Shown: positions 1-64,000 of the stretch, one piece after another
How the letters are laid out: every line of letters begins with the position of its first letter
How positions within the stretch are numbered: position 1 is the stretch's first letter
Assembly: GCA_029213165.1 (NCBI GenBank)
Contig: JARGNO010000017.1
Coordinates: 1-64,000, forward strand
Direction of reading: 5' to 3'
Length of the DNA stretch: 64,000 nt
From: Minwuia sp.
Lineage (GTDB): Bacteria; Pseudomonadota; Alphaproteobacteria; Minwuiales; Minwuiaceae
Notes under the pieces: model-generated
Database searches by the model: none
Seen by the model: only the letters and a program-made list of their open reading frames with translations
What the model was told of the DNA's origin: nothing
Translations under genes and position numbers: made by a program

Positions 1-1641
1 GCCCTGCTCCCGCATGTTGGAGACTGCGCGGCTGATCGGTCCGTAGGTGGAACCCCAACCAATGATGGCGAGCTTGCCACCGGCCTCACCCTGATCGACC
101 GTCTGCTCGGGAATGAAATTCGCGATGCCATCGATCTTGGCGTGGCGCACATCCGTCATGCGCTGGTGATTCTCCGAGTCATAGGAGATATGGCCGGACG
201 TGAAGTCCTTCTCGATACCCCCGACACGATGCTGCAGCCCCGGCGTCCCGGGGACGGCCCAGACCCGCGCCAGCGTCTCGGCGTCACGGTTGTAGGGCTC
301 GAAACCCTCCGTCTCCGTGTGCTGGGTCACCGGGAATTTCTCGAAACTGGAGAAGTCCGGGATCAACCACGGCTCCGACGCATTGGCGATATAGCCATCG
401 GTCAGCAGCATCACCGGTGTCATGAACTTCGTGGCCAGCCGCACCGCCTCGATCGCCGTATGGAAACAGTCGCCGGGACCATTCGCCGCCAGCACGACCA
501 GCGGGCTGTCCGCGTTGCGGCCATAGACCGCCTGATACAGGTCCGACTGCTCCGTCTTCGTCGGCATTCCGGTGGATGGCCCGGCACGCTGTGAATTCAC
601 GATCACCAGCGGCAGTTCCACCATGATGGCCAGGCCGATGGCTTCGGTCTTCAGGGCAATGCCGGGACCCGAACTGGAGGTCACGCCGATCTGACCGGCG
701 TAGGACGCGCCGATGGCAGCACAGACCGCCGCAATCTCGTCCTCCGCCTGGAAAGTCGTGATCCCGAACTGCTTCAGACGCGCGAGCGTATGCAACAGCG
801 ATGATGCCGGGGTGATGGGGTAGGAGCCGAAGAACATCGGCAGTTCCGCGAGCTGGGTGCCCGCCGCCAGGCCCCATGCCAGCGCCTCCGCCCCCGCAAC
901 ATTGCGGTAGAGGCCACTGTCGATCTTCGCCGGACCGACCGTGTAGCCCAGAATCTCGCCGGGCAGTTCGACGGTCTCGCCATAGGCATGACCGGCATTC
1001 AGCGCCGCGACGTTGGCGGCCGCCACTTCCGGCTTGGACTTGAACTTGGCATTCAGCCAGTCGATGGACGGCTGACGGTCCCGGCCATACAGCCAGTAGA
1101 CAAGCCCGAGCAGCCACATGTTCTTGCAGCGCAGGGCGTCACGGGTGCCAAGGCCGAACTCCTTGACCGATTCCACCACCATCTTGGAGACATCGATCTC
1201 GACCACCTGATAGGGGTCGAGTGTGCCGTCCTCCAGCGGATTGACGTCATACCCGGCCTTGCGCAGGTCGCGTTCCTTGAAGGTGCCGCTGTCCAGGATG
1301 ATCAGGCCACCGCGACGCAGGTTGCCGATGTTCACCTTCAGCGCCGCCGAATTCATGGCAACCAGCACATCCGGCTGGTCACCCGCCGTCATGACGCGGC
1401 GCGCACCGAAATTGATCTGGAACGCGGACACGCCGAAGGTCGTGCCAGTTGGCGCACGGATTTCCGCCGGAAAGTCCGGGAACGTGGCCAGGTCATTGCC
1501 CGCCAGTGCGGTGGATTGGGTGAACTGACTCCCCGTCAGCTGCATCCCGTCGCCGGAGTCGCCCGCGAAGCGCACGACAACCGATTCCAGAACCTCGCGA
1601 TGCCCCTCGCGCGGCTCGATAATCTCAGCAGTATTGGTCAT
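1..1641 (-). CDS. korA: 2-oxoacid:acceptor (ferredoxin) oxidoreductase alpha subunit, C-terminus cut by window edge
   Basis: 547 codons are visible and the frame stays open to base 1, so the C-terminus (perhaps 60-80 residues by family length) lies outside. The N-terminus is a fused gamma domain with RFAGDSGDGMQ at about residues 24-34. The alpha (pyrimidine-binding) domain follows, with YPITPASSLLH near residue 270 and GVTSSSGPGIALKTEA after it. This gamma-alpha fusion is typical of two-subunit KorAB enzymes that oxidise 2-oxoglutarate (or a related 2-oxoacid) to the acyl-CoA with ferredoxin as acceptor. The beta subunit would be expected just beyond the left edge, which cannot be checked here. 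The ATG at 1641 has only a weak ribosome-binding site. Substrate choice between 2-oxoglutarate and another 2-oxoacid is inferred. Confidence 0.9.
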   Translation of the reverse strand, partial: MTNTAEIIEPREGHREVLESVVVRFAGDSGDGMQLTGSQFTQSTALAGNDLATFPDFPAEIRAPTGTTFGVSAFQINFGARRVMTAGDQPDVLVAMNSAALKVNIGNLRRGGLIILDSGTFKERDLRKAGYDVNPLEDGTLDPYQVVEIDVSKMVVESVKEFGLGTRDALRCKNMWLLGLVYWLYGRDRQPSIDWLNAKFKSKPEVAAANVAALNAGHAYGETVELPGEILGYTVGPAKIDSGLYRNVAGAEALAWGLAAGTQLAELPMFFGSYPITPASSLLHTLARLKQFGITTFQAEDEIAAVCAAIGASYAGQIGVTSSSGPGIALKTEAIGLAIMVELPLVIVNSQRAGPSTGMPTKTEQSDLYQAVYGRNADSPLVVLAANGPGDCFHTAIEAVRLATKFMTPVMLLTDGYIANASEPWLIPDFSSFEKFPVTQHTETEGFEPYNRDAETLARVWAVPGTPGLQHRVGGIEKDFTSGHISYDSENHQRMTDVRHAKIDGIANFIPEQTVDQGEAGGKLAIIGWGSTYGPISRAVSNMREQG

Positions 1642-1915
1642 TCAATCTGATACCTGGTTCCGCAAGTTTTTCTTCGTGCCGTCGGCGCCGAACTCCCCAA
1701 AAAAACGATTGCCGCACGCTGGCCACGCTCAACATAAGGCTGGACCGTGCCCTCGGCAACGGCGCTTGACGCGAAACAGCCGTGCGCAGCCATGCAAGCG
1801 ATCACTTTTGCGGGGCTGGCATCATTTTCTCGCCGTCCTGCGTGCGGTTTACGGGGGATTAACCGGCCTGCCCCTAATCTACTGCTGGTTTCATTCAGGC
1901 ACGGAGTCAGATGCA

Positions 1916-2872
1916 GTGGCGTTGACAGCTGACAAGACATTGACATCTGCAGGCGGCGGCACGCGCAGCGGACTGTTCGGAAAACTGGCTGCCTGGTGGG
2001 ATTCCGATTCGCCGGCCAACCCCTCATCCGGGGCCGCCGCAGGGTCTCGGCAGTCCGGGCCAGTGGTCGAAGATGCCGTATGGCCCACCGCGCGGGTGGA
2101 ACTGATCCAGCGCCTGTTCGGCGACGGGCTGGTCTGGCCTGGCGGTGAGGCGATGGTGAACCGGATGTTCCGGGCACTGGAGCAGGATTCCGATTTGCCG
2201 CTGGAGAAGGATTCGCGGGTTGTCGAACTGGGCGCCGGGCTGGGCGGCATTGGTGCGCGACTTGCCCAGCAGACCGGCGCGACGGTCACGGCGTTCGAGG
2301 ATCGCATGGGCCTGATCGACCACGGCGTCGCCTGGATCGAGAAGACCGGCGCCAGTGTGAAGATGGATCGCCGCGAACTGAACGACACCGGTCTGCGCCT
2401 TGGCTACGCCGATGCGGTGATCGCCCGCGACAGCTTCATGGCGGTCCGCCGCAAGAAGCACCTCTTCGACCATGTGTTTCACCTGCTGAAACCCACGGGT
2501 CGCCTGGTCTTCACCGACATGTTTCTCACCGGCGACGACCCCGAATGCCCCGAAGTCGCGGTCTGGTCGGCGATGGAGCCGCGACCGATGCATCTGCTGA
2601 ACCCGCAAACCGCCCGTGACTGGCTCTACGAGATCGGGTTCACGATGCCTGATTTCACCGATATCACGGACGCCTATCTGGCGGGCATCCGCGATGCCTT
2701 CAGCCAGGTCGGCACGATCCTGAAGGAAGCCGGTCCTGACGCCCTGACCCTGCAGCCCCTGCTGGTGGCGGAGGCGGAATACTGGACCCGACGCAGCACC
2801 CTGCTGGAAAGCGGCGAAGTGCGGGCATTCTGTGTCTCCGCCGGAGTGTTCCAGGGCGGCGACGTCTACTGA
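1916..2872 (+). CDS. Class I SAM-dependent methyltransferase, substrate unknown
   Basis: About 318 residues from a GTG at 1916. The SAM-binding motif I is VVELGAGLGGIG (about residues 102-113), followed by an acidic strand (VTAFED) and a motif-IV-like region VIARDSF. The frame is open upstream to an ATG at 1634, but that would overlap the start of the divergent korA and its translation is Arg/Pro/His-rich like non-coding sequence. GGAG about ten bases before the GTG supports the shorter form; TTG 1922 is an alternative. The gene is monocistronic, divergent from korA across about 270 bases. The residues after the Rossmann core give no clear substrate hint, so only the enzyme class is supported. 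Confidence 0.75.
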   Translation: MALTADKTLTSAGGGTRSGLFGKLAAWWDSDSPANPSSGAAAGSRQSGPVVEDAVWPTARVELIQRLFGDGLVWPGGEAMVNRMFRALEQDSDLPLEKDSRVVELGAGLGGIGARLAQQTGATVTAFEDRMGLIDHGVAWIEKTGASVKMDRRELNDTGLRLGYADAVIARDSFMAVRRKKHLFDHVFHLLKPTGRLVFTDMFLTGDDPECPEVAVWSAMEPRPMHLLNPQTARDWLYEIGFTMPDFTDITDAYLAGIRDAFSQVGTILKEAGPDALTLQPLLVAEAEYWTRRSTLLESGEVRAFCVSAGVFQGGDVY

Positions 2873-2986
2873 TACCCGGCAACGGTCCCGCACTGCGGTT
2901 GTGACGCCTGCGATATACGCATGCTTGCTGGCGTGGCGAACACGCTATCACTGCCCCATGCGCGAAAATGAAACCGGTTCATCAGA

Positions 2987-3904
2987 ATGACCATCGCCAA
3001 CGACGAGCCGACGGGAAAGTCTGCCCGGACTGCCATCTGGCAGCCGAGTGCCTTGACCGGCATCCTGTTCATGTGCCTGGCCATTTCCATGTTCCCGCCG
3101 ATGAATGCGACGGTGAAGTACCTCAGCGAGGAAGGCTATCCCTACGGCCAGATCGTCTGGGCGCGCTACGCCGGCCATTTCGTCTTCATGGTGCTGGCCT
3201 TCGCCCCGCGTTTCGGCATGTCGCTGTTCATCACCCACCGGCCAGGGGTGCAGGGCATGCGGTCGCTGCTGCTGTTCGCCTGCACCGCGCTGTACTTCTA
3301 TGCCCTGCAGTACGTCGACCTGACGCTTGCCGCCTCGATCAGTTTCACCAGTCCGATCCTGCTGACGGCACTGTCCGTACCCTTTCTGGGGGAGAAGGTG
3401 GGTGCCCGCCGATGGGTTGCGGTGTTCATCGGTTTCGCCGGGGCGCTGATCATCATCCGGCCCGGCCATGCGGAGTTTCACTGGGCCACACTGCTGCTGA
3501 TCGGCAATACCATCTGCTATGCCTTCTACCAGGTGCTGACGCGCAAGATCTCGGCTGAGGATACGCCGGAGACCACGATCACCTACACCGCGCTGGTCGG
3601 CTGTATCATCGCCAGCTTCCTGCTGATCAACGGCATGGAGGTTCCCCGGTCCACCTGGCACTGGATCCTGTTCATTTCCATGGGGGCGCTGGGTGGCTTC
3701 GGACATTACTTCGTCGTGAAGGCGTTTCAGCATGCCCGCGCCTCCGTCGTCGCCCCCTTTGGCTATGGTCAACTCGTCGGGGCCACGCTGCTCGGCTATT
3801 TCATCTTCGGCACCTTCCCCGACCAGTGGACATGGATCGGGGCCGCGATCATCGTCTGCAGTGGCCTCTACATTGTCTATCGCGAGCAGAAGGTCACTTC
3901 GTAG
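2987..3904 (+). CDS. DMT-superfamily (EamA) transporter
   Basis: 305 residues with about ten hydrophobic membrane spans in two homologous halves, as in EamA-domain drug/metabolite transporters of the inner membrane. The first half includes LTLAASISFTSPILLTALSV and ends in GFAGALIIIRPG, a hallmark of the repeat; the second half ends in GAAIIVCSGLYIVYRE. The length matches the family. The gene stands alone between the methyltransferase and the AtuA-like gene, with no strong ribosome-binding site before ATG 2987. Family members export amino acids, metabolites or nucleobases; no substrate can be assigned from sequence alone. Confidence 0.88.
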   Translation: MTIANDEPTGKSARTAIWQPSALTGILFMCLAISMFPPMNATVKYLSEEGYPYGQIVWARYAGHFVFMVLAFAPRFGMSLFITHRPGVQGMRSLLLFACTALYFYALQYVDLTLAASISFTSPILLTALSVPFLGEKVGARRWVAVFIGFAGALIIIRPGHAEFHWATLLLIGNTICYAFYQVLTRKISAEDTPETTITYTALVGCIIASFLLINGMEVPRSTWHWILFISMGALGGFGHYFVVKAFQHARASVVAPFGYGQLVGATLLGYFIFGTFPDQWTWIGAAIIVCSGLYIVYREQKVTS

Positions 3905-3977
3905 ACAACAGGCGGAACGCCGGTTGGCGACCCTGTCAGACGCGTGCTAATTTCCGTGACTTCCGGGGGAGGATTTC

Positions 3978-5798
3978 ATGACTGACAAGATCATCCGCAT
4001 TGGCGGCGCATCAGGTTTCTGGGGCGACTCGGGCGTTGCGGCGCCGCAACTGGTACGCCGCGCCGAGGTCGATTATCTGGTCTTCGACTATCTGGCCGAG
4101 ATCACCATGTCGATCATGGCCCGGATGCGGGCGAAGGACCCGAACGCCGGTTATGCGGTCGATTTCGTTGCCGTGGCCCTGAAACAGGTCATCCGGGAAA
4201 TCGCGGAGAAGAACATCCGCGTCGTCTCCAACGCAGGGGGCGTCAACCCGGCAGCCTGCGCCGAAGCCATCCGCAAGTTGGCAGCCGAGGCCGGGGTGGA
4301 GATCAAGGTCGCGCATGTGGAAGGCGACGACCTGCTGCCCAGGGAAGAGGCCCTGCGTGCCGCTGGCGTGACGGAGATGTTCTCCGGCGCCGCATTCCCC
4401 GAGAAATGCTGGTCGATCAACGCCTATCTCGGCGCCATCCCCATCGCGCGGGCGCTGGACGCCGGGGCACAGATCGTGGTCACCGGGCGGGCGGTTGACT
4501 CCGCCGTGACGCTCGGGCCGCTGATGCATGAATTCGGCTGGGCCGATGATGCCTATGACCTGCTGGCAGCGGGCAGCCTGTGCGGCCATATCCTGGAATG
4601 CGGCGCGCAGGCAACCGGCGGCCTTTTCACCGACTATCAGGACGTGCCGGACTGGGACGATATCGGCTACCCCATCGCCGAATGCGCCGCCGATGGCAGC
4701 TTTGTCGTCACCAAGCCCGGGGGCACCGGCGGCATCGTCGTGCCCGGCACGGTGAAGGAGCAACTGCTCTACGAGATCGGCGACCCGTCCGCCTACATGC
4801 TGCCCGATGTGACCTGTGACTTCACCCAGGTGGAGGTGACGGAGGTCGGGCAGAACCGCGTGCGGGTCACCGGCACGAAGGGCCTGCCCCCGACCCCGCA
4901 CTACAAGGTCTCGGCCACGTTCCAGGACGGATTCAAGGCCGTGGCGACCATGGTCATCGGCGGCTGGGACGCCGTCGGCAAGTGCCGCAGGACCGCCGAC
5001 GCAATCCTGAAACGCACCCGGCGGATGCTGGCGGAGCGCAATCTCGGCGACTACACGGAAACCAGTGTCGAGGTTCTGGGTGGCGAGTCCATGTATGGCG
5101 CCAACTCCCGCGCGCTGGGTGCCCGTGAAGCCATCATGAAGGTCGCCGTGAAGCATCCGGATGCCAAGGCCCTTTCCCTGTTCGCGAAGGAGATCGCACC
5201 GGCAGGAACGTCCTTCAGCCAGGGCACGACCGGGTTCGGCGGCGGCCGCCCCAAGGCGCAGCCGGTGATCCGCCTGTTCTCCTGTCTGGTGCCGAAGGCC
5301 GATCTGGACGTGAAGGTGCTGCTGGACGGGGAAGAGATCGGAGTCGCCATTCCCGCCGATGGTGCCTTCGACCCGTCGCGGATCGAACGCCCCGAACCTG
5401 TTCCCGCAGCAGGTGCCGATGGCCCGACGGTGGAGGTTCCGTTGCTGGCCATCGCGCATGGCCGGTCCGGTGACAAGGGTTCGCACGCCAATATCGGCAT
5501 CGTGGCACGTGCGCCGGAGTATCTGCCGTTGCTGCGCCAGGTGCTGACACCGGAAGTCGTAGGCACCTATTTCGCGCATGTCTTCGACGGCGAAATCCGT
5601 GTCGACCGCTATGACCTGCCCGGTATCGGCGCGATGAACTTCTTCCTCCATGACGCGCTGGGCGGCGGCGGCATCGCCAGCCTGCGCACCGACAATCAGG
5701 GGAAGGCCTACGCGCAGATCATGATGGATCTGCCGGTGAACGTGCCTGTCGCATGGGGCGTGCATCGTCGCGGGTCGGAGGGGACAGCGGCGGCCTGA
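3978..5798 (+). CDS. AtuA-like acyclic terpene utilisation family protein (DUF1446)
   Basis: 606 residues. The N-terminal DUF1446 region starts IRIGGASGFWGDS at residues 6-18 and contains NAGGVNPAACAEAIR and VVTGRAVDSAVTLGP. The C-terminal domain, about residues 485-590, has the AtuA-like signature AIAHGRSGDKGSHANIG. AtuA is required for citronellol/geraniol catabolism in Pseudomonas, but most family members are uncharacterised and many sit beside acyl-CoA carboxylases. No carboxylase neighbours are present here, so a terpene role is not supported and an acyl-CoA or organic-acid role is equally possible. A GGGGGAGGA ribosome-binding site precedes ATG 3978. Confidence 0.82.
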   Translation: MTDKIIRIGGASGFWGDSGVAAPQLVRRAEVDYLVFDYLAEITMSIMARMRAKDPNAGYAVDFVAVALKQVIREIAEKNIRVVSNAGGVNPAACAEAIRKLAAEAGVEIKVAHVEGDDLLPREEALRAAGVTEMFSGAAFPEKCWSINAYLGAIPIARALDAGAQIVVTGRAVDSAVTLGPLMHEFGWADDAYDLLAAGSLCGHILECGAQATGGLFTDYQDVPDWDDIGYPIAECAADGSFVVTKPGGTGGIVVPGTVKEQLLYEIGDPSAYMLPDVTCDFTQVEVTEVGQNRVRVTGTKGLPPTPHYKVSATFQDGFKAVATMVIGGWDAVGKCRRTADAILKRTRRMLAERNLGDYTETSVEVLGGESMYGANSRALGAREAIMKVAVKHPDAKALSLFAKEIAPAGTSFSQGTTGFGGGRPKAQPVIRLFSCLVPKADLDVKVLLDGEEIGVAIPADGAFDPSRIERPEPVPAAGADGPTVEVPLLAIAHGRSGDKGSHANIGIVARAPEYLPLLRQVLTPEVVGTYFAHVFDGEIRVDRYDLPGIGAMNFFLHDALGGGGIASLRTDNQGKAYAQIMMDLPVNVPVAWGVHRRGSEGTAAA

Positions 5799-5842
5799 CA
5801 TTGAGCACAAGCGGCGGATAGAGCGCCAGCGCAGGGAGGATC

Positions 5843-6928
5843 ATGGTGTCTGACACAACCGAGGAGGACACCATGACCGAACAGGACCGCTGGACCGCCG
5901 TCTGCGAGCGCAATGCACAGCTTGATGGCCATTTCGTCTTCGCCGTGAAGACCACCGGCGTCTACTGCCGCCCCGGCTGCGCCGCGCGCCGCCCGAAGCG
6001 GGAGAACGTCAGCTTCTACGACGTGCCTGCCGCCGCCGAACGTGCCGGTTTCCGGCCCTGCCGCCGCTGCCATCCTGAGCGGTTGGACCTGGTGGATCCG
6101 ATGATGGCGGCGGTGGAAGATGCGGCGCGGCGCATCGACCGCAGCCTGGAGCAGGACGCCACCGTCCCCGAGCTGACTGCCCTCGCCGACCGGGCCGGGT
6201 TCAACCCGCAGCACTTCCAGAAGGCGTTCAAGCGCGCGCTTGGCGTCTCGCCCCGTGACTATGCCGACGCCCGCCGGACGGCACGGCTGAAGGCCGGACT
6301 TCGCGCCGGAAATGGTGTGGCGGATGCGGTCTACGGGGCCGGGTTCGGCTCCCCCAGCAGGGTCTATGAGCGCGCCGACCGTACCCTTGGCATGTCACCG
6401 GGGGCCTACGCGAAGGGCGCGACCGGCATTGCCATGAACTATGCCTATGCCGAAAGCCATCTCGGCCTGGTGCTCGCCGCCGCGACGACGAAGGGCATTT
6501 CCGCCGTCTATCTGGGTGACGACACGGCGCAACTGGCCCGTGATCTGGAGATCGAGTATCCCGGCGCGCTGCTGACGGAGGACCGGACAGGGCTGGAAGA
6601 CGCGCTGAAGCATCTCGTCGCCTATCTGGATCAACGCGGCCCCAACCCATCGCTGCCGCTGGATGTCCGCGCCACCGCATTCCAGTGGCAGGTCTGGCAG
6701 GCCCTGATGCGCATTCCCTATGGCGAGACCCGCAGCTACGCCCAGGTGGCGGAGATGATGGGCAAGCCGACCGCGTCCCGCGCCGTTGGACGCGCCTGCG
6801 GCCTGAACCCGGTCTCCATCGCCATTCCCTGCCATCGCGCCATCGGCTCCGACGGCAAGCTGCACGGCTACCGCTGGGGCCTGGAACGCAAGCAGGCCCT
6901 GCTGGACATGGAACGCAAGGTGGGGTGA
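5843..6928 (+). CDS. ada: Ada: methylphosphotriester-activated regulator and O6-methylguanine-DNA methyltransferase
   Basis: 361 residues with all three Ada domains. The zinc/methylphosphotriester domain carries C42, C46, C73 and C76 (YCRPGCAARRP and FRPCRRCHPE). An AraC-type helix-turn-helix region spans about residues 95-195, and the C-terminal alkyltransferase domain has PCHRAIG with catalytic C330. Methyl transfer to the N-terminal cysteine turns Ada into an activator of its own adaptive-response genes. Two in-frame ATGs (5843 and 5873) each have a strong ribosome-binding site (GGGAGG and GAGGAGG, 4-5 bases away), so the start is uncertain by ten residues. The active site reads PCHRA where PCHRV is usual. 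No alkB or alkA lies adjacent. Confidence 0.93.
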   Translation: MVSDTTEEDTMTEQDRWTAVCERNAQLDGHFVFAVKTTGVYCRPGCAARRPKRENVSFYDVPAAAERAGFRPCRRCHPERLDLVDPMMAAVEDAARRIDRSLEQDATVPELTALADRAGFNPQHFQKAFKRALGVSPRDYADARRTARLKAGLRAGNGVADAVYGAGFGSPSRVYERADRTLGMSPGAYAKGATGIAMNYAYAESHLGLVLAAATTKGISAVYLGDDTAQLARDLEIEYPGALLTEDRTGLEDALKHLVAYLDQRGPNPSLPLDVRATAFQWQVWQALMRIPYGETRSYAQVAEMMGKPTASRAVGRACGLNPVSIAIPCHRAIGSDGKLHGYRWGLERKQALLDMERKVG

Positions 6929-6990
6929 GCCTGATCCAAGGATCGTGGAACGCTCCCGATCCCAGCGGCTCCATTGCGGAAAGTCGCTGA

Positions 6991-7135
6991 AATTCTCCTT
7001 CCCCCTCGACGGGGGAAGGTCGGGATGGGGGTGAGTCGGCGCAGCCGAACAGTGGTTGAACCGCAACGCTTTGGCCTGCGGCCTCACCCCCCATCGACCG
7101 CTACGCGGCCACTTCCCCCGCAAGGGGGGAAGAGA
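6991..7135. repeat. Composite intergenic palindromic repeat, copy A
   Basis: This lies between the convergent ada and phosphotransferase genes. It holds two strong hairpins: CCTTCCCCC/GGGGGAAGG (6997-7019, 5-base loop) and CTTCCCCC/GGGGGAAG (7112-7132). The left end (6992-7009) and right end (7094-7135) both recur, joined together and inverted, at 46987-47042. The pair looks like a REP/BIME-type element. It may also act as a transcription barrier between the converging genes, although no U-tract follows either stem. Confidence 0.7.
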
Positions 7136-7176
7136 GCAGCTTCGTCCAGACGATTTTACTTCTTCCGACCCTGCCG

Positions 7177-8241
7177 TCAGGCGAGACCAGCCTTCTTCAC
7201 CACGTCCCAGGCCCACTTTGCGCGCTGCTGCGCGTAACCGGCGAACTTCTTCGCCGAGTCCGAACTGGCGTTGCCGTCCAGCCCGCGCTTGTAGACGCCC
7301 TGCACGATGGCGGCGGAGCGGAACAGGGTATAGGCGATGTAGAAGGGCCAGTTGGTGATCTCGCCCTGTCCGGTCAGCTTCGAATAGCGCGCGACGAACT
7401 CCTCCTCCGTCGGGATGCCGATCACCCGCGGGTCGTCAAGGTGGGCAAAGCCACCATCCGCTGCATGGCCGTAGTACTCCTGACAGCAATAGGCGAGATC
7501 GGCCAGCGGGTGACCCAGCGTCGACAGTTCCCAGTCGAGTACGGCGACCACCTTCGGCTCCGTCGGATGCAGCACGCAGTTGCCGATGCGGTAGTCGCCA
7601 TGAACGATGGAGACTTCCTCCGCCTCCGGCGTGTTGGCGGGCAGCCATTCCATCAGCGCGTCCATCTCCGGAATTTCCTCGGTGACGGAGGCGACATACT
7701 GCTTCGACCAGCGGGAAATCTGGCGGGAGTAGTAGTTGCCGGGCCGCCCGAAGTCGGCCAGTCCCACCGCCTCGTGATCCACCATGTGCAGCGCGGCCAG
7801 CACCCGCAGCCAGTCGTCATACAGCGCGATGCGTTCTTCCTTGCTGAACGACGGGACAGCCGGGTCGATCAGCACACGGCCCTCCACATGCTCCATGATG
7901 TAGAACGCCTGACCGATCACCGCGTCGTCCATGCACAGGCAATGGACCTCCGGCACCGGCACATCCGTGCCCTTCAGGGCCTTCATCACATTGTATTCAC
8001 GATCGACCTGATGCGCGGATTTCAACAGCTCACCCGGTGGCTTCTTGCGCATCACGTAGCGTCTGGTGGGCGTTTCCAGGATGTATGTCGGATTCGACAT
8101 GCCGCCCTGGAACTGCCGCACGGTCAGTGGGCCTTTGAAACCGTCCACATGCTCCGCCATGTAGGCGGCCAGGGCACCGTCATCGATCCGGTGATGTGGC
8201 CTGACATCGATGATTTCCACATCGGTCGCATTGCTGCTCAA
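7177..8241 (-). CDS. Aminoglycoside-phosphotransferase-like kinase (ACAD10-type phosphotransferase family)
   Basis: 354 residues with the kinase-like APH fold. FQGGMSNPTYIL (about residues 44-55) is the nucleotide loop, HGDYRIGN at 214-221 is the catalytic (Brenner) motif, and LDWE at 235-238 holds the metal-binding aspartate. The pattern is that of the family fused to, or encoded beside, acyl-CoA dehydrogenases, where the kinase phosphorylates hydroxyacyl-CoA substrates; it is not an antibiotic resistance gene. The start is a TTG with GGAGG eight bases upstream. It lies 55 bases downstream of an enoyl-CoA hydratase on the same strand, consistent with a joint acyl-CoA role. No acyl-CoA dehydrogenase is present in this locus. 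Confidence 0.83.
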   Translation of the reverse strand: MSSNATDVEIIDVRPHHRIDDGALAAYMAEHVDGFKGPLTVRQFQGGMSNPTYILETPTRRYVMRKKPPGELLKSAHQVDREYNVMKALKGTDVPVPEVHCLCMDDAVIGQAFYIMEHVEGRVLIDPAVPSFSKEERIALYDDWLRVLAALHMVDHEAVGLADFGRPGNYYSRQISRWSKQYVASVTEEIPEMDALMEWLPANTPEAEEVSIVHGDYRIGNCVLHPTEPKVVAVLDWELSTLGHPLADLAYCCQEYYGHAADGGFAHLDDPRVIGIPTEEEFVARYSKLTGQGEITNWPFYIAYTLFRSAAIVQGVYKRGLDGNASSDSAKKFAGYAQQRAKWAWDVVKKAGLA

Positions 8242-8296
8242 ACTGACTTCCTCCCCCTCGGTGCCTGCGCAAAGGCTGCCCGGTTTCCGGACCGGT

Positions 8297-9112
8297 TCAA
8301 CCGGACTTGTTCATGCGATCCCAGTCATACAGCGACGGTTCCTTGGAAACGAAGCGCCGCGCCGCCTCCTTGTGGAAATCCGTCGTGAACAACAGCGGCT
8401 GCCCGGTGGATTCCGCAGTCACCGTATCGGCATAGGACGCCTCGAAAGTCTTGTTCACCGCCCGCTTGGTCACGGACATCGCCGACTTCGATCCCTGCGC
8501 CAGCCGACCGGCAAAGGTCTCGACCTCGTCCATTAGCGTCTCGGAGGGATGAACGGCATAGACGATGCCCATTGCCTTCGCCTCCTCCACATCAATGGAG
8601 CGGCAGGTGTACATCAGGTCCTTCGCCGCCTGCATCCCGACCACGCGCGGCAGGGTATAGAGCAGGCCCAGATCCGGCATCAGGCCGATCCGGCCAAACA
8701 CGGAGCAGAACCGCGCCTTCGGCCCGGCAAAGACGAAGTCCGCCAGCAGGGCAAAGGCGAAACCACCGCCATAGGCAAGGCCATCCACGGCCGCGATCAC
8801 CGGGCAGTCGAGGTTCCACAACCGCTCCAGCCAGGTATGGGTCGAATACATCCGCTGCTGCGCCACGGAGGGGTCGGCGAACTCCCGCTTCGCCATGCCC
8901 TTCACGTCACCGCCTGCCGAGAAGGCACGTCCCTCACCCGCGATGATCAGGGCCTTCACGTCCATGTTGCCCTGCACCTGATCCAGCATCGCAACGAAGT
9001 CGTTGCGCAGGTCCTGGGTCAGCGAATTGAGAATGTCGCCGCGCGTCATCGTGAACCGTGCGACGCCATCGTCACCGATGGCAAAGCTGGTTGCCTTGAA
9101 TTCGTGTGTCAT
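8297..9112 (-). CDS. Enoyl-CoA hydratase/isomerase family protein
   Basis: 271 residues of crotonase fold. The oxyanion-hole strands are seen in ALIIAGEGRAFSAGGDVKGM and in AAVDGLAYGGGFAFALLADF. The motif GLMPDLGLLYTLPR places an aspartate where hydratases and isomerases have catalytic acids. Dehydratases usually carry a glutamate in the oxyanion-hole helix, which is not obvious here, so isomerase or another crotonase activity is possible. A GGAGG lies eight bases before ATG 9112. It is first in a two-gene operon with the phosphotransferase at 7177-8241, suggesting degradation of an unusual acyl-CoA. Confidence 0.85.
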   Translation of the reverse strand: MTHEFKATSFAIGDDGVARFTMTRGDILNSLTQDLRNDFVAMLDQVQGNMDVKALIIAGEGRAFSAGGDVKGMAKREFADPSVAQQRMYSTHTWLERLWNLDCPVIAAVDGLAYGGGFAFALLADFVFAGPKARFCSVFGRIGLMPDLGLLYTLPRVVGMQAAKDLMYTCRSIDVEEAKAMGIVYAVHPSETLMDEVETFAGRLAQGSKSAMSVTKRAVNKTFEASYADTVTAESTGQPLLFTTDFHKEAARRFVSKEPSLYDWDRMNKSG

Positions 9113-9202
9113 CTGGAAGTCCTCCCCATTAGCATTCCCTATTCTGCCCGTGTTGCGGGGGAGGAGTCACCCGCCGCGTTGCGCATGGCCGACAAGGGAA
9201 AA

Positions 9203-10321
9203 ATGGCGATCATGACCAATCCGGAGACCGATGTGCTGGCAAACCCCTGGCGCGGGCGCGGCCTGCCGCAGGAAATCCTGACGGACGGAAACATGGCCGA
9301 CGGCCAGGTGGTGACCGACGCGCAGGCCGCGCAGAGGCTGTTCGCGCTCTGCCCCGCAGCCCATCGGACGCCACTGCTGGACCGGCCCGATCTGGCGCGG
9401 GAACTCGGGATCGGCAGCCTGTGGCTGAAGGATGAGCGTTCGCGCATGGGACTGGGAAGCTTCAAGGCACTTGGGGCCGCCTTCGCCATTGCGCGCGCGG
9501 CAGACAATGCGGTTCAGGCCGGCGCGGCGACACGGCATGAAACGGCGCTGTCCGGCACAACCTTTGTCTGTGCCAGCGCAGGCAATCACGGACTTTCGAT
9601 GGCGGCGGGTGCAGCCCTGTTCGGTGCCGCCGCCGTGGTCCTGCTGGCCGAAACCGTACCGGAAGGTTTCGCCGACCGCCTGCGTGCCAGAGGGGCCCGG
9701 GTGATCCGTCACGGCGCGGTCTACGAGGACAGCATGGCGGAGGCGATGCGGCTGGCAGAGACAGAAGGCTGGAACCTGCTCTCCGACAGCAGTTGGGTCG
9801 GCTACAGCACCCCTGCCCTGGATGTCATGGAGGGGTATCTGATCATGGGGGCGGAGGTCGCGGCAGAGACACCGGAGCCACCCACCCACATCTTCCTGCA
9901 GGCCGGTGTCGGCGGCATGGCGGCAGCCGCGACAGCGGCGGCGCGCGCAGCCTGGGGCGATGCACCGCAGATCATCGTCGTGGAACCATCGCGGGCACCG
10001 GCCCTGCTCGAAAGCATTCGTGCCGGGCGACCCGTGACCACCAGTGGTGACGCGTCCTGCATGGGCCGGCTGGACTGCAAGGAGCCTTCTCATCTGGCAT
10101 TGAAGTATCTCGCGCAGACGGCTGATCTCTTCATGACCGTGACTGATGCGGAGGCCGATGAAACAACCGCATGGCTGACCGGGGCCGGGATCACCTCCAG
10201 CCCCTCCGGCACCGGTGGTCTGAGCGGATTGAGGCAGGCGATCAGGTCACCTGAAACATTCAGGCCCGGCGCAGGTTCGAGGGTCCTTGTCTATGTCTCG
10301 GAAGGGGCAGCGGATGACTGA
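9203..10321 (+). CDS. PLP-dependent ammonia-lyase (diaminopropionate ammonia-lyase/EutB-like)
   Basis: 372 residues of fold-type II PLP enzyme. The Schiff-base lysine is K88 in GLGSFKALG, the substrate loop is ASAGNHG, and GVGGMAAA follows in the second half. The motif WVGYSTPALDVMEGY matches diaminopropionate ammonia-lyases better than biosynthetic threonine dehydratase, and the length is close to that family. ATG 9203 is chosen because AAGGGA lies four bases upstream; ATGs at 9185 and 9212 are alternatives. The frame is open far upstream, but only as antisense to the hydratase gene. Its last eight bases overlap the M24 peptidase gene, so the two are translationally coupled. The true substrate (diaminopropionate, hydroxyectoine product or another amino acid) is undecided. 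Confidence 0.78.
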   Translation: MAIMTNPETDVLANPWRGRGLPQEILTDGNMADGQVVTDAQAAQRLFALCPAAHRTPLLDRPDLARELGIGSLWLKDERSRMGLGSFKALGAAFAIARAADNAVQAGAATRHETALSGTTFVCASAGNHGLSMAAGAALFGAAAVVLLAETVPEGFADRLRARGARVIRHGAVYEDSMAEAMRLAETEGWNLLSDSSWVGYSTPALDVMEGYLIMGAEVAAETPEPPTHIFLQAGVGGMAAAATAAARAAWGDAPQIIVVEPSRAPALLESIRAGRPVTTSGDASCMGRLDCKEPSHLALKYLAQTADLFMTVTDAEADETTAWLTGAGITSSPSGTGGLSGLRQAIRSPETFRPGAGSRVLVYVSEGAADD

Positions 10322-11462
10322 GCCAGACTTCCCGAACGCGGAGTTCGAGCAGCGTCTGATCCGCGCCCAGCGCGCCATGAAGGTCGCCGGTCTGGATGCC
10401 ATGTTCTTCACGACCGAGACGGAAGTTCGCTACTTCACCGGCTTCCGCACCCTGTTCTGGCAGAGTCCGACACGGCCCTGGTTCCTTGTTGTGCCCGGCG
10501 ACGGCAAGCCCGTCGCCATCGTGCCGGAGATCGGGGCCGCACTGATGGCCGGGACCTGGGTCGACGACATTCGGACGTGGGCATCGCCGCACGCGACTGA
10601 CGACGGGGTCAGCCTGCTGGGCGATGCCCTGAAACCCTTCGCGACAGTGGGCATGCCGATGGGGCGGGAGAGCAGCCTGCGCATGGCACTGACGGACTTC
10701 GACCGGTTGCGGAACAGCCTGCCAGGCACATGTTTCACCGACTGCACGCCACTGGTGCGGGACCTGCGAATGGTGAAATCGGAGGCGGAGGTCGCCGTAT
10801 TGCGGCGCATCTGCGGCATGGCTTCCGACGCCTTCGGTCAGGCCGCGGACCTGTTTCACATCGGCCAGCCCCTGTCGGAGGCTTTCCGGGCATTTCGCAT
10901 CGCACTGCTGCAGGCCGGGGCCGACGACGTGCCCTATCTGGTGGGCGGGGCAGGTCCGGGCGGCTATCCGGACGTGATCTCGCCCCCCGGTGCGCGTCCG
11001 ATGCAGCCCGGCGACGTGCTGATGCTGGACACCGGGGCCACCCTGCGGGGCTACCATTGCGACTTCGACCGCAACTTCGCCTTCGGCCAGGCGGACGAGA
11101 CCGCCCGTGCAGGCTATCGCACCCTGCATCGCGCCACCGAGGCGGCACTTGCCGTGGCGCGCCCTGGCGTGACCTGCGCCGAACTGCATCGCGCGATGCA
11201 GGCGGTCATCGGCCAGGATACCGGCGATGTCGGGCGCTATGGTCATGGTCTCGGGATGCAACTGACCGAATCGCCATCGGTCATCGGCTTTGATGAGACC
11301 GTGATGCGTCCCGGCATGGTCATGACCCTGGAGCCCAGCATGGTCCTGGGCAAAGGCCGGATCATGGTGCATGAGGAAAACCTGGTGATCCGCGACGGTG
11401 AACCCGAACTCCTGTCGCGGCGCGCGCCAGCCGAACTGCCGGTACTGGAGGCCACGACATGA
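10314..11462 (+). CDS. M24-family metallopeptidase (Xaa-Pro dipeptidase/DoeA-like)
   Basis: 382 residues with an N-terminal creatinase-like domain and a C-terminal pita-bread domain. The five metal ligands are recognisable: D239 (LDTGA), D250 (HCDFDR), H311 (YGHGLG), E340 (TLEPSM) and E354 (VHEENL). The family includes Xaa-Pro peptidases, creatinases and the ectoine hydrolase DoeA. The start at ATG 10314 has GAAGGGG upstream and overlaps the lyase gene by eight bases. The 3' end overlaps the next gene by four bases. Placement between an EutB-like lyase and an EutA-like racemase favours hydrolysis of an N-acyl or cyclic amino acid, which is an inference from context. Confidence 0.85.
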   Translation: MTEPDFPNAEFEQRLIRAQRAMKVAGLDAMFFTTETEVRYFTGFRTLFWQSPTRPWFLVVPGDGKPVAIVPEIGAALMAGTWVDDIRTWASPHATDDGVSLLGDALKPFATVGMPMGRESSLRMALTDFDRLRNSLPGTCFTDCTPLVRDLRMVKSEAEVAVLRRICGMASDAFGQAADLFHIGQPLSEAFRAFRIALLQAGADDVPYLVGGAGPGGYPDVISPPGARPMQPGDVLMLDTGATLRGYHCDFDRNFAFGQADETARAGYRTLHRATEAALAVARPGVTCAELHRAMQAVIGQDTGDVGRYGHGLGMQLTESPSVIGFDETVMRPGMVMTLEPSMVLGKGRIMVHEENLVIRDGEPELLSRRAPAELPVLEATT

Positions 11463-12202
11463 GCCTTTCCCATCAGCTTGATGGCGGCGCGGGCGCGCGG
11501 GCGCGGTTCGGGCTTGTGGTGCTGCAGAACGATGAAACGATGGAACCGGAACTGGCGCCGATGTTCAGCCAGCCCGGCGTCGCGCTGTATCACAGCCGTA
11601 TCCCCAGCGGCCTGGCGGTCACCCCTGAATCGCTGATGCAGATGAAGGCGGAGTTGCCGCAGGTCGCTGCACTGCTGCCATCGGCCAGCCCACTGACGGT
11701 CGTCGGCTATGGCTGCACGTCAGGGGCCACGATCATCGGCCGGCAACTGGTCAGTGTGCTGATCCGGCAGGTCCACCCGGATGCGCTGACCACGGACCCG
11801 ATCACAGCCGTACTGGCCGCCACCGCGCATCTGGGTATCCGACGCATCGGTTTCATCACGCCCTATGTGGCGGAGGTGTCAGAGGCCATGCGCAACCTGC
11901 TGCAGCGGAACGGGCTGGAGATCGCCGCCTTTGCATCCTTCGAGCAGGCGGAGGAAGCGACCGTTGCACGGATAACCCCCGAAAGCCTGCTGGAAGCCAT
12001 CTGCGACATGGCCAACGATGCGGAGATGGATGGGGTATTCGTGTCCTGCACCAACCTGCGCAGCCTTTCGGTCATCGCCGAAGCGGAAGCGCGGATCGGC
12101 AAGCCGGTGCTGAGCAGCAACCAGGTGCTTGGCTGGCACATGCTGCGCCTCGCCGGTCTGGACGCGGCCCGGAACAGGATCGGCACCCTGTTCAGCGACT
12201 GA
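11459..12202 (+). CDS. Asp/Glu racemase-superfamily protein (EutA/maleate isomerase-like)
   Basis: 247 residues with the two-cysteine active site of the aspartate/glutamate racemase, maleate isomerase and arylmalonate decarboxylase superfamily. C86 lies in YGCTSGATIIG and C197 in FVSCTNLRS. EutA of ectoine-utilisation clusters belongs to this family. The gene begins inside the last codons of the M24 peptidase gene (ATGA overlap), making a three-gene coupled operon at 9203-12202. The nearby EutC- and DoeB-type genes found in complete ectoine clusters are missing, as is a dedicated transporter, so the substrate remains open. Confidence 0.82.
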   Translation: MSLSHQLDGGAGARARFGLVVLQNDETMEPELAPMFSQPGVALYHSRIPSGLAVTPESLMQMKAELPQVAALLPSASPLTVVGYGCTSGATIIGRQLVSVLIRQVHPDALTTDPITAVLAATAHLGIRRIGFITPYVAEVSEAMRNLLQRNGLEIAAFASFEQAEEATVARITPESLLEAICDMANDAEMDGVFVSCTNLRSLSVIAEAEARIGKPVLSSNQVLGWHMLRLAGLDAARNRIGTLFSD

Positions 12203-12292
12203 ACGGCTGCTCCGCAGGGGCTTTTGTCGCATTGGTCCGGCACTTCGGGCTATGTAGAGACAGCTTCTTTTCGAAACGGGACCGGTCAGCAG

Positions 12293-13084
12293 ATGGAACA
12301 GGTCAATATCGTCACCCTGAAGTGGGGCGACCGCTATCCGGCGCTGTTCGTGAACCGCCTGCACAGGGCCGTTGCACGCAACCTGAAACGCCCGTTCCGG
12401 TTCCTGTGCTTCACGGAGGACCCGAGTGGACTGGACGCGGGGATCGAGGCCTTTCCCCTGCCCGACATCAGGATGCCGGAGAGCCACTACTACACACCCT
12501 GGATGAAGCTTGGCCTGTTCCAGACCGGCATGGGCAACATGCAGGGCGAATGCCTGTTCCTGGATCTCGACCTGCTGATCATCGACAACATCGACTGCTT
12601 CTTCGAGTACATGCCGGGCAAGCGCTGCATCATCCACAACTGGATCCAGGGCCATCACGTATTCAAGAAACGTCCCGATGTCGGCAATTCATCCGTGTTC
12701 CGCTGGACCGCCGGGACGACGCAATTCATCGTCGACAAGTTCTATGCGGAGGCCGAATGGGCGATGGCCAATTTCCGCCCGCCGCAGACCTATCTGACCT
12801 ACGGTCTGGGGGAGAAACACTACTGGCCTGCGGAATGGGCCACCAGCTTCAAGCGGCACGCCATTCCCACCTTTCCGCTGAACCTGTTGAAGGTGCCGCA
12901 GATCCCGCCGGGCACCCGCATTCTGGTGTTTCACGGCTTTCCCGACCCGGATCAGGCGCTTGAGGGATACCGGCCGAAGGGACGGCCGCACCGGCACTGC
13001 CTGCCGACCCCCTGGATCACCGACTACTGGGACGATGGCCCGGAACCCCGGACAAGCGGGTCGGTCACCAGCGACACACCATGA
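12293..13084 (+). CDS. Probable glycosyltransferase with DxD motif
   Basis: 263 residues. Features suggesting a GT-A-type glycosyltransferase are the N-terminal strand NIVTLKWGDRY, the region FRFLCFTEDP, and LFLDLDLLI with D91-x-D93 as metal/nucleotide-sugar ligand. IHNWIQGHH and ILVFHGFPDP resemble later substrate-binding strands of family-8-like enzymes. The ATG at 12293 has no good ribosome-binding site, but the sequence upstream of it looks non-coding. The gene ends in a four-base overlap with an FkbM-type methyltransferase, so the two probably act on the same glycan or metabolite. No other sugar-assembly genes are nearby. Confidence 0.65.
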   Translation: MEQVNIVTLKWGDRYPALFVNRLHRAVARNLKRPFRFLCFTEDPSGLDAGIEAFPLPDIRMPESHYYTPWMKLGLFQTGMGNMQGECLFLDLDLLIIDNIDCFFEYMPGKRCIIHNWIQGHHVFKKRPDVGNSSVFRWTAGTTQFIVDKFYAEAEWAMANFRPPQTYLTYGLGEKHYWPAEWATSFKRHAIPTFPLNLLKVPQIPPGTRILVFHGFPDPDQALEGYRPKGRPHRHCLPTPWITDYWDDGPEPRTSGSVTSDTP

Positions 13085-13854
13085 TCAGGCGGATCAAGCG
13101 CGCCCTGGGTATCAGGTTCTCCCTGAAGGCGCTTGCCCGGAACCCGGCGATCTATCTGCGCCAGTGGCGTCTGCCCGACGTCAGCTTTGCCGATCTGGTC
13201 AAAGACGCCATGGCTTCCGATGCTGCGCTGACCCTGGTCCAGGTCGGCGCCAACGACGGCGCGACCAATGACCCCGTGGGCAAACTGCTGCACGGCAATC
13301 CCGGGCGCTTTCAGGCTGCGCTGCTGATCGAACCCCAGGGACCGGCCTTCGCCCGCCTCGCGGTCCGCTATGCCGATGTGCCGCAAGTCAGATGCCTGCA
13401 GGCCGCCATCGACCGGAAGACCGGTGAGCGGACCCTGTTCACGCTGGATCGCGAGGCGGCTTCGGAAAGGCTTGGCCGCACGGTCTCCGATGGCGTCGCC
13501 TCCTTCGACCGGGACCACCTCGTCTGGATCCTGCAAACCTATGATCCGGCGATCTCGCAGCCCGAAATGGCCGAACTCATCCAGGCAACGCATGTACCGG
13601 TCGTGACGCTGCCGCAGGCACTGGAACAGGCAGCGATCACACCACCGCCGACCATCATGCTGATCGATACGGAAGGCTATGACGGCGCGATCATCCACAT
13701 GATGGCGGAGGCCGGGATCTGGCCGCGCCTGATCCAGTACGAGCACAAGCATCTGGACGCACCCGAACGGCGCACCGTTGCCCGGCTGCTGCTGCTCAAC
13801 GGCTACCGGCTGCGGGCAGATCATGCCGACGCATGGGGCTGGCGCGAGGCCTGA
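13081..13854 (+). CDS. FkbM-family methyltransferase
   Basis: 257 residues. The SAM motif VQVGANDG is at residues 53-60, with IEPQGPAF after it as the adenosyl-binding acidic strand, and LIDTEGYD is the FkbM-type motif near residue 195. FkbM enzymes O-methylate sugars, polyketides and other hydroxylated products. The start codon overlaps the stop of the preceding glycosyltransferase-like gene (ATGA), so the two are translationally coupled. The N-terminus is basic (MIRRIKRALGIRF) with no signal peptide. The acceptor molecule is unknown; modification of a surface glycan is the simplest guess. Confidence 0.8.
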   Translation: MIRRIKRALGIRFSLKALARNPAIYLRQWRLPDVSFADLVKDAMASDAALTLVQVGANDGATNDPVGKLLHGNPGRFQAALLIEPQGPAFARLAVRYADVPQVRCLQAAIDRKTGERTLFTLDREAASERLGRTVSDGVASFDRDHLVWILQTYDPAISQPEMAELIQATHVPVVTLPQALEQAAITPPPTIMLIDTEGYDGAIIHMMAEAGIWPRLIQYEHKHLDAPERRTVARLLLLNGYRLRADHADAWGWREA

Positions 13855-13921
13855 GCGTCGGCACGCTTGCCAGCCGCCTCACGTGCGTTAGATTCCCGCA
13901 GATGCATTGGGGGAGGAAACC

Positions 13922-14764
13922 ATGAAATTCGGCGTGATGATGTTTGCCACGGACTATTCGATCAGTCCGGCAAAGCTGGCTGTGGAAGCGGAAGCACGGG
14001 GCTTTGACTCCATGTGGATGCCGGAGCATTCGCATATCCCGGCCTCCCGGCTGTCACCATGGCCCGGCGGCGCTGATCTGCCGAAGCAGTATTATGACGT
14101 GATCGACCCCTTTGTTGCCCTGGCCTCCGCTGCGTCAGTCACCAGCAAGCTGCTGCTCGGCACCGGCATCTGCCTTGTGGTGCAGCGCGACCCGCTGCAA
14201 CTGGCGAAGGAAGTCGCGTCACTAGACCTGATTTCGAACGGGCGTTTCATGCTCGGCATCGGTGGTGGCTGGAACGCCGAGGAAATGGCCAACCACGGCA
14301 CCACCGACTTCAAGTCCCGCTTCAAGCTGATGCGTGAACGGGTCGAGGCCATGAAGATGATCTGGACCCAGGACAAGGCCGAGTACCACGGGGAGTTCGT
14401 GGACTTCGATCCCGTGATGACCTGGCCGAAGCCGGTGCAGAAACCCCACCCCCCGATCATTGTCGGCGGTGGCTTCCCGGTCGGCGCGAAACGCGCGATC
14501 CGCTACGGCGACGGCTGGATGCCGATCGACGGGCGCGGCTGGGACATCATGGAAAGCCTGTCGCAGTTCCGGCAGATGGCGGCCGCGGAAGGCCGCGAGC
14601 CGGACGACCTGCCCGTCAGCATCTTCGCCGCCTCCCAGAAGCCCGAACGCATCGCCACCTACCGTGACGCAGGTGTCGAGCGTCTGGTCTTCGGCCTGCC
14701 CTCCGAGGGCGAGGACAAGATCATCCCGATGCTCGACGACCTGGCGAAGCTGATGGCGGTGTGA
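13922..14764 (+). CDS. LLM-class (luciferase-like) oxidoreductase, F420-type subfamily
   Basis: 280 residues of the bacterial luciferase-like TIM-barrel family. It begins MKFGVMMFATDYSI and contains WMPEHSHIP, LLLGTGICL, GIGGGWNAEEM and the late strand PPIIVGGGFP, all usual for the F420/FMN-dependent LLM branch. Members oxidise or reduce small organic molecules with F420 or FMN. Whether this organism makes F420 cannot be judged from the window, and many proteobacterial members probably use FMN. The strong ribosome-binding site GGGGGAGG lies just before ATG 13922, which is preferred over the in-frame ATG at 13907. The gene is followed at once by a convergent toxin-like gene. Confidence 0.87.
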   Translation: MKFGVMMFATDYSISPAKLAVEAEARGFDSMWMPEHSHIPASRLSPWPGGADLPKQYYDVIDPFVALASAASVTSKLLLGTGICLVVQRDPLQLAKEVASLDLISNGRFMLGIGGGWNAEEMANHGTTDFKSRFKLMRERVEAMKMIWTQDKAEYHGEFVDFDPVMTWPKPVQKPHPPIIVGGGFPVGAKRAIRYGDGWMPIDGRGWDIMESLSQFRQMAAAEGREPDDLPVSIFAASQKPERIATYRDAGVERLVFGLPSEGEDKIIPMLDDLAKLMAV

Positions 14765-14778
14765 CGGAATTCGCCGGT

Positions 14779-15363
14779 TCAGGTCTTCAATTGGCCGTCA
14801 GGCACCCGGAAAACGCCCTTGATACAATCGTGGTTGCGAACGCAGATCTGGATATGGGTCTTGCTCGGGAAGCCCGCGTTTTCATAGGCGGGTTCACCTT
14901 CGGCGAAGACACCCTTTACGGAATCGAATGACTGCTCTCCGGAATCATCTCTGAGCCGGTGTACCGTATTGATGACCGCACAATCGAGATATCGCTGCAG
15001 CAGGTCCGCGCTGCCCTTGTTCTGCGGCAACTCCGCTTCTGCAGCTTTGGCGGCGCTCACAAGAAAATCGTATCCACGTTGCACCTGCTGAACCCCGGAA
15101 ACAGTGGTCAGATCGAGGCAAAAACCAAGATCAATGACCGCGCCCACCACTGCAGGTGAGGAGGACTCGTCTCTCCGGCCTATTTGCTCTTTGGCGAATT
15201 CCAATCCACGGCGAGGGTTCGATTCCCAGAAATATATGCCCGATCCAAGCCAGTCGAACCGGTTCTCGCTCCTCTCGAACGCATCGCCTCGTACAAGTCG
15301 CTCCGCCACAGTGTCCGTACAACCGTGATAGCCGAGTACAAATGAGGCACTCAGACGATGCAC
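14779..15363 (-). CDS. ADP-ribosyltransferase-fold protein, probable toxin of a toxin-antitoxin pair
   Basis: 194 residues from a GTG at 15363. The N-terminus has GYHGCTD (H13), then DWLGSGIYFWE (Y44), and near the C-terminus KTHIQICVRN. This H, then Y, then acidic/Q arrangement recalls DUF3990-like members of the ADP-ribosyltransferase superfamily; E155 or E157 could serve as the third residue. The start lies one base after the stop of a 61-residue gene, and the sequence has visibly lower GC than its neighbours, both usual for a mobile toxin-antitoxin pair. Enzyme activity and toxicity are inferred, not shown. No signal peptide or membrane span is evident, so a cytoplasmic target is likely. 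Confidence 0.6.
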   Translation of the reverse strand: MHRLSASFVLGYHGCTDTVAERLVRGDAFERSENRFDWLGSGIYFWESNPRRGLEFAKEQIGRRDESSSPAVVGAVIDLGFCLDLTTVSGVQQVQRGYDFLVSAAKAAEAELPQNKGSADLLQRYLDCAVINTVHRLRDDSGEQSFDSVKGVFAEGEPAYENAGFPSKTHIQICVRNHDCIKGVFRVPDGQLKT

Positions 15364-15364
15364 T

Positions 15365-15550
15365 TCAACGATAGTTCTTCGTAAGATTGCCAGTTTTGGT
15401 ATGCGTCCCTAGTCGAATCAGGAAATTCAACGCCGACTGGCGAGAGGACGTGACTTCCTTCGTAAGCTTCTCAGCGCTTGCAACAAACCTACGCGTATCG
15501 TCGGGCGTCAATTCGGTCGCAGCGAAACGTGGCTCAGGGTTCTTTGGCAT
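15365..15550 (-). CDS. Small protein, probable antitoxin of the 14779-15363 toxin
   Basis: 61 residues, charged, with a central helix-rich stretch and the C-terminal pattern ALNFLIRLGTHTKTGNLTK. The family is not one I can name, but short proteins ending this way are often encoded directly before genes of the downstream protein's type. AAGGA lies seven bases before ATG 15550. The stop is separated from the downstream GTG start by a single base, so expression is coupled. Its promoter and an overlapping perfect inverted repeat sit just upstream, as expected if it represses its own operon. An antitoxin role is inferred from position and size only. Confidence 0.55.
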   Translation of the reverse strand: MPKNPEPRFAATELTPDDTRRFVASAEKLTKEVTSSRQSALNFLIRLGTHTKTGNLTKNYR

Positions 15551-15557
15551 GATTCAG

Positions 15558-15605
15558 TCCTTGGGACGGGCAGTGCATTATGCCCGTCCCCCGGTAACAA
15601 CTCAA
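15558..15605 (-). promoter_or_regulatory. Promoter with overlapping palindromic operator for the toxin-antitoxin pair
   Basis: On the minus strand, TTGAGT (15605-15600) and CATAAT (15582-15577) are separated by 17 bases, a good sigma-70 match. A perfect 10-bp inverted repeat, GGGACGGGCA/TGCCCGTCCC (15563-15572 and 15581-15590), overlaps the -10 box and the expected start point. The -35 box overlaps the stop codon of the upstream DUF1150 gene. Autoregulation is the likely reading. The stem could also form an RNA hairpin after the DUF1150 gene, but no U-tract follows. Confidence 0.6.
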
Positions 15606-15823
15606 TGCACGTGGACCGGCTGCATCTCGTGCTGGCGGACGGCGATGAAGGCGGTTTCGCGGGTGGGGGCGACGCCGACCTGCTGGCCACTGGCAGAGAA
15701 GATGCCGAAGCCCTTCAGGCCCTGCTCGTTCTCCACCGGCTTGACGTAGGCGATCTGTGGCTGGCCAAGCTGGGCCAGGGCCTCGGGCGTGATCTTGCGG
15801 ACGGCTTCAAACGGGTCAGTCAT
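15602..15823 (-). CDS. DUF1150 family protein
   Basis: 73 residues. The sequence resembles the alphaproteobacterial DUF1150 family, with ITPEALAQLGQPQIAYVKPV in the first half and VGVAPTRETAFIAVRQHEM in the second. Its start overlaps the Hsp20 gene by eight bases, so it is translated with the small heat-shock protein and shares its RpoH promoter. This gene pair is recurrent in alphaproteobacteria. The function is unknown; a role linked to Hsp20 in the heat-shock response is inferred from the coupling. It is soluble, with no signal peptide. Confidence 0.88.
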   Translation of the reverse strand: MTDPFEAVRKITPEALAQLGQPQIAYVKPVENEQGLKGFGIFSASGQQVGVAPTRETAFIAVRQHEMQPVHVH

Positions 15824-16286
15824 GCTCAGCCTCCTTGCCGGGCGTATTGTCGATGACGGAGCGGGATCCGGTCTTGCCGGCCCTGATCCGTATGGTCTTC
15901 ACCAGTGTTTCGGGAACCGGGCGTTCCAGATCGATATGCAGCAGGCCATTGTCGAGTTGCGCGTCACGCACCTCGATCCCCTCGGCCAGCACGAAGGCGC
16001 GCTGGAACTGGCGGGTGGCAATGCCACGATGGAGGAAGATGCGCTCATCCTCATCCTCGGTCCGCCGACCGCGAATGACGAGCTGGTTCTCCTCCACGGT
16101 GACGCTGAGGTCGCCGTCGCCGAAACCCGCGACGGCCAGCGTGATGCGCAATGCATTCTCGCCGGTCTGTTCGATGTTGTAGGGCGGATAGCCATCATTG
16201 GCGGACTTCGCGACCCGGTCGAGCACACGCTCCACATGGTCGAAGCCCAGCAGGTGCGGGCTGTTGAACAGGGACATCCTGGACAT
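15816..16286 (-). CDS. Small heat-shock protein, Hsp20 family
   Basis: 156 residues with an IbpA-type N-terminus (SLFNSPHLLGFDHVERVLD) and an alpha-crystallin domain at about residues 35-130. That domain contains YNIEQTGENALRITLAVAGF, LVIRGRR and the late strand LDNGLLHIDLERPVPE. These ATP-independent chaperones hold unfolding proteins in the cytoplasm. An RpoH-type promoter lies about 95 bases upstream, and AAGGAGA precedes the start. An in-frame ATG nine bases later (16277) is an alternative start. The C-terminal tail includes a possible I-x-I/V anchor region (IRIRAGK). The gene is coupled by overlap to DUF1150 downstream. Confidence 0.93.
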   Translation of the reverse strand: MSRMSLFNSPHLLGFDHVERVLDRVAKSANDGYPPYNIEQTGENALRITLAVAGFGDGDLSVTVEENQLVIRGRRTEDEDERIFLHRGIATRQFQRAFVLAEGIEVRDAQLDNGLLHIDLERPVPETLVKTIRIRAGKTGSRSVIDNTPGKEAEHD

Positions 16287-16378
16287 GTACCGTCATCTCC
16301 TTGTCGGTTAAGCGAGCATGACCGGAGACTTTTCAGCCTCCACCGACGGACCCTGCGATAGGCACCCGTCAGACCTGA

Positions 16379-16406
16379 AAATAAGCCTTCGTCTCAACCA
16401 TTCAAG
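16379..16406 (-). promoter_or_regulatory. RpoH (sigma-32) heat-shock promoter of hsp20-DUF1150
   Basis: On the minus strand, CTTG at 16406-16403 is followed after exactly 17 bases by CTTATTT at 16385-16379. This fits the alphaproteobacterial RpoH consensus CTTG-N17/18-CYTATNT. Transcription would start near 16371, giving an untranslated leader of about 85 bases before the Hsp20 start at 16286. The match in sequence, spacing and position upstream of a heat-shock gene makes this a strong call. Confidence 0.75.
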
Positions 16407-16468
16407 ACAGCAGTCGTGGCAAGGCGCTCACGGCTGTGCTATCGCGCTGGCAGCAAACGCTCCTCCTG

Positions 16469-17812
16469 ATGCAAGGCCTTCCGTCCGTGACCGACCTGAC
16501 AGCCGATCCCCTGAAACAGACCACGCTTCGCGGTGAACTGACCGCGCCGGGGGACAAGTCCATTTCCCATCGCGCCCTGATGTTCGGTGCCCTTGCCGTG
16601 GGGCGCACCACCATTTCCGGCCTGCTGGAGGGGGAGGACGTGCGCTCGACTGCCGCCGCCGTTGCCGCGCTGGGCGCCAGGGTCGAACGCCTGGGTCCGG
16701 GGGCGTGGCAAGTGGACGGCGTCGGCGTCGGCGGACTTGCGGAGCCGGAGACCGTGCTGGACCTGGGCAACTCGGGCACCGGTGCGCGCCTGCTGATGGG
16801 TCTGGTCGCCGGACACCCGATCAGTGCCACCTTCACAGGGGATGCATCCCTTTCCGGACGCCCGATGGGGCGCGTGACGAAACCCTTGCAGATGATGGGT
16901 GCGCGGTTCCAGGGGCGGGAAGGTGACCGGCTGCCGATGACGGTCACAGGACCAGAGACCGTCATGCCGATCAGCTATGACTCGCCCGTTGCCTCCGCCC
17001 AGGTGAAGTCCGCCATCCTGCTGGCAGGACTGAATGCGCCGGGCATCACCACTGTCCGCGAACCGAAGCCATCGCGGGATCACACGGAGAACATGCTGCG
17101 CCAGTTCGGGGCGGAGATCACCAGCAAACCGGATGGCGCAGGCCGCATCGTACGCCTGACCGGGCAGCCGGAACTGTCGCCGCAGCAGATCATCGTACCC
17201 GGCGATCCGTCATCCGCGGCCTTCGCCGCCGTCGCCGCCCTGCTCTCCTCCGGCAGTCAGGTAACGATCCGCAATGTCGGCATCAATCCTCTGCGCGCTG
17301 GGCTGTTTGATGTCCTGACGGCTATGGGTGGCCAGATCGAATACAGCGACACACGCACCCAGGGCGGTGAGCCGGTGGCTGATCTGGTGATCCGGGGCGG
17401 CCATCTGAGCGGCACCACTGCACCGCCCGACAATGCCGCCGCCATGATTGACGAATACCCGATCCTCTGCGTCGCAGCGGCACTGGCCGAAGGACAGACG
17501 GTCATGCGCGGGATCGAGGAACTGCGCGTCAAGGAAAGCGACCGCATCGCGCGCATGGTCGAGGGCCTGCAGGCAGCGGGTGTCTCGGTGGAGGAACATG
17601 AGGACGGCATGACCGTCACCGGTTCCGTCGGAAAGTCCCCGGCAGGCGGTTGCACCATCGACGCCGGACACGACCACCGCATCGCCATGTCGTTCCTGGT
17701 GCTCGGCCTGTTCTGCGAGAAACCCATCACGGTGACCGGGGCAGAGACAATTGCCACCAGCTACCCGGATTTTGTCAGCCACATGACAGGACTGGGTGCC
17801 AAGATCGGCTGA
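16469..17812 (+). CDS. aroA: 3-phosphoshikimate 1-carboxyvinyltransferase (EPSP synthase), CP4-like class
   Basis: About 447 residues. This enzyme joins shikimate-3-phosphate and PEP in aromatic amino acid synthesis. Key motifs are PGDKSISHR (K30), GNSGTGARLLMG, DASLSGRPMGRV, ASAQVKSAILLAG and LRVKESDRI. The wording around ASAQVKSA and ITTVREPKPSRDHTE is close to the class II CP4 enzyme; the glyphosate-loop position reads GNSGTG, whereas CP4 has GNAATG. The start is uncertain: ATG 16469 has no ribosome-binding site, GTG 16487 has AAGG ten bases upstream, and ATG 16436 is a longer option. aroA usually precedes cmk and rpsA, but here about 4.7 kb separates them. Confidence 0.93.
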   Translation: MQGLPSVTDLTADPLKQTTLRGELTAPGDKSISHRALMFGALAVGRTTISGLLEGEDVRSTAAAVAALGARVERLGPGAWQVDGVGVGGLAEPETVLDLGNSGTGARLLMGLVAGHPISATFTGDASLSGRPMGRVTKPLQMMGARFQGREGDRLPMTVTGPETVMPISYDSPVASAQVKSAILLAGLNAPGITTVREPKPSRDHTENMLRQFGAEITSKPDGAGRIVRLTGQPELSPQQIIVPGDPSSAAFAAVAALLSSGSQVTIRNVGINPLRAGLFDVLTAMGGQIEYSDTRTQGGEPVADLVIRGGHLSGTTAPPDNAAAMIDEYPILCVAAALAEGQTVMRGIEELRVKESDRIARMVEGLQAAGVSVEEHEDGMTVTGSVGKSPAGGCTIDAGHDHRIAMSFLVLGLFCEKPITVTGAETIATSYPDFVSHMTGLGAKIG

Positions 17813-17822
17813 GCCCCGTGCC

Positions 17823-18332
17823 CTATTCGACCGACGAGCGAACCCGCCTCACGAACTGACGCCATTCGCCCTTGGGCGAAGAGCACAGGCGGTCACTGCC
17901 GGACATGGCCATCAGGGCCAATGCGCCGTCACGCCAAAGCCCCGCGAACAGTTCAGCGTCGCGCGTCACGACCTCATGCAGCAGGCGTCCCTGCAGCGGA
18001 CGGACAAAACGCCGCCCGGCGAGGACAAGCGCAAGCAGCAGGGCAAAGAAAGTGATGGAGCCGAGAGACATCTCGCTGCCGGCCACGGGCAGCATGATGG
18101 CATTCAGTTCCAGGGCTTCGGCAAGACCGAACCAGACCAGCAACAGGGCGAAGGACCCGAACAGGAACCGGTCCCGGATCTTCACCGCGCGGGCCCCCAC
18201 CCGCGCGACCAGTGCCTGATGAAAGGCGTTGTTGCGGCGGGCCTTGCGATAGTTGACATGCATCCGCAGCGCACCGCTCTGCACTGCCGATTGCAGCCAG
18301 GCGACCAGTTCTTCATCCTCGCTGACGGTCAT
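17823..18332 (-). CDS. Small inner-membrane protein of the lut operon, unknown function
   Basis: 169 residues from ATG 18332, whose A is shared with the lutB stop (TGATG overlap). Residues 1-60 are soluble and Arg/Ala-rich (SEDEELVAWLQSAVQSG, HVNYRKARRNNAFH). Two membrane spans follow (FLFGSFALLLVWFGL and ITFFALLLALVLAG), then a cytoplasmic tail with FVRPLQGRLLHEVVTRD. I do not recognise a family. It occupies the place where lutC often follows lutB, but shows no LUD-domain motif. Translational coupling to lutB suggests a role in lactate oxidation or in holding the complex at the membrane. The gene converges on aroA. Confidence 0.7.
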   Translation of the reverse strand: MTVSEDEELVAWLQSAVQSGALRMHVNYRKARRNNAFHQALVARVGARAVKIRDRFLFGSFALLLVWFGLAEALELNAIMLPVAGSEMSLGSITFFALLLALVLAGRRFVRPLQGRLLHEVVTRDAELFAGLWRDGALALMAMSGSDRLCSSPKGEWRQFVRRVRSSVE

Positions 18333-19750
18333 CAGCGCTCCCCAGCCATCCAGCGGTCCATGAAGGTTCGGCCCTCCGGTGCCGGCATGTCGCGGCCACG
18401 GGTCCAGCCGGAAGCAAACGGCAAACTCTCGAAACGTCCGCCGCGTACGGAACCCGCACGGCCCATCAGGCGCATCGCGATCCGGGTGGCCAGACGATAG
18501 AGCTTCGGGCGTCGCGCGAAGAAGGCCCAGGTCTTCACGCCGAAACGTTCCGACTTCGCGCTGACCTTCTTCTCGAAGGCTTCCTCCCGCCAGTGCCGCA
18601 TGATGGAGGGCAGCGGGATGCGCATGGGGCAGACTTCCTGACAGCGTCCGCAGAATGTGGAGGCGTTCGGCAGATGATGCGCCTCCTCGATGCCAAGGAA
18701 ATGCGGATCCAGCGCCGCGCCGATCGGACCGGGATAGACCCAGCCATAGGTATGTCCGCCGACAGCCAGATAGACCGGACAATGGTTCATGCAGGCACCG
18801 CAGCGGATGCAGCGCAACATGTCCTGCTTTTCCGTGCCCAGCAGGTCGGAGCGGCCATTGTCCAGCAGCACCACGTGGAAGCCACCCGGTCCGTCCAGAT
18901 CCCCGTCCCGCTTCGGCCCGGTCGAGAGGGTTGTATAGGCCGACATCTCCTGCCCCGTCGCCGACCGCGCCAGCACGCGCAGGATCGTCGAGACGTCCTC
19001 CAGCGTCGGTACCACCTTGTCGATGGAGGAAATGACGACATGCGCCGGGGTCAGCATCTGGGTCAGGTCGCCATTGCCCTCATTGGTGACGATGATGGTG
19101 GACCCGGTCTCGGCAATCAGGAAGTTGGCGCCGGTGATGCCGACATCGGCGTCGAAGTATTTCTGGCGTAGAACCTCCCGTGCCTCGTTCACCAGGTCCT
19201 CCGGCTCGGTCAGCCGCTCCGTCTTGCCATACTTGCCATGGTGTTCGTGGAACAGGTCAGAGACCTGGTCCTTGGTCTTGTGCACGGCGGGACCGATGAT
19301 GTGGCTCGGCGGTTCCTCGGCCAGCTGGATGATGTATTCGCCCAGATCGGTCTCGATGGGTTCGACGCCATTCGCCTCCAGGAACGGATTGAGCGCAATC
19401 TCCTCCGCCACCATCGACTTGCCCTTGGTGACGGTCTTCGCGCCATAGTCACGGCAGAGGTCCAGGATGGTCTGACGCGCCTCCTCCGCCGTGGCGCAGA
19501 AGTGGACCGTGCCGCCCTGCGCCACCACCCGTTCCTCGAACCGTGCCAGATAGAAATCGAGGTTGGCGAGGATGTGGTTCTTCAGATCGACCGCCACATC
19601 GCGCATGGCCTCGAACTCGTCCAGCCCAGCAGCGGCCCGGGAACGCGCGGCGACGAAGCCGGTTTCCAGATTGCTGAGCGCCTGCCGCAGGTTCGGGTCC
19701 GCGATGGCCCCCCTGGCCGCATTCTTGAAATTGAGCGCTTCGGACTGCAT
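18332..19750 (-). CDS. lutB: LutB-type iron-sulfur protein of the L-lactate oxidation complex
   Basis: 472 residues. The N-terminal LUD domain includes VTKGKSMVAEEIALN and GITGANFLIAETGSTIIVTN. Two ferredoxin-type [4Fe-4S] motifs follow, CIRCGACMNHCPVY and CGRCQEVCPMRIP, then a basic C-terminal region. LutABC or LldEFG oxidises L-lactate to pyruvate. Its start shares one base with the lutA stop and its stop shares one base with the next gene, so all three are coupled. The length agrees with the family. A role with another 2-hydroxyacid cannot be excluded. Confidence 0.92.
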   Translation of the reverse strand: MQSEALNFKNAARGAIADPNLRQALSNLETGFVAARSRAAAGLDEFEAMRDVAVDLKNHILANLDFYLARFEERVVAQGGTVHFCATAEEARQTILDLCRDYGAKTVTKGKSMVAEEIALNPFLEANGVEPIETDLGEYIIQLAEEPPSHIIGPAVHKTKDQVSDLFHEHHGKYGKTERLTEPEDLVNEAREVLRQKYFDADVGITGANFLIAETGSTIIVTNEGNGDLTQMLTPAHVVISSIDKVVPTLEDVSTILRVLARSATGQEMSAYTTLSTGPKRDGDLDGPGGFHVVLLDNGRSDLLGTEKQDMLRCIRCGACMNHCPVYLAVGGHTYGWVYPGPIGAALDPHFLGIEEAHHLPNASTFCGRCQEVCPMRIPLPSIMRHWREEAFEKKVSAKSERFGVKTWAFFARRPKLYRLATRIAMRLMGRAGSVRGGRFESLPFASGWTRGRDMPAPEGRTFMDRWMAGER

Positions 19751-20529
19751 CAGACCTGCTCCGTTTCACCGATGGCGGGCCGGTCCGTCATGCCGGCCAG
19801 AACCTCCGCCACATGCCGCACCTGGATCTCGGAGCCTTCGCGTTTCAGCCGTCCGGCCATGTTCAGCAGGCACCCCATGTCCCCGGCCAGCAGCAGGTCC
19901 GCCTCCGTCGCCCGTATGTCCTCCGCCTTGCGGGAGACCATCTCGACCGACACGTCCGCATACTTGATGCAGAAGGTCCCGCCAAAGCCGCAGCAGGTCT
20001 CGGCGGTCGGCAGTTCCTTCAGCGACAGCCCGTTGACCGTGCCCAGCAGGCGGCGCGGCTGTTCCTTGATCTTCAGTTCCCGCAACCCCGAACAACTGTC
20101 GTGATAGGTGACGCTGCCCTGCAGCGCGGCTTTGACCTCCGTCACGCCTGCGATATCGGTCAGGAACGACACAAGTTCATGCGTCTTCGCCGCCAGCGAC
20201 TTCGCCCGCAATTCCCAGTCCACATCGCCTTCGAACAGGCGGGGATAGTGGTGTTTCAGCATACCTGCGCAGGAGCCGGAGGGTGCAACGACGTAATCGT
20301 AGTCCTCGAAAGCCGCGATGGTGTTACGCGCAATCGCCTTCGTATCCGCACGATCACCGGAATTGTATGCGGGCTGGCCGCAGCAGGTCTGCGACTCAGG
20401 CACCTCGACCGTGCAACCGGCATCAAGCAGCAGTTTCACGGCGGCGAAACCCACCGTTGGCCGGTACAGGTCAACCAGACAGGTCACGAACAGGCCGACA
20501 TTGGCCCGATGGGCAGATTTTGTGTTCAT
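19750..20529 (-). CDS. lutA: LutA-type cysteine-rich (CCG-domain) protein
   Basis: 259 residues with two CCG domains, as in LutA/LldE and the C-terminus of GlcF. Motifs are CCGQPAYNSGD and APSGSCAGM in the first half, and SVTYHDSC and CCGFGGTFCIKY in the second. It works with LutB in L-lactate oxidation in the cytoplasm. ATG 20529 is preferred over the in-frame ATG at 20610, because the protein aligns with the family from MNTKSAHRANVGLFVTC and because a promoter -10 box sits only seven bases upstream. That arrangement implies a leaderless or nearly leaderless message. The stop overlaps the lutB start. Confidence 0.92.
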   Translation of the reverse strand: MNTKSAHRANVGLFVTCLVDLYRPTVGFAAVKLLLDAGCTVEVPESQTCCGQPAYNSGDRADTKAIARNTIAAFEDYDYVVAPSGSCAGMLKHHYPRLFEGDVDWELRAKSLAAKTHELVSFLTDIAGVTEVKAALQGSVTYHDSCSGLRELKIKEQPRRLLGTVNGLSLKELPTAETCCGFGGTFCIKYADVSVEMVSRKAEDIRATEADLLLAGDMGCLLNMAGRLKREGSEIQVRHVAEVLAGMTDRPAIGETEQV

Positions 20530-20536
20530 GCAGAAT

Positions 20537-20564
20537 GTTATAGAGACGTTCGGAGGCAGCGCAA
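20537..20564 (-). promoter_or_regulatory. Candidate promoter of the lutA operon, giving a leaderless message
   Basis: On the minus strand, TTGCGC (20564-20559) and TATAAC (20542-20537) are 16 bases apart. The -10 box ends seven bases before the lutA ATG, so the transcript would start at or next to the initiation codon. No ribosome-binding site is present, which agrees with leaderless translation. Confidence 0.45.
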
Positions 20565-20874
20565 ATCGTGTCCTGAACCTGTCGGCATACGGTCGTATCG
20601 GGCAGCGCAATGTGTGATGGCGGTTTCACCTTCACGTGTGCCCTGAAATTGCCCCAATTCCGCCCCTTGGCGGGCTTTGCATCAGTTCACATATCTGTCG
20701 CAGGGACGGGCAGTCCGAACAGCTTCACGCGTACGGCGTCCCCCTCCGCCGGTGATGCGGACGGGCTGCCCCGAACCGGCAACAAGGACGACATGCGTTC
20801 CGGCGGGACCCTCACTCCCTCCTGCGACCCGATCTCGCCGGGACCATGTTCAGTTCGCCGGTTCTGCAAACCCG

Positions 20875-20922
20875 GCCCGCTGTCTCGGTCGTACCCCCTC
20901 ACGCACCGTTGACAGCGGGCCA
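20875..20922. ncRNA. Candidate structured RNA: long stem-loop
   Basis: A perfect 11-bp stem, GGCCCGCTGTC (20875-20885) with GACAGCGGGCC (20912-20922), is extended inward by CGGT/ACCG and CGT/ACG pairs across small bulges. The terminal loop reads ACCCCCTC on the plus strand. So long a paired element without a U-tract is unlike a terminator. It could be part of a small RNA or a protein-binding site. Direction is unknown. Confidence 0.35.
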
Positions 20923-21055
20923 CTTTCCTTCAGGCTATGCAGGTGGAGACCACAAGTCTTCGAGCCGTAGATACGTAGCCCCCCACGCTTTCCCATTGCC
21001 AGCCGAAACCCTGACAGCATAGGTTCTGCGGGTTTCCGGGGAGGGATTTGGGATC

Positions 21056-22537
21056 ATGGTCGAACTGTCATTCGGTGCCAATCTGGCACGTTGGGCGAGG
21101 GAAGAGCCGGACGCGCCGCTTGTGACGCACAACGGGCAAACCTGGTCGGTGGCGCAGTTCCATCGCTGGACCAACCGGCTTGCGCGTACCTACGTCGAGC
21201 TGGGTGTCCGTCGCAACGACATGGTGACCATCGCGCTGCCCAACGGGGCGGAGTTTCTGGCCGCCACCTTCGCGATCTGGAAGGCGGGCGGGATTCCCCA
21301 ACCCGTCTCCGCCCGGCTGCCGAAGCTGGAGCGGGACGCAATCATCGACCTGGCTCAATCGGCACTTGTGGTGGGGACCAGCGAACCGACGCCGAACGGC
21401 GCGCCCACACTGCCAACCGGCTTCATGCCGGATGAAGGCACCGATGACAGCGACCTGCCCGACATCATCGCCGACCACTGGAAGGCGCCAACGTCCGGTG
21501 GCAGTACGGGCCGACCGAAGCTGATCGTCGCGGCCTCGCCACCGCTGTGGGATTTCGACACCGGCCTCCTGGCCGGGGGCGACAACAGCTGGCTGCTGCA
21601 ACAGGACCACGACAATCACCTGGTCGTCGGGCCGCTGTACCACAACGGTCCCTTCATCTTCTGCATCCAGGCGCTGCTGAAACGCTCCCACGTCGTCGTT
21701 GCCGACCGTTTCGATGCCGAACAGACGCTGGCCCTGATCGCGCAGTACCGCATCAACTGGATGATGATGGTGCCGACCATGATGCAACGCATCTGGCGGC
21801 TGGATGAGGCCGTGCGGAACCGCTACGACCTGTCCAGCCTGCGGGTGCTGCTGCATCTGGCGGCCCCCTGCCCGGTGTGGCTGAAGGATGTCTTCATCGA
21901 CTGGCTGGGGCCGGATCGCATCTTTGAGCTGATGGGCGGCACGGAGGGTACCGGTACGACCTGGATCACCGGCCACGAGTCGATGCTGCGCAAGGGCTCC
22001 GTCGGGCGGCTGCGTGAAGGGTCTTCGATGCGGGTGGTGCGCGAAGACGGCACCGACTGCGAACCGGATGAAGTGGGGGAGGTCTTCCTGCGCCCCGATA
22101 CCGGACGCGGCACGACCTACCACTATCTCGGCGCGGAGAGCAAAGCCATCGCGGGCGGCTGGGAGAGCCTGGGCGACATGGGCTACGTCGATGCCGATGG
22201 CTACCTGTATCTGACCGACCGGCGCAAGGACATGATCCTGGCCGGTGGTGCCAATATCTATCCGGCGGAGGTCGAGGCGGCGATCGACCAGTTCCCGGGC
22301 GTCAGGTCATCGGTGGTGATCGGCCTGCCGGACGAGGATCTCGGCAACCGCATCCATGGCATTGTCGATGCGCCGGGAGGCATCTCGGAGGAAGCACTGG
22401 TGGCATTCCTTGCGGAACGACTGGTGCGCTACAAGATCCCGCGCAGCTTCGAGTTCGTGGACGAGCCGCTGAGGGACGATGCGGGCAAGGTGCGCCGCAG
22501 CGAGATGCAGCAGGCCCGGCTGGGCGAAACCGCATGA
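21056..22537 (+). CDS. Acyl-CoA ligase (AMP-binding, adenylate-forming)
   Basis: 493 residues of the ANL superfamily. The P-loop-like motif is TSGGSTGRPKLI (about residues 145-156), the adenine-binding strand is ELMGGTEGTGTTW, and the hinge region is LTDRRKDMILAGGANIYPAEVEAAI. Late in the C-terminal domain, RDDAGKVRRSE carries the probable catalytic lysine. It converts a carboxylic acid to its CoA thioester with ATP; the sequence resembles the bile-acid/aromatic-acid ligase branch, but no substrate can be set. A GGGGAGGG ribosome-binding site precedes ATG 21056. Its stop overlaps the cmk start by four bases, an odd partnership with a housekeeping gene. Confidence 0.85.
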   Translation: MVELSFGANLARWAREEPDAPLVTHNGQTWSVAQFHRWTNRLARTYVELGVRRNDMVTIALPNGAEFLAATFAIWKAGGIPQPVSARLPKLERDAIIDLAQSALVVGTSEPTPNGAPTLPTGFMPDEGTDDSDLPDIIADHWKAPTSGGSTGRPKLIVAASPPLWDFDTGLLAGGDNSWLLQQDHDNHLVVGPLYHNGPFIFCIQALLKRSHVVVADRFDAEQTLALIAQYRINWMMMVPTMMQRIWRLDEAVRNRYDLSSLRVLLHLAAPCPVWLKDVFIDWLGPDRIFELMGGTEGTGTTWITGHESMLRKGSVGRLREGSSMRVVREDGTDCEPDEVGEVFLRPDTGRGTTYHYLGAESKAIAGGWESLGDMGYVDADGYLYLTDRRKDMILAGGANIYPAEVEAAIDQFPGVRSSVVIGLPDEDLGNRIHGIVDAPGGISEEALVAFLAERLVRYKIPRSFEFVDEPLRDDAGKVRRSEMQQARLGETA

Positions 22538-23184
22538 CAGCGGTGGTAGCTGTTGACGGACCGACCGCATCGGGCAAGGGAACGCTGGCGCGGCGGCTGG
22601 CGGCTGATCTGGGCTTTGCCTATCTGGATACCGGCGGCCTTTACCGTGCCACGGCGCTGCGGCTGATCCGGGCGGGCGGTGACGGCAGTGACCTGGACGC
22701 GGCGGTGGCGGCGGCGGCAGGCATCACCGCCGATGACCTGGCCGACCCGGCATTGCGGGAGGAAGCGACCGGCAACATGGCATCGAAGATTGCCGCCCTG
22801 CAGCCCGTGCGCGACGCGCTGTTCGCGTTTCAGCAGGCATTCGCGATGACACCGCCGGGCGGCGCGGCGGGCGCGGTACTGGACGGTCGTGACATTGGCA
22901 CGGTTGTCTGCCCCGATGCGCGCGCGAAGCTTTTCGTCACCGCCACCGCAGCGGCCCGCGCCGCACGGCGTCATGCCGAACTGGTGGCCCGCGGTGCCGA
23001 TGTGACACTGGCAAATGTGCTCGAAGACCTGCGCGCCCGGGACGAACGCGACATGAACCGTGCCACGGCTCCGCTGAAACCCGCAGCAGATGCGGACTTG
23101 CTCGATACCACGGAATTGGATATAGAGGCCGCGTTCTTCGCAGCCCGTAAGCTGGTTACGGCGCGGTTGGAGCGTCAGGCCTGA
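22534..23184 (+). CDS. cmk: (d)CMP kinase
   Basis: 216 residues. The Walker A motif is AVDGPTASGKGTLARRLA (residues 6-23). YLDTGGLYRATAL is the CMP-binding region, DGRDIGTVVCPDA the second substrate motif, and RDERDMNRATAPLKPA the lid region. It phosphorylates CMP and dCMP to the diphosphates in pyrimidine recycling. rpsA follows after 96 bases, the usual bacterial arrangement. The ATG lies inside the last codons of the upstream acyl-CoA ligase gene (ATGA), so cmk translation is probably coupled to it. The length is normal for the family. Confidence 0.95.
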   Translation: MTAVVAVDGPTASGKGTLARRLAADLGFAYLDTGGLYRATALRLIRAGGDGSDLDAAVAAAAGITADDLADPALREEATGNMASKIAALQPVRDALFAFQQAFAMTPPGGAAGAVLDGRDIGTVVCPDARAKLFVTATAAARAARRHAELVARGADVTLANVLEDLRARDERDMNRATAPLKPAADADLLDTTELDIEAAFFAARKLVTARLERQA

Positions 23185-23280
23185 AGGTCTGGATGTCCTG
23201 CCCGCAGAGTGCGAACGGCCCGATCGTAGCCAGGCAACTGGCAAATCCAAGCGAAGGGCCGCGAGAAAGGAAATCACTAT

Positions 23281-25014
23281 ATGAGCGACGTATCCGTCGG
23301 AGCTGCCGAGCAGTTCCCGGGACGGGAGGACTTTGCCGCCCTCCTGGACGAAACCTATGGCTCCGAAAGCAATCTTGAAGGCTCCGTCATTCGCGGGACC
23401 ATCCTGGCCGTCGAGCACGACTTTGTCGTTGTTGACGTCGGCCTGAAGACCGAAGGCCGGGTTCCGCTGAAGGAATTCCAGGTCGGTGGCCGCCCCGCCG
23501 AAGTGAAGGTCGGTGACGAGGTCGAGGTCTATCTGGAGCGGATCGAGAACGGCATGCACGAAGCCGTCATCAGCCGCGACAAGGCCCGCCGCGAGGAAGC
23601 CTGGGCGAAGCTGGAGAAATCCTACGAGGTCAACGAGCGTGTCGAGGGCATGATCTTCGGCCGCGTCAAGGGTGGCTTCACTGTCGACCTGTCCGGTGCC
23701 GTGGCGTTCCTGCCTGGCAGCCAGGTGGACATTCGCCCGATCCGCGACGTTACCCCGCTGATGGGTACGCCGCAGCCGTTCCAGATCCTGAAGATGGATC
23801 GCCGTCGCGGCAACATCGTGGTGTCGCGACGCGCCGTTCTGGAAGAGACCCGTGCGGAAGCCCGCAGCGAGCTGATCCAGCGCCTGGAAGAGGGCATGGT
23901 CTGCGACGGCGTGGTCAAGAACATCACCGACTACGGTGCGTTCGTTGATCTGGGCGGTATCGACGGCCTGCTGCATGTCACCGACATTTCCTGGCGTCGC
24001 GTCAACCACCCCAGCGAGGTGCTGACCATCGGCGAGACCATCAAGGTCCAGGTCATCAAGGTGAACAAGGAAACCCAGCGCATCAGCCTGGGCATGAAGC
24101 AGCTGCAGACGGATCCGTGGGACGGCGTCGCCGCCAAGTATCCGGTCAGCGTCCGCTTCGACGGTCGCGTCACGAACATCACCGACTATGGTGCGTTCGT
24201 GGAGCTGGAGCCGGGTGTCGAAGGTCTGATCCACATCTCCGAGATGTCCTGGACCAAGAAGAACATCCATCCGGGCAAGATCGTCTCCACCAGCCAGGAA
24301 GTCTCCGTGCAGGTGCTGGAAGTTGATCCGGACAAGCGCCGTATCAGCCTTGGCCTGAAGCAGACCATGGACAATCCGTGGGATGCCTTTGCCGCCAGCC
24401 ACCCGAAGGGCACGATCGTCGAGGGCGAGATCAAGAACAAGACCGAGTTCGGTCTGTTCGTCGGCCTGGAAGAAGAGATCGACGGCATGGTCCACATGTC
24501 CGACCTGTCCTGGGATATCCCGGGCGAGCAGGCCATGAACGACTACGACAAGGGCGACATGGTCCGTGCCGTGGTTCTGGACGTGGACATCGACAAGGAA
24601 CGCATCAGCCTGGGCGTCAAGCAGATCGACAATGATCCGTTTGCCGATGCCAAGTCGATGAAGCGTGGCGAGACCGTCACCTGTTCCGTCGTGCGTGTCA
24701 TGGAAGCCGGGCTGGAGGTCGAGACCTCCACCGGCCTGCCGGGCTTCATCCGCAAGAACGACCTCAGCCGTGATCGCTCCGAGCAGCGTCCCGACCGCTA
24801 TGCGGTGGGTGACAAGATCGATGCGAACATCATCAGCGTCGACAACAAGACCCGCCGGGTCAACCTGTCGGTCAAGGCGCTGGAGTTCGCGGAAGAGAAG
24901 GAAGCCGTTGCCAACTTCGGTTCCTCCGATTCCGGCGCGAGCCTCGGCGACATCCTCGGTGCGGCCCTGAAGGCCCGCATGGAAGGTGGCGAGAACGAAG
25001 GCGACCAGTCGTAA
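23281..25014 (+). CDS. rpsA: 30S ribosomal protein S1
   Basis: 577 residues with six S1 RNA-binding domains. Examples of the repeat signatures are ITDYGAFVDLGGIDGLLHVT, ITDYGAFVELEPGVEGLIHI and KTEFGLFVGLEEEIDGMVHM. The first two domains bind the ribosome and the rest bind mRNA during initiation. GAAAGGAAA precedes ATG 23281. A 96-base leader separates it from cmk and could carry autoregulatory structure, but none is obvious to the eye. A rho-independent terminator follows at 25073. The length is typical for alphaproteobacteria. Confidence 0.97.
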   Translation: MSDVSVGAAEQFPGREDFAALLDETYGSESNLEGSVIRGTILAVEHDFVVVDVGLKTEGRVPLKEFQVGGRPAEVKVGDEVEVYLERIENGMHEAVISRDKARREEAWAKLEKSYEVNERVEGMIFGRVKGGFTVDLSGAVAFLPGSQVDIRPIRDVTPLMGTPQPFQILKMDRRRGNIVVSRRAVLEETRAEARSELIQRLEEGMVCDGVVKNITDYGAFVDLGGIDGLLHVTDISWRRVNHPSEVLTIGETIKVQVIKVNKETQRISLGMKQLQTDPWDGVAAKYPVSVRFDGRVTNITDYGAFVELEPGVEGLIHISEMSWTKKNIHPGKIVSTSQEVSVQVLEVDPDKRRISLGLKQTMDNPWDAFAASHPKGTIVEGEIKNKTEFGLFVGLEEEIDGMVHMSDLSWDIPGEQAMNDYDKGDMVRAVVLDVDIDKERISLGVKQIDNDPFADAKSMKRGETVTCSVVRVMEAGLEVETSTGLPGFIRKNDLSRDRSEQRPDRYAVGDKIDANIISVDNKTRRVNLSVKALEFAEEKEAVANFGSSDSGASLGDILGAALKARMEGGENEGDQS

Positions 25015-25072
25015 GGGGTTTCCCTTCGATCACGTCGTTGACGAAGATCCCGGCGCCCAGGCGTCGGTGGAG

Positions 25073-25112
25073 CGCCGGGGCCAGTCATGCTGGCTCCGGC
25101 GTTTCCGTTTTT
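25073..25112 (+). terminator. Rho-independent terminator after rpsA
   Basis: The stem is CGCCGGGGCCAG (25073-25084) with CTGGCTCCGGCG (25090-25101): 12 pairs including one G-U, and a five-base loop. It is followed by TTTCCGTTTTT (25102-25112), and lies 59 bases after the rpsA stop. Its position excludes the ATG at 25087, inside the loop, as the start of the next gene. Confidence 0.85.
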
Positions 25113-25125
25113 GGATGAGACCAGG

Positions 25126-26106
25126 ATGACGCGCGACGATACCGATTTCCGGCCAGAAACCTGGGTGCTGACGGACGGCAAGCAGGGCATGGTGAACCAG
25201 TGCCTTGGTCTGGCCGAGGCGCTGGGTGTCACGCCGTCGCTCCGCCAGCTTTCGATCCGCCAGCCCTGGCGCAGCCTGCCGCCGCAACTGTGGTTCGCTC
25301 CCCTGAAGTCGCTGGCCACTGATTCCGATCCGCTTGCACCGCCCTGGCCCGACCTGCTGATCGCGACCGGGCGTCAGACGGTGGCCCCGGCCATGGCCAT
25401 TCGCCGCCGCTCCGGCGGGGCGACCTTCTGCGTTCAGATCCAGAACCCCGGCGTTGCACCGCGCCACTTCGACCTCGTCGTGGCCCCCCGCCACGACCGC
25501 CTTTCCGGCCCCAACGTGATCCAGACCCATGGCGCCCTGGGCCGTGTCAGCCCTGCACGGCTGGCGGCGGAGGCGGAACGGTTCAGGACGGGCCTCGGTG
25601 ACCTGCCCGGGCCTCATGTGATGGTCTCGCTCGGCGGGGACAACGGTGTCTTCCGGATGACAGGAAACGTCATCGACCGGCTCGGCGCGGATCTGCGGCA
25701 GTTGGTTGCGCAGAGTGGCGCGGGACTGCTGGTCACGCCCTCCCGCAGGACGGACGCCGCCCTGGGGCAGCGGTTGCGGGCAATGTTGAGCGACCTGCCG
25801 CACCTTTGGCATGACGGCAGCGGTGACAACCCCTACCTCGGCTGGCTGGGGCTGGCGGATGCGGTGGTCGTGACCGGCGATTCCGTCAACATGGTCTCGG
25901 AAGCCTGTGCCACCGGCAAGCCGGTCTTCGTGGTCGATCTGGAGGGCGGCAATGCCAAGTTCGCGCGTTTTCACGAAGCGCTCAGCCGCGACGGACTGAC
26001 CCGCCCGTTCGTGGGAAGGCTGGAAAACTGGACTTACCCCCCGCTGGATGATACCGCGATGGTCGCCAAGGCCGTGCGGGACAGGCTCGCTGATCGGTCG
26101 GCATGA
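25126..26106 (+). CDS. ELM1/GtrOC1-family protein (DUF1022, mitochondrial fission ELM1-like)
   Basis: 326 residues. Family landmarks are WVLTDGKQGMVNQCLGLAEAL near the N-terminus, LLIATGRQTVAPAMAIRR, VMVSLGGDNGVFRMT, and the late GDSVNMVSEACATGKPVFVV, a nucleotide-sugar-binding-like motif of GT-B folds. Plant ELM1 acts in mitochondrial fission; bacterial members are uncharacterised and may be glycosyltransferase-like. ATG 26126 of the next gene follows within 20 bases, so an operon is likely. The start at 25126 is chosen because an upstream ATG (25087) lies inside the rpsA terminator loop. Confidence 0.85.
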   Translation: MTRDDTDFRPETWVLTDGKQGMVNQCLGLAEALGVTPSLRQLSIRQPWRSLPPQLWFAPLKSLATDSDPLAPPWPDLLIATGRQTVAPAMAIRRRSGGATFCVQIQNPGVAPRHFDLVVAPRHDRLSGPNVIQTHGALGRVSPARLAAEAERFRTGLGDLPGPHVMVSLGGDNGVFRMTGNVIDRLGADLRQLVAQSGAGLLVTPSRRTDAALGQRLRAMLSDLPHLWHDGSGDNPYLGWLGLADAVVVTGDSVNMVSEACATGKPVFVVDLEGGNAKFARFHEALSRDGLTRPFVGRLENWTYPPLDDTAMVAKAVRDRLADRSA

Positions 26107-26125
26107 GCCAGGAGGATACGGTCCG

Positions 26126-26770
26126 ATGACCCGGATCGATATGGAGAGGCTGCGGGAAACCCCGCTGAAGACCGACCCCTACGACTATGTGACGGTAGAG
26201 AACTTCGTCCCCATCGATGCACTCGAATCAATCGCCGAGGACTTCCCCGATCTGGATCTGCCGGGCTCTTTCCCCGTCGAGGAACTCAGCTACGGCCTCC
26301 GGTTTGCCGAACTGCTGGAGAGGCTGGCGCAGGACGATTTCCGCAATGCCATCGCGGAGAAATTCGACATTGACCTGACGGACCGTCCGATGACCTGCAC
26401 CGTGCGCGGCGCGGCGCAGCGCAAGGACGGCCAGATCCACACGGATTCGAAGACCAAGCTGATCACCGTGCTGATCTATCTCAACCCGCCCTGGCAGGCA
26501 GAGGGTGGACGGCTGCGCGTGCTCCGCTCCGGCACCGATCTGAACGACTTCGCGGAAGAGATCGAGCCTTCGTCAGGCAATCTGCTGATCTTCAAGCGCT
26601 CCGACAATTCCTGGCATGGCCATGAACCATTCGAAGGCACCCGACGCTCCATCCAGATCAACTGGGTCACCAGTCAGGCCGTCGCGGACAAGGAGAAGGC
26701 GCGGCACCGCGTCTCCGCCAGGCTGAAACGTTTCAACCCGTTTGCCAGTCGCGCAAGCGCCATGCGATAG
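26126..26770 (+). CDS. 2-oxoglutarate/Fe(II)-dependent oxygenase-like protein
   Basis: 214 residues with a double-stranded beta-helix pattern. The iron triad is readable as H and D in QIHTDSKTK and a later H in SDNSWHGHEPF. RRSIQINWVTS supplies the arginine that binds 2-oxoglutarate. Such enzymes hydroxylate small molecules or proteins; the substrate is unknown. A GGAGG lies ten bases before ATG 26126, slightly far. The gene sits between an ELM1-family gene and a large unknown gene with gaps of 19 and 8 bases, so the three probably form one pathway. The C-terminal tail is basic (RLKRFNPFASRA). Confidence 0.78.
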   Translation: MTRIDMERLRETPLKTDPYDYVTVENFVPIDALESIAEDFPDLDLPGSFPVEELSYGLRFAELLERLAQDDFRNAIAEKFDIDLTDRPMTCTVRGAAQRKDGQIHTDSKTKLITVLIYLNPPWQAEGGRLRVLRSGTDLNDFAEEIEPSSGNLLIFKRSDNSWHGHEPFEGTRRSIQINWVTSQAVADKEKARHRVSARLKRFNPFASRASAMR

Positions 26771-26778
26771 GTCTCGAC

Positions 26779-28725
26779 ATGACCCTCAACATCCAGACGT
26801 TCCGCAATGCCGACCACCGGGCGGGCTGGCGGCCCGGCAACAACTCCGGCGGACTGACCCTGTTCAAGGCGCTGGGGCACCCGATAACCGCCGATCTGGC
26901 CAGGGACTGGCGGGCTGGGCTGGCTGACGCGGGCCGGATCGCGATCTACGACCCGCTTGGGGACGCGGAGACCGTGGACGTGTTTCACGACCTGGCCGGG
27001 TTGTCGCCCGTCGCCTATCTGGTGCAGCAGATCGAGCATGTGGGACGCGAGGCATTCGGCCTGACCGCACGTCCGGTGACGGAGATCGGCGACGATTTCG
27101 ACACCCTGCTGGTCACCGCCTTCGACGGCGAAGGCTTCGTGCAGCATCTGAAACACATCCTGCCGACCGGCAAGCGCATCGCGACGCTCGATCCGCTGCG
27201 GCTGCCCGCGACCATGCTTTCGCAGCCGAGGGCCTATGTGGATGCGCTGAACTTCGCCACCAACTTCGGCTTCCTGCGTGACGGCGACGGGCTGCACACA
27301 CGCATTGTCACCGCCAACTACTGGTCCGGCTACGGGGCCAAGGATCCGGCGCTCTGGTGTCGCCTGATCGGCGGCGATGGCGTGACCCTGGCGGAGTGGG
27401 AGGTGCCTCTCACCCGACCGTTCGAGACCATCACCATCGACAGCGCTGATATCCGCCAGCGTTTCGGTCTCGACGACTTCGCGGGCACCCTGTTCATGCA
27501 TGCGGTGCGCATCAGGGGGCACGAGATCGTCAAATACGCGCTGGATGTCTACGGCGACGCGGCGGAGCAGTTGAGCTGTACCCATGATGCCAATGCCTGG
27601 CCTGCTGACCTCTATGCCGGTGTGCCCGCGCCGGACGAGAACGAGGACCTGATCCTCTGGGTGCAGAACAGCCATCCGATCGAGATTCCTGCCGGTGTCA
27701 TCGGCTTCAACCTGGTCGGTGGCCAGGACGTAACCAGTTTCGACGAGAGCGTGCCACCCTTCGGGACGGTGGCGGTGAATGTCGGGGCACTGCTGCCCGA
27801 CGCCCGCTTCCCCGATCAGATCGAGCTGCAGGCCGGGCGCTACTTCGTCCGTCCGCGGTATGAGGTGATCCAGCGCGCCTCGGGCCGCCGCCGCATCGCC
27901 CATGCCAACGTGGAACGGGTTGACCTGAAGCCCGACCCCGAGATCCGCGAGAATGCCCCCCTGTTCGGCAAGGGCTACATCATGCCCCTGCCGGTGCTGC
28001 CGGTGGAGGAGTTCCAGACCTTCTGCCTGCCGACGCCCATGGCGGATACCCAGATGGAACTGCCGATCCGGGTCGATCTGATCGACGCCAATGGCACCTG
28101 CGTCGCCGAGAAGTTCCTGGGGCGGGTTGCCCGGCGCGACTCCATCGCCATCGACGTGGACGGCTGGATGAAGGAAGCGGCGGCGGAACTGCCCTCCGGC
28201 ACCGGACATGTCGAATTCCTCTACGACTTCCGCGATGGCGGTGAGGCCGATGGCTGGCTGCACGCCCTCGCGCGGATCGAGCAGCGTGCCAGCGGCCATC
28301 GCGCCGAGACCATCTTTGGCGCACACATGTTCAACATGCCGCTGATCTTCCGCGATGAGCCACAGTCCTATTCCGGCCGCCCGCCGGGCCTGTCCACCCG
28401 CCTGTTCCTGCGGCTGGGCGGCGAGACAGCGGATGCCATGTGCCACCTGCTTTATCCGGCATCCCTGCCCTGGGCGCCGGAGTCCTGCACCGACCTGAAC
28501 CTGTTCAGTGGCGCGGGCGAAATGGTGACCACACAGCGCATCGCGATCCCTTGCGGCGGTTCGAGACACTGGCGTGTGTCGGAGACCTTCGACGCCGCCG
28601 ACCTGAAGGCCGCCGGACCGGATGCCTACGTCCAGATCCGCGACACAACCTGTCGCCTGTTCGGCTTCCACGGCCTGCTCCGCCCCGGCATCGCCTTCAG
28701 CCTGGATCACATGTTCGGTTATTGA
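26779..28725 (+). CDS. Conserved-looking 648-residue protein of unknown function
   Basis: I do not recognise a family. The protein begins MTLNIQTFRNADHRAGWRPG and is soluble, without a signal peptide or membrane spans. It is rich in beta-strand-like segments, such as LILWVQNSHPIEIPAGVIGF (about residues 290-310) and RVDLIDANGTCVAEKFLGRV. It has several histidine-bearing stretches but no clear catalytic motif. Codon use and GC match the neighbours, so it is a genuine gene. It starts eight bases after the 2OG oxygenase gene and completes a three-gene operon. A role in making or modifying a surface glycan or lipid, with the oxygenase and the ELM1-type protein, is a guess from context only. Confidence 0.75.
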   Translation: MTLNIQTFRNADHRAGWRPGNNSGGLTLFKALGHPITADLARDWRAGLADAGRIAIYDPLGDAETVDVFHDLAGLSPVAYLVQQIEHVGREAFGLTARPVTEIGDDFDTLLVTAFDGEGFVQHLKHILPTGKRIATLDPLRLPATMLSQPRAYVDALNFATNFGFLRDGDGLHTRIVTANYWSGYGAKDPALWCRLIGGDGVTLAEWEVPLTRPFETITIDSADIRQRFGLDDFAGTLFMHAVRIRGHEIVKYALDVYGDAAEQLSCTHDANAWPADLYAGVPAPDENEDLILWVQNSHPIEIPAGVIGFNLVGGQDVTSFDESVPPFGTVAVNVGALLPDARFPDQIELQAGRYFVRPRYEVIQRASGRRRIAHANVERVDLKPDPEIRENAPLFGKGYIMPLPVLPVEEFQTFCLPTPMADTQMELPIRVDLIDANGTCVAEKFLGRVARRDSIAIDVDGWMKEAAAELPSGTGHVEFLYDFRDGGEADGWLHALARIEQRASGHRAETIFGAHMFNMPLIFRDEPQSYSGRPPGLSTRLFLRLGGETADAMCHLLYPASLPWAPESCTDLNLFSGAGEMVTTQRIAIPCGGSRHWRVSETFDAADLKAAGPDAYVQIRDTTCRLFGFHGLLRPGIAFSLDHMFGY

Positions 28726-28823
28726 ACCGACTGCCTGAGACCGGGTGTCATTGCCTGGTGACGAGTGAATGCCGTGATGGAAACAGCACGTCCATCACAC
28801 AGCGACAATTGATTCCTTGAATA

Positions 28824-28861
28824 GAAATTATACTTATTTGGTATTCTTTCTATATAATTTC
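28824..28861 (+). promoter_or_regulatory. AT-rich promoter/operator of brnTA
   Basis: An unusually AT-rich stretch upstream of brnT carries a 9-bp perfect inverted repeat, GAAATTATA (28824-28832) and TATAATTTC (28853-28861), and an inner ATAC/GTAT pair. The right arm contains TATAAT, a perfect -10 box eight bases before the brnT ATG, which suggests a leaderless message. BrnA is known to repress its own operon, so these arms are probable binding sites. No convincing -35 box is seen. Confidence 0.5.
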
Positions 28862-28865
28862 CGTC

Positions 28866-29129
28866 ATGGCATTCGAGTTTGATCCGGCGAAGAGCACGTC
28901 GAACAGAACCAAGCATGGCATCGATTTCGAAGCGGCCCAGGTGCTCTGGCATGATCCGTGGTTACTGGAAATTCCTGCAAACACGATAGGGGAACCGAGA
29001 TTTCTGGTCATTGGCATGATCGGGCCGCGCCACTGGTCAGCCATATGCACCCAGCGCGGCAACAATGTCCGGATCATCTCGGTGAGACGGTCTCGAAAGG
29101 AGGAGGTGAGCCTCTATGAAGACACATGA
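28866..29129 (+). CDS. brnT: BrnT-family ribonuclease toxin
   Basis: 87 residues of the BrnT family, which has a RelE-like fold and cuts RNA. Recognisable features are FEFDPAKSTSNRTKHGIDF at the N-terminus and RIISVRRSRKEEV at the C-terminus, where the basic active-site residues lie. It overlaps the brnA antitoxin gene by 14 bases, as usual for this type II toxin-antitoxin system. No ribosome-binding site precedes ATG 28866, and a TATAAT box eight bases upstream suggests a leaderless transcript. The locus is more AT-rich than its surroundings upstream of the gene, hinting at transfer. Confidence 0.9.
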   Translation: MAFEFDPAKSTSNRTKHGIDFEAAQVLWHDPWLLEIPANTIGEPRFLVIGMIGPRHWSAICTQRGNNVRIISVRRSRKEEVSLYEDT

Positions 29130-29334
29130 TTTCGACGCAAAGTTCGATGATGGTGACGACATCACTCCTGTCCTTGACCTGTCGAGAGCCAGGCGACCCA
29201 ATGACGCCACGCGGCGGGTGAATGTGGATTTTCCGGCATGGGTGGTCGATGGTCTCGACCGTGAGGCGAGACACCTCGGAGTGACACGCCAATCGCTGAT
29301 CAAGATCTGGATCGCCGACCGTCTCGGCAAATGA
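29116..29334 (+). CDS. brnA: BrnA-family antitoxin
   Basis: 72 residues. The N-terminus is acidic and flexible (DAKFDDGDDITPVLDLSRAR). The C-terminal ribbon-helix-helix domain reads RRVNVDFPAWVVDGLDREA followed by LGVTRQSLIKIWIADRLG, typical of BrnA. It neutralises BrnT and, with it, represses the operon. AAGGAGG is located about seven bases before ATG 29116, inside the brnT gene, so the antitoxin has a strong ribosome-binding site while the toxin lacks one, which would favour antitoxin excess. Confidence 0.9.
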   Translation: MKTHDFDAKFDDGDDITPVLDLSRARRPNDATRRVNVDFPAWVVDGLDREARHLGVTRQSLIKIWIADRLGK

Positions 29335-29337
29335 CAA

Positions 29338-29356
29338 ATCCCGGCAGAACCGGGAT
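29338..29356. terminator. Short hairpin between convergent brnA and the rhodanese gene
   Basis: The perfect 7-bp stem ATCCCGG/CCGGGAT has a five-base loop and lies three bases after the brnA stop and 15 before the end of the convergent rhodanese gene. Position suggests a two-way terminator, but there is no U-tract on either side, so efficiency is doubtful. Confidence 0.35.
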
Positions 29357-29370
29357 CTGGGATCTATCGA

Positions 29371-30963
29371 TCAATCGAACCGCCGGAACTCGACCAGCCC
29401 GTCGCGGTTGACCTGTTCCACCAGACCGACTTCCCAGGTCAGGTAGTCTTCCATCGCCTGCCTGACGCCGCCCTGATGGTCATAGGGCTTCCACCAGACG
29501 TCATCGGTCTCGGTCAGGGCGCGGTCGAGGCCGGTTTCCAGCGGCTGGCCTGCGGCGATCCACGCGGCGGTCCCGCCCGCGAGAACCCGGACGACCAGAT
29601 CAGGCCGGGCGGCGCGCAATTCTTGCGCGGCGTAATGCGCCAGCCGACCGTCCGGGGATGTCAGCAGGATCAGCCCGGCATGTGCCAGCGCCACCATGCT
29701 CTCCGCCAGCCGTGCACGCACCGTCCAGTATGCGCCGGGGATATGCCCCTTGCGGAAGCTCAGGCTTTCCGACAGATCGACCACCGCAGCGGGTTCCCCG
29801 GAATCGATGACGGCCTGCATCTCGGCCACCGAAAGGGTCTCGGCCTGCCGGAACAGCGCAGGCTCCGGGTCCACCGGACCAACCTCCGGTTCCGGCGGCA
29901 ATCCGGCCAATACATGCACATCCGTCCAGCCAAGCTGGATCAGCCACGAAGCGGTCATCGTGGCACGCACGCCGTCCTCGGCATCCGCCAGCACGATGCG
30001 GGCATTGCGGGTGGCGACATATTCATCTGTCGCCTGTACCAGTTGCCCGCCCGCCGCATGGCGCGCACCGGGCCAGTGCGCAGCCTCGAACTCCTGAATG
30101 GTGCGCACGTCCAGCAGATAGGTGGTGCGATCAGTCTCGGCCCGCCACCGGGCAACCGTCGCACTGTCCGTACGACGCACACCGAAGCGGTCGGCGACAT
30201 GGGCGGCGCGTTCCTTCGCGGCCTGCAGTGCCGCACCTTCCGGCATCGGCGCGTGCCCGGTTTCACCGCTGGCGCAGGTCAGCCCCGCCAGTTGCCAGCC
30301 CATGGTGCCATCCTTGAGCGCCATGACCGGGTTGGGAATGCCGGCATTGATCAGCGACTGGCTGCCGATGATGGAGCGGGTGCGGCCGGCACAATTGACG
30401 ATGACCGTGGTCTTCGGATCCGGGGCCATGGTGTGGACACGATAGACCAGTTCCGCGCCCGGACAGTCGACGCCACCGGGAATCGACATGCGGTTGAATT
30501 CCGGCATCGGACGACTGTCCAGGATCACCATGTCGGTGCCGCTGTCCTTCAGCCGCTGAAGCTCCGCGGCCTCGATACGCGGCGTGTCGTAGTGATGCTC
30601 GACGAACTCACCGAAAGCCTTGGAGGGCACATTGACGCCGGAGAAGACCTCGTAGCCCTCAGCGCGCCAGCCCGCCGTACCACCAACCAGGACGGATACA
30701 TCCGTATAGCCCAACTCGGTCAGGCGGGCAGCGGCACGCTCCGCCAGCCCCTTGTCGGACGGGCCATGGTCGGTCACCACCACAGGCACGGTCTGACGCG
30801 GCACCATGCGCAGGGCACGGAACTCCAGATGACTCAGGGGGATGCAGGCGGCGAGGAAGAGATGCTCCTTCGAGAAGGCCCCCTCCTCCCGCACGTCGAT
30901 CAGGGCGATCTCCTGCCCGTCAGTCAGGCGGGCACGTAATTCCGGTGCTGTCAGGCTCTTCAT
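29371..30963 (-). CDS. Tandem four-domain rhodanese protein
   Basis: 530 residues with four rhodanese-like domains at roughly residues 1-105, 115-235, 265-375 and 380-490. Each has the ALIDVRE/VILDSRP/YLLDVRT/AVVDLSE opening strand and a GGTAGW-like close (for example VLVGGTAGWRAEGY). Only domain 2 keeps a catalytic cysteine, C191 in VIVNCAGRTRS. Domains 1, 3 and 4 have Asp or Ser in the loop, so they are probably structural or regulatory. It transfers sulfane sulfur. ATG 30963 overlaps the stop of the upstream cupin dioxygenase by four bases. It is the last gene of a four-gene operon. Confidence 0.88.
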   Translation of the reverse strand: MKSLTAPELRARLTDGQEIALIDVREEGAFSKEHLFLAACIPLSHLEFRALRMVPRQTVPVVVTDHGPSDKGLAERAAARLTELGYTDVSVLVGGTAGWRAEGYEVFSGVNVPSKAFGEFVEHHYDTPRIEAAELQRLKDSGTDMVILDSRPMPEFNRMSIPGGVDCPGAELVYRVHTMAPDPKTTVIVNCAGRTRSIIGSQSLINAGIPNPVMALKDGTMGWQLAGLTCASGETGHAPMPEGAALQAAKERAAHVADRFGVRRTDSATVARWRAETDRTTYLLDVRTIQEFEAAHWPGARHAAGGQLVQATDEYVATRNARIVLADAEDGVRATMTASWLIQLGWTDVHVLAGLPPEPEVGPVDPEPALFRQAETLSVAEMQAVIDSGEPAAVVDLSESLSFRKGHIPGAYWTVRARLAESMVALAHAGLILLTSPDGRLAHYAAQELRAARPDLVVRVLAGGTAAWIAAGQPLETGLDRALTETDDVWWKPYDHQGGVRQAMEDYLTWEVGLVEQVNRDGLVEFRRFD

Positions 30964-31559
30964 GCGGGTATCGGCAGGTCGCGAATGCCTTCGGAGGCGG
31001 GGAAATGCTTCCATTCATGCGTCTCGGGCTTGTAGTAGCGACGGTGTTCAAGCTGTTCCAGCGCCAGCCCGTACATGTGGAAATTCAGAACAGGCTCGGA
31101 GCCGTCGATATGGATGGAATGCAGATCGTCCGGCATCAGCGCCAGCCCGGTCCCTGCCTCGACGACGAACTGGTCCTTCTCCCTGACCGCGCCATCGTCG
31201 GAGGGGTCATAGAGACGGTTCAGTTCCCTGCCCTCCATGCCGACGATCACCGCCCAGGTCGTGTGATCATGGGCCGGGGAATTGGTGCCACCCATGGAGA
31301 GTTGCGCATAGAGCGCGAAACGATGGTCAGCATCCTCGGAGAGGCGGTAGAGCGCATTCTTTCGTTCCGTTGTCGCCTCCGGCGGCGGAAAGTCCTCCAG
31401 CGGGAAAAGGTCCCGGCGCTTGGCCAGTTCGATCAACACATCGCGCATGTCGGCGATCGACTGGCGTGTCACACCTTGCGCAACCTCGATCGCGCGCACC
31501 TGCATCATGGCGGCCTTGACGGCACTGTCGCGTGCCGCTGCCCGTTCCTTCGGTGTCAT
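30960..31559 (-). CDS. Cysteine-dioxygenase-type cupin (thiol dioxygenase)
   Basis: 199 residues of the CDO/3-mercaptopropionate dioxygenase family. The iron ligands are H97 and H99 in SPAHDHTTWAVIVG and a later histidine in DLHSIHIDG (H147 or H150). These enzymes convert a thiol to a sulfinate with O2. Both termini overlap neighbours by four bases (class V enzyme upstream, rhodanese downstream), so it belongs to a tightly coupled operon. The thiol substrate is unknown. The C-terminal part LEQLEHRRYYKPETHEW is typical of the bacterial branch. Confidence 0.82.
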   Translation of the reverse strand: MTPKERAAARDSAVKAAMMQVRAIEVAQGVTRQSIADMRDVLIELAKRRDLFPLEDFPPPEATTERKNALYRLSEDADHRFALYAQLSMGGTNSPAHDHTTWAVIVGMEGRELNRLYDPSDDGAVREKDQFVVEAGTGLALMPDDLHSIHIDGSEPVLNFHMYGLALEQLEHRRYYKPETHEWKHFPASEGIRDLPIPA

Positions 31560-32749
31560 TCTTGCCTCCCAGCCTCCTCCGCGACCGCCTCGACGAAGCG
31601 GTCAATCTCCACTTCCGTATTGTAGTAGTGAACGGAGGCGCGGACGAGTCCGCTGATCTGTCGCCGCTCCATGTCGATCCTCGTGCTGCTGGGCGTGCTG
31701 GTGGTGACATTCATCTGTCGGGCGGCCAGCGCCTGTTTCACTGCCAAAGGTTCCATGCCGTCAACCGTGAAGGTGGCAATGCCGCAGCGTTCCCGCCCGA
31801 GGTCCAGGACCCGGACGCCCGAGACCTCGGCCAGTCGCGCGCGCAATTGTTCGGCCAGCGCTGTCGTGCGCGCCTCGATTTCCGCAATGCCGACGCCGAG
31901 CATGTAGTCGACAGCGACACCCAATCCGATGCGCCCTGCCTCGTTGAACTCCCAGTTCTCGAACCGCCGGGCACCGAACTGCCATTCCAGCGATTCGCGG
32001 CCCGTCCATGTGGCCGAATGCAGATCGATCACCGGCGGCTCGAACCGCGCAACGGCCTCGGGCCGGGCATACAGAAATCCGGTTCCCCTGGGACCACGCA
32101 GGTATTTCCGCCCCGTGGCGGTCAGGAAGTCACAGCCGATCTGTTGCACATCCAGTACCCGCTGCCCAGCCGACTGGCAGGCATCCAGCAGATAAGGGAC
32201 CTCCGCAGCACGGGTCAGCTTGCCGATCTCCGCTGCCGGATTGACCAGCCCGCCGTTGGTAGGGACATGCGGCACCGCCACCAGCGCAACCCCGCCGCTG
32301 TCCAGCATCCGCGACAGCGCGGCCACATCCAGCACCCCGTCCGCATCACTCGGCACCACCTCGACCGAGACGCCCTTCTGCGCCGCGACCTTCAGGTAGG
32401 TCAGGTAGTTGGAGGCATACTCCGCCTCCGCCGTCAGGATCCGGTCACCGGGCTTCATGCGGTCAGCGACGGCGAAGAACGCCTGGTTCCACGCCACCGT
32501 CGCGTTCTCCATGACGGCAACGTCGCCTGCGTCACAATTCAGGTAGCGCGCGATGGCTTGATAGGTCCGGGTGATGGATGACCGCGCGCGATCCGCCGCC
32601 TCGTAACCGCCAATGGCGGCCTCCAGATCCAGATGATCCTTCACCGACTGCAACACGGGCGCGGGCATCAGCCCGGCGCCCGCATTGTTGAAGTGCAGAA
32701 CGTTGGCGACGCCCGGCGTCTCCGCCCGGCAGCGGTCAATGTCGATCAC
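31556..32749 (-). CDS. Class V aminotransferase-fold PLP enzyme (cysteine desulfurase/C-S lyase-like)
   Basis: 397 residues of the class V fold. The Schiff-base lysine is K215 in ATGRKYLRGPRG, the PLP ring-binding motif is LDACQSAG (D189), and ENATVAWNQAF lies in the first half. The family includes cysteine desulfurases, isopenicillin N epimerase-like proteins and the EgtE C-S lyase. No separate catalytic cysteine loop of IscS type is evident, so a C-S lyase or epimerase activity fits better than Fe-S cluster assembly. It overlaps the aldo/keto reductase gene upstream and the thiol dioxygenase gene downstream by four bases each. Confidence 0.85.
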   Translation of the reverse strand: MIDIDRCRAETPGVANVLHFNNAGAGLMPAPVLQSVKDHLDLEAAIGGYEAADRARSSITRTYQAIARYLNCDAGDVAVMENATVAWNQAFFAVADRMKPGDRILTAEAEYASNYLTYLKVAAQKGVSVEVVPSDADGVLDVAALSRMLDSGGVALVAVPHVPTNGGLVNPAAEIGKLTRAAEVPYLLDACQSAGQRVLDVQQIGCDFLTATGRKYLRGPRGTGFLYARPEAVARFEPPVIDLHSATWTGRESLEWQFGARRFENWEFNEAGRIGLGVAVDYMLGVGIAEIEARTTALAEQLRARLAEVSGVRVLDLGRERCGIATFTVDGMEPLAVKQALAARQMNVTTSTPSSTRIDMERRQISGLVRASVHYYNTEVEIDRFVEAVAEEAGRQE

Positions 32750-33732
32750 TGGTGTCCCTTCACGTCATTGGGTCGATAGGAGCCGCGGATGACCTTCATC
32801 TCGTCCCCGGTCAGTTCAAGTGAGAGTGCGGCCAGGGCGTCCGCCATGTGACCGGGCTTGGAGGCACCGATGATCGGCGACGTGATCGCCGGATTGGCCA
32901 GCACGAAAGCCAGCGCCACCTGCGCCATGGGCACGCCGCGCGCGTCAGCAACATCGCCGACGGCATCCGCGACGGCAAAGTCCTCGTCACGCCCGAAGAC
33001 GCGGGCCGCGACCGGATCCGACGTTGCCCGCGCCGTGTCACCGATGGTCTTCTCCGTATGCCGCCGGGTCAGGAAGCCACGCCCCATCGGGCTCCAGGGG
33101 ATCAGGCCGACACCGGTTTCCTGGCAGAACGGGATCATTTCCCGCTCCTCCTCCCGGTAGACCGCATTGTAGAAATTCTGCATGGAGACGAACTTCGTCC
33201 AGCCATTCATCTCCGCCACATGCTGCATCTGGATGAACTGCCGCGCCCACATGGAAGAAGCCCCGATGTAGCGGACCTTGCCGGCCTTAACGCAGTCGTG
33301 CAGCGCCTCCATGGTCTCCTCGATGGGGCTGTGATAGTCGAAGCGGTGAATCTGGTAGAGGTCGACATGATCGGTGCCGAGCCGCTGCAGGCTGCCGTCA
33401 ATGCTCTTCATGATGTGCTTGCGCGACAGGCCACGGTCATTGCGGTCATCGCTCATCGGGTTGAAGACCTTGGTCGCGATCACCTGCGTGTCGCGGGCAC
33501 CAAGCTGTTTCAGCGCCCGCCCGGTGACCTCTTCCGACGCACCGAGGGAATACATGTCGGCAGTATCGAAGAAGTTGATGCCCGCCTCCCAGGCTTCCCT
33601 GAAGAAGGGCATCGATTCGTCCTCACGCAGGACCCAACTGTGGTTCCCCTTCGACGGATCACCATAGGTCATGCAGCCGAGACAGAGGCGGCTGACCTTC
33701 AGACCCGTGTTCCCCAGACGTACGTATTTCAT
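32746..33732 (-). CDS. Aldo/keto reductase
   Basis: 328 residues, an (alpha/beta)8 NADPH-dependent oxidoreductase. The catalytic tetrad is readable as D and Y in FFDTADMYSLG, K in VIATKVF and H in LYQIHRFDY. The cofactor end shows PWSPMGRGFLTRR and SPIIGASKPGHM. It begins the four-gene operon and is joined by a four-base overlap to the PLP enzyme gene. AGGGGAA lies before ATG 33732. It resembles the YajO/AKR11-12-like bacterial branch. Its substrate, presumably a carbonyl made by the operon, is not known. Confidence 0.92.
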   Translation of the reverse strand: MKYVRLGNTGLKVSRLCLGCMTYGDPSKGNHSWVLREDESMPFFREAWEAGINFFDTADMYSLGASEEVTGRALKQLGARDTQVIATKVFNPMSDDRNDRGLSRKHIMKSIDGSLQRLGTDHVDLYQIHRFDYHSPIEETMEALHDCVKAGKVRYIGASSMWARQFIQMQHVAEMNGWTKFVSMQNFYNAVYREEEREMIPFCQETGVGLIPWSPMGRGFLTRRHTEKTIGDTARATSDPVAARVFGRDEDFAVADAVGDVADARGVPMAQVALAFVLANPAITSPIIGASKPGHMADALAALSLELTGDEMKVIRGSYRPNDVKGHQ

Positions 33733-33830
33733 CGCGCTATTCCCCTGCCACAGAAAGCCTGATTGATCAGACCATCATCGCGCGGCGACGGGGTCGGGTC
33801 CAGTTCCGGGAGGGAAATTCGAAAGGGGAC

Positions 33831-33872
33831 GGGGAGCATGTCGCGAGGGGGGGAGGGAGAGACATGCTCCCC
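33831..33872 (-). ncRNA. Candidate small RNA: perfect stem-loop with C-rich loop
   Basis: The perfect 12-bp inverted repeat GGGGAGCATGTC (33831-33842) and GACATGCTCCCC (33861-33872) encloses 18 bases. Read on the minus strand the loop is TCTCCCTCCCCCCCTCGC, an anti-Shine-Dalgarno-like C-rich loop. A second short hairpin, GGTCT-CCCCA-AGACC, lies about 20 bases upstream on that strand. Hairpins with CCUCC-type loops are known as stress small RNAs in alphaproteobacteria. No U-tract follows, so it is not a normal terminator for tamB. Confidence 0.4.
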
Positions 33873-34003
33873 GCACCAGTCATGGTCTTGGGGAGACCGG
33901 TCGCCCGATGTACTGAACTGCAGGCAACTCTGATCCTGTTACGCCGCGTGGCAGGGTTCGGATCACCAGTCTCGGCATTCGCCGAATTTTTCTCATGGAT
34001 GGT

Positions 34004-37000
34004 TCAGTAGCGCCGTTCCCAGGTCAGGCCCGTGCTGCCGCCGCCGCCGCGGCCGACCTCGGCATCCACCTTCAGGTTCGGCAACACATCGATCTCCACG
34101 ACAACGCTCCCGGCCTCCGAATCCAGCGATTGCTTGGCACCGACATAGACCCCCTCGCGCACATACCGACCGACGGCTACAGAACCGGAGGAGTCGGGGT
34201 CTGCCCCTTCCTCCACCCGCAGGACGTCCAGGCCAACAGCCTCCCGCAGCTTGTCAGTGGCGCCGCTGCCGCCGTTGGTCAGGGTATTGATGCTCTGCGC
34301 AAGCTGGATCGCCTCCAGCGGGCTCATGGATTGGGCCGACTTGTCGAACAGCAGGCGCGGCAGCACCTCGTCCTCCGGCAATTCGGGGGTCGAGGAGAAC
34401 GCGATATCCGGCTTCGCCGGGCTGCCGGAAATGCTGATGGTGCCCTCCAGGTCACCGCTCTGACGGGTCAGGGCGATGTTGAACCGGGGCTGCATGTCCC
34501 CGGTAAGCCCGATCTCCCCGGTCGAGACCTGAAAATCCTTGCCGAGCAGCGAAAGATGGCCGCGTACCACGCCGATGTTCACGTCGACCTGCGGCTCCGG
34601 CAGGCGGCCCCTTACCGTGACCGTGCCGCTCCATTCACTGTCCAGGCCCCGCCCACGCACGAACAGGCGTCCGGGCGCATCAATGACCACATCAAGTGCC
34701 ACGGGCAGTTCATCCGCAGGTTCCTCCCCGCCATCACCGGCCGGTGCGGCATCAGCATCCCCAGCCAACGCGATATCGACCACGCTGGGTGGCAGATTGT
34801 CGGTGATGAGCCGGATCTCGCCCTCATCGATCGTCGTCCGGTTCACGACCTGCACCAGACTGCCATCCCAGGTCACATCCGTGTTGCCGGAGACAAGGAT
34901 CGTCGCTTCCTCCCGACTGACCGCACGCAGCCGGTCGAGCGAGACCTTCACACTGGCCTTGCGGTCAGCACCCAGCAGCCGTGCCGTGCCGCTGCCACTG
35001 ACACTTCCGCCGGATGGATCAACCGCAGAAAGCTCCAGTTCCCCCTCACCGCTGTCGGCAAAGCCGGTGGTCAGGGTCAAACGCTCCAGGATCGTGCCAG
35101 TCAGCAGGTTCTCGTATCGGCCATCCGTGATCGCGACGTTGCCCCGCATGACCGGTGTTCCGACCGTGCCGGAAATATCCACGGCAATGCTGGCCGAGCC
35201 TTCAAGCAGGTGATCCCCCTCCGGCAGCAACTGCATCAACCTGGCCAGGCTGCCCTGCCAGTCGATGCTGCCCTGCAGCGCGCCACCGGGCGCAGGTTCC
35301 GGCAGGAATGTCCCCTGACCCTGTCGAACACCGGCGGTGATCTCGGCCAGAAGCGGCGTTTCGAATGGACCCGAGATACTGGTCCTGGCCCGTGCCGTCT
35401 CACCATTCCAGTTGGCGTCGAGCGCGATGTTGAAACGCGCGCCGATCTCGTCGCCCGGGGGCTGCAGATCATTGACCTGCATTGAAACCCTGGCCTTCTC
35501 ACCGGCAGCAGTACTGTCAAATCGGATATCCGCCGCCAACATGCCCTGCACCCCGCCAATACCGCCGATCGCGGCCAGCGGTCCCAGCGGCAGGGCACTG
35601 ACCCGGGCCGTGGCATCCAGCAGGTCCGCAGCGTATCGCGCGTCAGCCACGACTTCACCGCCGAAGGATGTTCCCAGACGCAGTCCGGCCAGGACAATGG
35701 TTTCGCCAATCCGGAGGCTGAAGGGCTGCAGGGCCTCGATGGCCGCATCGTCGCTTTCCAGCCGCAGGTTTCCGACATCGATCTTCGGACCTTCCGGATC
35801 ACTCAGGTCCGCCAGGACGCTGGCTGTCAGGTGCGCAGGCTCCGGCGCAGTGGCAGACAGGGTGAGGTCGATGCTCGGGCGCGAGAAGCTGCCGCCAATC
35901 CGGGCTTCCGCCTTCTCGATCCGTGCGCCATCCGCCCGGATGTCCTGTATCGTCAGGTCACCCCGCATCGCGGGACTGTCGGACAGCAGTGACGCGACAT
36001 GCATGGTCAGGTGGATATCCGACAGACTGACGCCTGCATCGGCGGCTTCCAGTCGCTTCAGGGTCACACCGATATCGGCGCCATGGTCACCCGCCTCCGG
36101 CGCCAGGGCGACAGTCGCATCCAATGCCCCCGCGAGGGGAACGCCAAACAGGGCGGCGACACGCGAAAGCTCATCACTGGTCGCTGCCAGATTGGCACGA
36201 TAGCCCGGGGTCGCGAGATCGGCGGATGCCGTACCCTCCAGCTTCAATCCGGCAAGCGACGCGGCAAGCGACTTCAGTTCGGCGCGCTGGAAGCCATCTC
36301 CCATGGCGAACCGCAGATCGACATCCAGCGCTTCATCTCCCCACTGACCGTCCAGGCTCAGACTTCCCGCCGGGTTGGTGGCCAGATCGCTGACGTCATA
36401 GTCCAGCGAAGGCGACATGAGGATGATGTCACCACTGCCGACAGAGACCAGTTCCAGTCTGCCAACCGCACGTGGCGCATCTGCAGTGCCGGAAACCCTG
36501 CCGCGCAGGCGGATGGGGCCTTCCACCAGCACATCGTCAGGCAACAGGCCACCCGGCACCACAGGCATGTCGAGCGCGTAGTCTCCCTTCACCGAACCCT
36601 GGGCATCCAGTCCCGCGTCGACGGTCAGCCGTGGCCCGGCCGTTACGGAAACCGCCAGGTCAAGCATTGCCGCCCCCGCCGCAAGTGGTTTCGCGACGGC
36701 CGCAAGCCTTACCCCCGATCCGACAGCCGACTGGACCATCCCGTCGATGAAGGACAGGTCCGTCAGGTCGCCTGACAGCCGGACCTCGCCACCACCATCC
36801 GGAACCACGCCGTCAGCGGTAACACGCAGTCGCGCACTGCCCTGGCGCAAGGCCGAATCCGCGCCGGGCAATTTCGAGAGTTCCGGCACCAGCAGCACCA
36901 GTTCCGCATCCAGCTTGGGGTCCGGCAGAGATGTCGCGACGTCGCCAGACAGGCCGAACGCCGCCGCTGTCAGATCCAGCCCCGTGACACTGACCTGCTC

Positions 37001-38371
37001 CGCCCCCGCCAAGACATGCGCCGTCAGCTGCGGCGACGATCCAAGCATGTCGTTCAGCGCCGGATCACCCAGAGAGGGTTCCACCACATCGACCGCAACA
37101 TCTCCGTCGAAGTCAGCGCCCTTCAGCCCCCCTGTGACCTTCAGCCTGACGGCAGCTGCGCCCATGGTTTCGAACGCGGGTTGCATGAGTTCTGCGGCAA
37201 CCGAGAGATCGGGACTGTCCAGAAGACCACTGACCTCGGCCCTGATCCGGGCGGCATCAAAGGTTGCGCCAGCCAGCAGGGCATCCAGCGCCGGGTGTCG
37301 ATGGACATCCACGACGGTACCGAGATTGACCGTTCCGGCATCGAGATCAACCGATCCACTGGCGCTGAGCGTGGCGGAAGCCGTCGAAAGCTCCAGCCGG
37401 GAAACCTGCACCTGGGTTTCATCCGCGCCACGCGCCGAAAGATGAAACGGGATCGTCTCACCGGTCAGGTCGGTCGGCACAGGCGCCGCCGCCAGCAGGT
37501 TGGCAACACCGTCCGCATCCAGCGCCCATCCCGTCGCCGGATCAGCACTGAGTTGCAGGCCCAGCAGCAGGTCGGCAACCCGCTCCACAGTCAGTGAGAT
37601 ATCCACTGCGGCGGAACCAAAGGGGCCACCGCCCTCCACAATCAGGTGCAGGCGTTCATCTGTGGTGATCCCAAGCGGCTCCGCCATCGGTGCAAGGACG
37701 GGCAGGTCGGCGGCCATCGCGATCTGCGATTTCCGTGTCGCGAAATCCAGGGCCACATCCACCCGCGCGTAGCTTGCCTTCAGGTCCAGCGGCTCGACAT
37801 TCAGCGCGATACGCTGGTCCTTGTCCGCGTCGCGCACGGAGCCATTGATCGAGAACTGCGCGCCACCCGGCACCAGGTCGCCCCCCAGCGACAACACATC
37901 GACGCGCAGCAAGTCCAGCCGCACAGGCAGCGGCGCACGCGGCCATTCGAAGGATTCGAGAAGGGGCGTCGGATCATCCGGCTCCGGTTCTGCCGGCGCA
38001 CTGCTGGCCGGGGCGCGCGCGACATCAATATGCGCGACGGTCAGGCTCTCGACAGTCAGCGCACCACCCAGCAACGCCGCCAGATCCCAGTCCAGCGCCA
38101 GATCGTCCAGCGTCAGCCAGGTGCCCTGCGCATCCGCGATCTCGAGATGGCCGAGGCGGATCACGCCATCGGATTCCCTGCGAAAGCCACTGCCGGACAC
38201 CTGCAGTTCGCCCGGCGTGCTGGCCGCCGCTAGGCCCTGATCCAGCGCAGCGGTCCAGGTATCCTCCCCGGCAACCTCCAGAAACCAGAACAGGCCGACG
38301 AGAACCAGCAGGACCGGCGTCAGCAATACCGCCAGCGACCAGAGCAGGATCTTGCGCACGTGACGCAGCAT
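34004..38371 (-). CDS. tamB: TamB inner-membrane translocation/assembly and lipid-transport protein
   Basis: 1455 residues. One N-terminal membrane anchor (about residues 8-33, LLWSLAVLLTPVLLVLVGLF) is followed by a very long periplasmic region of repeated beta-strands with the AsmA/TamB character. The C-terminal DUF490 domain includes GHLSLLGKDFQVSTGEIGL and ends in the aromatic TWERRY. TamB bridges inner and outer membranes and works with TamA in outer-membrane protein assembly and phospholipid transport. Its start shares one base with the tamA stop, so the two are coupled. The length is within family range, at the long end. Confidence 0.93.
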   Translation of the reverse strand: MLRHVRKILLWSLAVLLTPVLLVLVGLFWFLEVAGEDTWTAALDQGLAAASTPGELQVSGSGFRRESDGVIRLGHLEIADAQGTWLTLDDLALDWDLAALLGGALTVESLTVAHIDVARAPASSAPAEPEPDDPTPLLESFEWPRAPLPVRLDLLRVDVLSLGGDLVPGGAQFSINGSVRDADKDQRIALNVEPLDLKASYARVDVALDFATRKSQIAMAADLPVLAPMAEPLGITTDERLHLIVEGGGPFGSAAVDISLTVERVADLLLGLQLSADPATGWALDADGVANLLAAAPVPTDLTGETIPFHLSARGADETQVQVSRLELSTASATLSASGSVDLDAGTVNLGTVVDVHRHPALDALLAGATFDAARIRAEVSGLLDSPDLSVAAELMQPAFETMGAAAVRLKVTGGLKGADFDGDVAVDVVEPSLGDPALNDMLGSSPQLTAHVLAGAEQVSVTGLDLTAAAFGLSGDVATSLPDPKLDAELVLLVPELSKLPGADSALRQGSARLRVTADGVVPDGGGEVRLSGDLTDLSFIDGMVQSAVGSGVRLAAVAKPLAAGAAMLDLAVSVTAGPRLTVDAGLDAQGSVKGDYALDMPVVPGGLLPDDVLVEGPIRLRGRVSGTADAPRAVGRLELVSVGSGDIILMSPSLDYDVSDLATNPAGSLSLDGQWGDEALDVDLRFAMGDGFQRAELKSLAASLAGLKLEGTASADLATPGYRANLAATSDELSRVAALFGVPLAGALDATVALAPEAGDHGADIGVTLKRLEAADAGVSLSDIHLTMHVASLLSDSPAMRGDLTIQDIRADGARIEKAEARIGGSFSRPSIDLTLSATAPEPAHLTASVLADLSDPEGPKIDVGNLRLESDDAAIEALQPFSLRIGETIVLAGLRLGTSFGGEVVADARYAADLLDATARVSALPLGPLAAIGGIGGVQGMLAADIRFDSTAAGEKARVSMQVNDLQPPGDEIGARFNIALDANWNGETARARTSISGPFETPLLAEITAGVRQGQGTFLPEPAPGGALQGSIDWQGSLARLMQLLPEGDHLLEGSASIAVDISGTVGTPVMRGNVAITDGRYENLLTGTILERLTLTTGFADSGEGELELSAVDPSGGSVSGSGTARLLGADRKASVKVSLDRLRAVSREEATILVSGNTDVTWDGSLVQVVNRTTIDEGEIRLITDNLPPSVVDIALAGDADAAPAGDGGEEPADELPVALDVVIDAPGRLFVRGRGLDSEWSGTVTVRGRLPEPQVDVNIGVVRGHLSLLGKDFQVSTGEIGLTGDMQPRFNIALTRQSGDLEGTISISGSPAKPDIAFSSTPELPEDEVLPRLLFDKSAQSMSPLEAIQLAQSINTLTNGGSGATDKLREAVGLDVLRVEEGADPDSSGSVAVGRYVREGVYVGAKQSLDSEAGSVVVEIDVLPNLKVDAEVGRGGGGSTGLTWERRY

Positions 38372-40239
38372 CAGAACGCCTGTCCCAGGCTGATGTAGAA
38401 CTCGAAGAAACTGTCGCCTGCGCGGCGGCGCAGCGGGAAGGCCAGATCAAAGCGGATCGGGCCGACCGGACTGTAATAGCGCAGCCCGCCGCCGACACCG
38501 ACGTTCACCCTTTCCTTGAAGTTCGGGAAGGGTTCCTCCTCCACCACACCGGCATCGACAAAGGTCACGAAACCAAAGCTGTCGGTCACCTTGATGCGCG
38601 CCTCCAGCCCCGTCTCGACCAGGAAACGGCCGCCGGTTTCATCGCCCAGATCAACCGGAGAGATGGAACGGAAACCGAAACCGCGCACGGAACTGCCACC
38701 GCCAGCAAACAGAAGCTGGTTCACCGGCACATCCTCCAGATCACCACTGAGGATGGAAGAGACCCGTGCGCGGGAGGCAAGCACCAGACCATCGTCGCCG
38801 ATGACCGGCAGGTAATAGGAACCACCGGCTGAAACCGATCCGAAATAGGTCGGCGAGCCGTCGTTGAGTCCCATGTACGGCGTCGCGGACAAGAAGAGCT
38901 TGTGGCCCCGCGTCGCGTTCAGGGGATCATTGGTACGCACCTGGCGCGCGGTCAGCGGCAAACCGACCAGGTAAGCGGTGTCACTCTCAACATCGGTTTC
39001 CGTCGCCGAGACGCTGCCCTTGATCGCGCCGCTGACGGTCCAGCCGCCTTCCAGACCCGTGCGCATTCCGACCTGCACCTCGGCAGCCTGTTCGTCGAAG
39101 GCATCGTCGAAGGTATTGCGAAGCTCCGCGCCCTCGAAGACCGTCCAGCGCGCCGCCGGATACCGCGGGCGCGAAAGTTCGGCGGAAAGTTTCTGCTCAT
39201 CCAGCGACAGGTCCAGCTCGGTGCGCAGGTCTTCTGCCCGGCCGAACAGGTTGCGGTGTCGCCAACCGGCCCGGACACCGGGCCCCCGGTCCGTGTCATA
39301 GCGCACGCTGCCACTGATGGATTTCGCCTTGGCCCCCGTTGCCTTCACCGTCACCGGCTGCGGGCCATCCTCCAGGTTCCGGGTCGGCTCATGCTCCGGC
39401 AGGCGCACACTGACGGTCTTGAACAGGCCCGTGCCCGCCATCCTGTCCTGCAACTGGTTGAGTTCGGAGCGCGCAACGGGCGCATCCTTGTCCCAGGTGA
39501 TCATGCCCCGCAGGTAATCCTGCTCGACCCCCGTCTCCCCCTCGATGATCACATCGCCATAGGTGATGTAGGGGCCACTGCGAAAGGTGACCGTGACGTC
39601 GAGTGTGCCGGATTCGCTGTTGGCCCGGGCAACGCGTGAATCGAACGCCGCATGCGGAAACCCGTGTTCCTGCAGGTAAGTGACGATACGCGCTTCCGAT
39701 TCCACGATGCTCTCGCCATCTGCGACGACGCCGGGTGGCATTTCAGCCGTGGCATCCAGCACGGCCGCTTCCGGCAGGGTCGGGCGGACCTTGCGGAAGG
39801 CAACGCTGTAGCTGCCGATCATGAACAGCGTCCCCGGTTCTGCCCTGAACGTCACGGCGGGTGAGGCACCGTCCGTAACATTGGTGGTCACCTTCGCGTC
39901 ATAGAACCCACTGGCCCGCAGGATGCGCTGCAACTCCCCGATGTCGCCATCCGCCCGGCGTTGGAGCGCGGCAGTGCTGCGAACGCCCCGGGATTGCAAG
40001 GTGAAGGTCTTCAGTACACCGCGTGCAATCTCGTCCAGCCCCATGTCACCGGGCAGCCCGTCGATCCGTGCGGTGTAGGTAACGTCACCCAGCCTGGTCT
40101 TCTGCGCCGCCTCGTCTTCGCCAATGATCTGATCCAGGCCAACCGTTTCACAGCCACCAAGCATGGCCAGAACCAGAAACAGCCCCAGGATGCGTGTGAG
40201 ACCCGGCAGTCTGAATGTCAGGCTGGATAGCGGAATCAG
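38371..40239 (-). CDS. tamA: TamA-type Omp85 outer-membrane protein, probable lipoprotein from a CTG start
   Basis: 622 residues if started at CTG 40239. POTRA-like domains fill about residues 55-330, and a 16-strand Omp85 barrel ends in FEFYISLGQAF, with the terminal phenylalanine of the BamA signal. The first ATG (40164) would leave the meaningless N-terminus MLGGCET. Reading upstream in frame gives LTFRLPGLTRILGLFLVLAM before LGGC, a complete lipoprotein signal with a lipobox. No ATG, GTG or TTG exists in that frame before the stop at 40252, but CTG 40239 has GGAG six bases upstream (ATT 40236 is an alternative). A TATAAT box lies upstream at 40312. Coupled to tamB. Confidence 0.88.
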   Translation of the reverse strand: MIPLSSLTFRLPGLTRILGLFLVLAMLGGCETVGLDQIIGEDEAAQKTRLGDVTYTARIDGLPGDMGLDEIARGVLKTFTLQSRGVRSTAALQRRADGDIGELQRILRASGFYDAKVTTNVTDGASPAVTFRAEPGTLFMIGSYSVAFRKVRPTLPEAAVLDATAEMPPGVVADGESIVESEARIVTYLQEHGFPHAAFDSRVARANSESGTLDVTVTFRSGPYITYGDVIIEGETGVEQDYLRGMITWDKDAPVARSELNQLQDRMAGTGLFKTVSVRLPEHEPTRNLEDGPQPVTVKATGAKAKSISGSVRYDTDRGPGVRAGWRHRNLFGRAEDLRTELDLSLDEQKLSAELSRPRYPAARWTVFEGAELRNTFDDAFDEQAAEVQVGMRTGLEGGWTVSGAIKGSVSATETDVESDTAYLVGLPLTARQVRTNDPLNATRGHKLFLSATPYMGLNDGSPTYFGSVSAGGSYYLPVIGDDGLVLASRARVSSILSGDLEDVPVNQLLFAGGGSSVRGFGFRSISPVDLGDETGGRFLVETGLEARIKVTDSFGFVTFVDAGVVEEEPFPNFKERVNVGVGGGLRYYSPVGPIRFDLAFPLRRRAGDSFFEFYISLGQAF

Positions 40240-40311
40240 GAAAATCTCCAGTCAATCTGCCGACAGGAAGACTGCCGGGAATGGTTCGGGGCGTGGCGCC
40301 GTCACATCGTG

Positions 40312-40317
40312 ATTATA
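40312..40317 (-). promoter_or_regulatory. Candidate -10 box of the tamA-tamB operon
   Basis: A perfect TATAAT is read on the minus strand at 40317-40312, in a GC-rich setting, about 73 bases before the proposed CTG start of tamA and after the end of the flavodoxin-like gene. No good -35 hexamer is at 16-18 bases, so the box may depend on an activator. Confidence 0.4.
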
Positions 40318-40393
40318 TACCTGCGTCGCAAGGTCTTGTGCGGATGCAGCGACCGAACGCCTCAGAAGTCACAATCCTGCAACAGGGTCAGGC

Positions 40394-40864
40394 TCAGAAG
40401 ACCCCGGCCTCCAGCCCCGCCGCGACCAGCATCCCGAGATCGCGACACTGGTCCACGAACGCCTCATCCCAGTCGCCGCGACAGACCAACGGATCCTGAA
40501 CGGCCTTCCAGCGCAGGCCGGTGGTGATGGTCTCCACCGCACGGCAAGTCCCTGTACCATCATGTCCGGCGCGGACCAGCAGCGCGAATGGCCGACCCTG
40601 GGTTTCCTCCAGGCACGGATAATAGCAGCGGTCGAAGAAGTCCTTCAGCGCGCCACTCATGTAGCCCAGGTTTTCGGTGGTCATCAGGATGACAGCCCCG
40701 GCACGAAGCACGTGCGCCGGTTCCGTGTCGAAGGGTGACCGGCAGTCGATGGCGATGCCTTCGATGTCCTGATGCGACGCCCCCGCCACCAGCGCATCGC
40801 GCAGCCGCGCCGTGTTCGGCGAAGGTGCGTGGGCGACGATCAGCAGGTTCTTGCTGTCAGCCAT
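40394..40864 (-). CDS. Flavodoxin-like NAD(P)H-dependent FMN oxidoreductase
   Basis: 156 residues with a flavodoxin fold. The FMN phosphate loop is VAHAPSPNTARLRDAL (residues 10-25), and the isoalloxazine loop is MTTENLGYMSGALKDFFDR near residue 62-80, as in NADPH-dependent FMN reductases. Such proteins reduce quinones or FMN. It is short but complete (AGLEAGVF at the end). Its start overlaps the ppdK 3' end by eight bases on the same strand, so it could be the last gene of the glyQ-glyS-ppdK operon. The role is unknown. Confidence 0.8.
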   Translation of the reverse strand: MADSKNLLIVAHAPSPNTARLRDALVAGASHQDIEGIAIDCRSPFDTEPAHVLRAGAVILMTTENLGYMSGALKDFFDRCYYPCLEETQGRPFALLVRAGHDGTGTCRAVETITTGLRWKAVQDPLVCRGDWDEAFVDQCRDLGMLVAAGLEAGVF

Positions 40865-43538
40865 CCTTCTCCGGCGCGCTCTTCAGCGTTGCCTGCGCCG
40901 CCGCCAGCCGGGCAATCGGAACCCTGAACGGCGAACAGGAGACATAGTCGAGCGCGACCGCCTCACAGAAATGGATCGATGCCGGATCACCGCCATGCTC
41001 GCCGCAGATCCCGAGCTTGATGTCCGGGCGGGTCTTGCGGCCACGCTCTGCGGCGATCTCGACCAGTTCACCGACACCATCGGTATCCAGACTGACGAAC
41101 GGGTCCTTGGGCAGGATGCCCTGCCCGACATATTCGTCCAGGAAGGACGCCGCATCATCGCGACTGATGCCGAATGTGGTCTGGGTCAGGTCATTGGTGC
41201 CGAAGCTGAAGAAAGATGCGGACTCCGCGATGTCGGCGGCACGCAGCGCCGCGCGGGGCAGTTCGATCATGGTGCCGACCAGGTATTCCACCCGTGTACC
41301 ACCCTGTTCCGCATGGACGGCGGCAGCCACGCTGTCGATATGGGACTTCAGGATATCGATCTCCTGCCGGGTCGCGGCCAGCGGGATCATGATCTCCGGC
41401 GTCACCGCTTCCCCGAGTTCCTTCGCCACCAGATAAGCGGCTTCGAAGATCGCACGGGCCTGCATCTCGTAGATCTCAGGATACGAGATACCGAGGCGAC
41501 AGCCGCGATGGCCCAGCATCGGATTGAATTCATGCAGTTCGGCGGCACGGCGGCGCATCTGCTCCGATTCCACGTTCATGGCGGAGGCCACGGCCTCGAT
41601 CTCCTCATCGGATCGGGGCAGGAACTCGTGCAGTGGCGGGTCGAGCAACCTGATCGTGACCGGCAGTCCCGCCATGATGCGGAACAGTTCGACGAAGTCC
41701 GCCCGCTGCATCGGCAGGATGCGCGCCAGAGCCGCCTTCCGGCCCTCCAGCTTCTCCGACAGGATCATCTCCCGAACCGCCAGGATGCGGTCATCCTCGA
41801 AGAACATGTGCTCCGTGCGGCAAAGGCCGATCCCTTCCGCGCCGAACTCGCGGGCGGTGCGGGCATCATGCGGGGTCTCCGCATTCGCCCGGACCCGCAG
41901 CCGCCGGATCTTGTCCGCCCAGCCCATCAGGATACCGAAGTCACCGGACAGTTCCGGCTGGATCGTCGGCACCGAGCCGGCCATGACCTCGCCCGTCGCA
42001 CCGTCGATGGTCAGCATGTCGCCAGCATGGAAGGTACGGCCCAGCACCCGCATCTCCCCTACCTTGTGGTCGATGCGGATATGACCGGCACCGGACACAC
42101 AGGGACGCCCCATGCCACGCGCGACAACAGCTGCATGGCTGGTCATGCCACCGCGGCTGGTCAGGATGCCTTCGGCGGCGTGCATCCCGTGGATATCCTC
42201 CGGGCTCGTCTCCTCCCGCACCAGCATGACCTTCTCGCCCAGCTTGGCCTGCCGTTCAGCCTCATCAGCCGTGAAGACGATCCTGCCCGACGCGGCGCCG
42301 GGACTGGCGGGCAGTCCCTTGGCGATCACATCGCGCTCGGCGGACGGATCCAGGGTCGGATGCAGCAACTGGTCAAGTGATCCCGGCTCGATCCGCTTCA
42401 CGGCCTCGGTGTGGTCGATCAGACCTTCCTCCGCCATGTCCACGGCGATCTTCAGTGCGGCCTTTGCCGTACGCTTGCCGGAACGGGTCTGCAGCATCCA
42501 CAGCTTGCCCTGCTGCACCGTGAACTCGATGTCCTGCATGTCGCGGTAATGGGCCTCCAGCGACTTGTAGACCCTGACCAGCTCGGCGAAGACCTCGGGC
42601 AGGTTCTCCTCCAGCGACGGGGCTTCCTCGCCCGCCGCCTCCCGCGCCGCCTTCGTGATCAGTTGCGGTGTGCGGATACCGGCCACGACATCCTCACCCT
42701 GCGCATTCATCAGGTATTCACCGAAGAAGATGTTCTCCCCCGTCGAGGGATCGCGGGTGAAGGCGACACCGGTTGCCGACCCTTCACCCATGTTGCCGAA
42801 CACCATGGCCTGCACATTGACCGCCGTGCCCCACGCGGCCGGAATGTCGTGCAGTCGGCGATAGGTATTGGCGCGGTCATTCATCCACGACCCGAACACG
42901 GCACTCACCGCACCCCAGAGCTGATCCTCCGGGTCCTGCGGGAAGGGCTTGCCCGTGCCCTTCTGCACCTGTTCCTTGAACAGGCCGACAAGCTGTTCCA
43001 GATCCTCGACCGTCAGTTCGTTGTCGAGCCAGACGCCACGGGTCTCCTTGACGCTTTCCAGCAGATCCTCGAAGTCGCCATGATCGACGCCCAGAACCAC
43101 GTCACCGTACATCTGGATGAAGCGACGATAGCTGTCGAAGGCAAAGCGGCGGTCGCCGGAACGCTTGGCCAGCCCCTCCACCGTCACATCGTTCAGACCC
43201 AGGTTAAGGACGGTGTCCATCATGCCCGGCATCGACGCCCGCGCACCCGAGCGGACGGAGACCAGCAGCGGATTCGCCGCATCGCCGAACGCTGCTCCGA
43301 CAGTCTTCTCCACCACAGCCATGGCATCGCGCACCTGGGTGGCCAGTTCCGCCGGATAGCTCTGGTCATGGTCGTAGTACCAGGTGCAGACCTCTGTCGT
43401 GACGGTAAATCCCGGCGGAACAGGCAGGCCGAGATTGCTCATTTCCGCCAGGTTGGCACCCTTGCCGCCCAGCAGGTTGCGCATGTCCGCCCGGCCCTCA
43501 GCCGCGCCGTCGCCGAACGTGTATACCCACTTGCTCAT
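40857..43538 (-). CDS. ppdK: Pyruvate, phosphate dikinase
   Basis: 893 residues. The N-terminal ATP-grasp domain begins with TFGDGAAEGRADMRNLLGGKG. The phosphohistidine domain has GGMTSHAAVVARGMGRPCVS with the catalytic histidine, and the C-terminal PEP/pyruvate barrel contains GICGEHGGDP and FSFGTNDLTQTTFG. It interconverts pyruvate, ATP and Pi with PEP, AMP and PPi, supporting gluconeogenesis or PPi-linked glycolysis. ATG 43538 is chosen as the family start (MSKWVYTFG). The gene begins four bases after the glyS stop, and the glyQ-glyS-ppdK order recurs in alphaproteobacteria. Confidence 0.96.
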   Translation of the reverse strand: MSKWVYTFGDGAAEGRADMRNLLGGKGANLAEMSNLGLPVPPGFTVTTEVCTWYYDHDQSYPAELATQVRDAMAVVEKTVGAAFGDAANPLLVSVRSGARASMPGMMDTVLNLGLNDVTVEGLAKRSGDRRFAFDSYRRFIQMYGDVVLGVDHGDFEDLLESVKETRGVWLDNELTVEDLEQLVGLFKEQVQKGTGKPFPQDPEDQLWGAVSAVFGSWMNDRANTYRRLHDIPAAWGTAVNVQAMVFGNMGEGSATGVAFTRDPSTGENIFFGEYLMNAQGEDVVAGIRTPQLITKAAREAAGEEAPSLEENLPEVFAELVRVYKSLEAHYRDMQDIEFTVQQGKLWMLQTRSGKRTAKAALKIAVDMAEEGLIDHTEAVKRIEPGSLDQLLHPTLDPSAERDVIAKGLPASPGAASGRIVFTADEAERQAKLGEKVMLVREETSPEDIHGMHAAEGILTSRGGMTSHAAVVARGMGRPCVSGAGHIRIDHKVGEMRVLGRTFHAGDMLTIDGATGEVMAGSVPTIQPELSGDFGILMGWADKIRRLRVRANAETPHDARTAREFGAEGIGLCRTEHMFFEDDRILAVREMILSEKLEGRKAALARILPMQRADFVELFRIMAGLPVTIRLLDPPLHEFLPRSDEEIEAVASAMNVESEQMRRRAAELHEFNPMLGHRGCRLGISYPEIYEMQARAIFEAAYLVAKELGEAVTPEIMIPLAATRQEIDILKSHIDSVAAAVHAEQGGTRVEYLVGTMIELPRAALRAADIAESASFFSFGTNDLTQTTFGISRDDAASFLDEYVGQGILPKDPFVSLDTDGVGELVEIAAERGRKTRPDIKLGICGEHGGDPASIHFCEAVALDYVSCSPFRVPIARLAAAQATLKSAPEKDG

Positions 43539-43542
43539 CGCT

Positions 43543-45618
43543 TCAGCCCTCGATCTTCGAAAAATCGGCAACCCGATGCAGGGTGGCACGGATTTCAGCC
43601 AGCAGTTTCAGACGATTGGCACGAAGCGCCGGATCGTCAGCATTGACAGTCACACTCTCGAAAAAGGCATCAACCGGGCCACGCAGGGCCGCCATGGCCG
43701 ACATTGCCACGGCGAAATCCTCAGCCAGCAGGGCCGCATCCGCCGTCCCGTCGGCAACCGAGAGTGCCGCACCCAGAGCGACTTCCGCCGGATCGACCAG
43801 ACGGTCACGGTCCGCCGGACCCTGCCAGGACATGCCGTCCTTCTTCTCTTCAATGCGCAGGATGTTCGCGGCCCTGCGATAGGCAGCAAGCAGATTTGCG
43901 CCGTCGTCGGAACCGACCAGCGCCGTCAGCGCCTCCACCCGCGACACCAGCCGGACCAGATCGTCCTCACTGCCAAGACCCAGCACCGCCGCAATCAGGT
44001 CATGACGTACGCCTTCGCCGCGCAGATGGACGCGCAGCCGCTCGGCGATGAAGCCGATGATCTCAGTCGAAACAGTTTCCGCGTCACTGACCTCCGCCAG
44101 CAGATCACCCCTGATGCCAGCGAACGCCTGCGTCAGAGCCTGATCCAGAGGCAACCGCAGACCATTCTCCAGAATGATGCGTATGACACCCAGCGCGGCG
44201 CGGCGCAGCGCAAAGGGGTCCTTCGATCCCGTGGGCTTCTCTCCGATCGCGAAGAAACCGACCAGGCTGTCCAGCTTGTCGGCCAGCGCCACGGCGACTG
44301 CGACCGGATCGGACGGACAGTCATCCGCAGGACCGGCTGGGCTGTAATGTGACCGAATCGCTTCGGCCACCTGCTCCGGCTCCCTGTCCAGCCGCGCGTA
44401 GTAGCGGCCCATGATGCCCTGCAGCTCCGGGAACTCCCCCACCATGCCGGTGGTCAGGTCCGATTTGGCCAGCAGTCCGGCGCGCCGTGTCATCAGTGGA
44501 TCAGCCGCGACCTGCGGTGCCAGCCAGGTGGCGAGTTCCGCAATACGCCCTGCCTTGGCCCCGACCGAGCCCATGCGGGCATGAAACACGATGGGGTTCA
44601 GGTCCGGCAGGCGGCTTTCCAGCGTGCGCTGCTGGTCCTGATCCCAGAAGAACCGTGCGTCGGACAGTCGGGCACGCAGCACTTTCTCGTTGCCCGCAAT
44701 GATCTCCGCGCCGCCATCGGCTGCTTCCAGATTGGCGACCAGAATGAACCGCGGGGCCAGCGAACCGTCAGCCCGCTCGGTCGCGAAATACTTCTGGTGA
44801 CTGCGCATCGACGTGGTCAGAACCTCAGCCGGAACATCCATGAAGGCATCGTCGATGCTGCCGATCAGCGGCACCGGCCATTCCACCAGCCCAGCCACCT
44901 CGTCCAGCAGACCCGGATCATCCTTCAGTTTCAGCCCTTCCGCCTCCGCCAGTGCGCGGGCGCGGCTGTCGATGGTGGCCTTGCGGGCATCACGGTCCAG
45001 CACGACACGCGCCGCCTCCAGCTTCGCCTGATAGTCGGCGAAACCGGTCACGGCGAACGCATCAGGCGCATGAAACCGGTGACCGCGCGTGGTGTTGCCG
45101 CTGCTCACCGGTCCGAAGGTAACCGGCACGGTCTCACCACCGAACAGGCACAGGATCGAGTGCAAGGGGCGCACCCAGCGTTCCGGGCGGTCGCCCCAGC
45201 GCATGGACTTCGGCCAGGGCAGCTTCGCGATGGCGCCTTCGATCAGGCCAGGCAGTACCTCTGCCGTCGCCTGTCCCTTGCGTTCGATCACCGCGAACAG
45301 GAACGTGCCCTTCGGCATTTCCCGTTCCTCGACCTGATCGCGGGTGACGCCAGCGCCCTTCAGGAAGCCTTCGATGGCCTTCTCCGGCGCATCGGCACGG
45401 GGGCCACGGCGTTCTTCCCGCACGTCCTCCTGCGCCGCCGGCACGCCTCTCACGACAACCGCCAGGCGACGCGGGGTCGAATGGGATTCCGCGCTTTCCG
45501 GCTTCAGTCCATTTGCGGTCAGTGCCTCGACCAGCAGACCCTTCAGGTCATCGGCGGCGCGGGCCTGCATGCGCGCAGGGATCTCTTCGGAAAACAGTTC
45601 CAGCAGCAGTTCAGCCAT
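43543..45618 (-). CDS. glyS: Glycine--tRNA ligase beta subunit
   Basis: 691 residues. Starts [20 protein letters not shown], the standard GlyS opening, and includes [20 protein letters not shown] and [18 protein letters not shown]. The C-terminal part carries anticodon-binding helices. It pairs with GlyQ as an alpha2beta2 glycyl-tRNA synthetase. It starts three bases after the glyQ stop and ends four bases before ppdK. The length is normal for the family. Confidence 0.97.
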
Positions 45619-45621
45619 GGC

Positions 45622-46524
45622 TCAGCCCTCCCCCGCCAGATGTCCGCGGGCGCGCAGCCATTCCTCCGCCGCGCGCTTGGCCAGCGCCCGGACCCGGCCG
45701 ATATAGGCGGCGCGCTCCGTCACGCTGATGACACCGCGTGCGTCCAGCAGGTTGAAGACATGGCTCGCCTTGATGCACTGGTCATAGGCAGGCAGGGACA
45801 GGCCCCGGTCCGCCAGCGCCATGCATTCCCCCTCCGCATCCGTGAAATGGCGGAACAGCATCTCTGTATTCGCGTGCTCGAAATTGTGGGCCGAATACTC
45901 GACCTCGGCCTGGTGAAACACCTCCCGGTACTTCACCCCCGGCGTGGTCGCGGTCGGCGCGTTGAAGGCCAGGTCGTAGACATTGTCGACGCCCTGCACA
46001 TACATCGCCAGTCGCTCCAGCCCATAGGTCAGTTCGCCTGAAACCGGTGTGCAGTCATAACCGCCGACCTGCTGGAAATAGGTGAACTGGCTGACTTCCA
46101 TGCCGTCACACCAGACCTCCCAGCCCAGTCCCCAGGCACCCAGCGTCGGGCTCTCCCAGTCATCCTCGACGAAGCGGATGTCGTGGTTCATCGGGTCGAT
46201 GCCGATCTCCCGCAGGCTGCCCAGATAGAGCTCCTGGAAGTCCGGCGGCGAGGGCTTCATGATCACCTGGTACTGGTAATAATGCTGCAGGCGGTTCGGG
46301 TTCTCGCCATAACGGCCATCCGTGGGACGGCGCGATGGCTGGACATAGGCGGCATTCCAGGGCTCCGGCCCCAGCGCACGCAAGGTCGTGGCGGGGTGAA
46401 ACGTTCCCGCGCCCACTTCCATGTCATAGGGCTGCAGAATCAGGCAACCGCGCGCCGACCAGTAGCTGTGGAGGCGCAGAATGAGGTCCTGAAACGATGG
46501 CGCAGCGGCCTCGCGCTCTGGCAT
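45622..46524 (-). CDS. glyQ: Glycine--tRNA ligase alpha subunit
   Basis: 300 residues. Class II catalytic landmarks include [20 protein letters not shown] at the N-terminus, [40 protein letters not shown] and [20 protein letters not shown]. It activates glycine. It is first in the operon, with a sigma-70-like promoter ending about 43 bases upstream. The start is ATG 46524; the N-terminal extension [11 protein letters not shown] is a few residues longer than in enteric GlyQ, which is common here. No T-box leader is seen, as expected in proteobacteria. Confidence 0.97.
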
Positions 46525-46566
46525 GAAACCGATCCCTGATGACTGAAGGCAGAAGGTATCCGGGTA

Positions 46567-46594
46567 GGTATATGGCTGGCAGTACGGGGGTCAA
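46567..46594 (-). promoter_or_regulatory. Sigma-70-like promoter of glyQ-glyS-ppdK
   Basis: On the minus strand, TTGACC (46594-46589) and TATACC (46572-46567) are separated by 16 bases. The start point would be near 46560, giving a leader of about 36 bases before the glyQ ATG. Five of six -35 bases and four of six -10 bases match consensus. Confidence 0.5.
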
Positions 46595-46683
46595 GGGCGA
46601 CGGGGCCGCAGGGGGTCATGCGACGGGGAATCCGCGGCCCCTGTTCGTGGGAGCGGGCGGAACGGTCAGCACATGGCCCATCA

Positions 46684-46947
46684 TCACGGCTTGCGGTCAA
46701 AGAACTCCCGCCAGGGCACCAGACCATAGTGGTCGCTGGCCCAGAGCAGCAGGAAGACCACGGTGGTGATGGCTGTTGTCAGGGCGAACTTGAACAGCAG
46801 CCGGGGTCGTACCGGCGCGCCGTCCGCCTGACCCGGCACCAGTTCCTCCCCTGCTTCCTCCGGCGTGCGCACACCGATGGGCAGGGTGGTGAACAGGATC
46901 ACCCACCAGAGGATGATGAAGATGACGATACCGCCGGCGATGGACAT
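46684..46947 (-). CDS. DUF1467 family membrane protein
   Basis: 87 residues with two membrane spans: IAGGIVIFIILWWVILFTTL at the N-terminus and LTTAITTVVFLLLWASDHYG at the C-terminus. Between them, LPIGVRTPEEAGEELVPG is the conserved family loop. DUF1467 genes are typical of alphaproteobacteria and often follow mce and rnj, as here. Function is unknown. The gene is separated from mce by about 130 bases that hold the second copy of an intergenic repeat. Its stop is followed by the glyQ promoter region. Confidence 0.92.
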   Translation of the reverse strand: MSIAGGIVIFIILWWVILFTTLPIGVRTPEEAGEELVPGQADGAPVRPRLLFKFALTTAITTVVFLLLWASDHYGLVPWREFFDRKP

Positions 46948-46986
46948 GGTTCGCTTCCGTTACCTGTTTCTGGCGCCACCCGGTTC

Positions 46987-47042
46987 CTCTTCCCCCCCTT
47001 GCGGGGGAAGTGGCCGCCCAGCGGTCGAGGGGGAAGGAGAAT
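46987..47042. repeat. Intergenic palindromic repeat, copy B
   Basis: On the minus strand this reads ATTCTCCTTCCCCCTCGA joined to the right end of copy A (about 37 of 39 bases equal to 7094-7132). Relative to copy A (6991-7135) it lacks about 85 central bases and is inverted. It lies between mce and the DUF1467 gene and forms the hairpin CTTCCCCC-GCAA-GGGGGAAG on the minus strand. Confidence 0.7.
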
Positions 47043-47075
47043 CGCTCCGGCGCGCGTCGTTCCGCGCCTCGCCGA

Positions 47076-47486
47076 TCAGGCCTCCGGCTGTTCCAGTTCC
47101 ACCAGCGTGCCGCAGAAATCCTTCGGGTGCAGGAACAGCACCGGGTTGCCATGGGCACCGATCTTCGGCTCCCCGTCGCCCAGCACGCGGGCGCCTTCGG
47201 CCTTCAGCTTGTCGCGCGCGGCGATGATGTCCTCCACGTCGTAGCAGACATGGTGCATGCCGCCCGACGGGTTGGTCTTCAGGAAGTTGGCGATGGGCGA
47301 ATCCTCACCCAGCGGGTGCAGCAGTTCGATCTTGGTGTTGCCAAGTTCGACGAAGACCACCGTCACGCCGTGATCCGGCTCCGGCTGCTGTTCGGAGACC
47401 TTCGCCCCCAGCGTGTCACGATAGGTTGCCGTCGCAGCCTCCAGATCAGGAACCGCGATTGCCACATGATTCAGACGTCCGATCAT
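47076..47486 (-). CDS. mce: Methylmalonyl-CoA epimerase
   Basis: 136 residues of the glyoxalase/VOC fold. Metal-ligand strands are visible as MIGRLNHVAIAVPDLEAA (His 7), ELGNTKIELLHPLGEDSP, GGMHHVCYDVEDI and DFCGTLVELEQ. It racemises (2R)/(2S)-methylmalonyl-CoA in propionyl-CoA breakdown. ATG 47486 shares one base with the rnj stop, so the two are coupled, and the in-frame upstream extension lies inside rnj. The mce position after rnj and before DUF1467 is standard in alphaproteobacteria. The mutase and carboxylase genes are not in this window. Confidence 0.94.
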   Translation of the reverse strand: MIGRLNHVAIAVPDLEAATATYRDTLGAKVSEQQPEPDHGVTVVFVELGNTKIELLHPLGEDSPIANFLKTNPSGGMHHVCYDVEDIIAARDKLKAEGARVLGDGEPKIGAHGNPVLFLHPKDFCGTLVELEQPEA

Positions 47487-49225
47487 CAGACAGCCTCCTT
47501 CCACTTGTCTGCTGCCGCGATCCGCTCGCCCTCTTCCAGGCGCACGACCTCGCATTCCGTTACCGGCCGGCGGCCATTGGCCTGCCGGACCACCTTCCTG
47601 AGCGCCCTGATCGCCGTCTGCGCCAGGGTGTCATCATCTGCCGGGCGGCGGCCATTGACCTTGCCCATCTCCCGCTCGATCGCGCGCTCCGCATCCGCGA
47701 TCAGGTCACGGTGCTCGGCACCCTCGGCGATGCCGATCAGGCTGATGCGCGGATCCTCGACAAGCTCACTGTCCTCATCCACCACCAGCACGATCATGGC
47801 GGCACCGTTATGGCTCAGCCTGCGCCGGTTCAGCAGCATCTCAGCCGCCGTCAGCACCAGACCGGAGGCATCGACGGCCAGACGCCCGACCGGCACCTCA
47901 CCCACCTTTTCCGGTGTACCCGGCCCGAGTTGCAGGATGTCGCCGTTCAGCACCACATGCGCCTCCGGCACGCCGCATTCCTTGACCCCGAAACGCGCCT
48001 GCTCGATCAGGTGGCGCGCCTCCCCATGCACCGGGATCAGCATCTCCGGCTGCACGATATCGTACATGCGGCGCAGCTCATCGCGGCTGGGATGACCGGA
48101 CACGTGCACGGGCCGGTCCTTTTCCGTCACCACCTCGATCTCGTTGAGGGCGAGCTGGTTGTGCAGGCGATAGAGGGTCTTGTCGTTGCCGGGAATGATC
48201 TTGGAGGAGAAGATCACCACGTCGCCCTTGCGCAGGCTGACCTGCGGGTGATCGTCGTTGGCGATACGCGCCATGGCACCGCGGGCTTCCCCCTGGCAGC
48301 CGGTGCAGAGCAGCAGCACCTTGTCCCGCGGCATCGATGCCGCTTCCTTGTCGTTCAGCGGCTCATCCATGTCAGCCAGATAGCCGACCTTCCGCGCCGC
48401 CTCGTAGAACTTCCACAGCGACCGGCCCACCAGCGCGAAGTGACGCCCGGACTGCTTCGCCGCATGGGCCACGCTTTCCAGCCTTGCGACGTTGGAGGCA
48501 AAGGTGGTGACGACGACCAGGCCATTGCGTCCCTGCACGGTCCTGACCAGTTCATCGCGCACATCGCCCTCCGACCCGGAAGTGCCGGGGCTGAAGACAT
48601 TGGTGGAATCGCAGATCAGTGCCCTGACACCCTTCTTCGCCCATGCCCGCAGCGCGTCCTCGTCGGAGGCCGGCCCCAGCATCGGGGTGGCATCGAACTT
48701 CCAGTCACCGGTGTGCAACAGCGTGCCATGCGGTGTCTCGATGGCCAGCGCCTGCATCTCCAGCGTCGAATGGGTCAGGCCGATCATGGTCACGCGAAAG
48801 GGACCGAGTTCCAGCGGCGCCTCATCACGGACGATGCGCAGATCGACATCATCCTCGATCCCCGCCTCCTTGAACTTGCCGACCAGCAGTTCGGCGGCGA
48901 AGGGTGTGGCATAGACCGGGCATCTGAAACGGTGCCAGAGGTGGTGAACAGCGCCCAGGTGATCCTCATGCCCATGCGTGATCACCAGACCGAGAATATC
49001 CTCGGCCTCCGTCTCCGCGTAGGTCGGATCAGGCACAACGATATCGACGCCGGGAAGATTGTCGTCGGCGAAGGTCATGCCGCAGTCGACCATCAGCCAT
49101 TTCCCGCCCGTACCATACATGGTCAGGTTCATGCCGATCTCACCGCAGCCACCCAGCGGCACCATCACCAGTCCGTCGCGATAGGCGCGATGTCCGCCAG
49201 CCTTGCTCGATTTAGATTTGCCCAC
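47486..49225 (-). CDS. rnj: Ribonuclease J
   Basis: 579 residues from a GTG at 49225. The metallo-beta-lactamase core has VITHGHEDHLGAVHHLW (HxHxDH motif), the beta-CASP domain includes VVVTTFASNVARLES and VLLLCTGCQGEARGAMARIA, and HVSGHPSRDE is motif C. It has 5'-3' exonuclease and endonuclease activity in RNA maturation and decay. The start overlaps the coaX stop by one base and the stop overlaps the mce start, so it is part of a coupled string of genes. Confidence 0.95.
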   Translation of the reverse strand: MGKSKSSKAGGHRAYRDGLVMVPLGGCGEIGMNLTMYGTGGKWLMVDCGMTFADDNLPGVDIVVPDPTYAETEAEDILGLVITHGHEDHLGAVHHLWHRFRCPVYATPFAAELLVGKFKEAGIEDDVDLRIVRDEAPLELGPFRVTMIGLTHSTLEMQALAIETPHGTLLHTGDWKFDATPMLGPASDEDALRAWAKKGVRALICDSTNVFSPGTSGSEGDVRDELVRTVQGRNGLVVVTTFASNVARLESVAHAAKQSGRHFALVGRSLWKFYEAARKVGYLADMDEPLNDKEAASMPRDKVLLLCTGCQGEARGAMARIANDDHPQVSLRKGDVVIFSSKIIPGNDKTLYRLHNQLALNEIEVVTEKDRPVHVSGHPSRDELRRMYDIVQPEMLIPVHGEARHLIEQARFGVKECGVPEAHVVLNGDILQLGPGTPEKVGEVPVGRLAVDASGLVLTAAEMLLNRRRLSHNGAAMIVLVVDEDSELVEDPRISLIGIAEGAEHRDLIADAERAIEREMGKVNGRRPADDDTLAQTAIRALRKVVRQANGRRPVTECEVVRLEEGERIAAADKWKEAV

Positions 49226-50001
49226 TACAGCGTCCTTGGGTTGCGGCGACTGATCTCCAGCAGCCCGTGCATCGTCAGATCACGATCGATCTCCTCGATA
49301 CAGTCCGTTCCATCGGCGAACATAGGTGCAAGACCGCCGGTTGCAATGACCTGTATTCGCTGTCCGTATTCCTCGCGTATGCGACCGATCAGCCCTTCGA
49401 TCAACCCGACATAGCCCCAGTAGACGCCCGAAAGCATCGCCGACTGGGTGTCATTGCCGATCACGCGCTCCGGCCGCTCCACCGCGATGCGGGGCAGCTT
49501 CGCCGCAGCCATGTGCAGCGCCTCCAGGCTGAGGTTGATGCCCGGCGCGATCACGCCCCCCATGTAGTCGCCATCGCTGTTGATGATGTCGAAAGTCGTC
49601 GCGGTGCCGAAATCGACGATGATCGCCGGACCGCCATACTTCTTCTTTGCGCCGACGGCATTGACGATACGGTCGGCACCGACTTCCCGCGATTTCTCGA
49701 TCAGCACCTTGATCCCGACATCAACGTCCGGATCGCCCACGACAATCGGTTCACAGCGATAATACCGGCGGCAGAGCGTACGCAGATTGAACAGCGCCTG
49801 TGGCACCACCGTCGCAATAATCGCACTGTCGATCTGCTTCGCGTCCACTTCGACCAGGCTCATCAGGCTGGCGAGCCAGACACCATACTCATCCGCCGTA
49901 CGGGCCGAGTTGGTGCTTGTCCGCCATTCGCCCAGAATGTCCTCACCGTCGAAAACGGCGAATGTCGTATTGGTGTTGCCCGCGTCGATCGTCAGCAGCA
50001 T
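49225..50001 (-). CDS. coaX: Type III pantothenate kinase
   Basis: 258 residues of the ASKHA fold. The phosphate-binding loop is TIDAGNTNTTFAVFDG (residues 4-19), followed by GADRIVNAVGA and VDFGTATTFD, which binds the second phosphate. It makes 4'-phosphopantothenate, the first step of CoA synthesis. ATG 50001 is chosen because the family begins MLLTIDAGNTN; an in-frame upstream ATG at 50049 falls inside birA. The gene ends one base into the rnj start. Type III enzymes are insensitive to CoA feedback and need a monovalent cation. Confidence 0.96.
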   Translation of the reverse strand: MLLTIDAGNTNTTFAVFDGEDILGEWRTSTNSARTADEYGVWLASLMSLVEVDAKQIDSAIIATVVPQALFNLRTLCRRYYRCEPIVVGDPDVDVGIKVLIEKSREVGADRIVNAVGAKKKYGGPAIIVDFGTATTFDIINSDGDYMGGVIAPGINLSLEALHMAAAKLPRIAVERPERVIGNDTQSAMLSGVYWGYVGLIEGLIGRIREEYGQRIQVIATGGLAPMFADGTDCIEEIDRDLTMHGLLEISRRNPRTL

Positions 50002-50023
50002 CAACCTCTCCTCGATTCTCGCG

Positions 50024-50767
50024 TCAGCGTTCCGGCGGCCGGAAGACATCCCCCGCCGTGATCCGCCTCAAGGTGTCATCATCCTGTCGCAGCAACAGGG
50101 CACCATCATCATCCAGACCTTCGAACAGTCCGTGCAGTTCGCCATCCGTCAGCCGGGCGATCACCGGCTTGCCAAGACCATCGGCCATGCTCAGCCAAGC
50201 CTGGCGAACGCCCGCAAAGCCTTGCCTCTCCCATGTTTCCGTCCACGCCGTCAAGCGCAGGCTCAGCATGGCAAGAACCCGCTGGACCGTGGTCTCCGGT
50301 GCTCGCTCCGACAGGGCAAATGCCGGATAGGGAGTGTCTGCAGGCGCGGACGCGATATTGATCCCGATGCCCATGATCACCGCATCCCGCCCCGCCGGTG
50401 TTCGCGCGGTCTCCAGCAGGATGCCGGACAGTTTGGCACCGTCCGCCAGCACATCATTGGGCCACTTGCAGCGGACGCTGGCCCGGTCACGGAGAACCTC
50501 CGACGCGGCTTCCGCCACACCAAGCGCGGCAATGAAGGAAAGCTCTGCGAAGCGGGCCAGTGGCACTGTCGGACAGAAGCAGAAGGACGAATAAAGGTTG
50601 CCCGCCGGGCTGGTCCAGGTGCGCCCACGCCGACCGCGCCCCTGCAACTGCCGCTCTGCCGTCACCACAACGCCGCCCTGATCGGCCAGATCCAGACGGG
50701 TCTTCACCTCGTCATTGGTGGACCCGACATCGCCGAGCGCAACATGGTGAAAGCGACCTGTCGACAT
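50024..50767 (-). CDS. birA: Biotin--[acetyl-CoA-carboxylase] ligase
   Basis: 247 residues. It is the short form without an N-terminal DNA-binding domain. Features are GSTNDEVKTRLD, the biotinyl-AMP loop ERQLQGRGRRGRTWTSP, the CKWPNDVLADGAKLSGIL motif that binds the adenylate, and a C-terminal SH3-like domain. It attaches biotin to carboxylases. ATG 50767 overlaps the stop of the GNAT gene (TGATG). birA commonly follows nuoN in alphaproteobacteria, and here only the GNAT gene intervenes. Without the helix-turn-helix it cannot act as a biotin repressor. Confidence 0.95.
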   Translation of the reverse strand: MSTGRFHHVALGDVGSTNDEVKTRLDLADQGGVVVTAERQLQGRGRRGRTWTSPAGNLYSSFCFCPTVPLARFAELSFIAALGVAEAASEVLRDRASVRCKWPNDVLADGAKLSGILLETARTPAGRDAVIMGIGINIASAPADTPYPAFALSERAPETTVQRVLAMLSLRLTAWTETWERQGFAGVRQAWLSMADGLGKPVIARLTDGELHGLFEGLDDDGALLLRQDDDTLRRITAGDVFRPPER

Positions 50768-51231
50768 CAATCGAGCGCAAGCGTCATGAAGAAGCTCTCG
50801 GGATCTTCCGGATAGAATGAGAAGGGTCCACAGGGCGTGAAGCCATAACGGGCGTAGAGCGTCCTTGCCGAGCGGAAACCATCCGCCGAACCCGTCTCCA
50901 GACTGAGCCGCTGATACCCCCGCTGCCGTGCGACGGCAACAATGTGGTCCAGCAGACGGGCGGCAAGCCCCTGGCCGCGCAGCTCTCCGATCGTGTGCAT
51001 CGACTTGATCTCGCCATGGGCTGAATCGAGTTCCTTCAGCGCGCCAAAACCGATCAGACGACCGTCGCCCCACATGCTCCAGAACGTCATGCCGGGGGCC
51101 GCGAGTCCGCTCGCATCCAGCGCGTAAATCTTCTCCGGGCTGGTATGGGCCTGCATGTGCGCGTGATGCACCTGCAACAGCGCCAGGCATTCCGGTCGGG
51201 TCGGCTCATCTTCCTGGATGCGGATGTCCAT
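50767..51231 (-). CDS. GNAT family N-acetyltransferase
   Basis: 154 residues. The acetyl-CoA pyrophosphate loop is ELRGQGLAARLLDHIVAVAR (motif A), followed by LSLETGSADGFRSARTLYARYGF (motif B). The N-terminal residues vary in ways that determine the acceptor, which is unknown. It lies between nuoN and birA, in a spot where those genes are usually adjacent, joined to birA by a one-base overlap and 17 bases from nuoN. This looks like an insertion that kept the operon intact. Possible acceptors range from amino acids to proteins or drugs. Confidence 0.9.
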   Translation of the reverse strand: MDIRIQEDEPTRPECLALLQVHHAHMQAHTSPEKIYALDASGLAAPGMTFWSMWGDGRLIGFGALKELDSAHGEIKSMHTIGELRGQGLAARLLDHIVAVARQRGYQRLSLETGSADGFRSARTLYARYGFTPCGPFSFYPEDPESFFMTLALD

Positions 51232-51248
51232 TGGTCACCCTCCCCCGG

Positions 51249-52682
51249 TCAGGGGAACAGGCTGCCTGCCGCAACCGCCGCACCATCGACCAGAATGCCG
51301 GGAACGACAAAGAAGGCGGCGGTCAGGAACGCCGTGATCGCCATCAGCGCCCCAAGCTCCACGCCAATCGGCTTCGACAGCGGCTCGGTCGGTTCATCGA
51401 AGTACATGATCTTGATGATCCGCAGGTAGTAGAAGGCACCTACCACGCTGGCGAGAACACCAATGACGGCGAGATAGTAAAGGCCCGCATTGATGGCCGC
51501 CATGAAGACATAGAATTTGCCGAAGAATCCGGCGAGCGGCGGCACGCCAGCCAGCGAGAACATGAAGATCGCCAGCGCCATGGCCATGCCCTTGTGGGTC
51601 TTGGCCAGACCCCGCAGGTCATCGATGCTCTCCACCATCCGGTCGCCACGGCGCATTGCCAGAATGCAGGCAAAGGTGCCGATGTTCATGACCAGATAGA
51701 TGGTCAGATAGACCAGCACACCGCGCACACCCTCCGACGTTGCCGCAGTCAGACCGACAAGTGCATAGCCGACATGGCCGATGGAGGAATAGGCCATCAG
51801 CCGCTTGATATTGTGCTGGCCAATGGCCGCGAATGCGCCAAGCAGCATGGAAAGCACGGAAATCAGCCAGATGATCTGGCGCCAGTCGGCCTCCATGCCG
51901 CCGAACGGTTCCAGCATCGCGCGCAGGAACATGGCCAGCGCGGCGACCTTAGGCGCAGTGGCGAAGAAGGCGGTTACCGGCGACGGCGCACCTTCATAGA
52001 CATCAGGCGTCCACATGTGGAACGGCACGGCCGAAACCTTGAAGGCCAGGCCCGCAGACAGGAAGACGATGCCGATGACCAGGCCGATGCCTGCCTTGTC
52101 CTGCCCCTGCATCACGTTCGCAATGTCACCGAACGTGGTGGAACCGGTGAAGCCATAGATCATGGAACAGCCGTAGAGCAGCATCCCCGACGACAGCGCA
52201 CCGAGAACGAAATACTTCAGCCCCGCCTCCGTCGTACGGGTCGAGTCGCGCTTGAAGGCAGCCAGCACGTAGAGCGGCAGGCTCTGCAGTTCGATGCCCA
52301 TGTAGAGAGAGATGAGGTCGTTGGCGGAGACCATCATCAACATGCCCAGTGTGGCGATCAGGATCAGCACCGGATACTCGAACCGGTTCATCCCCTCCCG
52401 CCGGACAAAACCCTGGGACAAGACAATCGCGGCGGCGGAACCGATCAGGATCAGCACCTTGGCAAAGCGCGCGAAGGAGTCGACGACGAAAAGGCCAGCG
52501 AAACTGACACTGTCCCCCTCCCCCGTCACCACAAGCACCAGCGCAACGGCAAGCGAAAGGACACCAAGCCAGGAGACCAGCCCCATGTCGGAGCCGGGCT
52601 TCTGGAAAACGCCGATCATCAGCAGCGCCATCGCGGCGACAGCCAGGAAGATCTCGGGAAGGGCTATGGCGAAATCATGCAT
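51249..52682 (-). CDS. nuoN: NADH-quinone oxidoreductase subunit N
   Basis: 477 residues, about 14 membrane spans, one of the three Mrp-antiporter-like proton-pumping subunits of complex I. The antiporter core includes [32 protein letters not shown], a helix with [20 protein letters not shown], and [20 protein letters not shown]. It lies 12 bases after nuoM and closes the nuo genes. The length is normal for the family. It starts at ATG 52682 without an obvious strong ribosome-binding site. Confidence 0.97.
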
Positions 52683-52694
52683 GGTGATCGGACC

Positions 52695-54251
52695 TCAATG
52701 CTTCGCCGCGCCGAGGGTCTCGGCGCCCGCGGGCTGCATCGCTGCGTCGAGCGCGATGGCCGCGTTGTGGTGTTCGACCAGATAGGTGATCGACGGTTCC
52801 ATGATGTCCAGGAACGAGGAGGGATAGACACCGAGCCAGATCACCGCAACCGCAATGGGCGCGAAGATAAGGATCTCGCGCGGGCTGAGGTCGGTCATCG
52901 CCTTCAGGTCTTCCTTCTCCAGCTTGCCGAAGACAACCCGGCGATAGAGCAGCAGCGCATAGGCCGCGCCGAGGATGACACCGGTGGTCATCAGCAGGGC
53001 CACCCAGGTATTGGCCTCGAACGCGCCGACGATGGCAAGGAACTCACCCACGAACCCGGCAGTCCCGGGCAGGCCCACGGAGGCCATGGTCATCAGCATG
53101 AAGATGAAGGCATAGCGCGGCATCCGTTCCACCAGGCCGCCATAGCGGGCGATCTCGCGCGTGTGCAGCCGGTCGTAGACCACACCGACGCAGAGGAACA
53201 GCGCGCCGGAGATCAGGCCATGCGCCAGCATGACGAACATCGCGCCCTCGATACCCTGCACGTTGAAGGTGAACAGGCCGATGGTGACGAAGCCCATGTG
53301 CGCGACCGACGAATAGGCAATCAGCTTCTTCATGTCCTCCTGCACCAGCGCGACGAGCGAGGTGTAGATGACAGCGATGACAGACAGACCGAAGACCAGC
53401 GGCGCGAAATCCATTGAGGCTATCGGGAACATCGGCAGGCTGAACCGGATGAAGCCGTAACCACCCATCTTCAGCAGCACACCAGCCAGGATCACCGAAC
53501 CCGCCGTCGGTGCCTCCACATGGGCGTCCGGCAGCCAGGTATGCACCGGCCACATGGGCATCTTCACCGCGAAGGAGGCGAAGAAGGCGAGCCACAGCCA
53601 GCCCTGGATATTGGCCGGTATGGCCTTGTCCGGATCGATCGCCTGTGCCGTCAGGGCCGGAATGCTGGTGGTGCCGGCGTCGAAGTAGATCCACAGGATC
53701 GCCAGCAGCATCAGCACGGAGCCGAGCAGCGTGTAGAGGAAGAACTTGAAGGACGCGTAGATCCGGCGTCCGCCACCCCAGATGCCGATGATCAGGAACA
53801 TCGGGATCAGACCGGCCTCGAAGAACAGGTAGAACAGCAGCAGGTCCTGCGCGCAGAACACGCCGATCATCAGCGTTTCCATCAGCAGGAACGCGATCAT
53901 GTATTCCTTAACGCGGACCTTGATCGCCTCCCAGCTCGCCAGGATGCAGAGCGGCATCAGGAAGGTGGTCAGCAGCACCAGCGGCAGGGAAATCCCGTCG
54001 ATTCCCATGCGGTAGTTGATGCCTGTGCCGATCCAGTCGACTTCCTCCACCATCTGCAGGTCGGCAGTGCCGTATTCGAAACGGCCCCAGATGATCAGCG
54101 ACAGCAGGAAGGTGCCGGTGGCGGCAAACAGCGCGCCCCAGCGGACGTTCTTCTGCGCATCGGCATCATCACCACGCACGAAAAGCAGGATGATCAGCGC
54201 ACCAACCAGGGGCGCGAAGGTAACGATGCTCAGCAGCGGGAAAGCAAACAT
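52695..54251 (-). CDS. nuoM: NADH-quinone oxidoreductase subunit M
   Basis: 518 residues, about 14 membrane spans, an antiporter-like proton pump of complex I. Landmarks are [20 protein letters not shown] with the key glutamate, [20 protein letters not shown], and [22 protein letters not shown] 54251 begins [14 protein letters not shown]; an in-frame upstream ATG (54305) would run into nuoL and is rejected. The gap to nuoL is seven bases. The subunit connects NuoL and NuoN in the membrane arm. Confidence 0.97.
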
Positions 54252-54258
54252 CTTATCC

Positions 54259-56208
54259 TCAGACCCCGATCGCGTAGAAATAGAAGCTGACCAGCACGGC
54301 GACACCGATCAGCATGGCGAAGGCGTAGTGGTAGACATAACCGCTCTGCAGCAGGCTCGCCCGGCGGGCCAGCTTCAGAACCGTCGACGAAATGCCATCC
54401 GGGCCGAAGCCATCGATGACCTGACCGTCACCCCGCTTCCAGAAGATGCGTCCCAGCGCCCGGGCCGGCCGGATGAAGATCCAGTCGTAGAGTTCGTCGA
54501 AATACCACTTGTTCAGCAGGAACTGGTAGATCGCCTGATGCGTCCGCGCGAACGAACCAGGCAGTTCCGTGTTCCGGATGTACATCTGCCAGGCCAGTGC
54601 GATACCGGCAACGGAAACCACCAGCGGCAGCCATTTCACCCAGGTGGGCACGTCATGGGCATGTTCCAGCGCGGTGTGAATCGGCAGGATCAGGATCGCG
54701 TCGCCCCAGAACTCGTGCCAGTGATGCCCGGTCATCGGCCCGTAGAAGGCGATACCGGCAAAGACGGCACCCACGGCCAGAACGTAGAGCGGGATCATCA
54801 TGATGGGGGGCGAGTCGTGGATATGCGCCATGGTCTCGCGCGGTGCCCTCGGCTTGCCGTTGAAGGTCATGAACAGCAGACGCCAGGAATAGAAGGCGGT
54901 CATGAAGGCCGCGGCGATACCCATGATGAAGGCATATTCACCAAAGCTGGTATGCGCCGCGAAGGCACTCTCCAGGATCAGGTCCTTTGAATAGAACCCG
55001 GCAAAGCCGATCACGCCCGGGATGCCGATCCCCGCAAGCGCCAGCGAACCGATCCACATCATGAAGAATGTCTTCCTGATGTGCGGTGCGAGACCACCCA
55101 TCTTGCGCATGTCCTGCTCATCGGCGACGGCATGGATCACCGACCCGGCCCCCAGGAACAGCAGCGCCTTGAAGAAGGCATGGGTGAACAGGTGGAAGAT
55201 CGCCACCGGGTAGGCCGACAGGCCCGCCGCGAAGAACATGTAACCGAGCTGCGAACAGGTCGAATAGGCGATGACGCGCTTGATGTCGGTCTGCACCAGA
55301 CCCACGGTCGCCGCGAAGAAGGCCGTCGTGGCACCAACGACCGCAACCACGGCCAGTGCGTCCGGCGCATATTCGAACATCGGCGAACAGCGGGCGACCA
55401 GGAAGACGCCTGCCGTCACCATTGTCGCGGCATGGATCAGCGCGGAAACAGGTGTCGGGCCTTCCATCGCGTCCGGCAGCCAGGTGTGCAGCGGCAACTG
55501 GGCGGACTTGCCCATCGCGCCCAGGAACAGCAGCAGGCAGATCGTCGTGAGCGTATGAACCTCATACCCCAGGAACATGAAGGTGTGATCCACCATGTCC
55601 GGTGTCGCGGCGAAGACTGCTTCGAACGTCACGCTGTCATAGACCAGGAATATCCCGGCGATGCCCAGTGCGAAGCCGAAGTCACCCACGCGGTTGACGA
55701 TGAAGGCCTTCATCGCCGCCGCATTGGCAGACGGCTTGTGATACCAGAAGCCGATCAGCAGGTAGGACGCCAGGCCCACACCTTCCCAGCCGAAGTAGAG
55801 CTGCACGAAGTTGTCGCTGGTGACCAGCATCAGCATGGCGAAGGTGAACAGCGACAGATAGGCGAAGAAACGCGCCTTGGCCTTGTCATGGCTCATGTAG
55901 CCGATGGAATACCAGTGCACCAGGCAGGAAACGGTATTCACCACGACCAGCATCACGGCGGTCAGGCTGTCGATCTGCAGCGCCCAGCTGACCGCGAAGT
56001 CGCCGGACTTGATCCAGCTCAGCAGTTCGACGTGCGCCGGGCTGTGGCCGAAGGCGACCTGATAGAGGGTGACCCAGGACAGGATGGCAGCCAGGGTCAT
56101 CAGCAGGCTTGTGATCAGCATGGCGGCGCGGTCGCCGAGCGAACGCCCGAAGAAACCGGCCAGCAGGGCGCCGAGCAGCGGCGCGAAGGTGATCAGGACA
56201 TACATCAT
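54259..56208 (-). CDS. nuoL: NADH-quinone oxidoreductase subunit L
   Basis: 649 residues, about 15-16 membrane spans including the long lateral helix region near the C-terminus, which clasps the membrane arm. The antiporter core includes [40 protein letters not shown] and [17 protein letters not shown]. Two adjacent ATGs (56208 and 56205) make the start uncertain by one residue. The gap to nuoK is 11 bases. It is the distal proton-pumping subunit. Confidence 0.97.
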
Positions 56209-56219
56209 GGCGGTCTCGA

Positions 56220-56528
56220 TCAGCCTTTCATCATGTTGATGTCTTCAACGGCGATGGAGCCGCGATTGCGGAAGTACACGACCAGGATGGCAAGGCCGAT
56301 GGCCGCCTCCCCCGCCGCGACGGTCAGCACGAACATCGCGAAGACCTGACCCACGAGGTCGTTCAGGTGGGTCGAGAACGCCACGAGGTTGATGTTGACG
56401 GCGAGCAGCATCAGCTCGATCGACATCAGGATGATGATGACGTTCTTGCGGTTCATGAAGATTCCGAAGATCCCCAGCGTGAACAGGATCGCCGCGACCG
56501 TCAGATAATGTCCGAGACCAATTTCCAT
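56220..56528 (-). CDS. nuoK: NADH-quinone oxidoreductase subunit K
   Basis: 102 residues with three membrane spans. The sequence [40 protein letters not shown] with its conserved glutamate, and [20 protein letters not shown] is diagnostic. It lies at the junction of the hydrophilic and antiporter arms of complex I and carries glutamates on the proton path. It follows nuoJ by 21 bases. Length matches the family (about 100). Confidence 0.97.
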
Positions 56529-56549
56529 ATGACTTCCCCTCGGCCCCCC

Positions 56550-57164
56550 TCAGACGCCCTGGCCGGGCTGGACCTTCTTGATCTCAACCGAGCTGTCCCG
56601 CGTGCGGCTGACCTGATCCGCGATACGCTGGCGACGCACACCGGGGCGCGAACGCAGGGTCAGCACGATGGCTCCGATCATGGCAACCAACAGGATCATG
56701 CCGGCCGCCTGGAACAGGTAGACGTAGCGGGTGTAGACCAGATCGCCCAGCGCGGCGACATTGCTGCGCAGGGCAGGATCCGGCGTGGGTGCGGCGGCGA
56801 CCGCCGCCGTCTCCGGTGCGATGACCCATGCGCCGACCACCATCAGGATTTCCACCAGCAGGATGAAGGAAACCAGCAGCCCGATGGGCAGATACTGCAG
56901 GAAACCCTGCCGCAGCTCGACGAAGTTGATGTCCAGCATCATGACGACGAACATGAACAGCACCGCGACCGCGCCGACATAGACGATGACCAGGATCATC
57001 GCCAGGAACTCAGCCCCCAGCAGCACGAACAGCCCCGCCGAATTGAAGAAGGCGAGAATCAGGAACAGCACGGAATGCACCGGGTTGCGCGACGCGATGA
57101 CCATCACGCCGCAGGCAACGGTGATCGTCGCGAACAGATAGAATGCCAACGCTGGCAGGATCAC
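56550..57164 (-). CDS. nuoJ: NADH-quinone oxidoreductase subunit J
   Basis: 204 residues from a GTG at 57164, with five membrane spans. It starts with ILPALAFYLFATITVACGVM, and contains the conserved EFLAMILVIVYVGAVAVLFM stretch. It is part of the proton-conducting region near the quinone site. AAGGGA lies about nine bases before the GTG. The 109-base gap to nuoI is the largest in this operon; it holds nothing recognisable. The C-terminal tail is charged and variable (RSRPGVRRQRIADQVSRTRD). Confidence 0.95.
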   Translation of the reverse strand: MILPALAFYLFATITVACGVMVIASRNPVHSVLFLILAFFNSAGLFVLLGAEFLAMILVIVYVGAVAVLFMFVVMMLDINFVELRQGFLQYLPIGLLVSFILLVEILMVVGAWVIAPETAAVAAAPTPDPALRSNVAALGDLVYTRYVYLFQAAGMILLVAMIGAIVLTLRSRPGVRRQRIADQVSRTRDSSVEIKKVQPGQGV

Positions 57165-57273
57165 GAGTCCATTCCCTTCATTCCAGTCGCCCCTTCAGCC
57201 CCTTGCCGGGCCACATCGTCACCGCGATCCCCTGATCGCGCCGCCGACACCTCAAGTCCAGCACCCACCGCGA

Positions 57274-57762
57274 TCAGCGGTAAGGCGCATCCGCAGCCAG
57301 ATTGGCCGCAATCTCCCGTTCCCACCGGTCGCCATTGGCAAGCAGCTTGTCCTTGTCATAGAACAGCTCCTCCCGCGTTTCGGTGGCAAATTCGTAGTTC
57401 GGTCCCTCGACAATCGCATCCACCGGGCAGGCTTCCTGACAGAAACCGCAATAGATGCACTTGGTCATGTCGATGTCGTAGCGCGTGGTCCGGCGGCTGC
57501 CGTCCTCGCGCGGTTCAGCTTCGATGGTAATGGCCAGCGCCGGGCAGATCGCCTCGCACAGCTTGCAGGCGATGCAGCGTTCCTCGCCGTTCGAATAGCG
57601 GCGCAGCGCATGTTCCCCCCGGAAACGCGGGCTGAGCGGCCCCTTCTCATAGGGGTAGTTCAGCGTCACCTTCGGTTTGAACATGTACTTCAGCGTCAGC
57701 CACATGCCGGAGCGCATGTCGCCCAGCAGGACAGCCCGCGCGGTACGGTCGAGAAATCCCAT
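57274..57762 (-). CDS. nuoI: NADH-quinone oxidoreductase subunit I (2x[4Fe-4S] ferredoxin)
   Basis: 162 residues with two ferredoxin motifs: [16 protein letters not shown] and [16 protein letters not shown], ligating clusters N6a and N6b. Upstream [17 protein letters not shown] is the usual approach to the first cluster. It passes electrons to the NuoB cluster next to the quinone. Spacing to nuoH is 23 bases. The N-terminal helix ([15 protein letters not shown]) anchors the subunit to the membrane arm. Length is typical for the alphaproteobacterial and mitochondrial type. Confidence 0.97.
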
Positions 57763-57785
57763 GATCGCAGCCTCCTTGTCCTGCC

Positions 57786-58835
57786 TCAGCCCTGCAACAG
57801 TCCGCCATAGACCAGCACGCCGGAATAGAACACCACGGCGCCCAGCGAAATTGGCAGGAAGACCTTCCAGCCAAGCCGCATGAGCTGGTCATAGCGGTAA
57901 CGCGGCAGGGTTGCGCGTACCCAGATGAAGACGAAGAGAAGGAAACTGATCTTCAGCGCGAACCAGATCACGCCCGGAATGAAGGTTTCCCCCGGTATCG
58001 GTGAATGCCAGCCACCCAGGAACAGCAGGGTGGTCAGGCCGCACATCAGGATCATGTTCATGTACTCACCCAGGAAGAACAGGGCGAAGGTCATGGACGA
58101 ATATTCCACCTGATAGCCCGCCACCAGTTCGGCCTCTGCCTCCGGCAGGTCGAACGGATGACGGTTGGTCTCGGCCAGCGCCGAGATGAAGAAGATGATG
58201 AACATCGGAAACAGCGGCCAGACGTACCAGCCAAGGATGCCGCCATGTTCCAGCCCCAACAGGGAGGCGATACCGGCTGACGACTGCGCCTCCACGATCG
58301 CCGAGAGGTTCAGCGTACCCGCGAACAGCAGCACCGTGATGATGACGAAGCCGATGGAGACCTCGTATGAGACCATCTGCGCCGCAGAGCGCATCGCACC
58401 CAGGAAGGCATAGCGCGAATTCGAGGCCCAGCCTGCCATGACGATGCCATAGACACCCAGCGAGGAGATCGCGAAGAGGTACAGCACGCCGACATTGATA
58501 TCGGCCAGCACCCAGCCTGAATCGAACGGGATCACCGCCCAGCCGATCAGCGCCAGGATGAAGGTCAGCATCGGCGCGGCAACGAATACCGCCTTGTCCG
58601 CACCAGTCGGGAACACGGTTTCCTTCAGCAGCAGCTTGGCACCGTCGGCCAGCGGCTGCAGCAGGCCGAAGGGGCCAACCACATTGGGGCCGCGACGCAT
58701 CTGCATCGCACCGATGACCTTGCGCTCAGCCAGGGTCAGATAGGCCATGGCCAGCAGCATCGGCACCGCGATCAGCAGGATCTTGCCGAGGATGATCAGG
58801 AAGGGCAGCAGCCAGGCACTCCAGAACTCAACCAT
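57786..58835 (-). CDS. nuoH: NADH-quinone oxidoreductase subunit H
   Basis: 349 residues with eight membrane spans. It contains [40 protein letters not shown], and the loop [20 protein letters not shown] with the acidic residues that line the quinone entry. It docks the Q module onto the membrane arm. ATG 58835 (MVEFWSAW) is chosen over an in-frame ATG at 58859; it overlaps the nuoG stop by eight bases, so the pair is coupled. Confidence 0.97.
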
Positions 58836-60894
58836 TGGTCCCCGTCGCCTCCCCTGCACCGGCCTTGCCGACAGAATAAAGCTCGGAACACTCGGCCATT
58901 GTCTGGCTGGCCCGCGCGATCGGGTTGGTCATGAAGTAGTCCGTGACCGGACAGGCGAACGGCGCATCCGACATCTCTCCGGCATCGTCCCGCACCGGAC
59001 CCTGCGTTCCGGGCCGTGCCAGGTCAACCATCTCGAACCCGTCGATCAGTTCGCCGATCCGTCCGCGCAGGGCGGAAATGTCGTCATAGGGCAGGGTGTG
59101 CTCCAGATGCGCCGAAAGCGCCCGCAGGATCTTCCAGTCCTCCCGCGCCTCGCCCGGTGTCTGGTTGGCAGGCTCTGCCATCTGAATGCGGCCTTCCGTG
59201 TTGATCCAGGTTCCGGCCTTTTCCGCATAGGCGGCCCCCGGCAGGATCACGTCCGCCGCATGGGCACCGGCGTCACCGTGGCTGCCCTGATAGATCACGA
59301 AGGCGTCGCTCAGGCCGGCAGTATCCACCTCATCCGCGCCCAGCAGGAACATGACCTCGACGCCACCCGCCAGCATCGCAGCCGCATCCTGACCACCGTC
59401 ACCCGGCACCAGGCCAAGCTCCAGCCCACCAACGCGGGAGGCGGCGGTGTGCAGGACCGAGAAACCGTTCCAGTCATCCGAGACCGCGCCGATCTGGTCG
59501 GCCAGCCTGCGCGCCGCAGCGTGAACCGCCGCGCCATCCTCACGCGCCAGCGCACCGGCACCGATGATGATCAGCGGCCGCTCGGCACCCTTCAGCACAT
59601 CGCAGAAGGAATGGCTGCCGTTCAGCAGTTCGGTCAGCGTCTCCGGGCCGGCGCCAAGATAGGTCGTCGGATAGGTCAGATCGGCATTCTCGCCGATCAC
59701 ACCGACCTTCAGCGCACCGGCAGACTGCACCCAGGCCTTGCGGATACGTGCGTTCAGCACCGCCGCTTCCTTGCGCGGATTGCTGCCGACCAGCAGCACC
59801 GCGTCCGCATCCTCGATACCGGCAATCGTCGCGTTGAACAGGTAGTCCCCGCGATGCGCGCCATCCAGCTTCGCGCCATCAGCGCGGCAGTCGATGTTCG
59901 GGCTGCCCAGCGCCGCCATCAGGTCCTTCAGCGCCGTCATTTCCTCCAGCGCCGCCATGTCACCGACGATGGCACCGATCTTAGACGGTTCGACCGACGC
60001 GACCTTCTCGCCAATGACGCGGAATGCCTCCGCCCAGCTTGCAGGCTTCAGACGCCCGTCGACCCGGACATAGGGACGGTCAAGCCGTTGGCGGCGCAGG
60101 CCGTCACAGGCAAAGCGGGTCTTGTCGGAAATCCATTCCTCGTTCACGTCCTCGTTCAGGCGCGGCATCACCCGCAGCACTTCGCGACCGCGCGCGTCGA
60201 TGCGGATGTTGCTGCCCAGCGCGTCCATCACGTCGATGCCCTCGGTCTTGCGCAACTCCCAGGGCCGCGCATTGAAGGCGTAGGGCTTGGAGGTCAGCGC
60301 ACCAACCGGGCAGAGGTCGATGACATTGCCCGAAAGTTCGCTGTCCACGACACTCTCCAGCGCCGTGATCTCCATGTTCTCACCGCGGTTGATCGCGCCG
60401 ATATCCGGCACGCCGGCCACTTCCTCGACAAAGCGGACGCAGCGAGTGCAGTGGATGCAACGGGTCATGATCGTCTTGATCAGCGGGCCCATGTACTTCT
60501 CTTTGACCGCGCGCTTGTTCTCGTCGTAGCGCGAACCGCCACGGCCATAGGCCATCGTCTGGTCCTGCAGGTCGCACTCACCGCCCTGGTCGCAGATCGG
60601 GCAATCCAGCGGATGATTGATCAGCAGGAACTCCATCACGCCTTCGCGCGCCTTCTTCACGGTCGGCGAGTCGGTATGGATGACCATGTTGTCACCGGCG
60701 GGCATGGCACAGCTGGCGATCGGCTTGGGTGCCTTCTCCATCTCCACCAGACACATGCGGCAATTGCCGGCGATGGACAGGCGCTCGTGATAGCAGAACC
60801 GGGGAATTTCCCGGCCCGCAGCCTCACAGGCCTGCAGCACCGTGGCACCTGCCGGTACCTCAACCTCGATCCCGTCTACTGTCAGCTTCGGCAT
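58828..60894 (-). CDS. nuoG: NADH-quinone oxidoreductase subunit G
   Basis: 688 residues, the largest hydrophilic subunit. The [2Fe-2S] site N1b is [15 protein letters not shown], followed by the His-ligated N5 and N4 clusters ([18 protein letters not shown] and [10 protein letters not shown]). The C-terminal molybdopterin-oxidoreductase-like domain has lost its cofactor, as usual. The size agrees with the alphaproteobacterial and mitochondrial form, which is shorter than E. coli NuoG. Its stop overlaps nuoH by eight bases. The gap to nuoF is 48 bases. Confidence 0.97.
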
Positions 60895-60942
60895 GGCTTC
60901 CTGCCGTTCCCTCTATTCGTTCCCAGTTCGCACGGACGGCCT

Positions 60943-62220
60943 TCAGGCGGCCTGCTTGCGATACTCAAGTATCCGACGCTCCATCTCTGGCCGGAAATGC
61001 CTGATCAGACCCTGAATCGGCCATGCGGCCGCATCCCCCAGAGCACAGATCGTGTGACCCTCAACCTGCTTCGTCACCTCGTAGAGCTGATCGATCTCGC
61101 CCACTGAGGCCTGCCCGCGCACCATCCGGGTCAGCACCCGGTACATCCAGCCGGTGCCTTCCCGGCAAGGGGTACACTGCCCGCAGCTTTCATGCATGTA
61201 GAAATGCGCCAGATTGGCGATTGCCTCGACGATGTCGGTGGACTTGTCCATGACAATCACCGCTGCCGTGCCGAGACCCGACTGCTCCGCCTTCAGGCTG
61301 TCGAAATCCATCAGCACCTCGTCGCAGACAGACTTCGGCAGCATCGGCACCGAAGACCCGCCCGGAATGATGGCCAGCAGGTTGTCCCAGCCGCCGCGCA
61401 CGCCACCGCAATGCTTCTCGATCAGTTCCTTCAGCGGGATACCCATTTCCTCTTCGACGTTGCAGGGCGTGTTCACATGCCCTGAAACGCAGAACAGCTT
61501 GGTCCCGGTGTTGTTCGGGCGGCCAAGCCCGGCAAACCAGGCCGCACCGCGCCGCAGGATTTCCGGTGCCACCGCAATGGATTCGACATTGTTCACAGTG
61601 GACGGGCAGCCATAAAGGCCGACGGCCGCAGGGAAAGGCGGCTTCAGCCGGGGTTGGCCCTTCTTGCCCTCCAGGCTTTCTATCAGCGCCGTCTCCTCGC
61701 CGCAAATATAGGCCCCGGCACCGCGATGCAGGACAATGTCGTAGTCGTAACCGGAACCGCAGGCATTCTTGCCGATCAGGCCAGCCTCATAGGCTTCCTC
61801 GATCGCCGCCTGCAGCACCCGTGCCTCCATGACGAATTCGCCACGGATATAGATGTAAGCCGCACTCGCCTTCATGGAGAAACCCGCGACCAGGCAACCT
61901 TCCAGCAGCCGATGCGGGTCGTTGCGCATGATCTCCCGGTCCTTGCATGTCCCGGGTTCGGATTCGTCCGCATTCACAACCAGATAGGACGGGCGACCGT
62001 CGGATTCCTTGGGCATGAAAGACCACTTCAGCCCCGTCGGAAAACCGGCGCCACCCCGGCCACGCAGACCGGATTCCTTGATCTGGCCGATGATGCTGTC
62101 GGGCCCCATGTCCAGAAGTGCCTTGGTATTGTCCCAGATTCCGCGCTTCTGCGCGTCAGCCAGGTTCCAGGGCTGGTCACCATAGAGATTGGTGAAGATA
62201 CGATCCTTGTCCTGCAGCAT
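60943..62220 (-). CDS. nuoF: NADH-quinone oxidoreductase subunit F
   Basis: 425 residues. The FMN/NADH site includes [19 protein letters not shown] and [14 protein letters not shown], and [12 protein letters not shown] binds cluster N3 with a later cysteine. It oxidises NADH and passes electrons from FMN to the chain. The start shares one base with the nuoE stop. Length is normal. Confidence 0.97.
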
Positions 62221-62834
62221 CAGGATGCCCCCTCGACACGATCCAGCAGCGTCTTGCGCCCCTCGGCCGGTTCGGAGAACCGGCGCCCGTTCACCGGACC
62301 CGGCGCAGGCACATCGTCCTTCGCAAGCCGGTCCAGCAGGTTGGTGCAGCTTTCGTAGTCCAGATCCTCATAGAAATCGTCATTGATCTGGATCATGGGT
62401 GCGTTGCAGCAGGCGCCCAGGCACTCGACTTCCACCAGCGAGAACTGGCCATCGTCCGAAACACCGGCGTGGCTGAGACCGGTCCTGTCCTTGATGGCAC
62501 GGCGGAGTTCATCCGCGCCGCGCAGCCAGCATGGCGTCGTGCGACAGAGCTGCAGGTGGAATTTGCCCACGGGGGCCAGGTTGTACATCGTGTAGAAGGT
62601 CGCGACCTCATAGGCGCGGATGTAGGGCATGCCCAGTTTTTCCGCGACACAGCGGATCGCGGCCTGGGGCAGCCAGCCATGCTGGCGCTGCGCCAGGTCC
62701 AGCAGGGGCATCACCGCGCTCTGCTGCCGCCCCTCAGGATAGCGCGCGATGATCTTTTCCGCCTGAGCCCAGACCTCCGGCTCGAATTCGAAGCTGGCCG
62801 GCTGTTCCACGGCGGGTCCCGCAGCACCACTCAT
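62220..62834 (-). CDS. nuoE: NADH-quinone oxidoreductase subunit E
   Basis: 204 residues of thioredoxin-like fold. The [2Fe-2S] cluster N1a ligands are in [15 protein letters not shown] and [16 protein letters not shown]. It also has [20 protein letters not shown], the usual N-terminal helix region. ATG 62834 is favoured since it overlaps the nuoD stop by four bases; the in-frame upstream extension to 62960 lies inside nuoD and is rejected. It works with NuoF in the NADH-dehydrogenase module. Confidence 0.97.
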
Positions 62835-64000
62835 CGGTCGATCTCCCCGAAAACCACATCCAGCGATCCGACGATCGCCACCGTATCGGCCAACTGGTAG
62901 CCCTTCGACAGGAAGTCCGTCGCGTGGAGGTGACGATAGCCAGGCGCTGAAATCTTGCACTTGTAGGGTTTGTTGCTGCCGTCCGAGACCAGGTAGACAC
63001 CGAATTCGCCCTTGGGGGCCTCAACGGCGGCATAGACCTCGCCTTCCGGCACATGGAAGCCTTCCGTATAGAGCTTGAAGTGATGGATCAGCGCTTCCAT
63101 CGACTGCTTCATCTCTCCACGTTTCGGTGGCGTGACCTTGCGGTCCACGGAACTGGCGGGGCCATCCGGCATCCGCTCCAGCACCTGCTCGATGATCCTC
63201 AGCGACTGGCGCATTTCCTCCAGCCGACAGAGATACCTCTCGAAGCAGTCACCGGTCTTGCCGACGGGAATGTCGAAATCAAACGCCTCGTAACCGTCAT
63301 AGGGCTGCGACTTGCGCAGGTCCCACGGCACGCCACAGGCCCGCAGCATCACGCCGGAAAAGCCCCAGTCCAGGGCGTCATCGACACTCAGACCGCCAAT
63401 ATCGACATTGCGCTGACGGAAGATGCGGTTCTCTGTCAGCAGCCCCTCGACATCATCCAGGAACTTCGGGAACGTCTTGCACCAGGCCAGTATCTTCTCC
63501 GGCATGTCCGCCGGAATATCCTGATGCACACCGCCGGGCCGGTAGTAGGCCGCATGCAGCCGCGCGCCCGACGCCGCCTCGTAGAACTCCATCAGCTTCT
63601 CGCGCTCCTCGAAGCCCCAGAGCGTCGGCGTCATCGCACCAACGTCCATGGCCTGCGTGGTGCAGTTCAGCAGATGGTTCAGCAGCCGCCCGATCTCCGC
63701 GAACAGCACGCGGATCGCCTGGCCACGGGCCGGAACCTCCAGCCCCAGCAACCGCTCCGTCGCCAGGCAGAAGGCGTGCTCCTGATTCATCGGCGCGACA
63801 TAGTCCAACCGGTCGAAGTACGGCATGGCCTGCAGGTAGGTCTTGTATTCGATCAGCTTCTCGGTGCCGCGATGCAGCAGACCGATATGCGGATCAGCCC
63901 GCTCCACGATCTCGCCGTCCAGTTCCAGCACCAGACGCAGCACACCATGCGCTGCCGGATGCTGCGGACCGAAGTTCATCATGTAGTTCTTGATCTCGAC
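62831..64000 (-). CDS. nuoD: NADH-quinone oxidoreductase subunit D, N-terminus cut by window edge
   Basis: 389 codons are visible. The frame remains open to base 64000, where it reads [19 protein letters not shown], so a few N-terminal residues lie beyond the edge; the ATG at 63982 is internal. The hydrogenase-like large subunit shows [20 protein letters not shown] (with quinone-site residues) and [20 protein letters not shown]. It forms the quinone chamber with NuoB. Its stop overlaps nuoE by four bases. nuoA, nuoB and nuoC are expected immediately to the right. Confidence 0.96.

Follow-up and report, generated by a model that had tools for sequence, protein, structure and literature searches.

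A two-gene cassette pairing a CmdT-related ADP-ribosyltransferase with a small predicted helical protein: a candidate toxin-antitoxin family

A compact gene pair inserted between conserved neighbors

The locus described here lies within a window of 64,000 nucleotides, which is the whole stretch of DNA that was analyzed, and comprises two open reading frames (ORFs) on the minus strand. The first (15365..15550) encodes a protein of 61 amino acids, is preceded by a Shine-Dalgarno-like AAGGA located 7 nt ahead of its ATG codon, and is considered a candidate antitoxin gene on the basis of its ORF, a family alignment, an AlphaFold2 model and its pairing. Its TGA codon occupies positions 15367-15365, and the single base at 15364 separates it from the GTG start codon (15363-15361) of a gene about three times as long, which encodes a protein of 194 amino acids and ends at position 14779. 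These coordinates confirm a preliminary description of this DNA, wherein a 61-residue gene was said to stop one base short of the GTG codon of a 194-residue gene. The larger gene (14779..15363) is a candidate toxin gene whose product is predicted to adopt an ADP-ribosyltransferase (ART) fold, as judged from its ORF, alignment, structural model, Foldseek matches and a match to the profile PD-T4-9_A. No same-strand gene follows it before a convergent gene is reached.

Upstream of the pair is a gene (15602..15823, minus strand) for a 73-residue, presumably DUF1150-like protein, which is kept at the same place in congeners and which lies directly behind an Hsp20-type gene (15816-16286, minus strand). 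The convergent gene on the other side (13907..14764, plus strand) encodes what we take, by sight, to be an LLM/F420-type oxidoreductase. In four of six congeners (G001, G002, G004 and G005), these two flanking genes abut, their stop codons lying about 15-20 bp apart, and blastn alignments to congeners stop near window position 15601 and restart at about 14761-14768. Because the flanking genes are joined in four of the six congeners, we conclude that a segment of about 833 bp (14768..15600) has been cleanly inserted, and the module is best read, from these sequence comparisons, as a precise acquisition of two genes and nothing else. The two other congeners, G003 and G006, carry a different convergent gene at this place, and the ART gene occurs nowhere in the six genomes.

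The GC content of the inserted segment is 54.9%, whereas the window averages 63.8% (s.d. 2.3), and this is the lowest value among all 833-bp stretches in the 64-kb window. Earlier impressions that the pair is less GC-rich than its neighbors and sits between unrelated genes are thus borne out, and the latter is sharpened by the direct adjoining of the same flanks in four congeners. The sole other stretch with comparably low GC content (about 55%, positions 28500-29530) covers the last part of a 648-aa ORF together with a gap poor in genes, and no module was recognized there.

A sigma-70-like promoter match, TTGAGT-N17-CATAAT (15577..15605, minus strand), is present as previously described, and this putative promoter may drive expression of the pair. 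Its -35 element (TTGAGT, 15605-15600) overlaps the stop codon of the DUF1150-like gene (15602-15604), and CATAAT occupies positions 15582-15577. Positions 15563..15590 also hold a perfect inverted repeat, GGGACGGGCA / TGCCCGTCCC, with arms of 10 bp and a loop of 8 nt. When the mononucleotides of the 70-nt leader were shuffled 2000 times, one shuffle reached this arm length.

The preliminary description had presented this repeat as the operator of the module. The repeat is indeed perfect, but three features led us to reject the operator role. First, no consistent repeat was found in the leaders of 36 sister modules, among which L007 is an isolated case with an equivalent repeat. Second, a hairpin equivalent exists where no module is present: in both G003 and G006, TGACCGTTGCGACCGGAGGGACGG...CCGTCCC comes after the stop codon of the DUF1150 gene, and TGAGTTGTTACCGGGGGACGGG...CCCGTCCC lies at the same distance here. 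Third, no DNA-binding domain could be recognized in the model of the 61-residue protein. Because the hairpin has a counterpart in module-free congeners and none that is consistent among sister modules, it most likely belongs to the hsp20-DUF1150 gene pair, at its 3′ end. Likewise, classical autoregulation is unsupported, since the small protein has no recognizable DNA-binding domain and the putative operator is not conserved. The GGGACGG...CCGTCCC hairpin, which lacks a T-run, stands in congeners (L076 and L077) with the same spacing behind hsp20-DUF1150 and ahead of an unrelated downstream gene, and perhaps serves as a bidirectional terminator or an RNA stability element.

Fold and active site of the 194-residue protein

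The 194-residue sequence alone has no match in Pfam, NCBIfam or PDB sequences, and searches of PDB chains with either the single sequence or a profile returned chance matches and no ART. Furthermore, no family member is matched by NCBIfam, and none matches a macrodomain or NADAR family. The Pfam PARP family is detected in some Bacillota relatives with E-values of up to 5.7e-6, just under the Pfam cut-off, and the protein matches the profile of an unannotated phage family, PHROG 14664, over its full length (E 1.3e-18).

The AlphaFold2 model (pLDDT 89.5, pTM 0.83) retrieves almost exclusively ARTs from the PDB with Foldseek, including exotoxin A domain III, 6kyf (which we take to be the anti-CRISPR ART AcrIF11), many PARPs, ParT, NatT and Tpt1. 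Ranked first is a 1071-residue cyanophage ejectosome protein, and the best ART match has an E-value of 6.5e-3 and a probability of 0.98. These E-values are individually modest (6e-4 to 0.1), and the weight of the result rests on the consistency of the fold.

An alignment of 26 ART sequences spanning five phyla yields a set of invariant residues: H13, G14, W38-L39-G40, G42, Y44-F45-W46-E47, E155, H170 and Q172. Among these, H13 resides in the GYHGC motif, Y44 in GIYFWE and Q172 in HIQICV. The H...Y pattern and the ART fold had both been proposed from the letters alone, and both are now supported by the invariance of H13 and Y44, the model and its structural matches, and the PARP similarity of some relatives. 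The third catalytic residue is probably Q172 or E155. The location of Q172 in the strand formed by residues 166-175 fits the expected place of this residue, in the strand before the last, and E155 and H170 are likewise invariant. The 194-residue protein is almost certainly an ADP-ribosyltransferase.

In a Foldseek comparison with viral models, the named proteins that match best are of the ART-PolyVal type, whose ART domains belong to phage polyvalent proteins. This raises the prospect that the ART is an effector of this type delivered by a phage or plasmid, with the small protein shielding the producing cell. However, ART-PolyVal is often one domain of a large injected protein, whereas the ART described here is free-standing, 194 residues long and has no delivery domains, and its partner gene precedes it and would be translated first. 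We know of no small paired gene for ART-PolyVal. A delivered effector therefore strikes us as highly improbable.

The 61-residue partner and its pairing with the ART gene

The AlphaFold2 model of the 61-residue protein (pLDDT 86) contains two helices (residues 16-33 and 37-47) followed by an extended tail, and alignment of the family yields the conserved C-terminal tail consensus S.E.A..FL...GI.T..G.L...Y. No corresponding family was found in Pfam, NCBIfam or PADLOC, in agreement with the earlier remark that the antitoxin could not be assigned to a characterized family; the Pfam matches are scattered and attributable to chance, and the match to PHROGs is also at chance level (E 0.14). By sequence, the protein is a member of a new family with two predicted helices that is practically confined to sites beside this ART. 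A long N-terminal extension precedes the antitoxin core in L045, L049, L053, L055, L060 and L119, several of which share an SGR.V..SLADP-like motif, and in L119 the antitoxin end is untypical.

DarTG also combines an ART toxin with an adjacent antitoxin, but DarG removes ADP-ribose by means of a macrodomain or NADAR enzyme (PMC11833690), and 61 residues are far too few for such an enzyme. ParST, NatRT and other RES-type systems are two-gene operons with ART-fold toxins, and ParT and NatT are among the fold matches noted above. RES toxins, however, have helix-turn-helix (Xre-type) antitoxins as partners (PMC9503650), to which the 61-residue protein bears no resemblance, and the active-site motifs of RES toxins are not those of H-Y-[E/D/Q]. 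Type II toxin-antitoxin systems share the compact two-gene operon, the abutting genes and the obligate pairing across genomes, but the DNA-binding antitoxin domain and conserved operator that are usual (not universal) in such systems were not encountered here.

The pairing is strongly conserved across genomes, and the module thereby passes a check set in the preliminary description, which had named a lack of such pairing as grounds for refutation. A single genome scan yielded 29 related ART loci (38-62% identity) from Pseudomonadota, Acidobacteriota, Bacteroidota, Bacillota, Spirochaetota, an Opitutaceae and an Aminicenantes bin. At 28 of these, all except L029, a small ORF has its end near the start of the matched ART frame, anywhere from 36 nt ahead of that start to 11 nt beyond it, and the partner in L028 is divergent and lacks the first helix. 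We trained a partner profile on 27 of these first 29 loci and ran it over 6850 ORFs of other loci. Among 40 related ART loci on viral contigs, which include a few near-identical contigs, 35 have a partner match (E<0.01); all are adjacent to the ART gene, with 33 in the antitoxin-toxin order and two in the reverse order, and zero matches lie away from an ART gene. Three of the remaining five loci (L063, L064 and L067) carry recognizable but divergent partners. The reverse search gave the same picture: in 142 Alphaproteobacteria genomes the profile matched six, five of which are the five ART carriers, with the match adjacent to the ART gene. The Fisher p for this co-occurrence is about 1e-8, with two genome samples treated as one. 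An orphan partner match in G096, to a DUF502-like membrane protein, was rejected as another pairing, being weak and attributable to chance. No recurrent third gene was found in module neighborhoods; further ORFs that do recur there are either shadows on the strand opposite the ART gene or genes common to a few related elements.

The ART gene also appears on 66 plasmid records, 42 of which are conjugative or mobilizable, and plasmid-borne modules adjoin replication, partition or tra genes. This mobility favors a maintenance (addiction) function, wherein the module would stabilize plasmids, prophages or islands with no specific phage trigger, and the isolated position of the window module in a chromosome is often seen for modules of this type. 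A role in maintenance is not exclusive of defense, though, and the chromosomal copy here has no obvious thing to stabilize. It would be compatible with a toxin-antitoxin system, and we give it a chance falling a little short of even. The plasmid records that we inspected either label both genes 'hypothetical protein' or leave the small gene unannotated. Searches of open-access literature turned up no published description of the module, although one may exist elsewhere.

Some representatives are damaged, and the damage falls on the ART side. The ART gene carries an in-frame stop in L021, L024 and L101, each with an intact partner, and in L029 the partner is lost and the ART is truncated before its C-terminal catalytic strand. 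Thus the ART is broken in all four damaged loci and the small gene is intact in three, and the opposite case, an intact ART with a partner that is clearly broken, was not seen among the loci examined. This pattern fits a toxin-antitoxin module but is suggestive only, because it rests on four cases and genes that differ threefold in length, and some of the stops are possibly sequencing errors. Some ARTs, such as DraT, are regulators, and so the pair might instead consist of a regulatory ADP-ribosyltransferase and a small activator or specificity subunit that act on a host protein or small molecule. We consider this improbable, since the patchy spread of the ART gene (5 of 96 genomes scanned and none of the six congeners), its carriage on mobile elements, the abutting genes and the ART-side decay fit a toxin-antitoxin module better.

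Kinship with CmdTAC and proposed function

The nearest named protein to the 194-residue ART is, by sequence comparison, CmdT of the anti-phage system CmdTAC, a relationship that the preliminary description had not noticed. CmdTAC, formerly PD-T4-9, is a toxin-antitoxin-chaperone system whose toxin is an mRNA ADP-ribosyltransferase with an HY-[E,D,Q] triad, in which Y41 is essential (PMC11618068). Of the 26 aligned members of the present family, 25 match PD-T4-9_A, the PADLOC profile for CmdT, with a best E-value of 2.3e-9, and the window protein matches the CmdT profile with an E-value of 4.6e-4. A search of 398 genomes of the phylum with PD-T4-9_A recovered one true CmdT-type locus (E 1e-81), in which the toxin gene is followed by an ORF at the CmdA position and then by a SecB-size ORF; the weak matches belong to the present family as judged by its own profile. 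Comparison of the family with the true CmdT homologue by hhalign gives an E-value of 6e-9, and the two share the GYHGC/GFHTC and GIYFW/GFYFW motifs. By eye, RQQMCV of the homologue approximates HIQICV here, a resemblance to which we give no weight, and the automatic alignment of the C-terminal half is unreliable. These sequence data indicate that the family is homologous to CmdT and forms a separate subfamily. A match to the CmdT profile PDLC04069 in a control genome, that of Methanocaldococcus jannaschii, suggests that CmdT-like ARTs extend into archaea.

The two systems resemble each other in their homologous toxins and in the presence of a helix pair in the small partner, as CmdA consists of a pair of N-terminal helices and an unstructured tail, helps CmdT to fold and is required for CmdT accumulation (PMC11618068). 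They differ in that CmdTAC has three genes, including one for the SecB-like chaperone CmdC, whereas the module described here has two genes and no chaperone: when 67 neighborhoods were searched by phmmer for relatives of a CmdC candidate, there were no matches. Moreover, the T-A-C order of CmdTAC is replaced in nearly all loci by one in which the antitoxin gene comes first, and hhalign of the partner against one CmdA candidate gives a probability of 0.2%, although a single sequence makes this a weak test.

An abortive infection system akin to CmdTAC, in which the small protein would be antitoxin, folding helper and sensor and infection would free the ART to act on mRNA, is compatible with a toxin-antitoxin module. 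This prospect is encouraged by the kinship with CmdT, the CmdA-like helix pair and tail, and the many relatives on viral contigs. Yet there is neither a CmdC-like gene nearby nor a recurrent third gene, homology to the CmdA candidate is undetectable, the gene order is usually A-T, and the plasmid-backbone settings fit stabilization equally well. We regard it as a possibility with a chance distinctly short of even.

Taken together, the fold, the invariant active site, the obligate pairing, the mobility and the CmdT kinship make it likely, in our judgment, that this is a horizontally acquired, type-II-like toxin-antitoxin module, in which an H-Y-[E/D/Q] ART is blocked by a 61-residue protein. 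In the mechanism we propose for this module, the ART, of the diphtheria toxin/PARP-like clade, would spend NAD+ to modify an essential intracellular target. Because CmdT is the nearest relative, our first guess for this target is single-stranded RNA (mRNA). CmdT modifies the N6 position of adenine in GA of single-stranded RNA (PMC11618068), and this target is not transferable because the similarity lies mostly within the N-terminal NAD-binding half. The 61-residue protein, translated just ahead of the ART, would bind and block it, probably through its helix pair and conserved tail, and this tiny helical partner probably keeps the ART in check. Antitoxin loss, either when the element is lost or through degradation under attack, would free the ART and stop growth.

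As judged from sequence, this candidate toxin-antitoxin family is a chaperone-less, two-gene relative of CmdT with an undescribed antitoxin family, borne as a small mobile cassette across many phyla, plasmids and phage-like contigs. ART modification of mRNA as a defense was reported only in 2024, and the antitoxin with which CmdT works depends on a chaperone; a two-gene relative that is common yet unannotated would widen the class of mRNA-modifying ARTs and would provide a simpler system for learning how a tiny protein silences an ART. We also raise a bolder, rather unlikely proposal: that modules of this type represent multi-phylum, chaperone-independent CmdT-like systems in which a helix-pair protein of about 50 residues alone replaces CmdA and CmdC, neutralizing the ART and perhaps also assisting its folding and detecting infection, and in which the ART modifies RNA. 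With the pairing profile the family is easily recognized, two RefSeq 'hypothetical proteins' could be annotated in many genomes, and the toxin claim is directly testable.

Several loci depart from the common arrangement. In L059 (1475-2234), L067, L068 (4962-5741) and possibly L066, the small gene stands behind the ART gene, which is the order of CmdTAC, and the pairing is kept despite the reversed order in L059 and L068. L059 lies directly behind a phage-type integrase. The viral contigs that carry the pair at L035, L046, L047, L052 and L056 are similar to one another and apparently represent related mobile elements: a small helix-turn-helix-like gene is common to them, and some also have a ParB-like gene.

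Follow-up and report, generated by a model that had tools for sequence, protein, structure and literature searches.

The gene for a TamA homologue in Minwuia sp. raises the question of where its translation begins. In the window, i.e. the entire 64,000-nt stretch of DNA analysed here, the tamA open frame occupies positions 38371-40251 of the minus strand and is closed upstream by an in-frame TGA (40252..40254). Downstream of this TGA (40254-40252) the minus strand reads LEIFLIPLSSLTFRLPGLTRILGLFLVLAMLGGCETVG..., and ATG, GTG and TTG are absent until ATG 40164-40162, which lies within the lipobox (MLGGC). The initial annotation had described this situation, with coordinates that proved correct when we re-read the minus strand; it favoured CTG 40239 as start and named ATT 40236 as the alternative. 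Our proposed coding sequence (38371..40236, minus strand) runs from ATT 40236, or CTG 40239, to TGA 38373-38371 and would encode the lipoprotein form of an Omp85 barrel protein with POTRA.

The assignment to TamA is based on three features. A C-terminal Omp85 barrel (Pfam PF01103, residues 330-622, E 7.5e-40) scores above the cut-off, POTRA (PF07244) reaches 40.4 bits against a cut-off of 21.3 (E 5e-10), and the adjacent downstream gene is tamB (34004..38371, minus strand; PF04357, E 1.5e-43, 150 bits), which shares one base with the tamA stop (TGATG). The closest NCBIfam model is ATportTamA, but its 180 bits stay below the cut-off of 625, and the protein is therefore filed as a TamA homologue, not as an equivalog. 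The lipo_TamL model gave 77 bits, against a cut-off of 400.

We compared the seven Minwuia genomes available, each from a different species: that of the window and six others, two of them single-contig. All seven carry tamA, with 77-91% identity in four of the others and about 50% in the remaining two (G003 and G006). A canonical start with a Shine-Dalgarno (SD) sequence upstream of the lipobox was found in none of the seven. Isolated TTG codons do occur. IMCC3096 has a single one, seven codons past the ATT, which could give a lipoprotein MNLPGRARILG...; G003 and G006 have one each, which sits at the margin of the hydrophobic core and is not followed by any basic residue, and G003 has a second TTG far upstream, a position separated by a stop in G006. 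For the TTG of IMCC3096 and that of G003, the automatic caller detected no SD. We also considered and discarded ATG 40164, the first canonical codon, which the initial annotation had dismissed as well: the two closest orthologues have GCG in its place. Minwuia tamA is thus confirmed as a genuine gene without a usable canonical start, a conserved oddity whose probable start is a codon both rare and weak (AUU/AUC/AUA, or CUG). Since the six other genomes equally lack a usable canonical start, the loss of a normal start codon through a sequencing or assembly error, which the initial annotation had named as a way in which it could be wrong, is in practice excluded. It is true that the window comes from a 120-contig draft and that a single base change converts CTG to ATG, but the codons at this place differ among the other genomes, the two single-contig ones included.

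The signal that the missing start would have to precede is well preserved. In the window, the predicted lipoprotein signal peptide (M)PLSSLTFRLPGLTRILGLFLVLAMLGG-C (40150..40236, minus strand) ends in the lipobox LGGC at 40161-40150, and a lipobox closes the hydrophobic core in all seven species (LAAC, LAGC or AAGC in the other six); the signal recognised earlier in the window is encoded in each of them. Minwuia TamA would accordingly carry a lipid at the Cys encoded by 40152-40150. Such a form had been called unusual. This holds in comparison with the enterobacteria, whose TamA shares the Omp85 barrel, POTRA and an adjacent tamB but carries an SPI signal that is cleaved off and is not lipidated; Minwuia TamA differs from it in having a lipobox and in lacking a canonical start. 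It does not hold within the Alphaproteobacteria, where lipoprotein-type TamA is common: by motif, about 13-16 of roughly 87 TamA proteins outside Minwuia have a lipobox (the automatic search gave 24 matches, a few of them not credible). Within an open-access subset of the literature, we found no papers on lipidated alphaproteobacterial TamA. An established lipoprotein of this kind is TamL of the Bacteroidota, an Omp85 protein that resembles TamA, has a lipoprotein signal and is encoded in operons with TamB, as is Minwuia TamA (PMC4494059, PMC12045153). The N-terminal lipoprotein signal with its lipobox Cys is found, as a motif, in the seven Minwuia species too; the Minwuia protein, however, is alphaproteobacterial and nearer to TamA than to TamL (180 vs 77 bits, NCBIfam, both under the curated cut-offs).

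Which codon is used, then? An SD core GGAG (40246..40249, minus strand) is conserved in five Minwuia species; in the more distant G003 and G006 it is AGGA. SD energies range from -6.4 to -6.9 kcal/mol, and in each of the seven species the predicted pairing is strongest at this position. The core and the codons behind it read GGAG attttcCTG ATT CCG in the window, GGAG aattccCTG ATT CCG in DHS20C03, GGAG attttcCCG ATT TCG in IMCC3096, GGAG agcttca ATC CTG ACC in oxhcr1, GGAG aacttcg ATC CTG ACG in SRR5242446, and AGGA cggtaccag ATA AGC ATC in both G003 and G006. An in-frame ATT, ATC or ATA (ATH; ATT/ATT/ATT/ATC/ATC/ATA/ATA across the seven species) therefore stands 7-9 nt past the aligned SD in every species, and it is the sole start candidate common to them; CTG lies near the SD in only four. 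For this reason we favour ATT (40234..40236, minus strand, 9 nt past GGAG) in the window, the codon previously listed second, and regard it as somewhat probable that Minwuia tamA starts at a near-cognate codon 7-9 nt past the SD core, ATT 40236 here and ATC or ATA elsewhere. From local codon frequencies, the chance that three independent lineages have ATH at either of two in-frame slots is ~4e-4, a rough figure calculated after the pattern had been noticed. Base-rate comparisons with other genes of the window gave little: with IMCC3096, homology extends into the upstream DNA, which makes the comparison uninformative, and with G006 there was too little synteny. The codon changes between the ATT and the Cys (16 synonymous vs 35 nonsynonymous) are not clearly coding-like and are too weak for placing the start.

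The preference for ATH over CTG is inferred from this conservation, and CTG 40239 (40237..40239, minus strand), with CTG or a different near-cognate codon used in the other species, stays a serious rival, possible though not the likely reading. It is preceded by GGAG at six bases, and in the DNA alignment the CTG of the window falls on that of oxhcr1, in a column common to four species and 29 codons ahead of the Cys in each. As ATT and CTG are adjacent, the sequence of the window by itself cannot decide between them. The use of CTG is made plausible by two species of the genus g125 (family f123; G131 and G325, loci L100/L214 and L215), in which GGAG-N7-CTG is conserved before the signal of a lipoprotein-type TamA; in the remaining four species of g125, a GTG lies upstream of the signal. 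The initial choice of CTG is thus tenable, but IMCC3096, a complete genome, has CCG in its place, G003 and G006 have no CTG near the SD, and the distance from SD to CTG varies between 6 nt in some Minwuia species and 10 in others. Furthermore, CUG accounts for only 0.024% of bacterial start codons and reaches about 0.86% of the efficiency of AUG (PMC11497404, a review). AUU, AUC and AUA count among the known start codons of bacteria (PMC4611024). A start further upstream combined with readthrough of the TGA, or one at ATG 40164 or another inner canonical codon yielding a protein without a signal, appears very unlikely. Three species keep a run of 17 codons, GTG 40305 to TGA 40252, in register with tamA, but two species lack any canonical start across the 40-odd codons ahead of the signal, and in G006 this stretch contains a stop. 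For the inner codon, the GCG of the nearest relatives counts against it, as does the need of an Omp85 protein for an export signal.

The favoured ATH start would place tamA beside two known genes. The IF3 gene infC, with an AUU or AUA start, and pcnB, with an AUU start, have a non-canonical AUH after a good SD, conserved across species; their output is kept low, and IF3 discriminates against their start codons. Minwuia tamA resembles them in that it has no canonical start, a conserved SD and an AUH in register across species. It differs in being an envelope-assembly gene with no evident autoregulatory loop, and in that its start is a prediction from sequence. An AUH start is the usual arrangement for the IF3 gene, and infC of Minwuia itself (L053 in this genome; AAGGGGAAACCC ATA GCC CGT CCG CCA ATG) appears to be ATA-started, so the genus very likely initiates at AUH codons elsewhere. 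The ATG five codons past this ATA might be picked by annotation tools. Besides infC and pcnB, few bacterial genes are known to retain a non-canonical start.

Initiation at an ATH codon 7-9 nt past the SD core would be weak. AUG, GUG and UUG are canonical because they are exempt from the discrimination that IF3 exerts against non-canonical triplets (PMC4611024), and IF3 would keep tamA initiation low. With a start codon that initiates poorly and that IF3 disfavours, TamA would be scarce, and possibly TamB as well through the 1-nt overlap; low output, IF3 dependence and coupling to tamB are what the arrangement suggests. The protein would be exported as a lipoprotein via signal peptidase II, its lipid anchor tethering the POTRA end to the outer membrane. 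That a weak start has been conserved suggests selection, either for low output or for control, the alternative being drift after loss of an ATG; the variety of ATT, ATC and ATA within Minwuia fits selection on a codon class rather than on one codon. A genus-wide non-canonical start in an envelope-assembly gene would offer a clean test bed for control at the level of the start codon. In practical terms, annotation tools restricted to ATG, GTG and TTG would misplace the tamA start and thereby remove the export signal of the protein.

To see tamA in a wider frame, we used a single automatic caller on 94 tamA loci of Alphaproteobacteria and on 70 bamA loci, almost all of which come from the same genomes. 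No canonical start was called for 12 of the tamA loci and for none of the bamA loci. Three of the 12 (L110, L112, L113) are failures of the caller, an ATG being visible; the remainder comprises five Minwuia, two f15, one f123 and one f16 locus. As these cases span just four lineages, the excess of tamA over bamA is suggestive only. A class-wide preference of tamA for weak or non-ATG starts was dropped, since loci with only GTG or TTG are as frequent in bamA (29/70) as in tamA (30/94). In tamA of the genus g17 (family f15; L079, L083), the 28 codons nearest the signal contain no canonical start, and ATT TGT TCA is conserved (G022, G146), but the good SD-like stretch is ~20 nt away, so the ATT is no more than a lead. 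It is rather doubtful, although conceivable, that lipoprotein-type TamA of the Alphaproteobacteria has kept a near-cognate start, or acquired one several times, as a translational throttle that would tie the TAM level to IF3 activity and, through the tamB overlap, set that of the whole envelope-assembly module. In the tamA locus L108 (G227), a canonical start close to the signal is not evident; an ATG lies out of frame, which hints at a frameshift or a fault of the assembly.

Finally, the 17-codon frame upstream of tamA (40252-40305, minus strand) encodes MTAPRPEPFPAVFLSAD and is kept, with related sequences, in the three nearest species; it was not seen in the others. Just upstream of the tamA leader lies TATAAT (40312-40317, minus strand), which is TATGAT in the two nearest relatives. 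This could be a -10 element, in which case the leader would be ~70 nt long.
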